47,421 nt of DNA from an uncultured Eubacteriales bacterium (lineage in GTDB: Bacteria; Bacillota; Clostridia; Christensenellales; CAG-138). Numbering within the stretch: position 1 is the stretch's first letter; the number at the start of each line of letters is the position of its first letter. Made by a program: the position numbers and the translations under genes. The notes under the pieces are model-generated. The model made no database searches. It was not told where the DNA came from and saw nothing but the letters and a program-made list of their open reading frames with translations. Of this stretch, positions 1-47,421 are shown in pieces. The DNA is taken from contig CADCMN010000005.1 of assembly GCA_902802575.1 (NCBI GenBank), forward strand, positions 1-47,421. Direction: 5' to 3'.

Positions 1-900
1 AACCTGAAGGACCTCTGCCTGCCCTTCAACCAGTTCTGCAAGCTCAACGGCGTGGAGCTGACCCAGGACATCTGGATCGGGCCCTTCACCTCCTTCGGCT
101 ACGGCTACTTCGACGAGATCCCCGCAGCCTACGTGCTGAAGTATCTGGACTTCCAGACCTGCATGAACTTCGTGAAGATCAACCTGTGGACCTGGCAGAA
201 CGGCACCCAGTACATCTGGGAGCAGCTCAACGACCATCTCAAGCACCCCGCCCGCCTGAACAGCAAGATCGACAAGGTGGAGCGCAAGGACGGCAAGGTC
301 TGCGTCACCGTCAACGGTGAAGTGGAGGAGTACGACAAGATCATCGTCACCGCCCCCCTCTACATCCCCAACAAGCGGGCCGACGGCCAGGTGGGCATGG
401 TGGACTACTTTGACGCCCGGGAGGACGAGAAGGAGCTCTTCTCCAAGATCGACTACGAGCGGTACGACGTGCTGGCTGTGGAGACCAAGCCCGAGGATCA
501 TCCCGAGATCTCCTACTACGTGTTCGACAACATGGTCCCGGAACGGCTGGGCCATATGATGGTCTACTATCGCCGCTGGCGGGACACCAAGGACCAGGTC
601 ATCACCACCTATGCCCTCAGAAAGCATCAGAAGATGGCGGAGGTCCCCTACGAGACCTGCCGGCAGATGGTCCTGGACGACCTGAAGACCATGCGCAACC
701 CCGCCTCCAACGTGGTGAACGAGTGGAGCGTCTATTACTTCCCCCATGTCTTCAGCGAGGACTACGCCGCCGGCTGGTATGACAAGGTGGAGGCCATGCA
801 GGGCAAGTACGACACCTACTATGCGGGCGAAATCATGAGCTTCGGCGACATGGACGAGACCGCCGAGTACTCCCGCGAGCTGGTAGAGAGATTCTTCTGA
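1..900 (+). CDS. FAD-dependent amine-oxidase-like oxidoreductase (C-terminal part)
   Basis: The frame is open from base 1, so the N-terminus with its Rossmann FAD motif lies outside the window; about 299 codons are present. The middle has the FAD-domain strand DKIIVTAPL. The C-terminus (YYAGEIMSFGDMDETAEYS) resembles the final FAD-contacting segment of flavin amine oxidases and protoporphyrinogen-oxidase-like proteins. No signal peptide can be judged. It is the first visible gene of a plus-strand redox operon, 63 bases ahead of a second FAD oxidoreductase. The family is clear from these motifs; the substrate is unknown. Confidence 0.75.
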   Translation, partial: NLKDLCLPFNQFCKLNGVELTQDIWIGPFTSFGYGYFDEIPAAYVLKYLDFQTCMNFVKINLWTWQNGTQYIWEQLNDHLKHPARLNSKIDKVERKDGKVCVTVNGEVEEYDKIIVTAPLYIPNKRADGQVGMVDYFDAREDEKELFSKIDYERYDVLAVETKPEDHPEISYYVFDNMVPERLGHMMVYYRRWRDTKDQVITTYALRKHQKMAEVPYETCRQMVLDDLKTMRNPASNVVNEWSVYYFPHVFSEDYAAGWYDKVEAMQGKYDTYYAGEIMSFGDMDETAEYSRELVERFF

Positions 901-904
901 TATA

Positions 905-940
905 CCTCGTGCACGAGGGAGCGGTTTCATTCGCTCCCTC
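905..940 (+). promoter_or_regulatory. Overlapping palindromes between two flavoprotein genes
   Basis: CCTCGTGCACGAGG (905-918) is a perfect 14-base palindrome. It overlaps a second inverted repeat, GAGGGAGCG (915-923) with CGCTCCCTC (932-940) around an 8-base loop. The two structures share bases 915-918 and cannot form together. There is no T tract, so it is not a classic terminator. An RNA processing or attenuation hairpin, or a protein-binding site, is possible. Confidence 0.4.
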
Positions 941-963
941 ATCTTTCATATAAGGAGAAAAGC

Positions 964-3588
964 ATGAAATTCTACAAAGACCACTATGACGTCATCGTCA
1001 TCGGCGGGGCCCTGGCGGGGCTTTCCTCCGCGCTGATGCTGGCGGACAAGGGGCTGGACGTGCTGGTGCTGGAGCGGCACAATCTGCCCGGCGGCATCGC
1101 CACCAGCTTCGTTCGCGGCGGCATCGAGATCGAAGCGGCCCTTCATGAGATGATGAGCATCGGCCCCGAGGGGAACCGGCTGAAGGTGGGCAAGTTTCTG
1201 GAGGACATGGGCGTGAACGTGGACTGGCTCAAGGTCCCCGAAGCCTATCACGCCTCCCTGCCCGGCATCGAGGTCACATTGCACCCGGGCCTTGAGGTGT
1301 TTGCCCGAGAGGTGGACGCGGAGGTCCCCGGCACCTATGAGAAGGTGCTCAAGCTGTTGAATCTCTGCCACACCGTCTTCGACAGCGTCAACGAGCTCTC
1401 CATCCATCCCATGAGCAAGCCCATGATGCTGTTGAAGCACGAGGCCTTTGTGAAGACCGCGGGCTACTCCACCCGGGAGGTCATGGACACCTTCGATCTG
1501 CCCCAGAAGGCCCGGGACCTTTTGGCCCCCTACTGGATCTACGTGGGCAGCGGCTTTTCGGACCTGCCCTTCACCATCTTCTCCGTCCTCATGGCGGACT
1601 ACATCGGCTACGGCTCCTACATCCCCCGGAAGTTCTCCCACGAGATCAGCCTCAAGATGGCGGAGCGGGCGGAAGCGATGGGCGTGCAGATCGAATACAA
1701 GCAGCACGTGGAGAAGATCCTGGTGAAGGACGGCAAGGTCTACGGGGTCCGCACCGCCCGGGGCGATGAGATTTACGCGGACTACGTGATCTCTGCTCCC
1801 TACCCCAACAAGGTCTACACCTCCATGATCGAGCCCCTCTCTGAGGTCCCGGAAAAGGCGTTGAAGATGGTCAACGGCCGACGGCTGAGCCTCACGGCCT
1901 TCAGCGTCATCATGATCCTCGATAAGCCCGCCGAAGAGCTGGGCATCAAGGACTACAGCATCTTCATCGGCGACACCATGGACACCGACGAGCTCTACAA
2001 GGATCTGGCGGGCCTGGGGCCCTACCGCTACCTCACCTGCATCTGCCACAACTACGGCAACCCCGACGCCACGCCCACGGGCACCTGCTCCTTCTCCATC
2101 ACCACCCTGCCCCGGGTGGACGGCTGGAAGACCGTGACCGCCGACGAATACGACGCGGTCAAGCACAGGGTGGCGGAACAGATGATCGACGACATGTCGA
2201 AATACTACGGCGTCAACCTTCGGGACCACATCCTGGAGATCGTCATCGAGACGCCCATGACCGTGGCCCACTACACCGGCATGTGGAACGGCTGCATCTA
2301 CGGCTACGCCCACCGACGGCATGGGCCCCGCCGTGACCAACGGCCGCAAGGCGGCCAAGAACGTGCTGGACGATATCAAGGCGAAGAAGGAGGCGGCCGC
2401 GAAATGAAGGTCAAAGGATTTTTGAAGGATGTCGGCGGCGCGTCCCGGGTCACCAAGGCCCGTCTGGCCGCCTTCGAGAACGCCTCCCCCGTCCCCGTGG
2501 CGGAGGACCCCATCGGGAACGTGGCCCGGGAGTGGCATCCCGGCGCCATGGAGCTGGTGGTGCAGGACATTTACCCCGTGAGCCCCACGGCCAAGACCGT
2601 CCGCTTCGTCCGGGCCGACGGACAGAAGCTGCCCCCCTTCTACGCGGGCCAGTTCATCTCCCTGGCCTTCCGGCTGGACGGCCGCGTGCTGTGCCGCCCC
2701 TACTCCATCTCCTCCGCCCCCTTCGAGGCCCGGCAGGAGAACGGGTTCGTGGAGATCACCGTCCGCAAATCCAAGGGCGACGGCCTCATCTCCGACTACG
2801 TCAACGACGGCCTGCAGGTGGGCGACCGCATCCAAGGCAGCATGGGTCTCGGGCAATTCTACTATGAGCCCCTCCGGGACGCCAAGCGCGTCGTGGCCCT
2901 GGCCGGCGGCGTGGGCATCACGCCCTTCGCCTCCATGGCCAAGGAGATCGCTCACGGCACCCTGGACATGGATCTGACCATCCTCTACGGCTCCGTGTCG
3001 TCGAACGATATCATTTTGAAAGACCAGCTGGCAGCGCTGAACTCCCCCAGGGTCAAGGTGGTCCACGTCCTGTCCGGAGACGAGCCGGACTGGACCGGCG
3101 AGCGGGGCTTTCTCAGCGCCGAGCTCATCCGAAAGTACACCGAGGGCGACACCTCCTACTTCCTCTGCGGCCCCCAGGTCATGTACAAATTCCTCCGGGG
3201 CGAGATCCAGAAGCTGAACGTGCCCCCGCGCCGCATCCGCTTCGAGGTCTTCGGCCAGGCCAAGGACATCACGACCTTCCCCGGCTACCCCGTGGAGAAG
3301 AAGGACGACGTGTACACCCTGACCGTGCGCCGGGGCATCCATGAGGACAGGATCCCCGCCAAGGCCAACGAAAGCCTGGTGGTGGCCTGCGAGCGGGCGG
3401 GCATCGTGCTGCTCACGGACTGCCGCAGCGGCGAGTGCGGCTTCTGCCGGACCAAGGTCCTCTCCGGCGACTTCTACGTGTGCCCGGAGAACGACGGCCG
3501 CCGGGGCGCGGACAGGGATTTCAACTACGTCCACGCCTGCGCCGCCTATCCCCTCAGCGACATGACCATCAAGATCCCCATCGAATAA
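964..3588 (+). CDS. FAD oxidoreductase (phytoene-dehydrogenase-like), frameshifted and read into a downstream ferredoxin-reductase gene
   Basis: As read, this is one 874-codon frame, but it looks like two cistrons joined by a frameshift. Residues 1-450 are a COG1233-type FAD oxidoreductase: the dinucleotide motif VIGGALAGLSS lies at residues 12-22 and FAD-domain strands such as YADYVISAPYP follow. Near base 2310 the sequence turns into an Arg/Gly-rich stretch of 30 residues unlike any protein. In the +1 frame the same bases read DGMGPAVTNGRKAAKNVL, the typical last FAD-binding helix, and stop at TGA 2405-2407. That stop overlaps ATG 2404, which has the good internal start of the next gene. 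About 30-40 residues expected between YGYAH and DGMGP also appear to be missing. So the real gene is probably 964-2407, inactivated by an out-of-frame deletion, or this is an assembly error. SD AAGGAG precedes ATG 964. Confidence 0.7.
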   Translation: MKFYKDHYDVIVIGGALAGLSSALMLADKGLDVLVLERHNLPGGIATSFVRGGIEIEAALHEMMSIGPEGNRLKVGKFLEDMGVNVDWLKVPEAYHASLPGIEVTLHPGLEVFAREVDAEVPGTYEKVLKLLNLCHTVFDSVNELSIHPMSKPMMLLKHEAFVKTAGYSTREVMDTFDLPQKARDLLAPYWIYVGSGFSDLPFTIFSVLMADYIGYGSYIPRKFSHEISLKMAERAEAMGVQIEYKQHVEKILVKDGKVYGVRTARGDEIYADYVISAPYPNKVYTSMIEPLSEVPEKALKMVNGRRLSLTAFSVIMILDKPAEELGIKDYSIFIGDTMDTDELYKDLAGLGPYRYLTCICHNYGNPDATPTGTCSFSITTLPRVDGWKTVTADEYDAVKHRVAEQMIDDMSKYYGVNLRDHILEIVIETPMTVAHYTGMWNGCIYGYAHRRHGPRRDQRPQGGQERAGRYQGEEGGGREMKVKGFLKDVGGASRVTKARLAAFENASPVPVAEDPIGNVAREWHPGAMELVVQDIYPVSPTAKTVRFVRADGQKLPPFYAGQFISLAFRLDGRVLCRPYSISSAPFEARQENGFVEITVRKSKGDGLISDYVNDGLQVGDRIQGSMGLGQFYYEPLRDAKRVVALAGGVGITPFASMAKEIAHGTLDMDLTILYGSVSSNDIILKDQLAALNSPRVKVVHVLSGDEPDWTGERGFLSAELIRKYTEGDTSYFLCGPQVMYKFLRGEIQKLNVPPRRIRFEVFGQAKDITTFPGYPVEKKDDVYTLTVRRGIHEDRIPAKANESLVVACERAGIVLLTDCRSGECGFCRTKVLSGDFYVCPENDGRRGADRDFNYVHACAAYPLSDMTIKIPIE
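2404..3588 (+). CDS. Ferredoxin-NAD(P)H reductase-like flavoprotein with C-terminal [2Fe-2S] domain
   Basis: This is the second cistron within the longer frame (394 aa from ATG 2404, ATGA overlap with the stop of the upstream gene in its proper frame). Residues ~45-150 form an FAD-binding barrel with RPYSIS at 98-103. Residues ~160-285 form the NAD(P)H domain with GGVGITP at 168-174 and CGP at 255-257. Residues ~300-394 are a plant-type [2Fe-2S] ferredoxin domain with ligands C340, C345, C348 and C379. Such proteins move electrons between NAD(P)H and a one-electron partner. The adjoining FeS/GltD-like flavoprotein and the two FAD oxidoreductases are the likely partners. Direction of electron flow is not shown by the sequence. 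It could resemble the small subunit of NfnAB-like enzymes, but its cluster motif is the ferredoxin type. Confidence 0.8.
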   Translation: MKVKGFLKDVGGASRVTKARLAAFENASPVPVAEDPIGNVAREWHPGAMELVVQDIYPVSPTAKTVRFVRADGQKLPPFYAGQFISLAFRLDGRVLCRPYSISSAPFEARQENGFVEITVRKSKGDGLISDYVNDGLQVGDRIQGSMGLGQFYYEPLRDAKRVVALAGGVGITPFASMAKEIAHGTLDMDLTILYGSVSSNDIILKDQLAALNSPRVKVVHVLSGDEPDWTGERGFLSAELIRKYTEGDTSYFLCGPQVMYKFLRGEIQKLNVPPRRIRFEVFGQAKDITTFPGYPVEKKDDVYTLTVRRGIHEDRIPAKANESLVVACERAGIVLLTDCRSGECGFCRTKVLSGDFYVCPENDGRRGADRDFNYVHACAAYPLSDMTIKIPIE

Positions 3589-3598
3589 GGAGAACGTC

Positions 3599-6421
3599 AT
3601 GGTAAAAGAAGTGAACCCCCGCATCCATGTGAACGAGCGGGACTATCCCGTGGACGGCCACCATTGCAGCGACCCGGAGAAGGCCAAGCTGGTCAAAAAG
3701 CTGGCCCTTCTCATCACCGACAACATCCCCCGCAAGCTCCCCGGCGGCATGAAGGAAAACCACATGGATTTCTGGATTTTGGACCGGCTCCTCACCACGG
3801 AGGAGATCAGGTTCATGCTGAGCTTCGAGAAGCGCCGGGTGGGCCGGACCACCAAATGGCTGGCCGAAAAGAACGGCATCTCCGAAGAGGCCGCCCAGAA
3901 GGTCATCGACCATCTGGTCTGGATCGGCATCGTGGAGCAGAACCGGGACAATCCGGACCAGCACATCCAGTACTGCATCCCCAAGTGGGTGGTGGGCTCC
4001 GGCGAATACATGGTGGAGCATAAGACGTTGCCCGACGAGCATCCCGAGGTGGCCACCATGTTCAACCTGGCCCCCCAGGAGCCCCTCGAAATGGCGGCCA
4101 AGCTGGTGCCCCCCGGCGGGGCCGGCATCGGCATGCACGTGATCCCCGTGGAGAAGGCCATCGACGCTTCCAGCCAGAGCGTGTCCGTGGAGCACCTGTC
4201 CCACTGGCTCCAGAAGTACGACAAATTCTGCACCATGGTCTGCGCCTGCCGCAAGGCCCAGCGCATCCGGGGCGAGGGCGTGGGCGACATCGAGGGCTAC
4301 ATGTGCATCGGTGTGGGCGACATCGCGGAATTCTTGGTGGAATCCGGCAAGGACGCCCACTACATCACCCGGGAGGAGGCCATGGAGATCATCGAGCGGG
4401 CGGAGCGCAAGGGCTACGTCCACCAGATCACCAACCTGGACGGCCCCAACCGCATCGTGGGCATCTGCAACTGCTCCCCCGGCAGCTGCTACGGCCTTCG
4501 CACCAGCCAGCTCTTCAACACGCCCAACATGTCCCGGTCCGCCTATCGGGCCCACGTGGACAAGGAAAAGTGCGTGGCCTGCGGCAAGTGCGTGGAGGTC
4601 TGCCCCGCCGGCGCCGCCAAGCTGGGCCAGAAGCTCTGCAAGGCCGACGGCGCCCGGGTGAAATACCCGGTCCACGACCTGCCCGACGATCACGTCTGGG
4701 GCGAGGATCGCTGGGACAGAGACTACCGGGACCACAACAGGATCAACTGCTACGACACCGGCACCTCCCCCTGCAAGACCGCCTGCCCGGCCCATATCGC
4801 CGTCCAGGGCTATATCAAGATGGCCGCCGAGGGGCGCTACGCCGAAGCCGTGAAGCTGATCCGGCAGGACAACCCCTTCCCCGCCGTGTGCGGCGCGGTG
4901 TGCAACCGCCGCTGCGAGGACCGCTGCACCCGGGGGACCGTGGACAAGCCCGTGGCCATCGACGAGATCAAGAAGTTCCTGGCCCAGTGGGAGCTGGAGC
5001 ACCCGGAGACCTACGCCGAGATCTGCGAGAACATGGACGGTAAACAGTGGACCGAGTTCCCCATCGCCGTCGTGGGCGCGGGCCCGGCGGGCCTTTCCGC
5101 GGCTTACTATCTGAGGAAAGAGGGCTACCCCGTCACCGTCTTCGACAAGGCGAAGCGGCCCGGCGGCATGCTCCTCAACGGTATCCCCTCCTTCCGCCTG
5201 GAGAAGGACGTGCTGGAGAAGGAGATCGACATCCTCCGCGCCATGGGCGTCACCTTCCGCTGCGGCGTGGAGGTGGGTCGTGACGTGACCATCCAGCAGC
5301 TCAGGGATCAGGGCTTCAAGGCCTTCTTCCTGGCCATCGGCCTCCAGGGCGGCCGCAAGGCGGGCGTGCCCGGCGAGGAGGGCCCGGACGTGGAAAGCGG
5401 CGTGGACTTCCTCTATCGGGTCAACAACGATCCCACCCAAAAGCTTGTCGGCGACGTGGTGGTGGTGGGCGGCGGCAACGTGGCCGCCGACGTGGCCAGG
5501 ACGGCCCTTCGGGCCGCCGACGGCCGGGTCACCATGCTCTGTCTCGAGAGCCGGGAGGAGATGCCCGCGGCCAAGGACGAGGTGGCGGAGGTCCTGGAGG
5601 AGGGCATCGCCATCGAGAACGGCTGGGGCCCCAAGGAGGTCCTGCGGGACGCCGACGGGAAGGTCACGGCCGTGGTCTTCAAGCGCTGCACACGGGTCTT
5701 CGACGAGCAGCGCCGGTTCAGCCCCCTCTACGACGAGAACGACACCAAGACGATCCCCTGCGCCAACGTGCTCATGGCCATCGGCCAGAGCGCCCAGTGG
5801 GGCGACCTGTTGAAAGGCACCAAGGTGGCATTGCGGCCCAACGGCGGCGCCGTCGCCGACCCGGTGACGCTGCAGACCGCCGAGCCCGACATCTTCGTGG
5901 GCGGCGATATCTACCACGGCGCCAAGTTCGCCATCGACGCCATCGCCGACGGCCGGGAGGCCATGGTCTCCATCAACCGGTTCGTCCACCCCGGCCAGAG
6001 TCTGACCATCGGCCGGGATCGGCGGGAGTTCATCGAGTTCGACCGGGAGGACATCACCCGGCCCGACTCCTTCGACAACTCTCCCCGCCAGCGGCCCGGC
6101 ATGCAGCCCGGCGATGCCCGAGCCACCTTCCGCGACCTCAGATTGCCCCTCACCGAGGAGCAGGTGAAGATCGAGGCGAACCGGTGTCTTGGGTGCGGGG
6201 CCACCACGGTGGACTTCAACAAGTGCATCGGCTGCGGCCTGTGCACCACCCGGTGCGAGTTCGACGCCATCCACCTGACGCGGGACCTGCCCGCCTGCAG
6301 CGATATGCACACGGCGGAGGAGATGATGAGCCTGGTGGGTCCCTACGCCCTCAAGCGCATGGGCAAGATCATCAAGCGCAAGCTCACCGGCAAGGGCGAA
6401 TACCCGTCGGAGCAGGAATAA
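3599..6421 (+). CDS. Multi-cluster iron-sulfur flavoprotein (GltD-like NAD(P)/FAD oxidoreductase)
   Basis: 940 aa; SD AAGGAG 6 bases before ATG. Residues 1-310 are a winged-helix-like region ending in an unusual cysteine set (C211, C215, C217, C236, C290, C292, C297) likely to hold a cluster. Residues 325-347 carry a 4Fe-4S ferredoxin motif (CVACGKCVEVCP). Residues 392-460 match the GltD N-terminal double-cluster domain (CKTACP; CGAVCNRRCEDRC). FAD motif VVGAGPAGLS is at 491-500, NAD(P) motif VVVGGGNVAAD at 621-631, and a second FAD strand FVGGDIYHGAKFAIDAI at 766-782. Residues 863-887 carry a final cluster (CLGCG; CIGCGLCTTRCEFDAI). The family couples NAD(P)H and ferredoxin-like carriers to a partner enzyme. 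Together with the preceding reductase it could feed the upstream FAD enzymes; that is inference. Confidence 0.8.
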   Translation: MVKEVNPRIHVNERDYPVDGHHCSDPEKAKLVKKLALLITDNIPRKLPGGMKENHMDFWILDRLLTTEEIRFMLSFEKRRVGRTTKWLAEKNGISEEAAQKVIDHLVWIGIVEQNRDNPDQHIQYCIPKWVVGSGEYMVEHKTLPDEHPEVATMFNLAPQEPLEMAAKLVPPGGAGIGMHVIPVEKAIDASSQSVSVEHLSHWLQKYDKFCTMVCACRKAQRIRGEGVGDIEGYMCIGVGDIAEFLVESGKDAHYITREEAMEIIERAERKGYVHQITNLDGPNRIVGICNCSPGSCYGLRTSQLFNTPNMSRSAYRAHVDKEKCVACGKCVEVCPAGAAKLGQKLCKADGARVKYPVHDLPDDHVWGEDRWDRDYRDHNRINCYDTGTSPCKTACPAHIAVQGYIKMAAEGRYAEAVKLIRQDNPFPAVCGAVCNRRCEDRCTRGTVDKPVAIDEIKKFLAQWELEHPETYAEICENMDGKQWTEFPIAVVGAGPAGLSAAYYLRKEGYPVTVFDKAKRPGGMLLNGIPSFRLEKDVLEKEIDILRAMGVTFRCGVEVGRDVTIQQLRDQGFKAFFLAIGLQGGRKAGVPGEEGPDVESGVDFLYRVNNDPTQKLVGDVVVVGGGNVAADVARTALRAADGRVTMLCLESREEMPAAKDEVAEVLEEGIAIENGWGPKEVLRDADGKVTAVVFKRCTRVFDEQRRFSPLYDENDTKTIPCANVLMAIGQSAQWGDLLKGTKVALRPNGGAVADPVTLQTAEPDIFVGGDIYHGAKFAIDAIADGREAMVSINRFVHPGQSLTIGRDRREFIEFDREDITRPDSFDNSPRQRPGMQPGDARATFRDLRLPLTEEQVKIEANRCLGCGATTVDFNKCIGCGLCTTRCEFDAIHLTRDLPACSDMHTAEEMMSLVGPYALKRMGKIIKRKLTGKGEYPSEQE

Positions 6422-6436
6422 AACAGCGATACGCAA

Positions 6437-6462
6437 AACGACCGCCGAGACCGGCGGTCGTT
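6437..6462. terminator. Bidirectional terminator between convergent genes
   Basis: AACGACCGCC (6437-6446) pairs perfectly with GGCGGTCGTT (6453-6462) over a 6-base loop. It sits between the stop of the plus-strand redox operon (6421) and the stop of the minus-strand DUF4003 gene (6478). The T tracts are short on both sides. Confidence 0.65.
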
Positions 6463-6477
6463 TGCTATAGGCGCGTA

Positions 6478-7470
6478 TCAGTGAGCGCTGTTGGCTGCCG
6501 CGGCGTTGGCGGCGACGGAGGAGGCGATGACGGCGCACATAAGGGCCTGCTGGGCGGCGATCAGGGCCAGGGTGGTCTGCTGGGCGGCGGCGTTCACCAG
6601 CTCCGGCTGCCGGTCGGGCAGGGACAGGAGCATGGCGGCGTGCATCATGCGGGTCCGCCGGTCCATGCCGAAGACCCCCGTATAGCCCTTTTGCTGGGAT
6701 AGGAGCCCATCCAGCGCCATAAGCCCCTGCACCAGTTCATCCACAGACCCCTTGGCCAGGGACAGGGCCGCCAGGATGGGCAGCTGCCGATCCTTGCCGT
6801 ACTTGCCGCCGGCCCTTTGAATGCCGTCGAAGAGGGCGATCAGGCGATGGACCTTCTCCTCCGGCGCCTCCTGGGACAGAGCCAGCACATGGGAAACGGA
6901 CTGGAGGGCGTCCCCCTTGGGGAAGCGTTCATCCAGCAGCCGATAGCAGGCCTCCATGTCGTCGATGAGCTCGTCGTCGGTCCGCTGGCTTTCGGCAAGG
7001 AGCAGGGCAAAGACGCTGTCCTCCTGGCCGGTCAGGAAAGGATGCTCCTTCTTCATGCGCTGATAGAGGCCCTTGCCCCGGGCGGCCAGCGCGGGGATAT
7101 CCGTCTCCGGGACCTCCTCGGAGAGGATCAGGGCCGCCAGCGCCAAATATTCGGAGCTAAAGAAGGCCTCCTTCAAAAGGCCGTAGGTCCGCTCCGTCCC
7201 CTCCCACCGGGCCTCGGGCTCATCCCCCGCCGCCAGCATGCAGATGAGCGGCAGCTTGATGTTCCCCCGAAAGCTGGAGAAGGGACCGGTGGTGCTCTTC
7301 ACCATAGCCTTGCAGCGTTCCAGCCGCTCCCGGTCCACCGCCCGGTCTGCGGCCAAAAAGATATGGGCGCAGGCGGGATAGATATATTCGCTCTCCCAGC
7401 GAAAGGCGGCGCGAATGGCGTCTCTCGTTTCAATGAATCGAATCACCAGTTCCTGGGGGGTCTTGTTCAT
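6478..7470 (-). CDS. DUF4003-family protein
   Basis: 330 aa, mostly helical and soluble, with no signal peptide until the extreme C-terminus, which is Ala-rich and hydrophobic (residues ~295-330). The N-terminus (PQELVIRFIETRDAIRAAF) and the body of repeated helical segments fit the DUF4003 family, whose function is unknown to me. The start is set by AGGAGG eight bases before ATG 7470. It stands alone, convergent with the redox operon and divergent from rnfC. No catalytic motif was recognised. Confidence 0.7.
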   Translation of the reverse strand: MNKTPQELVIRFIETRDAIRAAFRWESEYIYPACAHIFLAADRAVDRERLERCKAMVKSTTGPFSSFRGNIKLPLICMLAAGDEPEARWEGTERTYGLLKEAFFSSEYLALAALILSEEVPETDIPALAARGKGLYQRMKKEHPFLTGQEDSVFALLLAESQRTDDELIDDMEACYRLLDERFPKGDALQSVSHVLALSQEAPEEKVHRLIALFDGIQRAGGKYGKDRQLPILAALSLAKGSVDELVQGLMALDGLLSQQKGYTGVFGMDRRTRMMHAAMLLSLPDRQPELVNAAAQQTTLALIAAQQALMCAVIASSVAANAAAANSAH

Positions 7471-7732
7471 GGGGCTACCTCCTGCAACAGATTATCTATT
7501 GATGTATTAGTATACCACGTTCTTCGACGATGGGAAAGAGGGTGGCCGGCCCTGTTTTTGCTTTCCTCGCCTTCCTGGGAGGAAAAATCTTTTTCCGCAA
7601 AAAAGCGCTCTTCTGGTTTACAAACCGCAGCCGATTTGATATCCTTATGTCAGAGTATACATTTGCTCTGTCTTTTTTTCGCGCCCCTTACGCAAGGGCG
7701 AAAGACTATCTGCAACAAAGGAGGGATCGAAT
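7471..7732. promoter_or_regulatory. Divergent intergenic region upstream of rnfC
   Basis: 262 bases without a credible gene. On the plus strand TTTACA (7617-7622) and TATCCT (7640-7645) are 17 bases apart and form a plausible sigma-A promoter for the rnf operon, giving a leader of roughly 80 bases. The leader contains a hairpin, CGCCC (7682-7686) with GGGCG (7696-7700), next to a T run, and ends in the SD AGGAGGG. On the minus strand TATACT/TAATAC-like boxes near 7505-7520 could serve the DUF4003 gene, with no clear -35. Confidence 0.45.
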
Positions 7733-9091
7733 GTGAGGGACACGTTTCGCGGCGGTGTGCATCCCAGGGGACACAAGGAACTGAGCAAGGAAGCATCGCT
7801 GCGCGTATTCGACGCCAAGGGAGAGATGGTCTTCCCTCTGGCCCAGCACATCGGCAAACCGGCTAAGGCCATCGTCAAGAAGGGCGACCCTGTGCTGGTG
7901 GGCCAGTGCATCGCGGCGGCGGACGGCTTCGTCTCCGCCAACGTCATCTCGTCCTGCTCGGGCACGGTGAAAGCGGTGGAGAAGCGCCGCACCATCGCCG
8001 GCGTTCTGCAGGAATGCGTGGTGATCGACAACGACGGCCAGTACACCGAGACCGGTGCCTTCGGCACGCGGCAGGACATCACCGACATCACCAATGAGGA
8101 GATCCTGCGTCGGGTGGCGGCGGCCGGCATCACGGGCCTGGGCGGCGCGGGCTTCCCCACCCATGTGAAGCTGGCACCCAAGGAACCCTTGAAGATCAGG
8201 TACCTCATCGCCAACGGGGCCGAGTGCGAGCCCTACATCACCTGCAACGACCAGCTCATGCGGGGCTACGGAAAGGAGATCGTGGAGGGCATGGAGATCA
8301 TGCTCCGGCTCTTCCCCAACGCCGAGGGCGTCATCGCCATCGAAGGAAACAAGCCCGAGGCCATCGCCGCCATGGAGATGGCCGTGAAGGGCCATCCGAA
8401 GCTCCGGGTCCAGAAGCTCCGCACCAAGTACCCCCAGGGCGGCGAGCGCAGCCTCATCAGCGTCATCGCCGGGGTGGACTATCCCACCTCCAAGCTCCCG
8501 GCGGACGTGGGCTGCATCGTGGACAACGTGGGCACCATCTACGCCGTGGGCCGGGCGGTCCTCTATAACGAGCCCCTGTTCCGGCATGTGATCACCGTCA
8601 CCGGCGAGGGCGTCCGGACCCCCTCCAACTTTATCGCCCGGGACGGCACCAGCTTCTGCGAGATGATCGAGGCGGCCGGCGGTCTCAGGGAAGGGGCGGA
8701 CCCCAAGAAGGTCATCTCCGGCGGTCCCATGATGGGCTTGGCCGTCAGCACCCTGGACGTGCCCATCACCAAGACCACCAACGCCGTCACCGTGCTCCTT
8801 TCCGACGAGGTGGAGAAAGCGGAGCTGCAGATGACCGCCTGCCTCCATTGCGGCCGCTGCACCACCGTGTGCCCCAACGGCCTCATGCCTCAGATGATGG
8901 CCGACGCCATCGTCGCCGGGGACATGGAGCGGTATGAAAAGAAACTCTACGGCCTGGACTGCATCTTCTGCGGCTCCTGCACCTACATCTGCCCGGCCAA
9001 GCGGCCGCTCACGCAGAACTTCAAGCAGACCAAGGCGGAGATCCTGGCCAAAAAGAGGGCGGCCCAGGCTGCCCAGGGGGGAGGGAAATAA
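7733..9091 (+). CDS. rnfC: Rnf electron transport complex subunit C
   Basis: 452 aa, GTG start chosen because AGGAGGG lies about seven bases upstream and the only ATG nearby (7731) meets a stop at once. RnfC is the peripheral cytoplasmic subunit that exchanges electrons with NADH. Residues ~1-100 are the biotinyl/SLBB-like N-terminal domain. The NADH/FMN-binding region has GLGGAGFPTHVK at 135-146 and NGAECEPYITCN at 161-172. Two 4Fe-4S clusters are given by C370/C373/C376/C380 and C410/C413/C416/C420. Length is normal. It is the first gene of rnfC-DG-E-A-B, three bases before the next start. Confidence 0.95.
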   Translation: MRDTFRGGVHPRGHKELSKEASLRVFDAKGEMVFPLAQHIGKPAKAIVKKGDPVLVGQCIAAADGFVSANVISSCSGTVKAVEKRRTIAGVLQECVVIDNDGQYTETGAFGTRQDITDITNEEILRRVAAAGITGLGGAGFPTHVKLAPKEPLKIRYLIANGAECEPYITCNDQLMRGYGKEIVEGMEIMLRLFPNAEGVIAIEGNKPEAIAAMEMAVKGHPKLRVQKLRTKYPQGGERSLISVIAGVDYPTSKLPADVGCIVDNVGTIYAVGRAVLYNEPLFRHVITVTGEGVRTPSNFIARDGTSFCEMIEAAGGLREGADPKKVISGGPMMGLAVSTLDVPITKTTNAVTVLLSDEVEKAELQMTACLHCGRCTTVCPNGLMPQMMADAIVAGDMERYEKKLYGLDCIFCGSCTYICPAKRPLTQNFKQTKAEILAKKRAAQAAQGGGK

Positions 9092-9094
9092 GCC

Positions 9095-10681
9095 ATGACA
9101 CTGAATCTATCCGCAAGCCCCCATGTACGGGATCGGTGGACCACCTCCTTCATCATGCACACGGTGCTGCTGAGCCTGGTGCCGGCGGCCGTGGTGGGCG
9201 TGTTCGTGTACGGGCTCCACGCCCTGTTCGTGATCCTCGCCTCCATCGTGGCAGCCGTAGGCTCGGAAGCTCTGTTCTGTTTGCTCACCCGTCGGCCCCT
9301 GTCCATCTTTGACGGCAGCGCGGCGGTGACGGGCATGCTCCTCGCCCTGTCCCTGTCGCCCTCCACCCCGGTGATCTATCCCATCCTGGGCTCCATGTTC
9401 GCCATTCTGGTGGTCAAGTGCTGCTTCGGCGGATTGGGCAAGAACTTCATCAACCCGGCTCTTGTCGGCCGCTGCTTCCTGCTCATCTCCTTCGGCACCG
9501 CCATGACCAAGTTCCCGTCCCTGGACGGCGTCACGTCGGCCACGCCCCTGAAGGTCATGACCGACGCCCTGGACGCAGGCGTGCGCCTGAATCTGGATGT
9601 GACCAGCATGTTCCTGGGCACCGCCAACGGCGTCATCGGCAGCTCCATCGTGGCGCTGCTCATCGGCGGTCTGATCCTCTGGGGCCTCGATATCATCCAC
9701 GGGGAGATCTGCTTCTCCGTGCTGGGTGCCTTCACCCTGGTCATGGGCCTCTTCGGCGGCCGGGGCTTTGATCCCGCCTATCTGGCGGCCCAGCTCTGCG
9801 GCGGCGGCGTGGTCATGGGCGCGTTCTTCATGGCCACGGACTACACCACCTCCCCGGTGAGCCGGCTGGGGCAGCTGGTCTACGGCTGCCTCATCGGCGT
9901 GCTGGGGGCCCTGTTCCGGATCCTGGGCAAGGTGGACTACTTCAGCTATTCCGTCATCATCGGCAACCTCTTCACGCCCCTGATCGACATGTACATCATC
10001 CCCAAGCCCTACGCCTATCGCAAGAAGGCCATCCGGGCGGCCAGCGGCGTCAAGCTCCCGCCCCTCAAGCAGCGGATCCCCAAGCCGGTCATCGCCCTGG
10101 CCCTCATCACCCTGATCGCCGGCGTGGCCCTCTCCGGGGTCTACTCCATGACCAAGGGGACCATCGAAGCTCACGAGGCCGCCGCCAAGGCCGCCGCCTA
10201 TAAGGCGGTGGTGCCCGACGCCGAAAAGTTTGAGAATGTCGAAACGGCTGACGCGGCCATCCAGGCTCTGAACGGCGGCGTGTACGGCACGAACTTCGGC
10301 AAGGCCTATATCAACGAGGCTTTCGCGGCCAAGGATGCCGCGGGCAACCTGGTGGGCTACGCCCTCAGCGTCACCAGCGGCGACGGCTACGACGGGGACA
10401 TCACCCTGTCCTTGGGCCTCGACCCCGAGGGCAAGGTCCTGGGCATCGCCTTCACGACCCTGAACGAAACCCCGGGCATGGGCATGCTGGCCAAGGAGCC
10501 CGCCTTCACGGATCAGTTCGTGGGCAAGGCTGTGACCCAGTTCGTCCACAACAAGGGCGGCGCCTCCGGCGACAACGCCATCGACGCCATCTCCGGCGCT
10601 TCCACCACCTCCGGGGCGGTGGTCAACGCGGTGAACGCGGGCCTCGACTTCTTCCACAGCGTCATGCAGGGAGGGAACTGA
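9095..10681 (+). CDS. rnfD: Fused Rnf subunits D and G
   Basis: 528 aa. Residues 1-~310 are RnfD: about eight to ten membrane helices, DGSAAVTGMLLAL at 73-85, and the flavinylation site DGVTSATPL, where Thr150 should carry FMN. After a short cytoplasmic linker (~305-328), residues ~329-528 are RnfG: one membrane helix (VIALALITLIAGVALSGVY) and an extracytoplasmic FMN domain with ETPGMG at 458-463 and SGAST at 500-504, Thr504 being the likely FMN ligand. In most operons rnfD and rnfG are separate. Here there is no stop or internal SD-ATG between them, so a real fusion is likely. Both flavins sit on the electron path across the membrane. Confidence 0.93.
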   Translation: MTLNLSASPHVRDRWTTSFIMHTVLLSLVPAAVVGVFVYGLHALFVILASIVAAVGSEALFCLLTRRPLSIFDGSAAVTGMLLALSLSPSTPVIYPILGSMFAILVVKCCFGGLGKNFINPALVGRCFLLISFGTAMTKFPSLDGVTSATPLKVMTDALDAGVRLNLDVTSMFLGTANGVIGSSIVALLIGGLILWGLDIIHGEICFSVLGAFTLVMGLFGGRGFDPAYLAAQLCGGGVVMGAFFMATDYTTSPVSRLGQLVYGCLIGVLGALFRILGKVDYFSYSVIIGNLFTPLIDMYIIPKPYAYRKKAIRAASGVKLPPLKQRIPKPVIALALITLIAGVALSGVYSMTKGTIEAHEAAAKAAAYKAVVPDAEKFENVETADAAIQALNGGVYGTNFGKAYINEAFAAKDAAGNLVGYALSVTSGDGYDGDITLSLGLDPEGKVLGIAFTTLNETPGMGMLAKEPAFTDQFVGKAVTQFVHNKGGASGDNAIDAISGASTTSGAVVNAVNAGLDFFHSVMQGGN

Positions 10682-10682
10682 T

Positions 10683-11366
10683 ATGAACAAATACGTGGAA
10701 CGGCTGTACAACGGCCTCATCAAGGAGAATCCCACCCTGGTGCTCATGCTGGGCATGTGCCCCACGCTGGCGGTGTCCAAGTTCGCCATGAACGGCATCT
10801 ACATGGGCCTGTCCACCACGGCGGTGCTGGTGTTCTCCAACCTCATCATCTCCATCCTTCGGCGGGTGATCCCCAATGAGGTCCGGCTCCCGGCCTACAT
10901 CGTGATCGTGGCCTCCCTGGTGACGGTGACGGAGCTGCTCATCAAGGCCTATCTGCCGGCGGCGGACGAAGCCCTGGGCCTGTACATCCCCCTGATCGTG
11001 GTGAACTGCATCATCCTGGGCCGGGCGGAAGCCTACGCCAACAAGAACGAACCGGGCCTGGCCATCATGGACGGCATCGGCATGGGCCTGGGGTTCACCG
11101 TGGCGTTGACGCTGGCGGGCGTCGTTCGTGAGCTGCTGGGGCAGGGCACCATCTTTGCGGTGCGGGTGCTGCCCGAAAGCGTCTCCCCCATCGCCATCTT
11201 CGGCCAGGCCCCCGGCGCGTTCCTGGTCATCGCCCTGTTCATCGCCATCATGAACGCCATCGGCATCAAGACCCGTCAGAAACAGCTGGTGGAGAACGAC
11301 GGCTGCAGCGGCAACTGCGCCGCCTGCGCCATGAGCTGTGACGAGAGGAAGGAGGAAGCCAAATGA
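10683..11366 (+). CDS. rnfE: Rnf electron transport complex subunit E
   Basis: 227 aa integral membrane protein with six predicted helices. RnfE pairs with RnfA and each half supplies two cysteines to an intramembrane [2Fe-2S] cluster; the candidates here are C26 (GMCPTLA) and C109 (VVNCIILG). The last 20 residues add a hydrophilic tail with C208, C212, C215 and C219 (CX3CX2CX3C), which could hold another cluster or a metal. The start follows the rnfDG stop by one base, with the SD inside the end of rnfDG. Its own stop overlaps the rnfA start by four bases. Confidence 0.95.
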   Translation: MNKYVERLYNGLIKENPTLVLMLGMCPTLAVSKFAMNGIYMGLSTTAVLVFSNLIISILRRVIPNEVRLPAYIVIVASLVTVTELLIKAYLPAADEALGLYIPLIVVNCIILGRAEAYANKNEPGLAIMDGIGMGLGFTVALTLAGVVRELLGQGTIFAVRVLPESVSPIAIFGQAPGAFLVIALFIAIMNAIGIKTRQKQLVENDGCSGNCAACAMSCDERKEEAK

Positions 11367-11941
11367 AATCCCTGCTGCTCATCCTCATCAGCGGCGCGCT
11401 GATCAACAACGTGGTGCTGAACCAGTTTTTGGGCATCTGCTCCTTCCTGGGCGTGTCCAAGCAGATGAAGGCCTCGGCCAGCCTGGGCGTGGCGGTCATC
11501 TTCGTCATCACCATCGCCTCAGCGGTGGCGAGCCTCCTGTATACCTACGTGCTCAAGCCCTTCGGCCTGGAGTTCATGAAGACCATCGTCTTCATCCTGG
11601 TCATCGCGGCCCTGGTGCAGATCGTGGAGATGTTCCTCAAGAAATCCTCCCCGGGCGTCTATAAGTCCCTGGGCATCTTCCTGCCCCTCATCACCACCAA
11701 CTGCGCGGTGCTGGGCGTGGCCATCGACAACGTGAAGGCGGAGTACACCTTCGTGGAGAGCGTGGTCTCCGGCTTCGGTGTGGCGGTGGGCTTCACCGTC
11801 GCCATCGTGCTCCTGGCGGGCATCCGGTCCCGGATCCGGGAGGAGGATCTGCCGGCGCCGCTTCGGGGCGCGCCCATCGTGCTCATCTCGGCGGCGCTCA
11901 TGTCCATTGCATTCATGGGCTTCTCCAAGCTGTCGTTCTGA
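11363..11941 (+). CDS. rnfA: Rnf electron transport complex subunit A
   Basis: 192 aa, six membrane helices, homologous in plan to RnfE but inserted in the opposite orientation. C26 (GICSFLG) and C114 (TTNCAVLG) are the expected ligands of the shared intramembrane [2Fe-2S] cluster. The ATGA overlap with rnfE implies translational coupling. Length and motifs are normal for the family. Confidence 0.95.
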   Translation: MKSLLLILISGALINNVVLNQFLGICSFLGVSKQMKASASLGVAVIFVITIASAVASLLYTYVLKPFGLEFMKTIVFILVIAALVQIVEMFLKKSSPGVYKSLGIFLPLITTNCAVLGVAIDNVKAEYTFVESVVSGFGVAVGFTVAIVLLAGIRSRIREEDLPAPLRGAPIVLISAALMSIAFMGFSKLSF

Positions 11942-11956
11942 GGGAGGTAAAAGCGT

Positions 11957-14074
11957 ATGGTCATTCTCATAACGACGATCATGATCGTGGTCATCGGCAT
12001 TGCGGTCGCCGCAGGCCTGGTCTTTGCGGGCAAGAAGTTCTATGTGCCCGTGGACGAGCGGGAGGCGGCGGTCCGTGAGTGCCTGCCCGGCAACAACTGC
12101 GGCGCCTGCGGCTATGCGGGCTGCGACGCCATGGCGGCGGCCATCGTGGCCGGGGACGCGCCGGTGAACGGCTGCCCCGTGGGCGGCGCCCCGGTGGCGG
12201 AGAAGATCGGCGGCATCATGGGCAAGGAAGCCCAGGCCCTGGAGCGTCAAGTGGCCTTCGTCCGCTGCAAGGGCACCTGCGAGAACACGAAGAAGCAGGG
12301 CACCTACGTGGGCGTCACCGACTGCCGGGCGGCAGCGCTGGGCGGCATCAACGTGGGCGAATGCGACTACGGCTGCATGGGCCTCGGCTCCTGCGTGAAC
12401 GTGTGCCCCCAGGGCGCCATCACGCTGGTGGACGGCGTGGCCCAGGTGGACCCCCGTAAGTGCGTGGCCTGCGGGCTCTGCGTGAAGGCCTGCCCCAAGG
12501 GGCTCATCGAGCTCATCCCCGAATCGAAGCACGTGGTGGTCCAGTGCCGGAACAAGGACAAGGGCCCCCTGGTCAAGAAGGTCTGCTCCGCCGGCTGCAT
12601 CGGCTGCACCCTGTGCGTGAAGCAATGCGAATACGACGCCATCCACATGGAAGGGAACGTCGCCAAGATCAATTACGAGAACTGTACCCAGTGCGGCAAG
12701 TGCGCCGAGAAATGCCCCAGCAAGGTCATCACCCGGACCACCGCACCCGCCCCGGCGAAGAAAGGAGAGGAAAAGATGGAAAAGAGAAATCAGGCGGCCA
12801 AGCTGCTCGTCGGCCTGGTCATCGTGGTGTTGGCGGTGCTGCTGTTGGGCGGCATCGTGGGCGGCGAAAAGCTGCTGTTCCGGGTGGAACGGACCACGCC
12901 CCTGACCCATGACGATATCACCTACAAGACCGTGGATGCGCCGGCCGCCACCAGCAAGGACGGCACCATCAGCGCTGCCGACTGGGCGGCCGCCTATCCC
13001 GAGATCGCGGCCAGCATGTGGGACAACAAGAAGAACGAGTATATCGTGGACTACCTCGCTCAGGATCCGTACCTGAAGAACATCTACGAGGGCTTCGGCT
13101 TCGCCACGGAGTACGGCTCCGCCCGCGGTCATGAGTACACCCTGGCCGATGTGGAGCACACGCAGCGCCCCCACGGCAAGGCCAACTGCCTCACCTGCAA
13201 GACCCCCAACTTCGCCAAACTGGTGAACGACCAGGGCGTGGGCGTCTACAAGATGACCTTTAGCGAGGCCTATGCGCTCATGGAGGAGAACGTGAGCTGC
13301 TACACCTGCCACGGCAACGAGGCGGGCGAAAAGGGCAAGCTGGTGGTGACCCACAGCTATGTGACCAAGGCTCTGGGCGCCAATGCGGAGAAGATCGATC
13401 CGGCCACCCTGTCCTGCGGCCAGTGCCACATCGAGTACTACTTCACGCCCGAGGATGCGGAGACCATGATGCCCTACGGCAGCGTGGAGGAGATGACGCC
13501 GGAAAAGATCCTGGAATACTATGACAACTTGGTCCTGCCCGACGGCACCGTGGGCTTCTCCGACTGGACCCAGAAGAGCACCGGCACCAAGATGCTCAAA
13601 GCCCAGCACCCCGAGATGGAGACGTACCTCACCGGCAAGCACGCCAAGCTGCTGAATTGCGCCGATTGCCATATGCCCCTGGTGGAGGCTGAGGACGGCA
13701 CCGTCTACCACAGCCACCTGCTGATGAGCCCCCTGGAGAACGACACTCTGCTGCAAAGCTGCGCCACCTGCCACAAGGATGCGGACATGGTGAAGGCGGT
13801 CCGCAAGATCCAGGAGCAGATCACCGCCCGGGAGACCGAGGTGGGCAACAAGCTCTCCAACTTCAAGGACGCCCTGGCTGAGGCCGTGGCCGCCGGGACC
13901 ATGAGCGAGCCTGAGCTGGACGCTGTGCGCAAGCTCTATCGGGAGGCCCAGTGGTTCTTCGACTTCTGCTACGTGGAGAACGCCGAAGGCGCCCACAACT
14001 CCGCCCTGGCGAACCGCTGTCTGGACACTGCCGAGCAGAAGATCAGCGAGGGCATGGCGCTCCTTGGGAAATAA
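11957..14074 (+). CDS. rnfB: RnfB fused in frame to pentaheme nitrite reductase NrfA
   Basis: One open frame of 705 codons with no stop. Residues 1-273 are RnfB: a membrane helix (3-24), the Fe-S domain cysteines C42, C48, C51, C56 and C73, then ferredoxin-type motifs at 169-179, 214-224 and 243-253. RnfB takes electrons from reduced ferredoxin in the cytoplasm. An Ala/Pro/Lys linker (262-273) leads to Met274, a second membrane helix (~283-303) and an NrfA-type cytochrome c. Topology is consistent: helix 1 with N-out leaves the ferredoxin domains inside, and helix 2 puts the haem domain outside. However AGGAGAGG lies just before ATG 12776, so NrfA may also, or mainly, be made as a separate protein. 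Loss of the RnfB stop by mutation or assembly error is the alternative. SD GGGAGGT precedes ATG 11957. Confidence 0.88.
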   Translation: MVILITTIMIVVIGIAVAAGLVFAGKKFYVPVDEREAAVRECLPGNNCGACGYAGCDAMAAAIVAGDAPVNGCPVGGAPVAEKIGGIMGKEAQALERQVAFVRCKGTCENTKKQGTYVGVTDCRAAALGGINVGECDYGCMGLGSCVNVCPQGAITLVDGVAQVDPRKCVACGLCVKACPKGLIELIPESKHVVVQCRNKDKGPLVKKVCSAGCIGCTLCVKQCEYDAIHMEGNVAKINYENCTQCGKCAEKCPSKVITRTTAPAPAKKGEEKMEKRNQAAKLLVGLVIVVLAVLLLGGIVGGEKLLFRVERTTPLTHDDITYKTVDAPAATSKDGTISAADWAAAYPEIAASMWDNKKNEYIVDYLAQDPYLKNIYEGFGFATEYGSARGHEYTLADVEHTQRPHGKANCLTCKTPNFAKLVNDQGVGVYKMTFSEAYALMEENVSCYTCHGNEAGEKGKLVVTHSYVTKALGANAEKIDPATLSCGQCHIEYYFTPEDAETMMPYGSVEEMTPEKILEYYDNLVLPDGTVGFSDWTQKSTGTKMLKAQHPEMETYLTGKHAKLLNCADCHMPLVEAEDGTVYHSHLLMSPLENDTLLQSCATCHKDADMVKAVRKIQEQITARETEVGNKLSNFKDALAEAVAAGTMSEPELDAVRKLYREAQWFFDFCYVENAEGAHNSALANRCLDTAEQKISEGMALLGK
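12776..14074 (+). CDS. nrfA: Ammonia-forming cytochrome c nitrite reductase (internal start)
   Basis: 432 aa if started at ATG 12776, which has SD AGGAGAGG five bases upstream. An uncleaved N-terminal helix (10-30) would anchor it outside the membrane. Five haem sites are visible: CLTCK (138-142), the lysine-ligated catalytic haem typical of NrfA, then CYTCH (175-179), CGQCH (214-218), CADCH (295-299) and CATCH (329-333). Candidate active-site residues are R131, Y221 (in HIEYYF) and H278 (in QHPE). NrfA reduces nitrite to ammonium with six electrons. The usual NrfH partner is absent and rnfB lies directly upstream in the same frame. Haem maturation genes follow. Other substrates such as hydroxylamine are possible. 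Confidence 0.9.
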   Translation: MEKRNQAAKLLVGLVIVVLAVLLLGGIVGGEKLLFRVERTTPLTHDDITYKTVDAPAATSKDGTISAADWAAAYPEIAASMWDNKKNEYIVDYLAQDPYLKNIYEGFGFATEYGSARGHEYTLADVEHTQRPHGKANCLTCKTPNFAKLVNDQGVGVYKMTFSEAYALMEENVSCYTCHGNEAGEKGKLVVTHSYVTKALGANAEKIDPATLSCGQCHIEYYFTPEDAETMMPYGSVEEMTPEKILEYYDNLVLPDGTVGFSDWTQKSTGTKMLKAQHPEMETYLTGKHAKLLNCADCHMPLVEAEDGTVYHSHLLMSPLENDTLLQSCATCHKDADMVKAVRKIQEQITARETEVGNKLSNFKDALAEAVAAGTMSEPELDAVRKLYREAQWFFDFCYVENAEGAHNSALANRCLDTAEQKISEGMALLGK

Positions 14075-14086
14075 ATGAATGAAGCG

Positions 14087-14124
14087 AAGCGGCAGAAGTG
14101 ATTTCTTTTGCCGCTTTTTCTCTT
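14087..14124 (+). terminator. Rho-independent terminator after nrfA
   Basis: AAGCGGCA and TGCCGCTT (ending 14116) form an 8-bp stem around a 14-base loop, followed by TTTTTCTCTTT. It lies 13 bases after the nrfA stop. The right arm is part of the repeat that starts at about 14104. resB may rely on readthrough or on a promoter in 14125-14264. Confidence 0.65.
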
Positions 14125-14256
14125 TCTGCAAAGAGAAGAAGCGGTGGAAAAAGAGAAACCTAAAAGGGATCATGGGCCGCAGACATCCATAGTCCTCTTC
14201 TATATATTCTTTTGGGTTTTCCTTTTCTTTCGGGAAAAGGGGAAGAAGCTTTCAAT
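14104..14256 (+). repeat. Intergenic repeat, copy 1 (upstream of resB)
   Basis: Starts with TTTTGCCGCTTTTTCTCTTT and continues through CTGCAA, a GAAGCGGTGG/GAAAAAGAGA block, then a variable middle, and ends with a CGGGAAAAGG...CTTTCAAT block. Copy 2 at 16400-16554 has the same blocks in the same order at nearly the same spacing (143 versus 144 bases from first to last block). The first part can fold as CCGCTTTTTCTCTTT against AAAGAGAAGAAGCGG with one mismatch. No coding potential was seen. Confidence 0.6.
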
Positions 14257-14264
14257 ACATACCT

Positions 14265-15581
14265 ATGATGAAAAAACTCCTGAAATTCCTTTCGTCCATG
14301 GGCTTCGCCATCACACTGCTGGTGGTGCTGGCCGCCGCCTGCGTCGCGGCCAGCTTCGTGACCCAGGGCCAAAGCTACGAATGGTACGCGCAGGCGTATT
14401 CCGATGGCGCGGCCCGGCTGATCGTGGGCCTGGGCCTGGACGACGCCTTCCACAGCTGGTGGTTCCTGACGGTGACCGTCTTCCTCTGTGGGAATCTGCT
14501 CCTATGTAATTTGATCCGATTGCGGCCCCTGATCGCCCGTTACCGCCGGGAAGCCGATCCCGCCGCCGCTCTTTCGGGCCCGGCGGACGTCTGCTGCGAA
14601 GGCGTGGCGGACCCCTTGCCCCTGTTCGAAAAGCTCCGGCTGTCCCAGCCCAAAGCCCATGAGATCGAGGGCCGGAAGGTCCTGTTCGTCGGCAAAAACC
14701 GGCTGGGCCTCTGGGGTCCCTGGGTGTGTCATCTGGGCATCCTGCTGCTGATCGCGGGGTTCACCCTGGGCCAGCTCACCCATCGGGAGTATACGGTCTA
14801 CGGCGTCCCCGGCGACACCAAGCCCATCGGCGATACGGGCTACTTCCTGACCATCGACGACTTTGAAGTGAAGCTCCGGGAGGACGACACGGTGGAACAG
14901 TACGTGGCGGCCATCACCGTCTTCCGCGCCCCCCAGGGCTCCACCGCCGTTCCCGACAGCATGAGCGCCGCCGTGTCCGTGAACCACCCGGCCCGGCTCT
15001 ATGGCTTCAAGATCTACCAGAATTCCACGGGCTTCGCCGCCCGGATCCGCGTGGACGAGGCGGGGACGCCGCTGCAGACAACGGTGGTCTGCGCCGGAGA
15101 GGGCATCGAGATCGCCGATGCCCCGGGGTTGCGGGTGTACCTGAACGCCTTCTATCCCGATTTCTATCTGCAGCCCGGCGTGAGGCCTATGACCCGGTCC
15201 GGCCGGATGAACAACCCGGCATACCTCTATTCCATCACCTATGAGAACAGCATGGTGGGCATGAACTACTGGCAGGGATCGGACGGCCCCATCAAGGTCA
15301 ACGACTATACCATCACCTTCTCGGAACCCCAAAGCTATACGCTCCTGCAGGTCAAGACGGACCATTTCCAGGAGCTGGCGCTGTTGGGCGGTCTCATCAC
15401 CCTGCTGGGCCTGATCCTGGCTTTCTATGTGCTGCCCGTCAAAGTCTGGGCCACCGAAAATACGGACGGGACCTGGACGGTATACGGACAGAGCCGCAAG
15501 GGCGGCGCCCTGTTCCGGGAGGCATTTGACCGGGCCGCAGGCCGCGACGCAGTCCTGACAGAGAAAGGAGCTCAGACATGA
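14265..15581 (+). CDS. resB: Cytochrome c biogenesis protein ResB
   Basis: 438 aa. ResB and CcsA together form the System II haem lyase, which exports haem and joins it to CXXCH motifs outside the membrane. Four membrane helices are seen (about residues 11-31, 65-85, 145-170, 370-395), with a large extracytoplasmic domain between the third and fourth, as in the family. A histidine (WVCHLG) in helix 3 is a likely haem ligand. There are two adjacent ATG codons (14265, 14268) and no strong SD, so the start is uncertain. The stop overlaps ccsA by four bases. The neighbouring pentaheme NrfA is the obvious client. Confidence 0.9.
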   Translation: MMKKLLKFLSSMGFAITLLVVLAAACVAASFVTQGQSYEWYAQAYSDGAARLIVGLGLDDAFHSWWFLTVTVFLCGNLLLCNLIRLRPLIARYRREADPAAALSGPADVCCEGVADPLPLFEKLRLSQPKAHEIEGRKVLFVGKNRLGLWGPWVCHLGILLLIAGFTLGQLTHREYTVYGVPGDTKPIGDTGYFLTIDDFEVKLREDDTVEQYVAAITVFRAPQGSTAVPDSMSAAVSVNHPARLYGFKIYQNSTGFAARIRVDEAGTPLQTTVVCAGEGIEIADAPGLRVYLNAFYPDFYLQPGVRPMTRSGRMNNPAYLYSITYENSMVGMNYWQGSDGPIKVNDYTITFSEPQSYTLLQVKTDHFQELALLGGLITLLGLILAFYVLPVKVWATENTDGTWTVYGQSRKGGALFREAFDRAAGRDAVLTEKGAQT

Positions 15582-16396
15582 CGCTTTCCTTGGAAATCAT
15601 CCTCTTCTATGGGGTCCTGGGCCTGTATTTTGGGGCCATGGTCCTCTACTTTCTCTTCGTGGCCGCCAAACGGGAGCGGCTCGGAAAGGCGGCTGTGAAC
15701 GTCCAGACGGTGGGCTTGCTGCTGCACACGGCGGCCATCGTCCTTCGAGGCATCGTGGCCGGACGGCTGCCGCTGACCAACCAGTATGAATTTGCCTCCG
15801 CCTTCAGCTGGGGCCTGTGTCTGGTGAGCCTGCTGTTCATCCTGAAGTTCAGGTTCACCCTGCTGGGCGCCTTCTCCGCGCCGATCACCTTTATCATCAT
15901 CGGCTATGCGGCCCTGCAGTCCAAGGAGATCCGGTCCCTGATGCCGGCGCTGCAATCCAACTGGCTGGGGTTCCACGTGTCCACGGCCATCATCGCCTAC
16001 GGCGCCTTCGGCGTCTCCTGCGTGCTGGGGATCATCTTCCTGCTGCGGGATAAAATGAAGGAAAGCGGCTTCCTGGATCAGCATATCCCCAGTCGTGAAA
16101 AGCTGGACATGCTGAGCTATCGGAGCGTCAGCCTGGGCCTCCTGTTCCTCACCTTCACCATCGTCACCGGCGCCATCTGGGCCGAGCGAGCCTGGGGCAG
16201 CTACTGGTCCTGGGACCCCAAGGAGACCTGGTCCTTGGTGACCTGGCTGGTCTACGCCACGTACCTTCATCTGCGCATCCGCCGGGGCTGGCAGGGCAAA
16301 TCCGCCGCCATCTTCGCCGTGGCGGGCTTCGCGTGCGTGATCTTCACCTACATCGGCGTGAACACCCTCCTGCCCGGGGTGCACAGCTATAAATAA
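15578..16396 (+). CDS. ccsA: Cytochrome c biogenesis protein CcsA/ResC
   Basis: 272 aa polytopic membrane protein with about eight helices. The Trp-rich haem-handling motif WGSYWSWDPKETW lies in the last third, flanked by conserved histidines. It completes the System II haem lyase with ResB and is translationally coupled to it (ATGA, SD AAAGGAG). It ends the rnf-nrfA-res block. Confidence 0.93.
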   Translation: MTLSLEIILFYGVLGLYFGAMVLYFLFVAAKRERLGKAAVNVQTVGLLLHTAAIVLRGIVAGRLPLTNQYEFASAFSWGLCLVSLLFILKFRFTLLGAFSAPITFIIIGYAALQSKEIRSLMPALQSNWLGFHVSTAIIAYGAFGVSCVLGIIFLLRDKMKESGFLDQHIPSREKLDMLSYRSVSLGLLFLTFTIVTGAIWAERAWGSYWSWDPKETWSLVTWLVYATYLHLRIRRGWQGKSAAIFAVAGFACVIFTYIGVNTLLPGVHSYK

Positions 16397-16399
16397 TGT

Positions 16400-16554
16400 T
16401 TGTTTTGCCGCTTTTTCTCTTTCTGCAATGAAAAAAAGCGGCGGAAAAAGAGATGTTTGAGAAGAATAACGGGAAGTACCGCACAGCCGATACTTCCCAT
16501 TTGTGTTCTGTTGGGGTCCTTGTCTTACCGGGAAAAAGGCCGGCTGCTTTCAAT
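16400..16554 (+). repeat. Intergenic repeat, copy 2 (downstream of ccsA)
   Basis: Second copy of the element at 14104-14256, in the same orientation. The first 24 bases, TTTTGCCGCTTTTTCTCTTT plus CTGCA and A, are identical; the rest is diverged but retains the terminal GGGAAAAAGG...CTTTCAAT block. It contains CCGCTTTTT/AAAAAGCGG and a perfect 8-bp hairpin GGGAAGTA (16471-16478) with TACTTCCC (16491-16498), which may terminate transcription between the convergent ccsA and MFS genes. Confidence 0.6.
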
Positions 16555-17710
16555 CCTTCCTTGCCAAACGGAACGCTCGCTCCGCCATGCAGATCATCAG
16601 CAGGCCGAAGCAGCCCACGTACACCGGCAGGAGCCAAAGGCCCAGCCGGGCGGAGAGTATGCCGAAGAGGGGCGGGGCGAAGGTGGAACCCACGTAGGCG
16701 CTGGCCATCTGGACACCGATGATGGCCTGGGAGTTCTCTGCCCCGAAGTTCGCCGGCGTGGCATGGATGATGCTGGGGTAGACGGGCGCGCACCCCAGGC
16801 CCAGGATCACGCAGCCCAGGAGCGCCGCGGCCTCCGGCAGGCCTGGAACCAGGAGCAGCAGCACGCCCAAAAACAGGATGGCCGTGCCCAGGCGGATCAT
16901 ACGCCGGTCCCCCAGCCGGTTGGAGACGAACCCCGCCAGGAACCGGCCCGCGGTGATGCCGATGAAGAACAGAGACGCAAAGGCCGCCGCCCGCTCCGGG
17001 CTCACGCCCCGGGTGGCGATGAGGTAGGAGGCGGTCCAGAGTATGCAGGTGCTTTCCAGGGCGCAATAGCCGCAAAAGCCCAGCAGGAGTTGGGGCACGC
17101 CCCGGATCTTCAGCGCGCCTCGGAGCCCCAGTATCCTGCCTCCCTTCTCCTTCCGATCCCCAGCCCCGTGGACCTTCCACAGCGGCAGGGTCAGGGCGAT
17201 GACGGCGGCGATGACCAGCTGGATGGCTCCCACCGCCCGATACCCCATCTGCCAGACGGCCCGGGTCAGGGCCAGGCTCATGATATAGGGGCTGACGATG
17301 GTGCCCACGCCCCAGAAGCAGTGGAGCCAGCTCATGTGCCGGGAGGAGTAGTGAAGGGCCACATAGTTGTTGAGGGCCGCGTCGATGGACCCGGCGCCCA
17401 GGCCGTAGGGCACGGCCCATAGGCATATCATCCAAAAACGAGCGGAGAGGGAAAAGCCCACTAGCGCAAGAGCCGTCAGCAGCACGGAGAAGAGGGTCAC
17501 GTACTTGGTGCCCAGACGCTTCGTCAGCCGCTCGGAGAGGAGGCTGGAGGCGACCGTCCCGGCGGAGATGATCACGGACACGAACCCAGCGTAGGACAGG
17601 GGCACGCCGAAATAGCCGTGCATCACGGGCCAGCCCGCCCCCAACAGGGAGTCGGGCAAGCCCAGGCTGACGAAGGCAAGATAGATGATGGCCAGCAGCA
17701 ATGAAGCCAT
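16550..17710 (-). CDS. MFS transporter
   Basis: 386 aa with about 12 hydrophobic helices, starting MASLLLAIIYLAFVSLGLPD, which resembles the FucP-like/YbjJ-like branch of the major facilitator superfamily. The loop SERLTKRLGTKYV between helices 2 and 3 matches the MFS signature. Substrate is not evident. It is the last gene of a minus-strand operon after GH3 and an ArsB/CitT-type permease, 30 bases from the latter; SD AAAGGACGG precedes ATG. Confidence 0.85.
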   Translation of the reverse strand: MASLLLAIIYLAFVSLGLPDSLLGAGWPVMHGYFGVPLSYAGFVSVIISAGTVASSLLSERLTKRLGTKYVTLFSVLLTALALVGFSLSARFWMICLWAVPYGLGAGSIDAALNNYVALHYSSRHMSWLHCFWGVGTIVSPYIMSLALTRAVWQMGYRAVGAIQLVIAAVIALTLPLWKVHGAGDRKEKGGRILGLRGALKIRGVPQLLLGFCGYCALESTCILWTASYLIATRGVSPERAAAFASLFFIGITAGRFLAGFVSNRLGDRRMIRLGTAILFLGVLLLLVPGLPEAAALLGCVILGLGCAPVYPSIIHATPANFGAENSQAIIGVQMASAYVGSTFAPPLFGILSARLGLWLLPVYVGCFGLLMICMAERAFRLARKD

Positions 17711-17740
17711 ACGGTACCGTCCTTTTGCTCAAGCAGACGT

Positions 17741-18880
17741 TCAGAAGAAGGGCCAGAAGCTCAACAGGTATCCGGGGACCACCACGACCAGGAAGAAGGC
17801 CCAGCTCACCAACGTGAAGGTCCGGATAAACGCCCAGCCCCGGCCGGGGTATTCCCTGACGTAGATGCGGTAGTTGATGACGGAGGCCAGCGACCCGATC
17901 AGGGAGCAGAGGCCCGCTGTGTCGAGGCCGTAGATGAGGCCCGCAAAATTCTCCGTGAAGGGATAGAGGACGATGCCGGCGGGCACGTTGGAGATGAGCT
18001 GGCTAAGGCCGATGGCCCACCAGTACTCCCGGCCCGCCACGGCCCGCTGCAGGAAGGCGCCGATGCGCTCGTTGGCGGCGATGGAGGAGGAGAACACGAA
18101 GAAGCACAAAAAGGTCACCAGCAGCACATAGTCCACCTGCAAAAGGAGCTTCCGATCCACCGCCAGGATGCCCAGGAGCACCGCCATCACCGCCAGAGGC
18201 CAGAGGCCGGTGCGGGTCACGATGACGACGATGACGAGCAGAAACAGGGCCAGGTACACGATCCTGCGCTTCCTCCCCTCCGGCTTCCAGGGGGCCAGGG
18301 CCGCTTCGGCAGCGATCCGTTCCCGCGGGTCCTTCCGGTAGAGGACGAGGACGAAGACGACGAGAAGCGCCGCCGACATGGCGGCAAGGGGCAGCATATG
18401 CAGCAGGAACCGCCCCGGACCGACCCCGGATCGGCCGTAGAGGAACAGGTTTTGGGGGCTGCCGAAGGGGGTCAGGAGCGACCCGCGGACGGCGGCGATG
18501 TTCTCCATGGAGATGACGGGGAGGATGTACCGCTCCTTGCCGCCCTCCCGAAAGAGGAGGATGGTCACCGGCACGAAGATGATGAGGGACACGTCGTTGG
18601 TGACGAACATGGAGGAAAAGAACACCCCGAAGACCAAAAACAGGCTGAGGGCCGTCATGCGCTTCAGGTTGGCCGCGAGCGCCACCAGCGGCCGAAGCAC
18701 ATTCTCCCGCTTGAACCCCTCCAAAACGCACAGCATCATCAACAGCGTGCCCAGCGTCCGCCAGTCGATGTCGCTGAGCAGCCGCTTCGTGGGCGGGGTG
18801 ATCATGAGGGCTATCGCCGCCGCCAGCAATGACACGGTGAGCATGGGCTCTTTCTTCAAAAACGTCAGGACTCTTTGCAT
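17741..18880 (-). CDS. ArsB/CitT-type (IT superfamily) anion permease
   Basis: 379 aa with about ten membrane helices. The two related halves carry FVTNDVSLIIFVP and ISNVPAGIVLYPF, and GSPQNLFLYG, all typical of the ion transporter superfamily (ArsB, CitMHS, SLC13, NhaD). Such carriers move anions, often organic acids or arsenite, across the cytoplasmic membrane. No arsenic genes are nearby, so an organic anion is more likely. The gene starts 20 bases after the GH3 stop, and SD GGGGAG is close to ATG. Confidence 0.8.
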   Translation of the reverse strand: MQRVLTFLKKEPMLTVSLLAAAIALMITPPTKRLLSDIDWRTLGTLLMMLCVLEGFKRENVLRPLVALAANLKRMTALSLFLVFGVFFSSMFVTNDVSLIIFVPVTILLFREGGKERYILPVISMENIAAVRGSLLTPFGSPQNLFLYGRSGVGPGRFLLHMLPLAAMSAALLVVFVLVLYRKDPRERIAAEAALAPWKPEGRKRRIVYLALFLLVIVVIVTRTGLWPLAVMAVLLGILAVDRKLLLQVDYVLLVTFLCFFVFSSSIAANERIGAFLQRAVAGREYWWAIGLSQLISNVPAGIVLYPFTENFAGLIYGLDTAGLCSLIGSLASVINYRIYVREYPGRGWAFIRTFTLVSWAFFLVVVVPGYLLSFWPFF

Positions 18881-18900
18881 GGCTCCCCTTTCCCCTCGCC

Positions 18901-21351
18901 TCAGCGGCGGTCCGCTCCCGTCAGCTCCCGAGCCAACCGACAGAGGCGGGAGACGTTTATCAGCAGCTGCTCCCGGCTGAGACGGCCGTCCCGCAGAGCC
19001 TTGAGGATGTCAGCATAGTCCCCCCTGCAGCCGGGCATGAACAGATCGCCGCCGGCCGCCGCCACCTTGTGGGGTTTGGTGGCAGGGTGCTTGTTCGTTT
19101 TGCTGTCCATGAAGGCCAGGACCCAGTCGGTCATGACGACGCCTTCAAAGCCGAACTCCCGGCGCAGGATGTTGTCGATCAGATCCCGGCTCTGGGCCGT
19201 ATGAACGCCGTCGATCAGGTTATAGGAGGTCATGAGGGCCTTGGGCTGGCTCTCCCGGACGGCGATGCCGAAGCCCTTGAGATAGATCTCCCGAAGGGCT
19301 CGTTGGGACACCCAGCTGCTGTTGCCGTAGCGGTTATATTCCTGGTTGTTGGCGGCGAAATGCTTGATCGTCGTCCCCCGGCCGGGATGGGCCTGGACGC
19401 CCTTCGTCAGGGCCGCCGCCATCTTGCCGCCGATCAGGGGATCCTCGGAGAAGTATTCGAAATTCCGGCCGCAGCGGATGGACCGATGGATGTTCAGGGC
19501 CGGAGCCAGCCACAGATGGACGCCGAAGCGCTCCATCTCGTCCCCCACCATGTCGCCGCATTTTTGGGCGAAGGCCACGTCCCAGCTCTGGGCGATGGCC
19601 GTGCCGATGGGGATGGCGGTGCAGTACTGCTCCTCTATATCGGCTCCCTGGGGCGGTTTCTTCTTTCCCGCCACCAGCTCGGCAAAAAACTTCACCACAG
19701 GGCCCATCAGGTCCGTGACGCTCTCGGGCATGGTGCTTTGGCCCACGGCGTGGGCCCCGCCCTGCTTGTCCCGATAAAACTGCCTGGCCAGGCGCAGGCC
19801 CGCCGGGCCGTCGGCCATCACCAGGGGCGGGATGTCCGCGTCCTTCAGCCGAGAGGTGGTCTCCCCCGCCGCCCCGGCCACATGGACGCCGGAATCGCCG
19901 ATGGGCAATATGGCGGCGATGCCCGAAGCGAAAGCCCCCACGTTGGCGTAGATGAGCTGCTCGTCGCTGAGGCTCCTCAGAGCTTCCTCCACGGGATAGG
20001 TCCTCTCCTCCGGCACGGTCCGCGTCTCAAAATCGTCCGTCCGCCCCACTGTCAGCACGGGCAGGCCCTGGGGCAAAGCCTCTCGCCTCCGGGGCTCAGG
20101 CCGCCAATCCTCAAAGCCCGGCGCCTCGAAATCCCGGCAGGGGACGGTCCGCAGCGTCACGATCTCCTCCGGCAGCCGCAGGACGGCCGCAGGCCGGGCG
20201 CTGTCGCTGCCGTTGCCCACGTTCAGCACATAGTCCCCCGCAAACAGCACATAGGCGGCGCGGGCCGTGTCATAGGCGGCAACGTCCCTGAGGTCGAAGG
20301 CGGCTTCCACCGTCTCCTCTGCTCCGGGCGGCAGCAGCTTCGTCTTGGCGAAGGCCGCCAGCTCCTGAGGAGGCCGGTCCAGGGAGCCCTTGGGGGCGCT
20401 CACATAGACCTGGACCACCTCCCGGCCCGCCCGATCGCCGATGTTTTTCACCCGTACCCGGCAGGCAACCGCGGCGCCGGTCAGGGTCGTTTCCACCGGC
20501 TCCAGCTCAAAGCTCGTATAGGACAGGCCGAAGCCGAAGGGGAACAGGGGCCGGACCCCCGCCGCCTGAAAATAGCGGTAGCCCACATAGACGCCCTCCC
20601 GGTATTCCGTGTCGTCGTGGTCTCCAAAGGTGCCCATGGCGGGATAATCCGCCCAGCGGGCCCAGGTGGTGGCGAGCTTGCCGCTGGGATTGGCCCGGCC
20701 CAGCAGGATGTCCGCCAGGGCCGCCCCCGTCTCTACCCCCAGCTGGGAGAGGAGCAGGATGTTCCCCACCGCCAGCACGGGCGAAAGGTCCACCGGCCCG
20801 CCCACGTTCAGCACCAGCATGAACCGGGAAAACTTATCGTTCAGGGCCAAAATGTCCCGGATCTCCGAGGCGGTCAGGAGGATGTCCCCCGGCACCGGAT
20901 CCCTGTCGCTCCCCTCGCCGGAGTTCCGGGAGAGGACGTAGACGGCCGCGTCTCCCGCTCCGTCCAGGGGCAGATCGTATTCCGGCTCCGCCATGGTCTT
21001 GCCCATGCCGTAGGTGAACACATTGGTGTGATGGGCCCGGGCCTCCGCCCGCAGCCGCTTCAAAAAGGCCGCCTTCGCCGCGGCCCGGGCGGCGTCATAC
21101 CCATCGAGCCAGGCTTTGGTGGTCAGGGTGAAGCCTGCGTCGGCGAGCCCCTGCTCCACGGTGACGAAGAATCGGGAATTCACCTCCCCGGAGCCGGTGC
21201 CGCCCTTGACGGTCCGCCGCACGCCGTTGCCGTAGGCCGCCAGGGCGCAGGGCGCCGCCAGGGGGAAGGCGCCGTCGGTTTTCAACAGCACCGCGCAATC
21301 GGCCAGATACCCTCGCAGGGTCTCCAAATGCTCCCGTTCATAGGCTTCCAT
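18901..21351 (-). CDS. Glycoside hydrolase family 3 (domain order permuted)
   Basis: 816 aa, cytoplasmic (no signal peptide). The N-terminal half holds what is usually the C-terminal part of GH3: the alpha/beta sandwich domain (~1-270) and a fibronectin-III-like domain (~275-385). The catalytic TIM barrel is at ~480-816, with RCGRNFEYFSEDP, TTIKHFAANNQE, and GFEGVVMTDW, whose Asp742 is the expected nucleophile. Permuted GH3 enzymes are known from rumen Clostridia. Beta-glucosidase or a related exo-activity is likely. The start is supported by AAAGGAGGAAGG. It leads a three-gene operon with two transporters. Confidence 0.9.
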   Translation of the reverse strand: MEAYEREHLETLRGYLADCAVLLKTDGAFPLAAPCALAAYGNGVRRTVKGGTGSGEVNSRFFVTVEQGLADAGFTLTTKAWLDGYDAARAAAKAAFLKRLRAEARAHHTNVFTYGMGKTMAEPEYDLPLDGAGDAAVYVLSRNSGEGSDRDPVPGDILLTASEIRDILALNDKFSRFMLVLNVGGPVDLSPVLAVGNILLLSQLGVETGAALADILLGRANPSGKLATTWARWADYPAMGTFGDHDDTEYREGVYVGYRYFQAAGVRPLFPFGFGLSYTSFELEPVETTLTGAAVACRVRVKNIGDRAGREVVQVYVSAPKGSLDRPPQELAAFAKTKLLPPGAEETVEAAFDLRDVAAYDTARAAYVLFAGDYVLNVGNGSDSARPAAVLRLPEEIVTLRTVPCRDFEAPGFEDWRPEPRRREALPQGLPVLTVGRTDDFETRTVPEERTYPVEEALRSLSDEQLIYANVGAFASGIAAILPIGDSGVHVAGAAGETTSRLKDADIPPLVMADGPAGLRLARQFYRDKQGGAHAVGQSTMPESVTDLMGPVVKFFAELVAGKKKPPQGADIEEQYCTAIPIGTAIAQSWDVAFAQKCGDMVGDEMERFGVHLWLAPALNIHRSIRCGRNFEYFSEDPLIGGKMAAALTKGVQAHPGRGTTIKHFAANNQEYNRYGNSSWVSQRALREIYLKGFGIAVRESQPKALMTSYNLIDGVHTAQSRDLIDNILRREFGFEGVVMTDWVLAFMDSKTNKHPATKPHKVAAAGGDLFMPGCRGDYADILKALRDGRLSREQLLINVSRLCRLARELTGADRR

Positions 21352-21383
21352 GATCCCTTCCTCCTTTGGCTCTCTTTGTCTTC

Positions 21384-21421
21384 AGTATATAGGAAAAGTC
21401 CCTGCCGCACAAGGACTTTCC
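21384..21421 (-). promoter_or_regulatory. Promoter with overlapping hairpin upstream of GH3
   Basis: On the minus strand TTGTGC (21412-21407) and TATACT (21389-21384) are 17 bases apart. The interval also holds an inverted repeat, GGAAAAGTCC (21392-21401) with GGACTTTCC (21413-21421), with one bulged base. It could be an operator for the GH3 operon or the terminator of psd, which ends at 21439. Confidence 0.5.
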
Positions 21422-21438
21422 ATGGTCGTCTGTTTCGA

Positions 21439-22263
21439 TCATTCCGCCGTGGCCACCCACTGGCCTTGGGCCACCCGCCGCTCCCGCTCCGTGTCCAGGA
21501 CGTCCGCCAGTGACGGGATCAGCCGGACCCGATCCTTTTCCAGCAGCAGGACGATGGTGGAACCGCACAGATCAAAATACCCCTTCTCCTGGCCCCGGCG
21601 CATAGGGCCGGCGGGGGCGTTGACGATGCCGCCCACCACCAGGGCGCCGATCTCGGTCTGGATTACGGGGCCGAAGTGATCCGTGTCCAGCAAACACCAG
21701 CTCCTTCGGTTCAACGTGAAGACGGGATAGTGCTCCAGGACGATGGGCTGGACGCTGTGAAGCTGCCCCTCGATGAAATGGTTGGGGCCCTGGACGCCGT
21801 CGTCGATATAACAATAGTGGTGATAGTCCGAGGCGCAAAGGCGAAAGACGAGGCACAGCCCGCCCTCGCAGTTTTGGGCCAGCGCTTCGTCCCCCAGCAG
21901 ATCCCGGATCCGATAGCGGGAGCCCTTGATGGCGAAGGCGCTGTCCTTGGAGACGGTATAGGCGCTGAGCCAGCCGTCCGAGGGGCTGATGAGATGGGAA
22001 GGCTCCCCGTCCAAGGGCAGGGGCGTCCGCCCTCGGAGAAAGAAATCCCGATAGGTGGGAAACGTCTGCAACGCCTCCTCGGGCAGGGGGATGCCGTTCT
22101 TTTTCGCGAACCGGCGGATATAGGGTTTCGACAGGCGGGATCTGAGATACCACACCGCCAACCGATCAAGATGGAGCTTTTGAACGGCCTTCAGCAGGCC
22201 CCGGCCCAGGGCCGTGCCGTAGAGGAAGCGGACGGCGCCGTCGTTTTCAGGCGTTTGCGTCAT
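21439..22263 (-). CDS. psd: Phosphatidylserine decarboxylase proenzyme
   Basis: 274 aa. It decarboxylates phosphatidylserine to phosphatidylethanolamine at the membrane after self-cleavage, which creates a pyruvoyl group. The cleavage motif GST is at 234-236 (DLCGSTIVLL), so Ser235 becomes the pyruvoyl. SPSDGW (93-98) holds the expected catalytic Asp96 and YHHYC (147-151) the histidine. Length fits the Gram-positive form. It overlaps the end of the PssA gene by 17 bases, so the two successive enzymes are co-transcribed. Confidence 0.92.
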   Translation of the reverse strand: MTQTPENDGAVRFLYGTALGRGLLKAVQKLHLDRLAVWYLRSRLSKPYIRRFAKKNGIPLPEEALQTFPTYRDFFLRGRTPLPLDGEPSHLISPSDGWLSAYTVSKDSAFAIKGSRYRIRDLLGDEALAQNCEGGLCLVFRLCASDYHHYCYIDDGVQGPNHFIEGQLHSVQPIVLEHYPVFTLNRRSWCLLDTDHFGPVIQTEIGALVVGGIVNAPAGPMRRGQEKGYFDLCGSTIVLLLEKDRVRLIPSLADVLDTERERRVAQGQWVATAE

Positions 22264-22876
22264 TGCCTTTGCGCTCCTTCCGCCTTAGACGGCGGGACCC
22301 CCGCAGCTTCGGCTTGCGGCGCACGGACAGGGAAGGCTTGCGGATGGAGAAGGGCGTCAAGAAGGCCGCCGCCACCAGCAGCAGGACAAAGATCGACAGA
22401 ATACTGATGGGCCAGCAGAACAGAATGCAGAGGCCGTAGAGCAGCGGAAAGACCGCCGCCGCGCTGGTCACGGGGAGCCCCAGATAGACCTTTCGCCGGC
22501 CCGTGTCGAAGTCCTGTCTGGCCTCCTCGTCCACGTTGAACCAGGCCAGGCGGATGAGGGCGCAGAGCACATAGGCCCCGCAGGCCACGGCCCGGAGCCA
22601 GCCCCGGCCCAGGGTATAGACGATCACGGCGGGCAGCACGCCGAAGCAGACCAGGTCGCTGAGGGAGTCGATCTGGATGCCGAACCGCTTTTCGCTGCGG
22701 GTGCGGTCCTTCTTGGTGGAGGCCACCTTCCCGTCGAACACGTCGCAGATCCCCGCCAGAATGAGGCAGTTGAGGGCCCACGCTGCGTTCCCTTCGAGGG
22801 CGCACAGGATGCCCGCAAAGCCGGACAGAAAGCCGATATAGGTGAGGATCACCGTGTAATTATAGATACCGAGCAT
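22247..22876 (-). CDS. pssA: CDP-diacylglycerol-serine O-phosphatidyltransferase
   Basis: 209 aa from ATG 22876, chosen because MLGIYNYTVILTYIG is the usual family start and GAAGGGG lies upstream; a TTG at 22897 is the alternative. The CDP-alcohol phosphatidyltransferase signature is present as CDVFDGKVAS followed by FGIQIDSLSD, with the Asp residues that bind metal and CDP. Five to six membrane helices follow and the C-terminus is strongly basic. It makes phosphatidylserine for the Psd enzyme encoded immediately downstream. Confidence 0.9.
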   Translation of the reverse strand: MLGIYNYTVILTYIGFLSGFAGILCALEGNAAWALNCLILAGICDVFDGKVASTKKDRTRSEKRFGIQIDSLSDLVCFGVLPAVIVYTLGRGWLRAVACGAYVLCALIRLAWFNVDEEARQDFDTGRRKVYLGLPVTSAAAVFPLLYGLCILFCWPISILSIFVLLLVAAAFLTPFSIRKPSLSVRRKPKLRGSRRLRRKERKGNDANA

Positions 22877-22903
22877 GATGCAATCGATCCCCTTCAAAAA
22901 AAC

Positions 22904-22963
22904 TTGACAACAGTATATACACCCGAAGGCATTTTGTCCAGAAAAAAGGCGGCGTTTGTCAAA
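22904..22963 (-). promoter_or_regulatory. Promoter of pssA-psd
   Basis: On the minus strand TGGACA (22940-22935) and TATACT (22917-22912) are 17 bases apart. The promoter is bracketed by an inverted repeat, TTGACAA (22904-22910) and TTGTCAA (22956-22962), which could be an operator. Confidence 0.55.
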
Positions 22964-22987
22964 TACCGGAAGGTGATCCCTGTTGGA

Positions 22988-24034
22988 TCAAGACGCAATC
23001 AGGTACTGCCGCAGGGCGGGCAGCCATGCAAGAGCGTCCCGGCGGCCCTCACAATAGAGGTCGTACAGCTTCTGCACGTCCCCCTCCATGCGGCCCACCC
23101 GGATGGGCCGGGAGGGGCAGATGTGCAGCAGCCGCCCCCGGCGATCCAGCTCATCCAGCTCGTCGCACTGGGCGTTGTAGCGGGAGCCATTCTCGTTCAG
23201 GGCCCTGGCCAGGGCCGGGTACCGCCGGTAAATGCGGTTCACCGCGCCCTCCTCCCGGCGGACCAACGTCTCGGTGACGGCGGGATAGGCCCGATACACC
23301 CGGCTTGCCCCGGGAAGCCTGCGCTTCACATACGATTCCGCCAGCGCGTCCGCCCGGCGCACCATGCGGTTTTCGTCCCGATAGGCTTTGTCCCGGGTGC
23401 GCAGGACCACGATCTTCTCGTACCCCTGGTCAAGGGCCCACCGGTAGGGGATGGCGCAGGCGCAGCCCCCATCGAGATAGGGCGCGCCGTCGATCATGAC
23501 CACGGGCGAAAGGAAGGGCATGGTGGCGGAGGCCCGGGCGGCCAGGAGGATGTCGCCGCACTTCCCCTTCTCAAAGTAAGTGGCCGCCCCCGTCTCGCAG
23601 TTCGTCGCCACGGCCACGAACCGCCGTTCGGGCCGATCGAACCGTTCCCGATCCAGAGGCTCCAGGATGCCCCGATCCTCCGTGAGGAAGCCCACATCCA
23701 AAAGGCTGTGGCTGTGGAGCATGGATTTTGCGCCGATATACCGGCTGTCGTGGCGAAAGGCGATGTTGGTGCGGGCGGACCGGCCGATCTGCCCCGCCAC
23801 ATAGTTGACCCCGGCCAACGCCCCGGCGGACACGCCGATGACGCAGCTCAGATTGAGGCCGTGCTCCATCATCACATCCAGGAATCCCTGGGTGTGCAAT
23901 CCCCGGAAGGCCCCGCCCTCCACCACCAGGCAGCCCTTCGCCAGCCCCTCCGGGGCCCGGCCCCGGGGGATGCCCGCCAGGATCTCGTCCAGGCTGGGCC
24001 CGCCCGGCAGTATGTGTTCGATGGGTAATTTCAT
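22988..24034 (-). CDS. Patatin-like phospholipase
   Basis: 348 aa. The patatin Ser-Asp dyad is clear: glycine-rich oxyanion loop VVEGGAFRGLHTQG (37-50), nucleophile elbow GVSAG with Ser69, and DGG with Asp188. The last ~80 residues match the extension common in bacterial patatin proteins of the YjjU/RssA type. No signal peptide; it probably cleaves membrane phospholipids from the cytoplasmic side. It lies just upstream of pssA-psd on the same strand and 19 bases downstream of the YdcF gene, so a link to membrane lipid turnover is reasonable. Confidence 0.88.
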   Translation of the reverse strand: MKLPIEHILPGGPSLDEILAGIPRGRAPEGLAKGCLVVEGGAFRGLHTQGFLDVMMEHGLNLSCVIGVSAGALAGVNYVAGQIGRSARTNIAFRHDSRYIGAKSMLHSHSLLDVGFLTEDRGILEPLDRERFDRPERRFVAVATNCETGAATYFEKGKCGDILLAARASATMPFLSPVVMIDGAPYLDGGCACAIPYRWALDQGYEKIVVLRTRDKAYRDENRMVRRADALAESYVKRRLPGASRVYRAYPAVTETLVRREEGAVNRIYRRYPALARALNENGSRYNAQCDELDELDRRGRLLHICPSRPIRVGRMEGDVQKLYDLYCEGRRDALAWLPALRQYLIAS

Positions 24035-24053
24035 GGACGTATGCTCTCTTCCC

Positions 24054-25121
24054 TCACGGCAGTGGCGGGTATTTGTTCATGTCGTATCTGTTGTAGTAGA
24101 GCTGATGGGCCGCCTTGCCGTTGCCCGCCAGCTCGATGAGGCCTCCCGCCCGATACTGGGTGGACAGGTCCTTATTGGAGGTCTTGCAGCCGGCGTTGGA
24201 CACCACCGTCATGGGCGCGTCCCGAAGGATGATCTCCGCCTCGAAGAGCATCACCCCCACCCGGACGTGGTAGTCCCCGGAGACCACGGCGATATACTTG
24301 ACCTGGGGGTAGTCCTTCAAAAGGATGTCCAGGGAGTAGCGGGCGTTCTGGGCCGTGGTATGGGACTTCTTCTCCACGATGATCCGCTGCTTTTTGACGC
24401 CCTGCTTCTTCAGCCAGGCCGACATCTGTCCCGCCTCCGTGGCGCTCTTCTTTCTGGCCGCCGTGCCGCCGCCGGTGCAGAGGATATAGGCGTTGGGGTA
24501 CTTCTGGGCGCTCTTGAGGGCGACCTTCAGCCGGTTCTTCAAATGGGGCTTCATGCTGCCGTTGGCATTGAGGGAATAGCCCAGGACCACGATGCACAGC
24601 TCGTCCGTGTCGGGCAGGCCGTCGGGCAGGACGGCCAGGTTGACGCTGATCCTTTCGTCCAGGGTCTTCCACCGGTCCATGATCTCGGTCCACTTTCCCG
24701 CCCCGTCCGGATCGGCGGCGGCTATCTCCGAAAGCAGCTCACGGACCTTTTCCGCTGCCCGTTCCCCGTCCCGGGCGTAGTAGACCGCCATCTCTTCCAC
24801 GATCTCCACCAGGGGCCGGGATTTGGGCGCGGCGGTGGGCGACGCCGTGGGATCGGGCGTGGCCGTGGGCGCGGGGGTGTCCGTGGGCGCGGGGGTGTCC
24901 GTGGGCAGCGGCGTGGGGGCAGCCGTGGGGGCAGCCGTGGGGGTCGGGGCAGCGGTGGGGATCGGGGCGTCGGCGGACGGTGCCGGGACGTCTACGATCG
25001 AAGGTGCGTCCGAGGGAACGGGGGTCGCCTCCGCCGCAGCCTTTTCGGCCGCGGCGGGCCCACAGCCGCCAAGGGACAGGAGCATCAGCCCCGCCAGCAG
25101 CCAGCAGATACCGTGTTTCAC
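24054..25121 (-). CDS. YdcF/SanA-family lipoprotein with Pro/Thr-rich linker
   Basis: 355 aa from GTG 25121 (SD AAAGGAGGAGGG). A signal peptide ends in the lipobox LGGC with Cys20. Residues ~25-100 are a low-complexity tether of PTDTPAPT-like and TAAPT-like repeats. Residues ~190-330 are a DUF218/YdcF domain (VLGYSLNANGSM, LCTGGGTAA, SHTTAQNARYS, VSGDYHVRVGVML). The domain is presented outside the cell on a flexible stalk. YdcF/SanA/ElyC proteins are tied to envelope polysaccharide and peptidoglycan metabolism; the exact reaction is not established here. Confidence 0.85.
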   Translation of the reverse strand: MKHGICWLLAGLMLLSLGGCGPAAAEKAAAEATPVPSDAPSIVDVPAPSADAPIPTAAPTPTAAPTAAPTPLPTDTPAPTDTPAPTATPDPTASPTAAPKSRPLVEIVEEMAVYYARDGERAAEKVRELLSEIAAADPDGAGKWTEIMDRWKTLDERISVNLAVLPDGLPDTDELCIVVLGYSLNANGSMKPHLKNRLKVALKSAQKYPNAYILCTGGGTAARKKSATEAGQMSAWLKKQGVKKQRIIVEKKSHTTAQNARYSLDILLKDYPQVKYIAVVSGDYHVRVGVMLFEAEIILRDAPMTVVSNAGCKTSNKDLSTQYRAGGLIELAGNGKAAHQLYYNRYDMNKYPPLP

Positions 25122-25380
25122 CTTGCCCTCCTCCTTTCCGCCTTCAAAATCAGATACAGTATATCATATCCGCAGCGGGAAAGAAAAGACAGTTTTTCCC
25201 AGGTCATTGTTTTTGTCCGTTTTTCTGGTACGGCGGGGGCAGCGACCCGGGAGGACCTGCTCGCCATCCCGGGCGAGGGCGACGTGACCGTCACCCTCTC
25301 TGTCGAATGGAGCGAATGACGCCATACGCCGAAAGCCGGGAGCGATCCCGGCTTTTTCTCTGCATCGGCCCTGTATTCGG
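25122..25380. other. Intergenic region with plus-oriented terminator
   Basis: 259 bases between two minus-strand genes. A TATACT-like box near 25157-25165 (minus) may belong to the YdcF promoter. On the plus strand a short open stretch ends at 25319 and reads protein-like near its end (GEGDVTVTLSVEWSE), but it has no start codon with an SD. It may be a gene remnant. Confidence 0.35.
25332..25357. terminator. Rho-independent terminator
   Basis: AAAGCCGGG (25332-25340) pairs with CCCGGCTTT (25347-25355) over a 6-base loop, followed by more T residues on the plus strand. It serves the minus-strand metallophosphoesterase gene only weakly, since the long T run is on the plus side. Confidence 0.7.
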
Positions 25381-26514
25381 CTATGCGGGCTGAATGTGGA
25401 TGAGGACGATCTCGGATCGGCAGCCGGTTTTGAACTGCAGCGTCCAGTTGCTGATGCCGGAGGAGACCACGAAATCCGTGTTTCCCCGCCGTTCATGGCC
25501 GTAGCGAAGGGCGTTTTCCCCCACCCATTCCCCCACATGCCGCACGGGGATGAACTGGCCCCCGTGGGTGTGGCCGGAGAGCACCAGGTCCGCCCCCGCC
25601 GCAGCTTCGGCGTCAAAGTCGTGAGGCTGATGGTCCAGGAGGACGATATACCGATTCCTCTCCGCCCCCGAGAGAAGCTGCTCCGGGCTGAGCCGCCCCT
25701 CGCTCCGCTCCAGGGAACGGTCCTTTCGCCCCGCGATCAGGAGGGTTTCCCCCGCTTTTTGGCATTCGTCTTCCAGCACGACCACCCCGGCGGCCGCCAG
25801 GGCCGCCCGAAGCTCCCGCCCGTTCCATCCTCGGCTGGAGGCGCTGTAATAGCCCTTGTCGTGGTTGCCGAACACGAAGTAGACCCCCTCGGGCGCGTCG
25901 AGCTTGCCCAGGGCGGCGCAGGCGCCCAGCATGTCCTCCCGGGAGGTATCGTCGTCCACAAAGTCCCCCGTCACCACCACCAGGTCCGGTTCAAGGGCGT
26001 TGATCCCCTCGATATGCTTCAGAAACCCGCCGGCATCGAAGGTAGCCCCCACGTGGGCGTCGCTGATCTGCACCAGCCGCACCTCCCGGTCCACCTTCTC
26101 CGTCGCAAAGGTGTATTCCGTGATCCACACATGGTGGGCGGCCACATAGCCCCCCGCCAGCCACAGGGTACAAAGGATCAGGGCCGCCGCCCCCGCCCCA
26201 TAGCCTTCGGGCTGTTTGTTTCTGATCCTGGCGACAAGGAAGGCCGCCAGGTCCGCCGCCATCCAGAAGACCGCCAGATGGAGGAGGCAGACCACCGCGT
26301 TCACCATGTTCCACAGGGCCCACAGCAAGGCGGTCAGGGCCAAAAAGAAGGCGAGGCAAAGGAGCCGCGCCCGGCCCTGCCTGCCGCCGACCAGCTTCTG
26401 CACGAAGGAAAACCGGGCCGCCCGGAAGGAGATATAGAGAAGACCGCCGCCGCAAAGGGCCAGCACGGTCCCGATGAGGGCGATCCAGATCAGCACGATC
26501 CCTGCCCGATCCAA
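25381..26514 (-). CDS. Membrane metallophosphoesterase (YkuE/YaeI-like)
   Basis: About 377 aa. Four membrane helices fill the first ~150 residues; the C-terminal domain is a calcineurin-like phosphoesterase with all metal motifs: ISDAHVG, VVTGDFVDD, FGNHDKG, LLDHQP and SGHTHGGQF. Similar proteins act on envelope lipids or cyclic nucleotides; the substrate is not known. The start is uncertain: TTG 26514 has GGGGAG eight bases upstream, and GTG 26496 also overlaps the flavodoxin stop. The frame is open further upstream, but that part is antisense-like read-through of the flavodoxin gene in another frame. Confidence 0.82.
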   Translation of the reverse strand: MDRAGIVLIWIALIGTVLALCGGGLLYISFRAARFSFVQKLVGGRQGRARLLCLAFFLALTALLWALWNMVNAVVCLLHLAVFWMAADLAAFLVARIRNKQPEGYGAGAAALILCTLWLAGGYVAAHHVWITEYTFATEKVDREVRLVQISDAHVGATFDAGGFLKHIEGINALEPDLVVVTGDFVDDDTSREDMLGACAALGKLDAPEGVYFVFGNHDKGYYSASSRGWNGRELRAALAAAGVVVLEDECQKAGETLLIAGRKDRSLERSEGRLSPEQLLSGAERNRYIVLLDHQPHDFDAEAAAGADLVLSGHTHGGQFIPVRHVGEWVGENALRYGHERRGNTDFVVSSGISNWTLQFKTGCRSEIVLIHIQPA

Positions 26515-26954
26515 TCTGCCAGCTCCCCGACGCCGTGGACGACCCGCGCCGCCAGGATCTGAGCGCCCGGCACATAGGGCTGCAGCTTCTCGGCGGTGCG
26601 GCCGATGCCGCTGCCGCCGGAGGTAGCGAAGAGGATGATCTGTTTCCCCTGCCAATCATAGGCCTTGCAGAAGGTGTTGACCACGTTGGGCGCGCCGTAA
26701 TACCAGATGGGGAAGCCCAGATAGATGCGATCATAGGCCGCCCAGTTTTCCACGGTCCCCCTCACCGGCACATCCTTCCTGCCGATCTTCTCCCGGTTGC
26801 AGCGGGCCAGGGGGTTGGTCCATTTGATGTCCGCGGCGGTGTAGGGCGTTTCGGGCCGTATCTCAAACAGATCCGCCCCCGTCTTTTGCGCCAGCTCCGC
26901 GGCCAAAGCCGCCGTGGTCCCCTCCGCGCTGAAATATGCCACCAGTGTCTTCAT
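26490..26954 (-). CDS. Flavodoxin
   Basis: 154 aa. The N-terminal FMN phosphate loop reads AYFSAEGTTAALA, as in the NAD(P)H-dependent flavodoxin family; FGFPIWYYGAPNVV-like sequence (LGFPIWYYGAP) and FATSGGSGIGRT form the isoalloxazine loops. It carries electrons in place of ferredoxin or serves as a small FMN reductase. SD GGAGG precedes ATG. It overlaps the following metallophosphoesterase gene at its stop. Confidence 0.88.
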   Translation of the reverse strand: MKTLVAYFSAEGTTAALAAELAQKTGADLFEIRPETPYTAADIKWTNPLARCNREKIGRKDVPVRGTVENWAAYDRIYLGFPIWYYGAPNVVNTFCKAYDWQGKQIILFATSGGSGIGRTAEKLQPYVPGAQILAARVVHGVGELADWIGQGSC

Positions 26955-27185
26955 CCTTCCGTTCCTCCCCGTTCAGGCTCTATGCCTCGATTGTATCCGC
27001 CCCGAGGTGAAAAAGCAAGGGGCGGCTTTGGCGATTTTTGCGGCCCCGGTACGCCGCCCCTTGGAGAAGATGCGCTTCAAAACGGAACAACGCCTCCAAA
27101 AAGCGCTCTGTTTTCGGAGGCGTTTCATATCGGTTGGCGGACCGCCGCTCATCGAAAGGGAGGCGTCCGATCCCTTCCGACCGGG
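26955..27185. other. Intergenic region with two strong hairpins
   Basis: 231 bases, no gene. AAGGGGCGGC (27017-27026) pairs perfectly with GCCGCCCCTT (27053-27062). AACGCCTCC (27089-27097) pairs with GGAGGCGTT (27116-27124), and its loop adds AAAA/TTTT pairing. The second probably terminates the minus-strand operon ending at 27186; the first would lie in the flavodoxin leader. Confidence 0.5.
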
Positions 27186-27695
27186 CTAATGATATCTGTT
27201 CTCTATGTACTCCTTGAGAAAGGCCCCATCGGCTTCCGGAACATGGATCCGGTAGGTCGTTATCCCTTCCCTGATGATGAACACGTCCCCGTCAACGGTC
27301 AACTCCCGGATCTTGGAGAACCTGATCCAAGCGTCGCCGCCCTTCGTCGCGTTCTTTTGACGGAGATAGGTTTCATCCATCTCATACCGGTTCACCTCGC
27401 CGCCTTTCATCATAAAGTGACCGAGCAGCGCCGGCAGCCCCACGATGCCTATGGCCGGCAGGACCATCATCCACCACAATTCCGGTTCGCGGGAGAGCAT
27501 GTCGGAAAACAGGATGACCGCCACAAAGGTGATCACGCCGGCGATGATGGCGCACACCCGTATCATCTGCCGATAATAGAACCGGCTCTGCTCCCGGTTC
27601 AGTCGATAGGACCAGCGATACTGCCCGTCGCTGCCACGGGTGATCCTGTCCGGATAATCGAATGTCTCCATGGGCTGTTTTGCTCCGAGATCCAT
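27186..27695 (-). CDS. Small membrane protein of unknown function
   Basis: 169 aa. Two membrane helices (about 47-65 and 74-93) are followed by a soluble segment of beta strands (DAWIRFSKIRELTVDGDVFII) that resembles the YcxB-like/PH-type C-terminal domains of small Gram-positive membrane proteins. Function unknown. It starts 15 bases after the phosphohexomutase stop and is probably in the same operon. ATG 27671 is a possible alternative start. Confidence 0.6.
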   Translation of the reverse strand: MDLGAKQPMETFDYPDRITRGSDGQYRWSYRLNREQSRFYYRQMIRVCAIIAGVITFVAVILFSDMLSREPELWWMMVLPAIGIVGLPALLGHFMMKGGEVNRYEMDETYLRQKNATKGGDAWIRFSKIRELTVDGDVFIIREGITTYRIHVPEADGAFLKEYIENRYH

Positions 27696-27710
27696 ATTGT
27701 TCCGCCGCGC

Positions 27711-29213
27711 TCAGCGGACGAATGCGGCCAGGGCCGCCGTGTCCAGATCGTTGAACCGGGCCAGGAAGGGCAGCAGCTCCCGGGCGATGGTCTTGACGCC
27801 GCCCACGCTGTCAGATTCGATGTTCAGCGGCATCAGCGGTTCGTGCAAGCTCATGCGCAGCAGGAACCAGCCGTTGCCATGATCCTGATCCAGGGCCACG
27901 CGCACGCCCTCGAAATTGTTGGGCACCAGGGTCCAGCCGGGCCGGGCGGCGGCAAAGGCGCGCAGCTTTTCGATGATGTCGCCGCCATACGCCTGAAAAT
28001 CCGGCAGCCGCAGGTCCATGCGGAATTCTCCGCTTTCCGCCGGCTCCTTGAGATCGGCGATCAGGGACTGGAGCGTATACCCCGCCTGACGCCCCTTCGC
28101 CAGCTCTATCAGCAGCCGCGTCACCAGATATGCGCCGTCGTCCAGGAAATAGTTTTCCTTCAGGGCGCCATGGCCGGAGGTCTCCATGGCCAACTGGCTG
28201 TCGCGGCCCTCCCGGTTGAGCCGTATGGACTCGTTGATGACGTTTCGATAGCCCCGCTTGAACCGATGATGGACGCCGCCGTGCTCTTCGATGAATGCGG
28301 CAAGGCCCGTGGAGGTGATGGAATCGGTGACGATGGTGGTGCCCGGATGCTCCCTGAGCAGGATCGCCGCCATCATGGCGATGATGCGGTTGCGGTTCAG
28401 CTCGCTGCCGTCGGACAGCACCGCCCCGGCCCGGTCCACGTCGGTGTCGAAGATGATGCCCAGATCCGCTTTGTTCTCCAGCACGGCCGACCGGATCGCT
28501 TCCATAGCCGCCTTGTTCTCAGGGTTGGGAATGTGATTTGGGAAAGTGCCGTCAGGGTCCAGAAATCGCGAGCCGGTCGTGTCCGCGCCCAAAGGTTCCA
28601 GCACCTGGGTGGCAAAAAAGCCGCCGGCGCCGTTGCCTGCGTCCACCACGATCCGAAGCCCCTCCAAGGGCCGCTCAAGGCCGGTGGCCTCCCGGACCTT
28701 GCGGCAGAGGATCTGCGTATATACCGGCATGAAGCTGCCTTCCGATCGAGCCGCGGCGGGCAGCCCCGTATGGTCATCGGAAGCCGCCATAGCCAGGATC
28801 CCTTTGATGTCCTGCTTTTCCAAACCGCCTTTCTGTGTGAAAAACTTGTAGCCGTTGCGATGGAAGGGCAGATGGCTGGCCGTGACCATCACGGCCCCGT
28901 CGTATCGGAATCCTTCCGTGACGGTGGCCATGAACATGGCGGGCGTCGACGCCATGCCCATGTCCGTCACCGCCACGCCTTCCGCCGCCAGCGCTTCGCC
29001 GATCCACTTAGCCAGCGTGGGGCCGGTCAGCCGGGAATCCCGGCCCACGGCCACCCGCAGATCATCCTTCCCCAACCGCTCCCGCAGCCACAGGGCAAAG
29101 CCCCGGCCGATGTCCCGGCAGGCCTGTTCCGTCAAGTTCACATCCTGCCCGGCGACCCCTTCCATGGCCACCCCGCGGATATCACTGCCGTTCTGCAAGC
29201 TCGAGTAGTCCAT
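27711..29213 (-). CDS. Phosphohexomutase (phosphomannomutase/phosphoglucomutase)
   Basis: 500 aa. All four domains of the alpha-D-phosphohexomutase family are present: phosphoserine loop VTASHLP with Ser113, metal loop DTDVD at 256-260, sugar-binding loop ETSGHGALKEN near 342, and the C-terminal phosphate-binding domain. It shifts phosphate between C6 and C1 of glucose or mannose, feeding nucleotide-sugar synthesis. The TASHLP in place of TASHNP and the overall length fit the ManB/algC-like branch. SD GGAGG precedes ATG; promoter is at 29255-29283. Confidence 0.9.
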   Translation of the reverse strand: MDYSSLQNGSDIRGVAMEGVAGQDVNLTEQACRDIGRGFALWLRERLGKDDLRVAVGRDSRLTGPTLAKWIGEALAAEGVAVTDMGMASTPAMFMATVTEGFRYDGAVMVTASHLPFHRNGYKFFTQKGGLEKQDIKGILAMAASDDHTGLPAAARSEGSFMPVYTQILCRKVREATGLERPLEGLRIVVDAGNGAGGFFATQVLEPLGADTTGSRFLDPDGTFPNHIPNPENKAAMEAIRSAVLENKADLGIIFDTDVDRAGAVLSDGSELNRNRIIAMMAAILLREHPGTTIVTDSITSTGLAAFIEEHGGVHHRFKRGYRNVINESIRLNREGRDSQLAMETSGHGALKENYFLDDGAYLVTRLLIELAKGRQAGYTLQSLIADLKEPAESGEFRMDLRLPDFQAYGGDIIEKLRAFAAARPGWTLVPNNFEGVRVALDQDHGNGWFLLRMSLHEPLMPLNIESDSVGGVKTIARELLPFLARFNDLDTAALAAFVR

Positions 29214-29254
29214 GCTCCATCCTCCGATCCGTTCAACGTAACCGATATATTTGG

Positions 29255-29283
29255 ATTATACCGGTTTTGCCGGCGGTTTACAA
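29255..29283 (-). promoter_or_regulatory. Promoter of the phosphohexomutase gene
   Basis: On the minus strand TTGTAA (29283-29278) and a perfect TATAAT (29260-29255) are 17 bases apart, 42 bases ahead of the start codon. It is back to back with the epimerase promoter. Confidence 0.65.
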
Positions 29284-29348
29284 GAAACTTTGCAGAAAAA
29301 GCCGATCTCCCCGTCTCAGTGGTTTTCGTTTGTCAGACAAGCAAATCG

Positions 29349-29378
29349 TTGACATAGGCCGCACAAAAAAATTATAAT
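29349..29378 (+). promoter_or_regulatory. Near-consensus sigma-A promoter of the epimerase operon
   Basis: TTGACA (29349-29354) and TATAAT (29373-29378), both perfect, are 18 bases apart. The A-rich spacer and the ATG at 29410 place the transcription start near 29385. This is the best promoter in the window. Confidence 0.85.
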
Positions 29379-29409
29379 GAATACAACGATTGCCATGAAA
29401 GAGGCCCAT

Positions 29410-30465
29410 ATGAGAAAAGCTCTGTTCGTCGGCGGGACCGGGACCATCAGTTCCGGCGTGGTCCGGCGGCTCTGTCAGGAGGGCGGCTGGGAGGTGTGGC
29501 TCCTGAACCGGGGGAACCGGAGCGACCGGGCGCCCGCCGGCGTCCATCAGATCGTCGCCGACATCCGCGACGAAACGGCGGTGGCCGAACGGCTGAAGGA
29601 TATGACCTTCAACGTGGTCAGCGAATTCATCGGCTTTACGCCGGACCAGGCGGAACGGGACTGGCGGCTGTTTCGGGGGAAGACCCGGCAGTATATCTTC
29701 GTCAGCTCCGCTTCCGCCTACCGCAAGCCGGCGGCGGACTATCGCGTCAGCGAGGGCACCGCTCTGTCCAACCCCTACTGGGCCTACTCCCGGAACAAGA
29801 TCGCCTGCGAGGAATTCCTCATGGACAAGTACCGGGAGGAGGGGTTCCCCGTGACCATCGTGCGGCCCAGCCACACCTATGACGAGCGGCACATCCCCCT
29901 GGGCGTCCACGGCGCCAAGGGCTACTGGCAGGTCATCCGGCGGATGCTGGACGGGAAGCCCGTCCTCATCCATGGCGACGGCACCTCCCTTTGGACGCTG
30001 ACCTACAACGCGGACTTCGCCGTGGGGTACACCGCCCTCATGGGGGACCGACGCGCCATCGGCGAAGCGTTTCAGATCACCGGGGACGAGACGCTGACCT
30101 GGAACCAGATCTATGAGACCATCGCGGACGCCCTGGGCGTGCCCCTCCGTCCCTACTATGTCTCGTCTTCCTTCCTTGCGGCAGCGGGCAAACCCTGGGG
30201 GTATGATTTCGAGGGCAGCCTCCTGGGGGACAAAGCCGTGTCCGTGGTCTTCGACAACGCCAAACTCAAGCGCATCGCGCCGGATATGCGGACCATCGTG
30301 CCCTTTGCCAAGGGGGTGCGCATGGCGCTGGACTACATCCTGTCCCACCCGGAGGAATGCCAGCAGGAGGACCCCTCCTTCGACGCCTGGTGCGACAGGG
30401 TCATCGAGACCCTGGAAGCCGCCAAGAGGCAGATGACGCTCGATCAACAGAAAGAAAATACCTAA
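29410..30465 (+). CDS. NAD-dependent epimerase/dehydratase (extended SDR)
   Basis: 351 aa from ATG 29410, preferred over ATG 29377, which falls within the promoter; AAAGAGG lies upstream. The nucleotide-binding motif is FVGGTGTISSGV (6-17) and the catalytic pair is YSRNK, preceded by VSSASAY, as in extended short-chain dehydrogenases (COG0451). These act on nucleotide sugars or related substrates; the specific reaction is not shown. It heads a three-gene run with a nitroreductase 21 bases downstream and a Nudix hydrolase. Confidence 0.85.
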   Translation: MRKALFVGGTGTISSGVVRRLCQEGGWEVWLLNRGNRSDRAPAGVHQIVADIRDETAVAERLKDMTFNVVSEFIGFTPDQAERDWRLFRGKTRQYIFVSSASAYRKPAADYRVSEGTALSNPYWAYSRNKIACEEFLMDKYREEGFPVTIVRPSHTYDERHIPLGVHGAKGYWQVIRRMLDGKPVLIHGDGTSLWTLTYNADFAVGYTALMGDRRAIGEAFQITGDETLTWNQIYETIADALGVPLRPYYVSSSFLAAAGKPWGYDFEGSLLGDKAVSVVFDNAKLKRIAPDMRTIVPFAKGVRMALDYILSHPEECQQEDPSFDAWCDRVIETLEAAKRQMTLDQQKENT

Positions 30466-30486
30466 CGACCAAAAGGAGGAAACGTC

Positions 30487-30981
30487 ATGAACAGTCTTTA
30501 TCATCGGGTCAGCGTTCGCAAGTACCAGGATACGCCCGTGGAGAAGGAGAAGATCGAAGCCATGCTTCGGGCGGCCATGCAGGCGCCTTCCGCCGGCAAC
30601 CAGCAGCCCTGGGAGTTCTATGTGGTCACGGACAGGGAGAAGCTGGAGGCCTTGTCCAAGGCCCATCGGTATGCGGGCATGGTGAAAAACGCCCCTGTCG
30701 CCATCGTCTCCGCCTATCGAACGGCGTGCTGGATGCCGGAATACGCCCAGATCGACCTGTCCATCGCCATGGAGAATCTATGGCTGGAGACGGATGCGCA
30801 AGGGCTGGGCGGCGTCTGGCTGGGCATCGCGCCCATGGAGGACAGGATGGAAACGGTGGAGAAGATCATCGGGATGCCCGACACCCTGAGGGCCTTCGCC
30901 ATCTTCCCCTTTGGGTACCCGGCAGAGGAGCGCCAACAGCAGGACCGGTTCGACCCGAAGCGCATCCACTGGGTGGAGTGA
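30487..30981 (+). CDS. Nitroreductase-family FMN protein
   Basis: 164 aa, short single-domain nitroreductase. SVRKYQDTPVEKEKIEAML is the FMN-binding start of the family and QAPSAGNQQPWEF is its second FMN motif; LGGVWLGIAP and FAIFPFGYPAE complete the fold. It probably forms a homodimer with FMN and reduces nitro or quinone compounds, or serves as a flavin-dependent dehydrogenase. AAAGGAGG precedes ATG. Confidence 0.9.
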   Translation: MNSLYHRVSVRKYQDTPVEKEKIEAMLRAAMQAPSAGNQQPWEFYVVTDREKLEALSKAHRYAGMVKNAPVAIVSAYRTACWMPEYAQIDLSIAMENLWLETDAQGLGGVWLGIAPMEDRMETVEKIIGMPDTLRAFAIFPFGYPAEERQQQDRFDPKRIHWVE

Positions 30982-31012
30982 TCCCGCCGGTGCGCGGAGG
31001 AAAGGCGGAGCC

Positions 31013-31552
31013 ATGGGCACGCAACGCATGAACTACTGCATGGAATGCGGCACGAAGCTGACCGTAAAGCCGTTGAAAGGCGAAGGGGACGTCCCCTATT
31101 GCGAACGCTGCGGGACATTCGTTTTTCCTGTCTTCAGCACGGCCTGCAGCATGATCGTGATGAACCCGGAGCAGGATAAAATCCTGCTCATCAAGCAGTA
31201 CGGCCGGAAGGACTATATCCTGGTGGCCGGCTACGTCAGCAAGGGGGAGGACGCCGAAACGGCCGCCATCCGGGAGATCCGGGAGGAGCTGGGCGTCGAG
31301 ACTGCCGGCATCCGATTCAACCGGACCCATTATTTCGGCCCTTCCAACACGTTGATGATCAATTTCAGGGTCCTGCTGCCATCCGAAGAGATCCATCCCA
31401 ACGAGGAGATCGACGATTGGCAGTGGTTCTCCCTGGCGGAAGCCCGAAAGAAGGTCCGGCCCGACAGCCTGGCCCGGGACTTTTTGGTAGGCATGCTGGA
31501 CGGGGAATACCATTTCCACGACGAGAAATACAGCATATCCGGAAGAAAGTAG
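31013..31552 (+). CDS. Nudix hydrolase with zinc ribbon (NudC-like)
   Basis: 179 aa from ATG 31013, which has GGAGGAAAGGCGGAG upstream; the frame is open earlier but overlaps the nitroreductase gene. A zinc ribbon is formed by C9, C12, C30 and C33. The Nudix box runs from G73 to V95 with E79 and the catalytic REIREELG (87-94). NADH pyrophosphatases and related Nudix enzymes have this layout, but the NudC SQPWPFPxS motif is not evident, so the nucleotide substrate is open. Follows the nitroreductase by 31 bases. Confidence 0.88.
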   Translation: MGTQRMNYCMECGTKLTVKPLKGEGDVPYCERCGTFVFPVFSTACSMIVMNPEQDKILLIKQYGRKDYILVAGYVSKGEDAETAAIREIREELGVETAGIRFNRTHYFGPSNTLMINFRVLLPSEEIHPNEEIDDWQWFSLAEARKKVRPDSLARDFLVGMLDGEYHFHDEKYSISGRK

Positions 31553-31564
31553 ATATCCCTGTTG

Positions 31565-31590
31565 ATCCCAGCCCCGCAAGGGGGCGGGAT
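31565..31590 (+). terminator. Hairpin after the Nudix gene
   Basis: ATCCCAGCCCC (31565-31575) folds onto GGGGCGGGAT (31581-31590) with one bulged A and a 5-base loop, 13 bases after the stop. There is no T tract, so it may be a processing or stability element. Confidence 0.4.
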
Positions 31591-31652
31591 TCGATCTGCG
31601 CTCACACGCCAGGAGCGCATGCGGATCATCTTCAAAAAACCTGGACATTGTC

Positions 31653-31681
31653 AAAAAATCCATGGATACAGGGATTTTTTT
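31653..31681. terminator. Bidirectional terminator between Nudix and GH1 genes
   Basis: AAAAAATCC (31653-31661) pairs with GGATTTTTT (31672-31680), giving a T run on either strand. It separates the plus-strand Nudix operon from the minus-strand glycosidase operon that ends at 31772. The rest of 31553-31771 shows no gene. Confidence 0.65.
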
Positions 31682-31771
31682 GAGCTCCGCGCATGCCGCG
31701 GATGCCATAAAAGAGCCGGAAGCGCACAAAAATGTGCCCAAAGCGTTCCCATTTATTTTTTGGAGAGTTGT

Positions 31772-33067
31772 CTATCCTGCGAAAGAGCCCAGGAAGGCGA
31801 GGCTGGGCTTGGGGGTGCGCTTTTGGGTGGCGCGGTCCACGGCGACGAGGCCGAAAGTCATGGAGAAGCCCTTCTGCCACTCGAAGTTGTCCAGGAGGGA
31901 CCAGTGGAAGTAACCCCGGATGGGGAGGCCGTCGGCGAGGCAGGATTGGACGCCGGCAAGGGCTTCCCGGAGGAAGGCCACCCGGCGGGTATCGTCGGCA
32001 GTGGCGATGCCGTTCTCCGTGACGATCAGGTCCCCGGGGAAATCCCGGTGGACTTTGCGGAGCACGTGGGCCAGGGCCTGAGGATAGAACTCGTACTCCA
32101 TCTGGGTCAGCTCCGCGTCCTTGGGGGCGGGCAGCTGGCCCGCTGGGCCGTAGACGGTGCGGGTGTAGTTCTGGACGCCCAGGAAGTCGTCGCCCTCAAT
32201 ATAGGGGAGATAGTGGCGGAACTCCTCCTCCCAGGCGGCCTCGGCGAAGGCTTCGCCCCCGGGCTGGGCCTGGAGATCATGGAGGGACAGGGTCAGGCCC
32301 ACCCGGATGTGGGGGCAGCGGGCCTTGATAGCCTCCCGGGCCGCCTGATGGGCTCGCATGACCAGAAGGTCCCCGGCGGGGGTCCGGGCAGAGACGAAGG
32401 TCTGGGGCTGGGGCGTGCCGAAAGCTTGAGCGTTCTCCATGGCGGCGAACTTCATGTTTTCCATCATCTTCTCGAAGTTCATGCCCACCTGGACCTTGCC
32501 CTCGGCCTGCTTCGCCCCGGAGGCCGCAGCCTTCCTGGCCTGCTCGGCCATGAGCATATAGCGCTTGGATATGGTGGCCAGCTGCAATCCCATGTTGGCC
32601 TCGTTGATGGTGCAGATGTAGTTGAGCTCGCCGCCCAGCTGCTCCGCCACATAGGCGGCGTAGCGGCAGAAGTATTCCACGGTGCTCTCCGCCTCCCAAC
32701 CGCCCTCGCGGATGAGCCAGGCGGGGCTGGTGAAGTGGTGGAGGGTCACCAAGGGCTCCACGCCGTGCTCCCGGCAGCAGCGGATGACGCGGCGGTAGTG
32801 CTCGATCTCGCTTTCGTCGAACCGCCCCTCTTCGGGCTCGATCCGGGCCCACTCCAGGGAGAAGCGATAGGCGTTCAGACCCGCCTTGGAAAGCAGCTCG
32901 ATATCCTCCGCGTACCGGTTGTAGTGGTCGCAGGCGTCGCCGCTGGGCTCGGTGAAGCTGGTGTGGGGCATGTGCTCCTGGAGCCAGTAGTCGCTGTGGA
33001 CGTTGTTGCCCTCCACCTGATGGGCGGCAGTGGCCGCGCCGATCATGAATCCTTTGGGAAATGCCAT
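31772..33067 (-). CDS. Glycoside hydrolase family 1 beta-glucosidase
   Basis: 431 aa, cytoplasmic. GH1 landmarks are complete: FMIGAATAAHQVEG at 7-20, YRFSLEWARIEP at 67-78, acid/base TINEAN with Glu156, and nucleophile VTENG with Glu351, then HWSLLDNFEW. Substrates are beta-glucosides or phospho-beta-glucosides; nothing nearby suggests a PTS, so unphosphorylated glycosides are more likely. It is the last gene of the glycoside operon, with AAGGAGG before ATG and 12 bases after the GH78 gene. Confidence 0.93.
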   Translation of the reverse strand: MAFPKGFMIGAATAAHQVEGNNVHSDYWLQEHMPHTSFTEPSGDACDHYNRYAEDIELLSKAGLNAYRFSLEWARIEPEEGRFDESEIEHYRRVIRCCREHGVEPLVTLHHFTSPAWLIREGGWEAESTVEYFCRYAAYVAEQLGGELNYICTINEANMGLQLATISKRYMLMAEQARKAAASGAKQAEGKVQVGMNFEKMMENMKFAAMENAQAFGTPQPQTFVSARTPAGDLLVMRAHQAAREAIKARCPHIRVGLTLSLHDLQAQPGGEAFAEAAWEEEFRHYLPYIEGDDFLGVQNYTRTVYGPAGQLPAPKDAELTQMEYEFYPQALAHVLRKVHRDFPGDLIVTENGIATADDTRRVAFLREALAGVQSCLADGLPIRGYFHWSLLDNFEWQKGFSMTFGLVAVDRATQKRTPKPSLAFLGSFAG

Positions 33068-33079
33068 GTTCTTTCCTCC

Positions 33080-35284
33080 TTATGCGTCGATCTCGTAGCG
33101 ATAGGTGCCCGGCTCCACCTCATGGACCTGCCCGTCGGGCAAGCGGATCTCGGCCGGGGCGGGGACGGTGATATCGAAGACGATCCGGTCCTTCTGATAC
33201 CTCCAGGCGGAGCGGATGAGGCCCGCCCGGGATGTATAGCTGCCCCTGGCGTGCTGCAGCCGCGGGTCGGGCACCGGAGCGATCAGGACCTTGGCGAAGC
33301 CCGGCGCCAGGGGCCGGATGCCCAGGATATAGCGGTAGTAGAACTCGCCCACGCTGCCGAAGGCGTAGTGGTTGAAGGAGACCATGTTGTCGGAGGACAT
33401 CCTGTCCTCATTCACCGTGCCGTCGGGCCTGAGGGCGTCCCAGCGCTCCCAGGTGGTGGTGGCCCCCCGCTGCACCTGATAGAGCCAGCCGGGGCAGCGC
33501 TCGCTGAGAAGCAGGTCATAGGCCAGCGTCGCCTCCCCGTGGTCTGCCAACAGGGGCAGCAGATGCTCCGTGGCGAAGAAGCCCGTCTGCATCCCCTCGG
33601 TGCGGAGCTTTTCGAGGAGCTTTACGAACACCTTGTCCCACAGCTCCCCCGCCTCCAGCACGTACCGCAGGGCCAGCACGTAGGCTCCCTGGTAGTCGTC
33701 CTTCATGGCGCCGTCGGGCTTGACAAAAGCCCTGATATAGGCGGCCCGGGATCTGGCGAGCTGGGCGGCGTACTTCTCCGCGTCCTCAGGCCTGTCCAGC
33801 ATCCGGGCGGTCTCGCTCAAGATGCGCAGGTCGTTGACCAGAAAGGCGTTGGACACGGGGCCGTTGTGCATGGCCATGTACTTCACGTCCTTGCCCAGGG
33901 TGAGCCAATCGCCGAGACTGGGCCCCATCCACAGGTCCTTCTTGCCCAGGAGGCCGCCCATGTGCCGGATCTCGCAGTCCACAAAGGCCTTCATGCTGTC
34001 GTACTGGTCCCGCAGATGCCGGTCGCTCCCGAACTGCCAGTAGAGCATCTCGGGCACGATGAGGTCGCAGTTGCCCCAGCCCAGCATGCTCATGAACCCC
34101 ACGCCTGCGGGGCCCTGGGCCGGGATGGTGGGGGCCACGTACCCCTCCTTGTTGTCCTTCTGGGAGTAGCGGATGTCCCGGAGGAACTTGGTCCAGAAGG
34201 CTTCGGTGTCGAAGTTGTAGGCCCCGGTGAGGGCGAAGACCTGGCCGTCGCCGGTGTAGCCCATGCGCTCGTCCCGCTGGGGGCAGTCTGTGGGCACTTC
34301 CACGTAGTTGGACTTCTGGCCCCAGACCTGGTTTTGGTAGAGCCTGGTCACGTCCTCCCGGCCGCAGGAGAAGTCCCCCGTCCGCCTCATGTCGCTGTGG
34401 ATGGCGTAGGCGGTGACGAGCCCCTCCTCGTAGGGCACGCCGGAGAGCTCCGCGTACCGAAAGCCCATATAGGTGAACCGGGGGCGATAGAGCTTCGTCT
34501 CCTGGCCCCTGTGGTATTCGATGGCGGCCCTGGCCTTGCGCAAATTGTTGGTGTAGAGGCTCCCGTCCGGGTTCAATATCTCCCCGTGGCGGACGGTCAG
34601 CATGTCCCCCGCCATCTTGGTGGGGTCGATGACGATGAACCCGGCGAAGTTCTGGCCGAAGTCCAATATGGTCCTGTCCCCCCGGGGGATGACCTCCTTG
34701 ACAGGCATCTCCTCCCGGACGCGGACGGAGACGAGGGTTTCGTCGAAGACCTCCGGCACTTTCCCCGTATAGGGCACCGGGGGGAACACGGGGGCCTCCG
34801 CCCCGTCGGCATAGTAGACCTCCCCGTCGTAGAGCCCGGCGTAATCGTAGGGGCTGGGCCGGGCCACCACGCCCCGGTCCCGGGAGGTATAGACGTGCTC
34901 GCTGCCGTCGGGCCGGGTCACAATCAGCTTCCAGGCCACGGCGGGCCGATCCCCGTAGATCTTCGTCTTGTTGTCGAAGGTGAAGCGGCCGCAGTACCAC
35001 CCCTGACCCAGGTACACCCGGAGCACGTTCTCCCGGCCCAGCAGGTCCCTCACGTCGTAGGTCTGGACCTGCAGCTCCCGGGGGTAATAGGTGTAGCCGG
35101 GGGCGAAGAGGACGTCGCCCACCTTCCGGCCGTTCAGCTCCGCCTCGTAGACCCCCAGGGCGGTGACGGTCAGGGTTGCCTTCTCCACCGCTCCCCCGGG
35201 GATCGCCTGGGCGAACACCTCCACGGCCCCCTCCCTGTAGGGGCGCTCGGTGGTGATGAACAGGTCTCTCAACTCCATGGTCAT
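33080..35284 (-). CDS. Alpha-L-rhamnosidase (GH78)
   Basis: About 734 aa, no signal peptide. The N-terminal beta domains (GVYEAELNGRKVGD; APGYTYYPRELQVQTYDV; DFGQNFAGF) and the (alpha/alpha)6 barrel with PTDCPQRDERMGYTGD (~331-346) identify GH78; the acidic residues there include the general acid. It removes terminal L-rhamnose from plant glycosides. ATG 35284 is chosen because it overlaps the isomerase stop as ATGA and has AAGGGA five bases upstream; ATG 35290 and 35278 are in frame too. The C-terminal beta domain ends GTYRYEIDA. Confidence 0.92.
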   Translation of the reverse strand: MTMELRDLFITTERPYREGAVEVFAQAIPGGAVEKATLTVTALGVYEAELNGRKVGDVLFAPGYTYYPRELQVQTYDVRDLLGRENVLRVYLGQGWYCGRFTFDNKTKIYGDRPAVAWKLIVTRPDGSEHVYTSRDRGVVARPSPYDYAGLYDGEVYYADGAEAPVFPPVPYTGKVPEVFDETLVSVRVREEMPVKEVIPRGDRTILDFGQNFAGFIVIDPTKMAGDMLTVRHGEILNPDGSLYTNNLRKARAAIEYHRGQETKLYRPRFTYMGFRYAELSGVPYEEGLVTAYAIHSDMRRTGDFSCGREDVTRLYQNQVWGQKSNYVEVPTDCPQRDERMGYTGDGQVFALTGAYNFDTEAFWTKFLRDIRYSQKDNKEGYVAPTIPAQGPAGVGFMSMLGWGNCDLIVPEMLYWQFGSDRHLRDQYDSMKAFVDCEIRHMGGLLGKKDLWMGPSLGDWLTLGKDVKYMAMHNGPVSNAFLVNDLRILSETARMLDRPEDAEKYAAQLARSRAAYIRAFVKPDGAMKDDYQGAYVLALRYVLEAGELWDKVFVKLLEKLRTEGMQTGFFATEHLLPLLADHGEATLAYDLLLSERCPGWLYQVQRGATTTWERWDALRPDGTVNEDRMSSDNMVSFNHYAFGSVGEFYYRYILGIRPLAPGFAKVLIAPVPDPRLQHARGSYTSRAGLIRSAWRYQKDRIVFDITVPAPAEIRLPDGQVHEVEPGTYRYEIDA

Positions 35285-36126
35285 TTCCATCCCTTCAGGT
35301 ATTCGGCGCTCCGTTCCAGGCTTTTCACCGGGTCTTTGTCGATCCAGTTCCTGTGGTTCTCCAGGATCACGGCTTCCACCCCGTTTTCAAGAGCGATCTC
35401 CCGCATGCCCGCCAGGTCCATGTTCCCCGTGCCCAGCTCCAGGCTGTCACACTTCAAAATGGGCGTCATGGCGGGGCCGGTTAGGCGGCTGCCCCGGTCG
35501 GTCACGTGCCAAAGCTGCATGCGAGGGCCCAGGCGGCGCATCCAAGCCTTGGGGTCCGCGCCCCCGTCAGCGAACCAGTAGCTGTCGAACTCAAAGCCTA
35601 CCCGAGCCGGGTCCGTCTCGTCTATCAGTATATCATAGGCACGGACCTTCGGCTGCACGAACAGCAATTCCACGTTGTGATTGTGGTACAGAAGGGACAA
35701 GCCCTGTTCCTTCAGGGCCGCCCCGGCTGCATTGAGCCGCCGGACCAGGTCCTTCACCGCCTGTTCGCTGCCGTAGTCGAAGCGATACATGCCGGTGACC
35801 ACCACCTTGCCCGTGCCCAGGGCCTTCGCCTCCGCGGCCACGGCGGCGGGTTCCCGTTCCAGGCTCCCCAGGTCCGCGTGGTAGCTGACGGTCTCAAGTC
35901 CGCTTTCCCCCATCAGCCTGGGCCAATCCAGCTTTCCGCCCCTGCCCGTGGGCATGCCGGCAGCTTTCGTCAAAAGCCGGACCAGCCAAGAGGTCGGTCT
36001 GGTCATGAACCGATTCAGTTCAAGGCCATCGTATCCGGCGGCCCTGACGCGGCGGAGCGTGGCGCGGGCGACTGTCTCGCTGCCCGTCACCGTGCCCAGC
36101 ATGATCTGTTGTACGTAGGTCTTCAT
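35281..36126 (-). CDS. Sugar phosphate isomerase/epimerase-like TIM-barrel protein
   Basis: 281 aa of the xylose-isomerase-like TIM-barrel superfamily. Likely metal-ligand strands are LLYHNHNVELL, VGFEFDSYWF, LWHVTDRGS and AVILENHRNW, each bringing a His, Asp or Glu to the barrel mouth. The family includes sugar isomerases, epimerases and 3-keto-glycoside cleaving enzymes. It overlaps both neighbours by four bases (GH2 upstream, GH78 downstream), so its task is linked to glycoside breakdown. Which sugar it handles cannot be read from the sequence. Confidence 0.8.
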   Translation of the reverse strand: MKTYVQQIMLGTVTGSETVARATLRRVRAAGYDGLELNRFMTRPTSWLVRLLTKAAGMPTGRGGKLDWPRLMGESGLETVSYHADLGSLEREPAAVAAEAKALGTGKVVVTGMYRFDYGSEQAVKDLVRRLNAAGAALKEQGLSLLYHNHNVELLFVQPKVRAYDILIDETDPARVGFEFDSYWFADGGADPKAWMRRLGPRMQLWHVTDRGSRLTGPAMTPILKCDSLELGTGNMDLAGMREIALENGVEAVILENHRNWIDKDPVKSLERSAEYLKGWK

Positions 36127-38297
36127 TTGCGGATCCCCTGTAAAATGCGGTTGAGCTGTTTGATGCTCTCCTCGTCGGCGCCGCCCTGCTTCAACAGGCT
36201 CAGCATGGTCATGCGACCCATCATCCGCTGCAGGGCGGGGTTGTCCTTCACGGCCTCGGCCACGTCGCCGCGCGCGGCGCTGGACTGGGCCATCATGGCC
36301 TCCACCACGGCCCCGGCCTGGGGGTGCTGCCGAAGCTCGCCCAGGGTGTCCTGGACGGAGAAGCAGGCGGGGTCCGGCTCCTCGGCGTCGAACCAGTTGG
36401 CGACGCCGGCGGCGGCCTTGTTGAAAACGTAGCTTTCGTCGGGCTCCGCCGTGTAGCGGATCACCATGGCGTCGATGCAGCCCGGAGCCTCGGCCCGGAT
36501 CATATGTTCGCCCAGCAGGGGCACCCGGAAGGTGAAGACGGTATGGCCGGTTTGCGTACCCACCAGGGTACCGTCCACGTAGAGCCGGACCTCCGGCTGG
36601 TTGGCGTAGACCCTGATCTCGGTCTCATGCTCGTTCCGGTTCTCGTATCGCTTGCCGCAGAGGTGTACGAAGGGCTCGGTCCTGTTCCAGGCGGCCTTAT
36701 AGAGATAGAAGGCGTCCTTGCGGAGGGACCGATCGAAGGTCACCAGGCCCTTCTGGTTCTCCCCGTGCTTGCCCCCCTCGTCCCGGCCATCGGCGGCGAA
36801 GTCGAACAGGTTCCACACATGGGTGGCCCAGAGCCAGGGCCTTTCCTCGATCATGCGGAGCATGTGCTCGTGGTACAGGCACTGGTACTCCTCGGTGTAG
36901 TCCCCCTTCTCGGTGCGGCTGCTGTGGAAGGCGGGGTTGGCGTCGGCCCCGTATTCGCTGAAGCCCATGACCTTTTCGGGGTACTTCTCGTGGAACTCGT
37001 CGAAGAACCGGTCCGTCTCGTCCATGTCCCCCAGATACCAGCCGAAGTACAGGTTGTAGCTGTTCACGTCCGGGATATCCAGGATGGGGCTGTCGGTCTC
37101 CAGCATGAACACGTTGGCCATGGCGGTCTTCCTCGTGGGGTCCAGCTTATGGCACAGGTCGTTGAGCTGGCGATGGTTCTCCAGCAGGTCCTCGTTCACG
37201 GCGCTGGCGGCGGTGATCTCGTTGGAAAGGCCCCAGACCGCGATGGAGGGGTGGTTACAGCACTGGGTGATGAGCTCCCGCATGGCGGTGAGGGTGTTCT
37301 CCCGCCCGTCCGCCATGTGCATGGTGATATAGGGGATCTCCGCCCAGACCACGATGCCGTTCTCGTCGCACAGGTCGTAGAATGCCTGGGCATGCTGATA
37401 GTGGGCGAGGCGCACCGTGTTGGCGCCAATCTCCCGGATCAGGGCCATGTCGGCGGCGTGATCCTCATAGGAGAGAGCGTTGCCTTTGCCCTTTCTGTCC
37501 TGGTGGCGGCTCACGCCCCGGAGGGGGTAAAGGCGGCCGTTCAGCAGAAAGCCCTTCTCGGGGTCGAAGTCGAAGATGCGGCAGCCGAAGCGGGCGCTGA
37601 CCTCATCCCCGCTGGAAAGTTGGGCCGTGGCGGTGTAGAGGTAGGGGTCGTTTACCCCGTCCCACAGGCGTGGGTTTTCGATGACGAACTCCGCCCTGCT
37701 TTGGACGGTCTTCGTTTCCCCGTTCACGGTGATAGCCGCGGACTCAGCGTTGTGCCAGGTCTCCACGGTGACGACGGCCTGCTTCTTATCGAGGTCCACC
37801 ACGGGGGTGACCCGAATCCCCGAGGTGCCGTCCTTCAACAGCTCGAAGTGCTCTTTGGGCACGGAGACAATGTTCACGTCCCGATAGAGGCCGCCGTAGA
37901 AGGTGAAGTCCGCCTTCTGGGGGTAGACCCGGCGGCTGTCGCCGTTGTCCACGGAGACGGCCAGGGTGCCGGGATGAGGCAGCGCCACCCGGAAGGTGGC
38001 ATACCCGCCCTCGTGACGGGCCAACAGCTGGCCGTCCAGATACACTTCGGCGGTGTGGTTGGCTCCGTTGATCTCCAGGAAGTTCACCGCTCCGGAAAGC
38101 TCCTCGGCCGTCACCTCCCGCACGTACCAGCACAGGCCCCTATGGTAGTCGTTGCCCCCGTCCTGGCCGTCCAGGGCGTTCCAGGTGTGAGGCAGGGTCA
38201 CCGCCTCTCCCCTCTCGGCGTAGGCTACGGCCGTTTCCACGGGGACGGCGGCCTTCAAAAACCGCCATCCCTCGTTGATGTTCAGGATCCTGCGCAT
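36123..38297 (-). CDS. Glycoside hydrolase family 2 (beta-galactosidase-like)
   Basis: 724 aa, cytoplasmic. The N-terminal jelly-roll (LPHTWNALDGQDGGNDYHRG), immunoglobulin-like domain and TIM barrel are in normal order. The acid/base is Glu360 in GLSNE and the nucleophile Glu448 in FSEYGADAN. A C-terminal domain of ~100 residues (ending LKQGGADEESIKQLNRILQG) occurs in several Gram-positive GH2 proteins. Activity may be beta-galactosidase or another exo-beta-glycosidase; the NxK motif of beta-glucuronidases was not recognised. It starts four bases after the transporter stop. Confidence 0.9.
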   Translation of the reverse strand: MRRILNINEGWRFLKAAVPVETAVAYAERGEAVTLPHTWNALDGQDGGNDYHRGLCWYVREVTAEELSGAVNFLEINGANHTAEVYLDGQLLARHEGGYATFRVALPHPGTLAVSVDNGDSRRVYPQKADFTFYGGLYRDVNIVSVPKEHFELLKDGTSGIRVTPVVDLDKKQAVVTVETWHNAESAAITVNGETKTVQSRAEFVIENPRLWDGVNDPYLYTATAQLSSGDEVSARFGCRIFDFDPEKGFLLNGRLYPLRGVSRHQDRKGKGNALSYEDHAADMALIREIGANTVRLAHYQHAQAFYDLCDENGIVVWAEIPYITMHMADGRENTLTAMRELITQCCNHPSIAVWGLSNEITAASAVNEDLLENHRQLNDLCHKLDPTRKTAMANVFMLETDSPILDIPDVNSYNLYFGWYLGDMDETDRFFDEFHEKYPEKVMGFSEYGADANPAFHSSRTEKGDYTEEYQCLYHEHMLRMIEERPWLWATHVWNLFDFAADGRDEGGKHGENQKGLVTFDRSLRKDAFYLYKAAWNRTEPFVHLCGKRYENRNEHETEIRVYANQPEVRLYVDGTLVGTQTGHTVFTFRVPLLGEHMIRAEAPGCIDAMVIRYTAEPDESYVFNKAAAGVANWFDAEEPDPACFSVQDTLGELRQHPQAGAVVEAMMAQSSAARGDVAEAVKDNPALQRMMGRMTMLSLLKQGGADEESIKQLNRILQGIRK

Positions 38298-38301
38298 GGC
38301 T

Positions 38302-39834
38302 TCACTCCGCCGATGCAGCCTGCTTCTTGGCGGCGATCTCCTTCTGTATCTCCTCCATCTTCTCCTTCGTCAGGGAGAACTTCTTCATGGCCAGGATCGT
38401 GCAGATCCAGCCAATGATGGGGAACCCGCAGAACAGGACCACAGTGATGATCCGGATGCCCGGGGTCAACAGGTCGGTTCCCTGGGGGATGCGGGAGCCG
38501 GTGTAGCCCACGAAGCCGATGAGGAAGGTGGCCAGCATGGGGGCCAGCGCGCTGATCATTTTGTCGATGAAGGAATAGACGGCGCTGACGGTGGCGGGCA
38601 GGTAGTTGCCGGAGCGGTAGAGCTCATAGTCCACCACGTCCATGCGCATGGCGTTGGTGGCGGTGGAAACGATCATCTTCAGGGCGTTATTGCCCAGCAT
38701 CAACAGGAAGAACAGCGCCAGCGGCAGCCCGATCCCGGATGCGCTCTTGGCGGGCACGAACAGCAGGTACAGGGAGAAAGCGATGTTCCAGAAGATGCAG
38801 ACCCAGGTCCACTTGACCATGACCTTCCTGTTGCCCTGCTTTCCGGCCATGCGGGCACCCAGGATGGCGAAGACGATGGAAGGGAGCATGGCGACGATGG
38901 AAACGATGGAGGAGCCGATCATGGACCCCAGAAGCACGCCGTAGAGGAGCGTCACGATAACGGACTGGCTGCCCACGGTCTGCGTCAGCTTGTCGGAGCT
39001 GGCAGCCACGATGTACCGGCCCAGCTCCTTGTTCTCCTTCAGGAGAGAGAGCATTTCTTTGAACGAAGGCGTCTGGCTCTTCTTGAGTCCAGCGAAATTC
39101 TCCGGCTTGTCATAGGGCGTGAGGCCGATACAGGAGAGCACCAGCGCAACGAAGGACACAGCCACCACAAGCAGGTTGGACATTTGGAAGACCCGGATCG
39201 TCCAGTTGTAGTCCGTGTTGCCGGCTTCGTTGACGAAGGGGACGCCCCATTTCTTCAGGAAGACGGTGGTGATCACGCCCGCCACGATCATGGGGGACAG
39301 ATAGGAATAGACCGTAGCCCAGACGCCCAGGGTGGGCCGCTGCTTTGGGTCGTTGGTCAGGATGTTGCCCGTCATGTTGGCGGTACAACTGGTGAAGGTG
39401 TAACCGATGATGTACAGAGCATAGATCAGCATGAACACCAGCACACCCCTGGGGCTGGACAGAGTCTCGTCGGCGCCGAAGCTGAACTTTCCGGCAAAGA
39501 CGTTACACATGAGCGTGGTGGCTGCAGCCATCAGTGCCCAGCCTACGATCAGGAAGAAGCGCAGTTTGCCGTGCTTGGAATTGAACTTTTCAATGGCGAG
39601 AGCGATGATGGGATCGGTGATGCTGTCAAATACCCGGGACAGGGTGATGAGCACGCCCACCAGGGCCGTGGTGATGGCAAAGCCCAGGTTGCCGATGTAG
39701 GCGGCATACCCCAGCAGCACATAGAAAGCCATCTGCATGATGCCGGTCATCTGGCTCAAGGCGATATGGGAGGTCTTGGCCCGGCGATACTGGACGCCGT
39801 CGGTGGATTCGAGGACCTGAGGATTCTTTTTCAT
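38302..39834 (-). CDS. GPH-family sugar:cation symporter
   Basis: 510 aa from ATG 39834 with AAGGAG seven bases upstream; an in-frame start 30 codons earlier would fall in the promoter. Twelve membrane helices and SRVFDSITDPIIALAIEKFNS match the glycoside-pentoside-hexuronide transporters (MelB, XynP, UidB). It is the first gene of the operon and the likely importer of the glycosides that GH2, GH78 and GH1 cleave. The C-terminus is a charged helical tail. Confidence 0.9.
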   Translation of the reverse strand: MKKNPQVLESTDGVQYRRAKTSHIALSQMTGIMQMAFYVLLGYAAYIGNLGFAITTALVGVLITLSRVFDSITDPIIALAIEKFNSKHGKLRFFLIVGWALMAAATTLMCNVFAGKFSFGADETLSSPRGVLVFMLIYALYIIGYTFTSCTANMTGNILTNDPKQRPTLGVWATVYSYLSPMIVAGVITTVFLKKWGVPFVNEAGNTDYNWTIRVFQMSNLLVVAVSFVALVLSCIGLTPYDKPENFAGLKKSQTPSFKEMLSLLKENKELGRYIVAASSDKLTQTVGSQSVIVTLLYGVLLGSMIGSSIVSIVAMLPSIVFAILGARMAGKQGNRKVMVKWTWVCIFWNIAFSLYLLFVPAKSASGIGLPLALFFLLMLGNNALKMIVSTATNAMRMDVVDYELYRSGNYLPATVSAVYSFIDKMISALAPMLATFLIGFVGYTGSRIPQGTDLLTPGIRIITVVLFCGFPIIGWICTILAMKKFSLTKEKMEEIQKEIAAKKQAASAE

Positions 39835-39890
39835 GACGCTGCTCCTTGCTTTTTTCGCGGGCTTGGATCTGCCGCCCGCCTTATGAGTTA

Positions 39891-39919
39891 ATTGTAGGGC
39901 CGAGGTCAAGAGACGTAAA
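39891..39919 (-). promoter_or_regulatory. Promoter of the glycoside operon
   Basis: On the minus strand TTTACG (39919-39914) and TACAAT (39896-39891) are 17 bases apart, giving a leader of about 50 bases before ATG 39834. The leader contains a small GC-rich inverted repeat. The AraC-type regulator encoded divergently probably binds between the two promoters. Confidence 0.55.
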
Positions 39920-39960
39920 GCCAAAATGCCGGAAAAAATTACAAAAATTCAGGAAAGCTG

Positions 39961-40031
39961 TTGAGAAATCCGGGAAACCGTGATAGGATCGAAGGGTAGT
40001 ATGAAAAACGCCGAAAGGACGGACCCTTTCC
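39961..40031 (+). promoter_or_regulatory. Promoter and SD hairpin of the araC-type gene
   Basis: TTGAGA (39961-39966) and TAGGAT (39984-39989) are 17 bases apart. GAAAGG (40013-40018), the only SD-like sequence, pairs with CCTTTC (40025-40030) just before ATG 40032, so translation may be limited by this hairpin. Confidence 0.5.
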
Positions 40032-41267
40032 ATGGAAAATGGAATGACCCGCGCCGAGCGGAATTTGATCCTGCTCCAAAGTCTGATCCCGAAAAATGAA
40101 AAAATTTACGTATGGTGCTGCCGCCCGGAGGGGGACTTCATCGTCGCCTCCTGCCCGGAGGAGGACCGCCCCGTCCTGGAGGAGGCCTTCCGCCGGTTCG
40201 AGGGGCTTGAGCGCCTGGCGCAGTATGCAGCCCAGGCGGATAAACGGCCGGTGCTCCTGGGTTCCCCCATCGGCATGCAATGGGCCCTGAGCTACGAGCC
40301 GGACCGCAACGGGTCCCTCTATTTCCTCATCGGCCCCGTGTTCTACGACACTCCCCGGCCGGAGCGCCTCCGCCGGGCCTTGCAGCCCTACGTGGACAGC
40401 CGGGAAGGGGCGGATTGGGTCGCGGCTCTGACGGCCATGGTCCCCCGGCTGCCCGTCATGACCTATGCCATCTTCAGTCGCTACGTGCTCATGATCCACA
40501 ACACCCTGACGGACCAGCAGCTGGGCCTGGACGCCCTGGAGGGGGACCTGCCCGAAAGCGGACCCTCCGCCGCCCTGCCCGTGGGGGTGCGGGACCGATC
40601 GAAGGTCTACGCCGCCGAGCAGGCCATGCTGGAGATGGTCCGCACGGGAAACATCAACTACCACGCCGTTCTCCAGCGCAGCGTCCAGCTGAGCCCCGGC
40701 GTGCCGGTCCAGGGCCAGGACCCCCTGCGGAATATGAAGACCAGCATCATCGTGTTCACCACATTGGTCTGCCGGGCGGCCATAGAGGGGGGCCTGAGCC
40801 CGGAGGTGGCCTATCCCCTGGGGGACTCCTACATCCAGTCCGCCGAAAACAGCCACGACTCCGGGGAGCTGGCGGCCCTCGCTTCCGCCATGTATCACGA
40901 CTTCATCTACCGGGTCCACCACGTCCGCACCAATCCCACCTGCTCCCACGCCATCCAGAAGGTCTGCGACTATATCGACATGAGTTTGGACCGGCCCATC
41001 CGCACGGCCGACCTTGCGGCCCTGGTGGGCTACACGGAATACTACCTGACCGAGAAATTCAAAAAGGAGACGGGCCAGTCCGTCTCCCAGTACATCCGTG
41101 CCGCCAAAATAGCCCGAGCAAAGGTCCTCCTCACCTCCACCACCCTCTCCGTCCGGGACATCGCCGAGTGCCTGGCCTTCAACACTCCCAACTACTTCAT
41201 CCAATCCTTCCGCACCCTGGAAGGCCTCACCCCCGCCCAGTACCGCAAGAACGTCCGGCAGAAGTGA
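40032..41267 (+). CDS. AraC-family transcriptional regulator
   Basis: 411 aa. The C-terminal ~100 residues form the double helix-turn-helix of AraC/XylS proteins (IRTADLAALVGYTEYYLTE and LSVRDIAECLAFNTPNYF, then TPAQYRK). The N-terminal ~285 residues are a sensory region without a recognised fold. It is divergent from the GPH-GH2-GH78-GH1 operon and is the likely sugar-responsive activator of that operon. ATG 40044 is a second possible start. Confidence 0.88.
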   Translation: MENGMTRAERNLILLQSLIPKNEKIYVWCCRPEGDFIVASCPEEDRPVLEEAFRRFEGLERLAQYAAQADKRPVLLGSPIGMQWALSYEPDRNGSLYFLIGPVFYDTPRPERLRRALQPYVDSREGADWVAALTAMVPRLPVMTYAIFSRYVLMIHNTLTDQQLGLDALEGDLPESGPSAALPVGVRDRSKVYAAEQAMLEMVRTGNINYHAVLQRSVQLSPGVPVQGQDPLRNMKTSIIVFTTLVCRAAIEGGLSPEVAYPLGDSYIQSAENSHDSGELAALASAMYHDFIYRVHHVRTNPTCSHAIQKVCDYIDMSLDRPIRTADLAALVGYTEYYLTEKFKKETGQSVSQYIRAAKIARAKVLLTSTTLSVRDIAECLAFNTPNYFIQSFRTLEGLTPAQYRKNVRQK

Positions 41268-41583
41268 TGTTTCATCGCCTTTCTGACTGCATTTTGACTG
41301 CACGATCCATGAGAAAGCTACTGCACAGTATGTTCAGTCGTACAGTCTTGATAATGAGCCTGACAACATTGAGCCCGCGGACACTGTAACGATCGTGTGG
41401 TGGATTGAGGAAAACAGCATGAGCAAAGACACATCGTGAGTGTATGATAAAGCCGGAATGCGGCAGATGACGCAATCCGGTTTTTGTATTCAAAGCACCG
41501 GAGGGATGGCGTTTCGGGAGAAAACGTGATATGCTTATATAGATAACGGATAGAATTGTTTACGTAGAAAAGAGGTACCTTCA
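41268..41583 (+). other. Intergenic region with possible gene remnant
   Basis: 316 bases without an intact gene. Bases 41287-41439 are an open stretch of 50 codons with protein-like composition (DNEPDNIEPADTVTIVWW is part of it) but no start codon or SD, ending at TGA 41437-41439. A terminator follows at 41449-41485. An AT-rich stretch near 41530-41560 probably holds the DUF2130 gene promoter. GC content drops here relative to the upstream locus. Confidence 0.4.
41449..41485 (+). terminator. Rho-independent terminator
   Basis: CCGGAATGCG (41453-41462) pairs with CGCAATCCGG (41471-41480) with one mismatch over an 8-base loop, followed by TTTTT. It ends either the araC-type transcript or the gene remnant before it. 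Confidence 0.7.
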
Positions 41584-42957
41584 ATGCATGAGATCAAATG
41601 CCCTAACTGCGGCCAGGTTTTTCAGGTGGATGAGAGCGGGTACGCGCAGATCGTTCAGCAGATCAGAGACAGGGAATTCGCGCAGGAATTGGACCGGCGT
41701 GAGCAGGAACTGAAAAAAAGAGCGGAAAGCGACCTTATGGTCGTTCGTATGGAAGAGCAGAAATCGCGCATGGAGGAGCTCTCCAAAAGGGACGCTGCGC
41801 TTTCGGAGAAGGAGCGGCTCATTGAACAGCTTAAATCCCGGCTGGCAAACGGCGAGAACGAAAAGAAGCTTGCGGTTTCCGAAGCCGTGCAGGCTGCCGT
41901 CAAGGAGAATGATTCTGAGCTCGGGAAAAAGAATGAGGAACTGGCGAGCAGGGATCGGGAGATCGAGCGGCTGAAGGCGCAGATCGCGAATGCTGAGACC
42001 GAAAAGAAGCTTGCGGTTTCCGAAGCCGTGCAGGAAAAGGACAGAGCGCTTTCGGAGAAAGCGACGGAGATTACAGAGCTGAAAGGGCAGCTTTCCAGCA
42101 AGGAGACGGAAGGACAGCTCAAGGAAAAATCCCTGAAGGAGCAGTACGAGGAAAAGCTGAAGGCCAAAGACGAGCAGATTGAGTATTACAAGGATTTCAA
42201 GGCACGGCAGTCTACGAAGATGGTCGGCGAGAGTTTGGAGCAACACTGTCAGAACCAGTTCAACTCGGTTCGCATGGGCATGTTCCCGAAGGCTTATTTT
42301 GAAAAGGACAACGATGACCGCACCGGCAGCAAGGGCGATTTCATCTTCCGGGAATCGGATGATGGCGGGACAGAGTTCCTGTCCATCATGTTTGAAATGA
42401 AAAACGAGATGGATACTACTGCAACCAAGCATAAGAACGAGGACTTCTTCAAGGAACTCGACAAGGATCGCCGTGAAAAGGGCTGCGAATATGCCGTGCT
42501 GGTGTCGCTTCTTGAGATCGATAACGATCTGTACAACAACGGCATCGTGGACGTATCCTATCGCTACCCCAAAATGTACGTGATCCGTCCGCAGTTCTTT
42601 ATTCCCATGATCACACTGCTCAGAAATGCCGCGCTGAATTCCCTGCAGTACCAGAAGGAGCTGCAGGTGGTGAAGAACCAGCAGCTTGATCTCCTGCATT
42701 TCGAGGAGAACATGAAGGCCTTCAAAAGTGGTTTTGCAAGAAACTACGAGCTGGCTTCACGGAAATTCCAAGATGCCATTGATGATATTGACAAGACAAT
42801 AAAAGCTTTAGAGAAGATAAAGGCAGACCTGCTGTCCTCCGACAGAAACATGCGCCTTGCAAATGACAAGGCACAGGATTTGAGTATTAAAAGACTAACA
42901 AAGAACGCTCCTTCCGTAAAAGCAATGTTTGACGCATTGGCTTCTGAAGATAGGTAA
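41584..42957 (+). CDS. DUF2130 protein with coiled coil and nuclease-like domain
   Basis: 457 aa. A short zinc-finger-like start (CPNCGQVF) is followed by a long coiled coil (~25-205), then the DUF2130 core (~205-400). Known family work places DUF2130 in the PD-(D/E)XK nuclease-like superfamily; GDFIFRE and FEMKNE fit the Asp and Glu-x-Lys strands. A helical tail ends the protein. The coiled coil holds two copies of EKKLAVSEAVQ encoded by an identical 35-base repeat. Codon use and GC are lower than upstream. Function unknown; DNA processing is a guess from the fold. AGAGGT precedes ATG. Confidence 0.85.
   Translation: MHEIKCPNCGQVFQVDESGYAQIVQQIRDREFAQELDRREQELKKRAESDLMVVRMEEQKSRMEELSKRDAALSEKERLIEQLKSRLANGENEKKLAVSEAVQAAVKENDSELGKKNEELASRDREIERLKAQIANAETEKKLAVSEAVQEKDRALSEKATEITELKGQLSSKETEGQLKEKSLKEQYEEKLKAKDEQIEYYKDFKARQSTKMVGESLEQHCQNQFNSVRMGMFPKAYFEKDNDDRTGSKGDFIFRESDDGGTEFLSIMFEMKNEMDTTATKHKNEDFFKELDKDRREKGCEYAVLVSLLEIDNDLYNNGIVDVSYRYPKMYVIRPQFFIPMITLLRNAALNSLQYQKELQVVKNQQLDLLHFEENMKAFKSGFARNYELASRKFQDAIDDIDKTIKALEKIKADLLSSDRNMRLANDKAQDLSIKRLTKNAPSVKAMFDALASEDR
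41859..41893 (+). repeat. 35-base direct repeat in the DUF2130 gene, copy 1
   Basis: Identical to 42000-42034, 141 bases (47 codons) apart and in the same frame. It encodes EKKLAVSEAVQ in the coiled coil. The flanking bases diverge, so only this core has been kept or converted. Confidence 0.9.
42000..42034 (+). repeat. 35-base direct repeat in the DUF2130 gene, copy 2
   Basis: Second copy of the repeat at 41859-41893, exact over 35 bases. Recombination between the copies would remove 47 codons without breaking the frame. Confidence 0.9.
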
Positions 42958-43022
42958 GTCGAGAGGACCTGTTGCTATTGAATAACCATCCATGTCAAAA
43001 CGAGTGGACTAAGGAGGGACGT

Positions 43023-44753
43023 ATGGACATGACCTTTCGCGCTTTCATAAAGAAATACTGGCTGCAGGCGGCGGCCGTGCTCTGCAGCATGGCGGTTTTC
43101 CTGTTCTGGATCGCGTTGCGCGTCAACTGGGCGGGCATTTCCAAATTCCTGGGCGCGGATCACAACCCCAGCTTTCTTGTGATGAACCTGCCGCTCTTGA
43201 TCTCGATCCTCATGGGCGTGATCCTGCTGCTGACGATCCTGTCCTTCCTCTTTATCCGCGACAAAAAGAGAGGACCGTATATGGCGTCGCTGGCGTTCTC
43301 CGCCGTTTTCGCCATCGCCATCGGCATCGTGATCGCCAACGGCTCCAACGATTATATCCAGTTCATCCTACCCAAATTCCTCCGATCCGTGGGGGTGACC
43401 GCCGCGCTGATCCTTGTTTTCTGCCTGCTGTTTTTCCACGCGCCGAACAGGGGATGGAAGCTTGCGGCGAAGATCCTGTTCCTGTCGGCGCTGATCGCCG
43501 CCTGTGCCATCGTCGGCTACGGCCTTCGGCCATGCCGCTTCACGTACCGGCCGGTGGTCTACGCGGTGGAGGACGACTACCAGATCGTGTTTTCTACCAG
43601 CGACACCGCCATCGTCTGGGTGGAGGTCGGCCAGGAGAAGTACTACGATCTGTACGCGGGCAGCATGCGGTCCAAAGACCTGGTGCATAAGGTCACCGTG
43701 CCGCAGCGCGCCTTGGACGAGGCAAAGAGCTACAGGATCTGCGCCAAACAGATGATCTACCGGGGGCCCTTCGGCGGCTACACGGGCGAAACCTTCTCCG
43801 AGCAATACCCATTCATCCCGGTGAACACCGGGGACGGGATCTGTTATCTGGCCCTCCCGGACCTCCATGGCGCCGTGGATGGCGCGGTGAGCCTTGCCGA
43901 CCATGCTCGGCGGGAAAACACCCTTGACTTCATCGTGCTCCTGGGGGATCAGACCAGCATGGTCGATCGGTATGAGGACGCCCAGATCGCCAATGAGATC
44001 GCCTTCAAGATCACCGGCGGCATGATCCCGGTCATCTATACCCGGGGCAACCACGAGATCAAGGGCGAGTATGCTGAAGATCTGTACAAATACGTCGGCA
44101 GCAAGAACGGCAATTTCTATTACACCTTCCGGCTTTCGAACATATACGGCATCATGCTCGATTTGGGCGAGGATCACGACGACGACTGGTGGGAGTATTA
44201 TGAAACGGCCCAGTTTGACCTGTACCGGGAGGAGCAGACCCGCATGCTGGACGATATCATCGCCGCAGGAGAATACAAGGACGCCGCCTACACCATGGCC
44301 GTCTGCCACATCCCCATCCCCTTTGTGAACGCGCGCCACAACCACGAAGCGGTCAAGGCCGCCTGGACGGAGCGGCTCAACGAGATCGGCGTGGATATCC
44401 TCATCACCGGCCATCAGCATGATCTGTATCCGTTCCTGGAGGGGACCATCCCGCCCAACACGCAGCTGGTGTACAACAAGGACTTCTCCGGCACGGAGGG
44501 CAAGACCTACAATGGATACATGACGGACTATCACTTTAACGCTTTCATCTGCGGCAAGCGGGGGCTGACCCAGCACGACGAGGCGCCCGCCGGGAATACT
44601 ACCGATTACGTGGGGATGCTGGTGAACGTGGACCTGAATAGCGGCAGCCAGTCCTGCGTCTACATGAATTCCAAAGGAGACATCGTCCACGTGGTCAATC
44701 CCTTTGCTGACTATACCTACGGCACGGAACCCATCGTGACGACGCTGAAATAA
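43023..44753 (+). CDS. Membrane metallophosphoesterase
   Basis: 576 aa from ATG 43023, which has AAGGAGGG upstream; the frame is open 17 codons earlier. Five membrane helices lie in the first ~190 residues, followed by a beta-sandwich region like that of purple acid phosphatases (~200-280). The phosphoesterase domain has LPDLHG, LLGDQ, RGNHE, CHIPI and GHQHD, so all metal ligands are present. The catalytic domain is probably outside the membrane. The substrate is unknown. Base composition is closer to the upstream part of the window than to its AT-rich neighbour. Confidence 0.85.
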   Translation: MDMTFRAFIKKYWLQAAAVLCSMAVFLFWIALRVNWAGISKFLGADHNPSFLVMNLPLLISILMGVILLLTILSFLFIRDKKRGPYMASLAFSAVFAIAIGIVIANGSNDYIQFILPKFLRSVGVTAALILVFCLLFFHAPNRGWKLAAKILFLSALIAACAIVGYGLRPCRFTYRPVVYAVEDDYQIVFSTSDTAIVWVEVGQEKYYDLYAGSMRSKDLVHKVTVPQRALDEAKSYRICAKQMIYRGPFGGYTGETFSEQYPFIPVNTGDGICYLALPDLHGAVDGAVSLADHARRENTLDFIVLLGDQTSMVDRYEDAQIANEIAFKITGGMIPVIYTRGNHEIKGEYAEDLYKYVGSKNGNFYYTFRLSNIYGIMLDLGEDHDDDWWEYYETAQFDLYREEQTRMLDDIIAAGEYKDAAYTMAVCHIPIPFVNARHNHEAVKAAWTERLNEIGVDILITGHQHDLYPFLEGTIPPNTQLVYNKDFSGTEGKTYNGYMTDYHFNAFICGKRGLTQHDEAPAGNTTDYVGMLVNVDLNSGSQSCVYMNSKGDIVHVVNPFADYTYGTEPIVTTLK

Positions 44754-44795
44754 ACAGATATATCCGATTACAACCGCCGAACTCATCAGAATCCT

Positions 44796-44811
44796 TATTT
44801 TGATACGTCGA
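44796..44811 (+). repeat. 16-base direct repeat, copy 1
   Basis: TATTTTGATACGTCGA. In one frame it reads ILIRR followed by TAA, matching the residues at 122-126 of the pyrophosphatase-like protein downstream. It looks like the 3' end of a second, lost copy of that gene. Confidence 0.7.
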
Positions 44812-44840
44812 TAACTTCGGATTTGTGGGGGACCTTTGGC

Positions 44841-45260
44841 ATGGGAAAAGATCTGTCTAAAATGACATTGAAGGAGTTAGGCTATCACGAGGATTTTTGG
44901 AAAGCGCTAGATGAATTGGTAAGCAATTCAGAAATCGTGATCGACAGACCCAGGGGTTCTGCTCATCCCAGATTCCCAAACTTCATCTATAAAGTTGACT
45001 ATGGATATTTGAAAGATACCGCCTCAATGGATGGTGGAGGAATAGATGTATGGGTCGGAAGCGGTGATAAAAAGATCGACGCCATCATGTGTATCGTTGA
45101 TTTGATGAAGAGAGATTCAGAAATCAAAATACTGGTTGGTTGTACGGAAGAAGAAAAGCTGGAAGTATACAAAACCCATAATGAAACGCAGTATATGAAA
45201 GGTATTTTGATACGTCGACAAATCCCAGCTTGTCGGGACATCGCTACATCAGGATTTTGA
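44841..45260 (+). CDS. Inorganic pyrophosphatase-like protein
   Basis: 139 aa from ATG 44841, after GGGGGA. IDRPRGSAHPRFPNFIYKVD (35-54) and DGGGIDVWVG (64-73) match the soluble inorganic pyrophosphatase fold (substrate-binding Arg/Lys and metal Asp). It is shorter than the usual 165-180 aa enzymes, so activity is uncertain. The gene is distinctly AT-rich compared with both sides, which suggests acquisition. The repeat copy at 45203-45218 encodes ILIRR; the last 13 residues after it look like read-through into foreign sequence and share bases with the next gene. Confidence 0.75.
   Translation: MGKDLSKMTLKELGYHEDFWKALDELVSNSEIVIDRPRGSAHPRFPNFIYKVDYGYLKDTASMDGGGIDVWVGSGDKKIDAIMCIVDLMKRDSEIKILVGCTEEEKLEVYKTHNETQYMKGILIRRQIPACRDIATSGF
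45203..45218 (+). repeat. 16-base direct repeat, copy 2
   Basis: TATTTTGATACGTCGA, identical to 44796-44811 and 407 bases away, inside the 3' end of the pyrophosphatase-like gene in the ILIRR codons. The sequence after the two copies is unrelated. Confidence 0.85.
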
Positions 45261-45283
45261 CAAAAGAAAAACAGGAGGACCTT

Positions 45284-45940
45284 GTGAAAAAGGCATTCCG
45301 AATACTTTTGATACTGCTGGCGCTGATTATCATCGTAGTAGCCGGACTACTGGTCAGAACGAAGATCCGGACCGACAGGATCCTGAACGACTACGCCTCG
45401 ATCTACGATGCCGAAAAATACAGAACGCCGGTATACGCAGAGGGCGTGGAGGTAATCACCCAGGACGTGTCCTGCGGATACGCCTGCCTCGAGATGTTTT
45501 CCGCCTGGAACGGAGGGCATCTGACGGAGGAGGATCTGTATGCCGAATACGGCAAGGTCGTCACTTCGACCGGAGGCAGGTTCTGTGAGGAGATGAACAA
45601 GCGATTCCCGGAATATACCACGACCATGCACCGGTACATGACCAACACCGAACTCATCGACGCCGCGTATGAAAACCTGTCAAAGGGCATTCCTGTCCCC
45701 TTTGAGTGGGCGGCCAAATACGGCGACGTATGGACCCTCCACTATTCCCTGCTGACCGGAATGGATATCCCGAACGACAGGGTCACTGTATCAAATCCCT
45801 ATGGATATGTGGAGGAGATATCGGTAGAGGAGTTCCTGCGGCGCACAAGTTTTGAAGCCTATGAGGACATGCCATTCTATCTCCAACTGGCGTTTGCAGC
45901 CGGCGTGTTCGAGAAAAACACCTTATTTACCGTCCGATGA
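45284..45940 (+). CDS. C39-like cysteine peptidase, membrane anchored
   Basis: 218 aa from GTG 45284 with AGGAGG five bases upstream; the frame is open 18 codons earlier but that part overlaps the pyrophosphatase gene. An N-terminal helix (5-24) acts as anchor or signal. The peptidase C39-like domain shows Gln60 and Cys64 in QDVSCGYACLE, His153 in WTLHYSLLTG and Asn171 in VSNPYG. The likely site of action is outside the membrane; such proteins cleave peptides or act as papain-like hydrolases without a dedicated ABC transporter. No bacteriocin genes were seen beside it. Confidence 0.8.
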   Translation: MKKAFRILLILLALIIIVVAGLLVRTKIRTDRILNDYASIYDAEKYRTPVYAEGVEVITQDVSCGYACLEMFSAWNGGHLTEEDLYAEYGKVVTSTGGRFCEEMNKRFPEYTTTMHRYMTNTELIDAAYENLSKGIPVPFEWAAKYGDVWTLHYSLLTGMDIPNDRVTVSNPYGYVEEISVEEFLRRTSFEAYEDMPFYLQLAFAAGVFEKNTLFTVR

Positions 45941-46000
45941 CGGAGCAGAACAGGCTGTACTATCACCGGTAAATCTTGGCTTTCTACAGGAGGCAATACA

Positions 46001-46408
46001 ATGTCTATACTTGCTGCGTTCATGGTCCCGCACCCGCCCATGATCGTCCCGGAGATTGGGAAGGGAAGCGAGAAACAGGTCACAGATACGATTGTAGCGT
46101 ATGAGCGAGTCGCAGATGAAGTGGCCGCCCTGAAGCCGGATACGCTGATCATCACCAGTCCGCATGCCGTGATGTACGCGGATTACTTCCACATTTCCCC
46201 CGGAAAGGCTGCGGCAGGCTCCTTCCGGCAGTTCCGCGCGCCCGGCGTCCGCTTTTCGGAGCAGTACGATACGGAGCTGGTGAACCGCATCTGTGCACTG
46301 TCGGACGAGGCCGGTTTTCCTGCGGGGACGCTGGGGGAGAGGGAAGCGGCGCTCGATCACGGGACCATGGTCCCTCTGTGGTTCATCCGAAAGAAGTACT
46401 GCCCCTGA
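46001..46408 (+). pseudogene. AmmeMemoRadiSam protein, Memo (LigB-like) N-terminal fragment
   Basis: Codes for the first ~133 residues of a class III extradiol-dioxygenase-like (Memo) domain: FMVPHPPMIVPEIGKGSEKQ at the start, SPHAVMYADYF and LDHGTMVPLWFIRKKY. After that the frame runs into CP and a stop. The next frame resumes the same domain at LPLTDHYRLGQ. Relative to the family about 12 residues (a stretch like VRIGLSG) are missing at the joint, so a small out-of-frame deletion is likely, or an assembly error. SD AGGAGG precedes ATG. Confidence 0.75.
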
Positions 46409-47349
46409 CCGACCATTACCGCCTTGGGCAGATCATCGCCCGAGCTGCGGCAGATACCGGAACTCGGGCGGTCCTGATCGCCAGCGGGGACCTTTCCCAC
46501 AAACTCCAGGAATACGGGCCCTATGGGTTCGCCAAGGAAGGGCCTGAATACGACCGGAGGATCATGGACGTTTGTGGCCGGGCGGCCTTTGGCGAGCTGT
46601 TCGACTTTGACGAGACCTTCTGCGACAAGGCGGCGGAATGCGGCCACCGGTCCTTTGTGATCATGGCCGGGGCTTTGGACGGCATCAGCATAAAGGCCAC
46701 GGTCCTGTCCCATCAGGACGTGACCGGCGTGGGCTACGGGATCTGTACGTTCTATCCGGAGGGAACGGACCCGAATCGTCATTTTTTGAAAGCATATCAG
46801 GAAAAGGCGGAGCGAGAATGCCTCGAACAAGCGGAAAAGAGCGATCCGTACGTCAGGCTGGCGCGGGCTTCCGTAGAAAGTTGGGTCCGGCATCACGAGC
46901 GCATCTCCGTTCCCGAAGGGCTCCCGGAAGAAATTCTGACGCGGCGGGCAGGCGCGTTTGTCTCCCTGCACCGCCACGGGCGGCTGCGGGGCTGTATCGG
47001 GACGATCATGGCGACAGAGAAGAGCATCGCGGAGGAGATCGTCCAGAACGCCATCAGCGCCTGTTCCCGGGATCCCCGGTTTTCGCCGGTCACGGCGGAC
47101 GAGCTCAGCACCCTGGAGATCAGCGTGGATGTTCTTGGGGAGCTGGAGAGCATCGACTCCCCTGATGAGCTGGATGTGAAACGATACGGCGTGGTGGTCA
47201 GCCACGGGCGGAAGCGGGGGCTGTTGCTGCCGAATCTCGATGGCGTGGACACCGTGGAAGAACAGATCCGCATCGCCCGGCAGAAGGGCGGCATCCGCGA
47301 GGGAGAGCCGTACCGGCTTGAACGGTTCGAAGTGGTGCGGCATTTCTGA
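46378..47349 (+). CDS. AmmeMemoRadiSam protein, Memo C-terminus plus AMMECR1 domain
   Basis: 323 codons in the frame after the break. The ATG at 46378 lies in bases that belong to the preceding frame, so it is probably not the natural start. LPLTDHYRLG to about residue 130 complete the Memo-like domain (SGDLSHKLQEYGPYGF; HRSFVIMAGALDG). Residues ~150-323 are AMMECR1 (RAGAFVSLHRHGRLRGCIG, where the LRGCIG motif is the family hallmark). In many anaerobes the two domains form one protein encoded beside a radical SAM enzyme, as here. The joint function of the set is not established. Confidence 0.8.
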   Translation: MVHPKEVLPLTDHYRLGQIIARAAADTGTRAVLIASGDLSHKLQEYGPYGFAKEGPEYDRRIMDVCGRAAFGELFDFDETFCDKAAECGHRSFVIMAGALDGISIKATVLSHQDVTGVGYGICTFYPEGTDPNRHFLKAYQEKAERECLEQAEKSDPYVRLARASVESWVRHHERISVPEGLPEEILTRRAGAFVSLHRHGRLRGCIGTIMATEKSIAEEIVQNAISACSRDPRFSPVTADELSTLEISVDVLGELESIDSPDELDVKRYGVVVSHGRKRGLLLPNLDGVDTVEEQIRIARQKGGIREGEPYRLERFEVVRHF

Positions 47350-47361
47350 GGAGGACGGTCT

Positions 47362-47421
47362 ATGGCAACCTGCGGCGTTTGCTTCCGACATTGCACGATC
47401 CCGGAGGGGCAGCTGGGCTTC
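47362..47421 (+). CDS. amrS: AmmeMemoRadiSam radical SAM enzyme (N-terminal start only)
   Basis: Twenty codons reach the window edge. GAGGAGG seven bases upstream supports ATG 47362. The sequence CGVCFRHCTIPEGQLGF matches the amino terminus of AmrS-type radical SAM proteins, which begin with a CxxCxxxC-like zinc or cluster motif before the SAM-cluster domain. It directly follows the Memo-AMMECR1 gene, as in other AmmeMemoRadiSam loci. Confidence 0.75.
   Translation, partial: MATCGVCFRHCTIPEGQLGF

Follow-up and report, generated by a model that had tools for sequence, protein, structure and literature searches.

In Christensenellales, a multi-flavinylated RnfG carries a multi-haem cytochrome domain, as set out in the passages on multi-haem RnfG of Meheust et al. 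(2021, PMC8238504), in which the name NrfA is absent. In Methanosarcina acetivorans, the multi-haem cytochrome c MmcA is encoded with rnf and ferredoxin electrons travel via Rnf; the sections of PMC11024163 on this system describe MmcA as a heptahaem methanophenazine reductase and a separate protein. In NrfHA, for example that of Sporomusa ovata, a pentahaem-type NrfA converts nitrite to ammonium outside the membrane and, in the account of the complex in PMC12780646, takes its electrons from the tetrahaem NrfH encoded beside nrfA.

Here, we describe an operon from an uncultured Eubacteriales bacterium, lying on a stretch of 47,421 nucleotides that was analysed as a whole (the window), which is predicted to encode an Rnf complex together with the nitrite reductase NrfA and proteins for haem attachment, and in which rnfB and nrfA lie in a single open frame. 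Like the RnfG proteins of those passages by Meheust et al., which come from related bacteria, it pairs an Rnf cluster with a multi-haem protein on the outer side, but its NrfA has no FMN_bind domain (Pfam scan of the merged frame) and is joined to the cytoplasmic-side RnfB, through loss of a stop codon. As in the Rnf-MmcA system, rnf is accompanied by a gene for a multi-haem cytochrome c, in this case NrfA, and as in NrfHA the reductase is of the pentahaem type. A search for NrfH (PF03264, the Cytochrom_NNT/NrfH family) gave no match in the genome of the window, so that the partner characteristic of the NrfHA complex was not found there; this genome is 77% complete, and NrfH could therefore have been missed.

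The earlier note knew of no described RnfB-NrfA fusion, which stands in so far as a full-text literature search for RnfB with NrfA returned no title on one, and the words 'nitrite', 'fused' and 'fusion' are absent from the main text of a review of RNF and NQR (PMC12174285). The corresponding search on RnfD-RnfG fusion in the RNF complex found no paper titled on that subject either.

The operon and its merged frame

Of 90 loci, not deduplicated, 66 have the whole gene order rnfC-rnfDG-rnfE-rnfA-rnfB-nrfA-resB-ccsB (Table 1) and 24 have part of it. In four of the partial loci an 'rnfG' match adjoins nrfA; it probably reflects an FMN_bind domain that forms part of the NrfA protein. Wherever rnfD and rnfG are both present among the 90 loci they share one open reading frame (74 of 74). 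This rnf-nrfA-resB-ccsB operon is a more durable and more solid finding than the fusion within it, which taken alone is probably a minor, one-base event. Upstream of the operon, positions 3599-6421 of the window encode a 940-residue protein with Fe-S and NAD(P)-binding glutamate-synthase-like parts.

Table 1. Positions of the operon genes and of features in the merged frame (window numbering)
Feature	Coordinates	Strand	Evidence
rnfC	7733..9091	+	TIGR01945 491.8 bits, cut-off 245.95
rnfD + rnfG, one frame, 528 aa	9095..10681	+	TIGR01946 230.2 bits over 8-306; TIGR01947 103.4 bits over 333-521; both above cut-off
rnfE	10683..11366	+	TIGR01948 231.9 bits, cut-off 213.4
rnfA	11363..11941	+	TIGR01943 254 bits, cut-off 229.3
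Merged rnfB-nrfA frame	11957..14074	+	705 codons; ORF reading and Pfam
RnfB part, residues 1-258	11957..12730	+	N-terminal hydrophobic stretch, FeS domain, Fer4 motifs
AAA (Lys269), TAA in same-frame congeners; T-to-A stop loss	12761..12763	+	Junction alignment
nrfA Shine-Dalgarno AAGGAG, kept	12762..12767	+	8 nt before ATG 12776
nrfA from ancestral ATG: anchor helix and pentaheme nitrite reductase	12776..14074	+	MEKRNQ start aligned in congeners; PF02335; 1gu6_A
Second hydrophobic stretch, residues 277-310	12785..12886	+	Kyte-Doolittle, 19-residue windows above 1.6
Catalytic haem motif CLTCK	13187..13201	+	Aligned with CWSCK of 1gu6_A
resB, System II cytochrome c maturation	14265..15581	+	PF05140 155.8 bits, cut-off 24.6
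ccsB, System II cytochrome c maturation	15578..16396	+	TIGR03144 270.5 bits, cut-off 187.6

The merged frame opens with ATG and runs through its 705 codons with no internal stop, which confirms what had been claimed for it, namely that RnfB and NrfA share one uninterrupted reading frame. Its first part belongs to the RnfB family (TIGR01944, 90.6 bits against a cut-off of 68.7), while several models of longer RnfB equivalogs match below their own cut-offs (for example NF005503, 229 against 252). Immediately downstream of the other rnf genes, it has the N-terminal hydrophobic stretch of an ordinary bacterial RnfB, an FeS domain at residues 43-75 and matches to several Fer4 models up to about residue 258, but unlike an ordinary RnfB it then continues, through the stop loss, into a C-terminal extension of 447 residues that includes NrfA.

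This second part matches Cytochrom_C552 (PF02335) over residues 356-701 with 256.5 bits (cut-off 24.1), and all five haem motifs are intact, with one CXXCK (CLTCK at residue 411) and four CXXCH (CYTCH at 448, CGQCH at 487, CADCH at 568 and CATCH at 602). Its best solved relatives are cytochrome c nitrite reductases of the E. coli type (1gu6_A, E = 1.7e-46), and RGH, CGQCHIEYYF and KAQHP of the window align to RGH, CGQCHVEYYF and KAQHP of 1gu6_A, which we take to hold the catalytic Arg, Tyr and His of the NrfA active site. It scores well below the cut-offs for the E. coli subgroup of NrfA (TIGR03152, 171.2 against 692.5; NF008339, 205.8 against 595). Because both halves are full-length members of their families within one operon, their joining is not a chance run of open codons.

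The joint and its counterparts in relatives

At the joint, the same-frame congeners end rnfB with a TAA that overlaps the Shine-Dalgarno sequence of nrfA, the heptamer TAAGGAG being aligned there in G040, G042, G044, G045, G046, G048 and G039. The best-matching junction, that of congener G042, reads gagTAAggagagcaaaagATG, and the window reads aagAAAggagaggaaaagATG. Across the joint itself (gcggagTAAggagagcaaaagATG in G042 against gcgaagAAAggagaggaaaagATG in the window), the alignment is ungapped with substitutions only, and TAA differs from AAA by a single T-to-A substitution at 12761. The lost stop is separated from the ATG at 12776 by four codons, none of them a stop, so that one substitution suffices to merge the genes.

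This ATG, with the residues MEKRNQ, is the aligned nrfA start in all ten readable congeners, which makes plausible the suggestion of the earlier note that a separate NrfA could also be made from it. Since both the Shine-Dalgarno sequence and the ATG are kept, a separate NrfA is likely, and from the sequence we judge it most likely that two products, the fused protein and the separate NrfA, are both made. Ribosomes that formerly ended at rnfB would continue via the four former spacer codons to yield a 76-kDa RnfB-NrfA (75.8 kDa predicted without haem), and initiation at the ATG would yield a 48-kDa NrfA (47.7 kDa, likewise without haem).

The search of the family matched all 103 of its genomes somewhere, with both genes readable in 35 relatives. 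Read as DNA at the junction, all 35 have a stop that ends rnfB ahead of nrfA. For the relatives, this is the outcome that the earlier note had named as refuting (a stop between 12740 and 12776), though it decides nothing final about the genome of the window itself. These include the 10 readable genomes among the 11 others of the window's genus, all with the stop; the eleventh, G043, was left out of the junction count, its contig beginning inside nrfA. Within the family the stop loss is thus confined to the window genome, and a fusion as an established gene arrangement is not supported. An open joint does not belong to the rnfB/nrfA gene pair as such; in the window it either arose recently by the change of one base or is an error. 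Protein matches spanning residues 1-705 with long open frames were considered as conserved fusions and rejected, since in every family case the DNA proved to have a stop at the joint, and long RnfB frames flagged in five further genomes all proved to be ordinary frames of 270-294 residues.

A wider scan used the best 80 of 276 relatives, a choice that favours same-frame pairs. These are metagenome-assembled Clostridia with a few labelled Lachnospiraceae, Oscillospiraceae or Spirochaetes, and many of the assemblies belong to the RUG and RGIG series from ruminants, the RUG names presumably denoting the rumen. Across 128 loci both genes lie in one frame in three (two of them the window itself) and apart in 117, with one gene absent in eight. 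After deduplication, 87 distinct pairs remain, of which two are merged, 84 adjacent but separate and one not adjacent. The second merged pair, in a distant MAG (L067, RUG11259, frame L067:6103-8259), has the joint CAAAAAGGAGACAAGATGG, with AAAGGAG again preceding the nrfA start, and is 72% identical to the window in RnfB and 68% in NrfA. Its nearest relative among the loci compared, L106, has a TAG stop and a longer spacer at the joint, and on a quick tree the two merges are separate changes. Among the matches listed from 396 genomes of the order and 391 of the class, both sampled, no further full-length stop-free frame was found; judging from the same matches, the L067 genome apparently lies outside this sample.

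These surveys bear on the notion of an old, conserved RnfB-NrfA fusion family whose single polypeptide would itself carry electrons all the way from ferredoxin to nitrite. The open frame itself speaks for it, but with 85 of the 87 distinct pairs unmerged, no additional stop-free match in the order and class samples and presumably no cofactor across the membrane part of the tether, it is extremely improbable, and as a family it is refuted in the genomes examined by the stop in 35 of 35 family relatives and the merging of only 2 of 87 pairs.

The A at 12761 rests on the consensus of one metagenome-assembled genome, and may stem from a mistake in the consensus or the assembly, or from a variant carried by a minority of strains, in an organism with the usual two genes. 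The whole matter hangs on one base of a fragmented draft of 140 contigs, at a stop that every readable family relative possesses, yet we regard this explanation as rather unlikely. In comparisons with six congeners (7-14 orthologous genes each), rnfB-nrfA was the sole merged pair in the window and no gene was split, while 36 reciprocal and between-relative comparisons gave no merges; a codon-position filter was used throughout the window, conserved antisense frames having produced many false merges when unfiltered. The bases neighbouring 12761 differ from G042 as ordinary divergence predicts, and L067, from a second metagenome-assembled genome, has the same kind of merge.

Flavins and the proposed route to nitrite

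The two membrane helices put forward in the earlier note, with the RnfB clusters inside and the haems outside, are supported at the level of hydropathy: the merged protein has two hydrophobic stretches (about residues 1-30 and 277-310, Kyte-Doolittle) that would allow the topology, the second helix of the fused protein then carrying the haem domain outward. That a single polypeptide could bridge ferredoxin and nitrite is physically doubtful. In the Rnf architecture, electrons pass via other Rnf subunits and outer flavins. Because the clusters and haems would sit on opposite sides of the membrane with no cofactor in the tether, the tether is unlikely to be the electron path, and electrons would still have to go by way of those subunits and flavins; the fusion would add a tether but no new path.

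A different arrangement is found in six relatives (one other family), where the NrfA in the slot between rnfB and resB carries long extensions (L200-L205, from G195, G453, G366, G271, G339 and G430, examined in operon context; G348, seen as a cut-off frame only, is outside the count). FMN_bind is present in five of the six, which thus combine FMN_bind domains and a haem domain in one protein as multi-flavinylated multi-haem RnfG does and as the window protein does not. One of the five also has FAD_binding_2, in a part resembling fumarate reductase, and the sixth, in G430, has a long extension with no FMN_bind match. By pattern, the extended proteins have up to six flavin-type motifs. The FMN_bind-NrfA proteins are probably the multi-haem RnfG proteins of Meheust et al., and FMN_bind on an NrfA in this slot suggests, at the level of sequence, a flow from ferredoxin through Rnf and outer flavins to NrfA and ammonium.

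For the window, we favour a route in which ferredoxin passes its electrons to the RnfB clusters, the membrane subunits of Rnf carry them on to the flavin bound covalently to RnfG (in this operon one protein with RnfD), and NrfA receives them from there, because the operon is conserved, NrfH was not detected and relatives have FMN_bind on NrfA. The genome has one ApbE flavin transferase. NrfA would then be a terminal reductase of Rnf, acting without NrfH. RnfC is an ordinary member of its family that scores over the cut-off. The complex may therefore also work with NAD, and it may have partners besides NrfA. The explanation as a whole, in which a T-to-A stop loss yields both a fused and a separate NrfA and NrfA serves as terminal reductase of Rnf, seems to us reasonably probable. 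A bolder version, which we hold to be improbable, is that a natural, working RnfB-NrfA fusion beside free NrfA links the terminal nitrite reductase to an ion pump powered by ferredoxin. The window would then show a new respiratory supercomplex in the course of stepwise gene fusion (rnfD-rnfG fixed, rnfB-nrfA arising twice), with Rnf as a ferredoxin:nitrite oxidoreductase that needs neither quinone nor NrfH.

An Rnf operon with its own nitrite reductase and haem-attachment genes and no detectable quinol-to-NrfA link matters more than the fusion, and the relatives with separate but adjacent genes hint at a pump that passes electrons to nitrite. If so, ferredoxin oxidation would be coupled to ammonium formation in fermenting gut bacteria, providing an electron sink that competes with the production of hydrogen and methane. 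Should the merged frame be real, it would allow a direct test of whether Rnf and NrfA are in physical contact.

Rates of change in nrfA

The fusion might instead be a selected, species-specific trait, keeping the reductase next to the pump and the two in constant proportion. Consistent with this, the pair has merged twice separately: 2 of the 61 rnfB-nrfA pairs that share a frame are merged, and none of the 91 same-frame pairs from six other neighbour pairs of the operon. The excess is not significant (probability about 0.16, by hand) and so indicates no special merging tendency of rnfB-nrfA. The NrfA of the window also has 16 singleton residues, G82W in NrfA numbering among them, which is more than in any of nine congeners of its genus (1-11), and its terminal branch is 0.174 in nrfA against 0.026-0.134, a difference not seen in rnfB or rnfC. 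Relaxed constraint would explain the faster change equally well, the relative-rate chi-square for nrfA exceeds 3.84 in only three of nine comparisons, uncorrected, and the separate nrfA start is kept. Selection for the fusion is, on this balance, very doubtful.

Over synonymous distances of about 0.27-0.76 between window and congeners, dN/dS for nrfA is 0.25-0.32 in the seven congener comparisons that involve the window and 0.16-0.25 in five pairs without it, and rnfB has no comparable shift. By these values, purifying selection continues to act on the NrfA of the window, if perhaps in a slightly weaker or changed form. The nrfA of congener G044 (L007) lacks six residues in frame relative to the other congeners, among them the first Cys of CGQCH.
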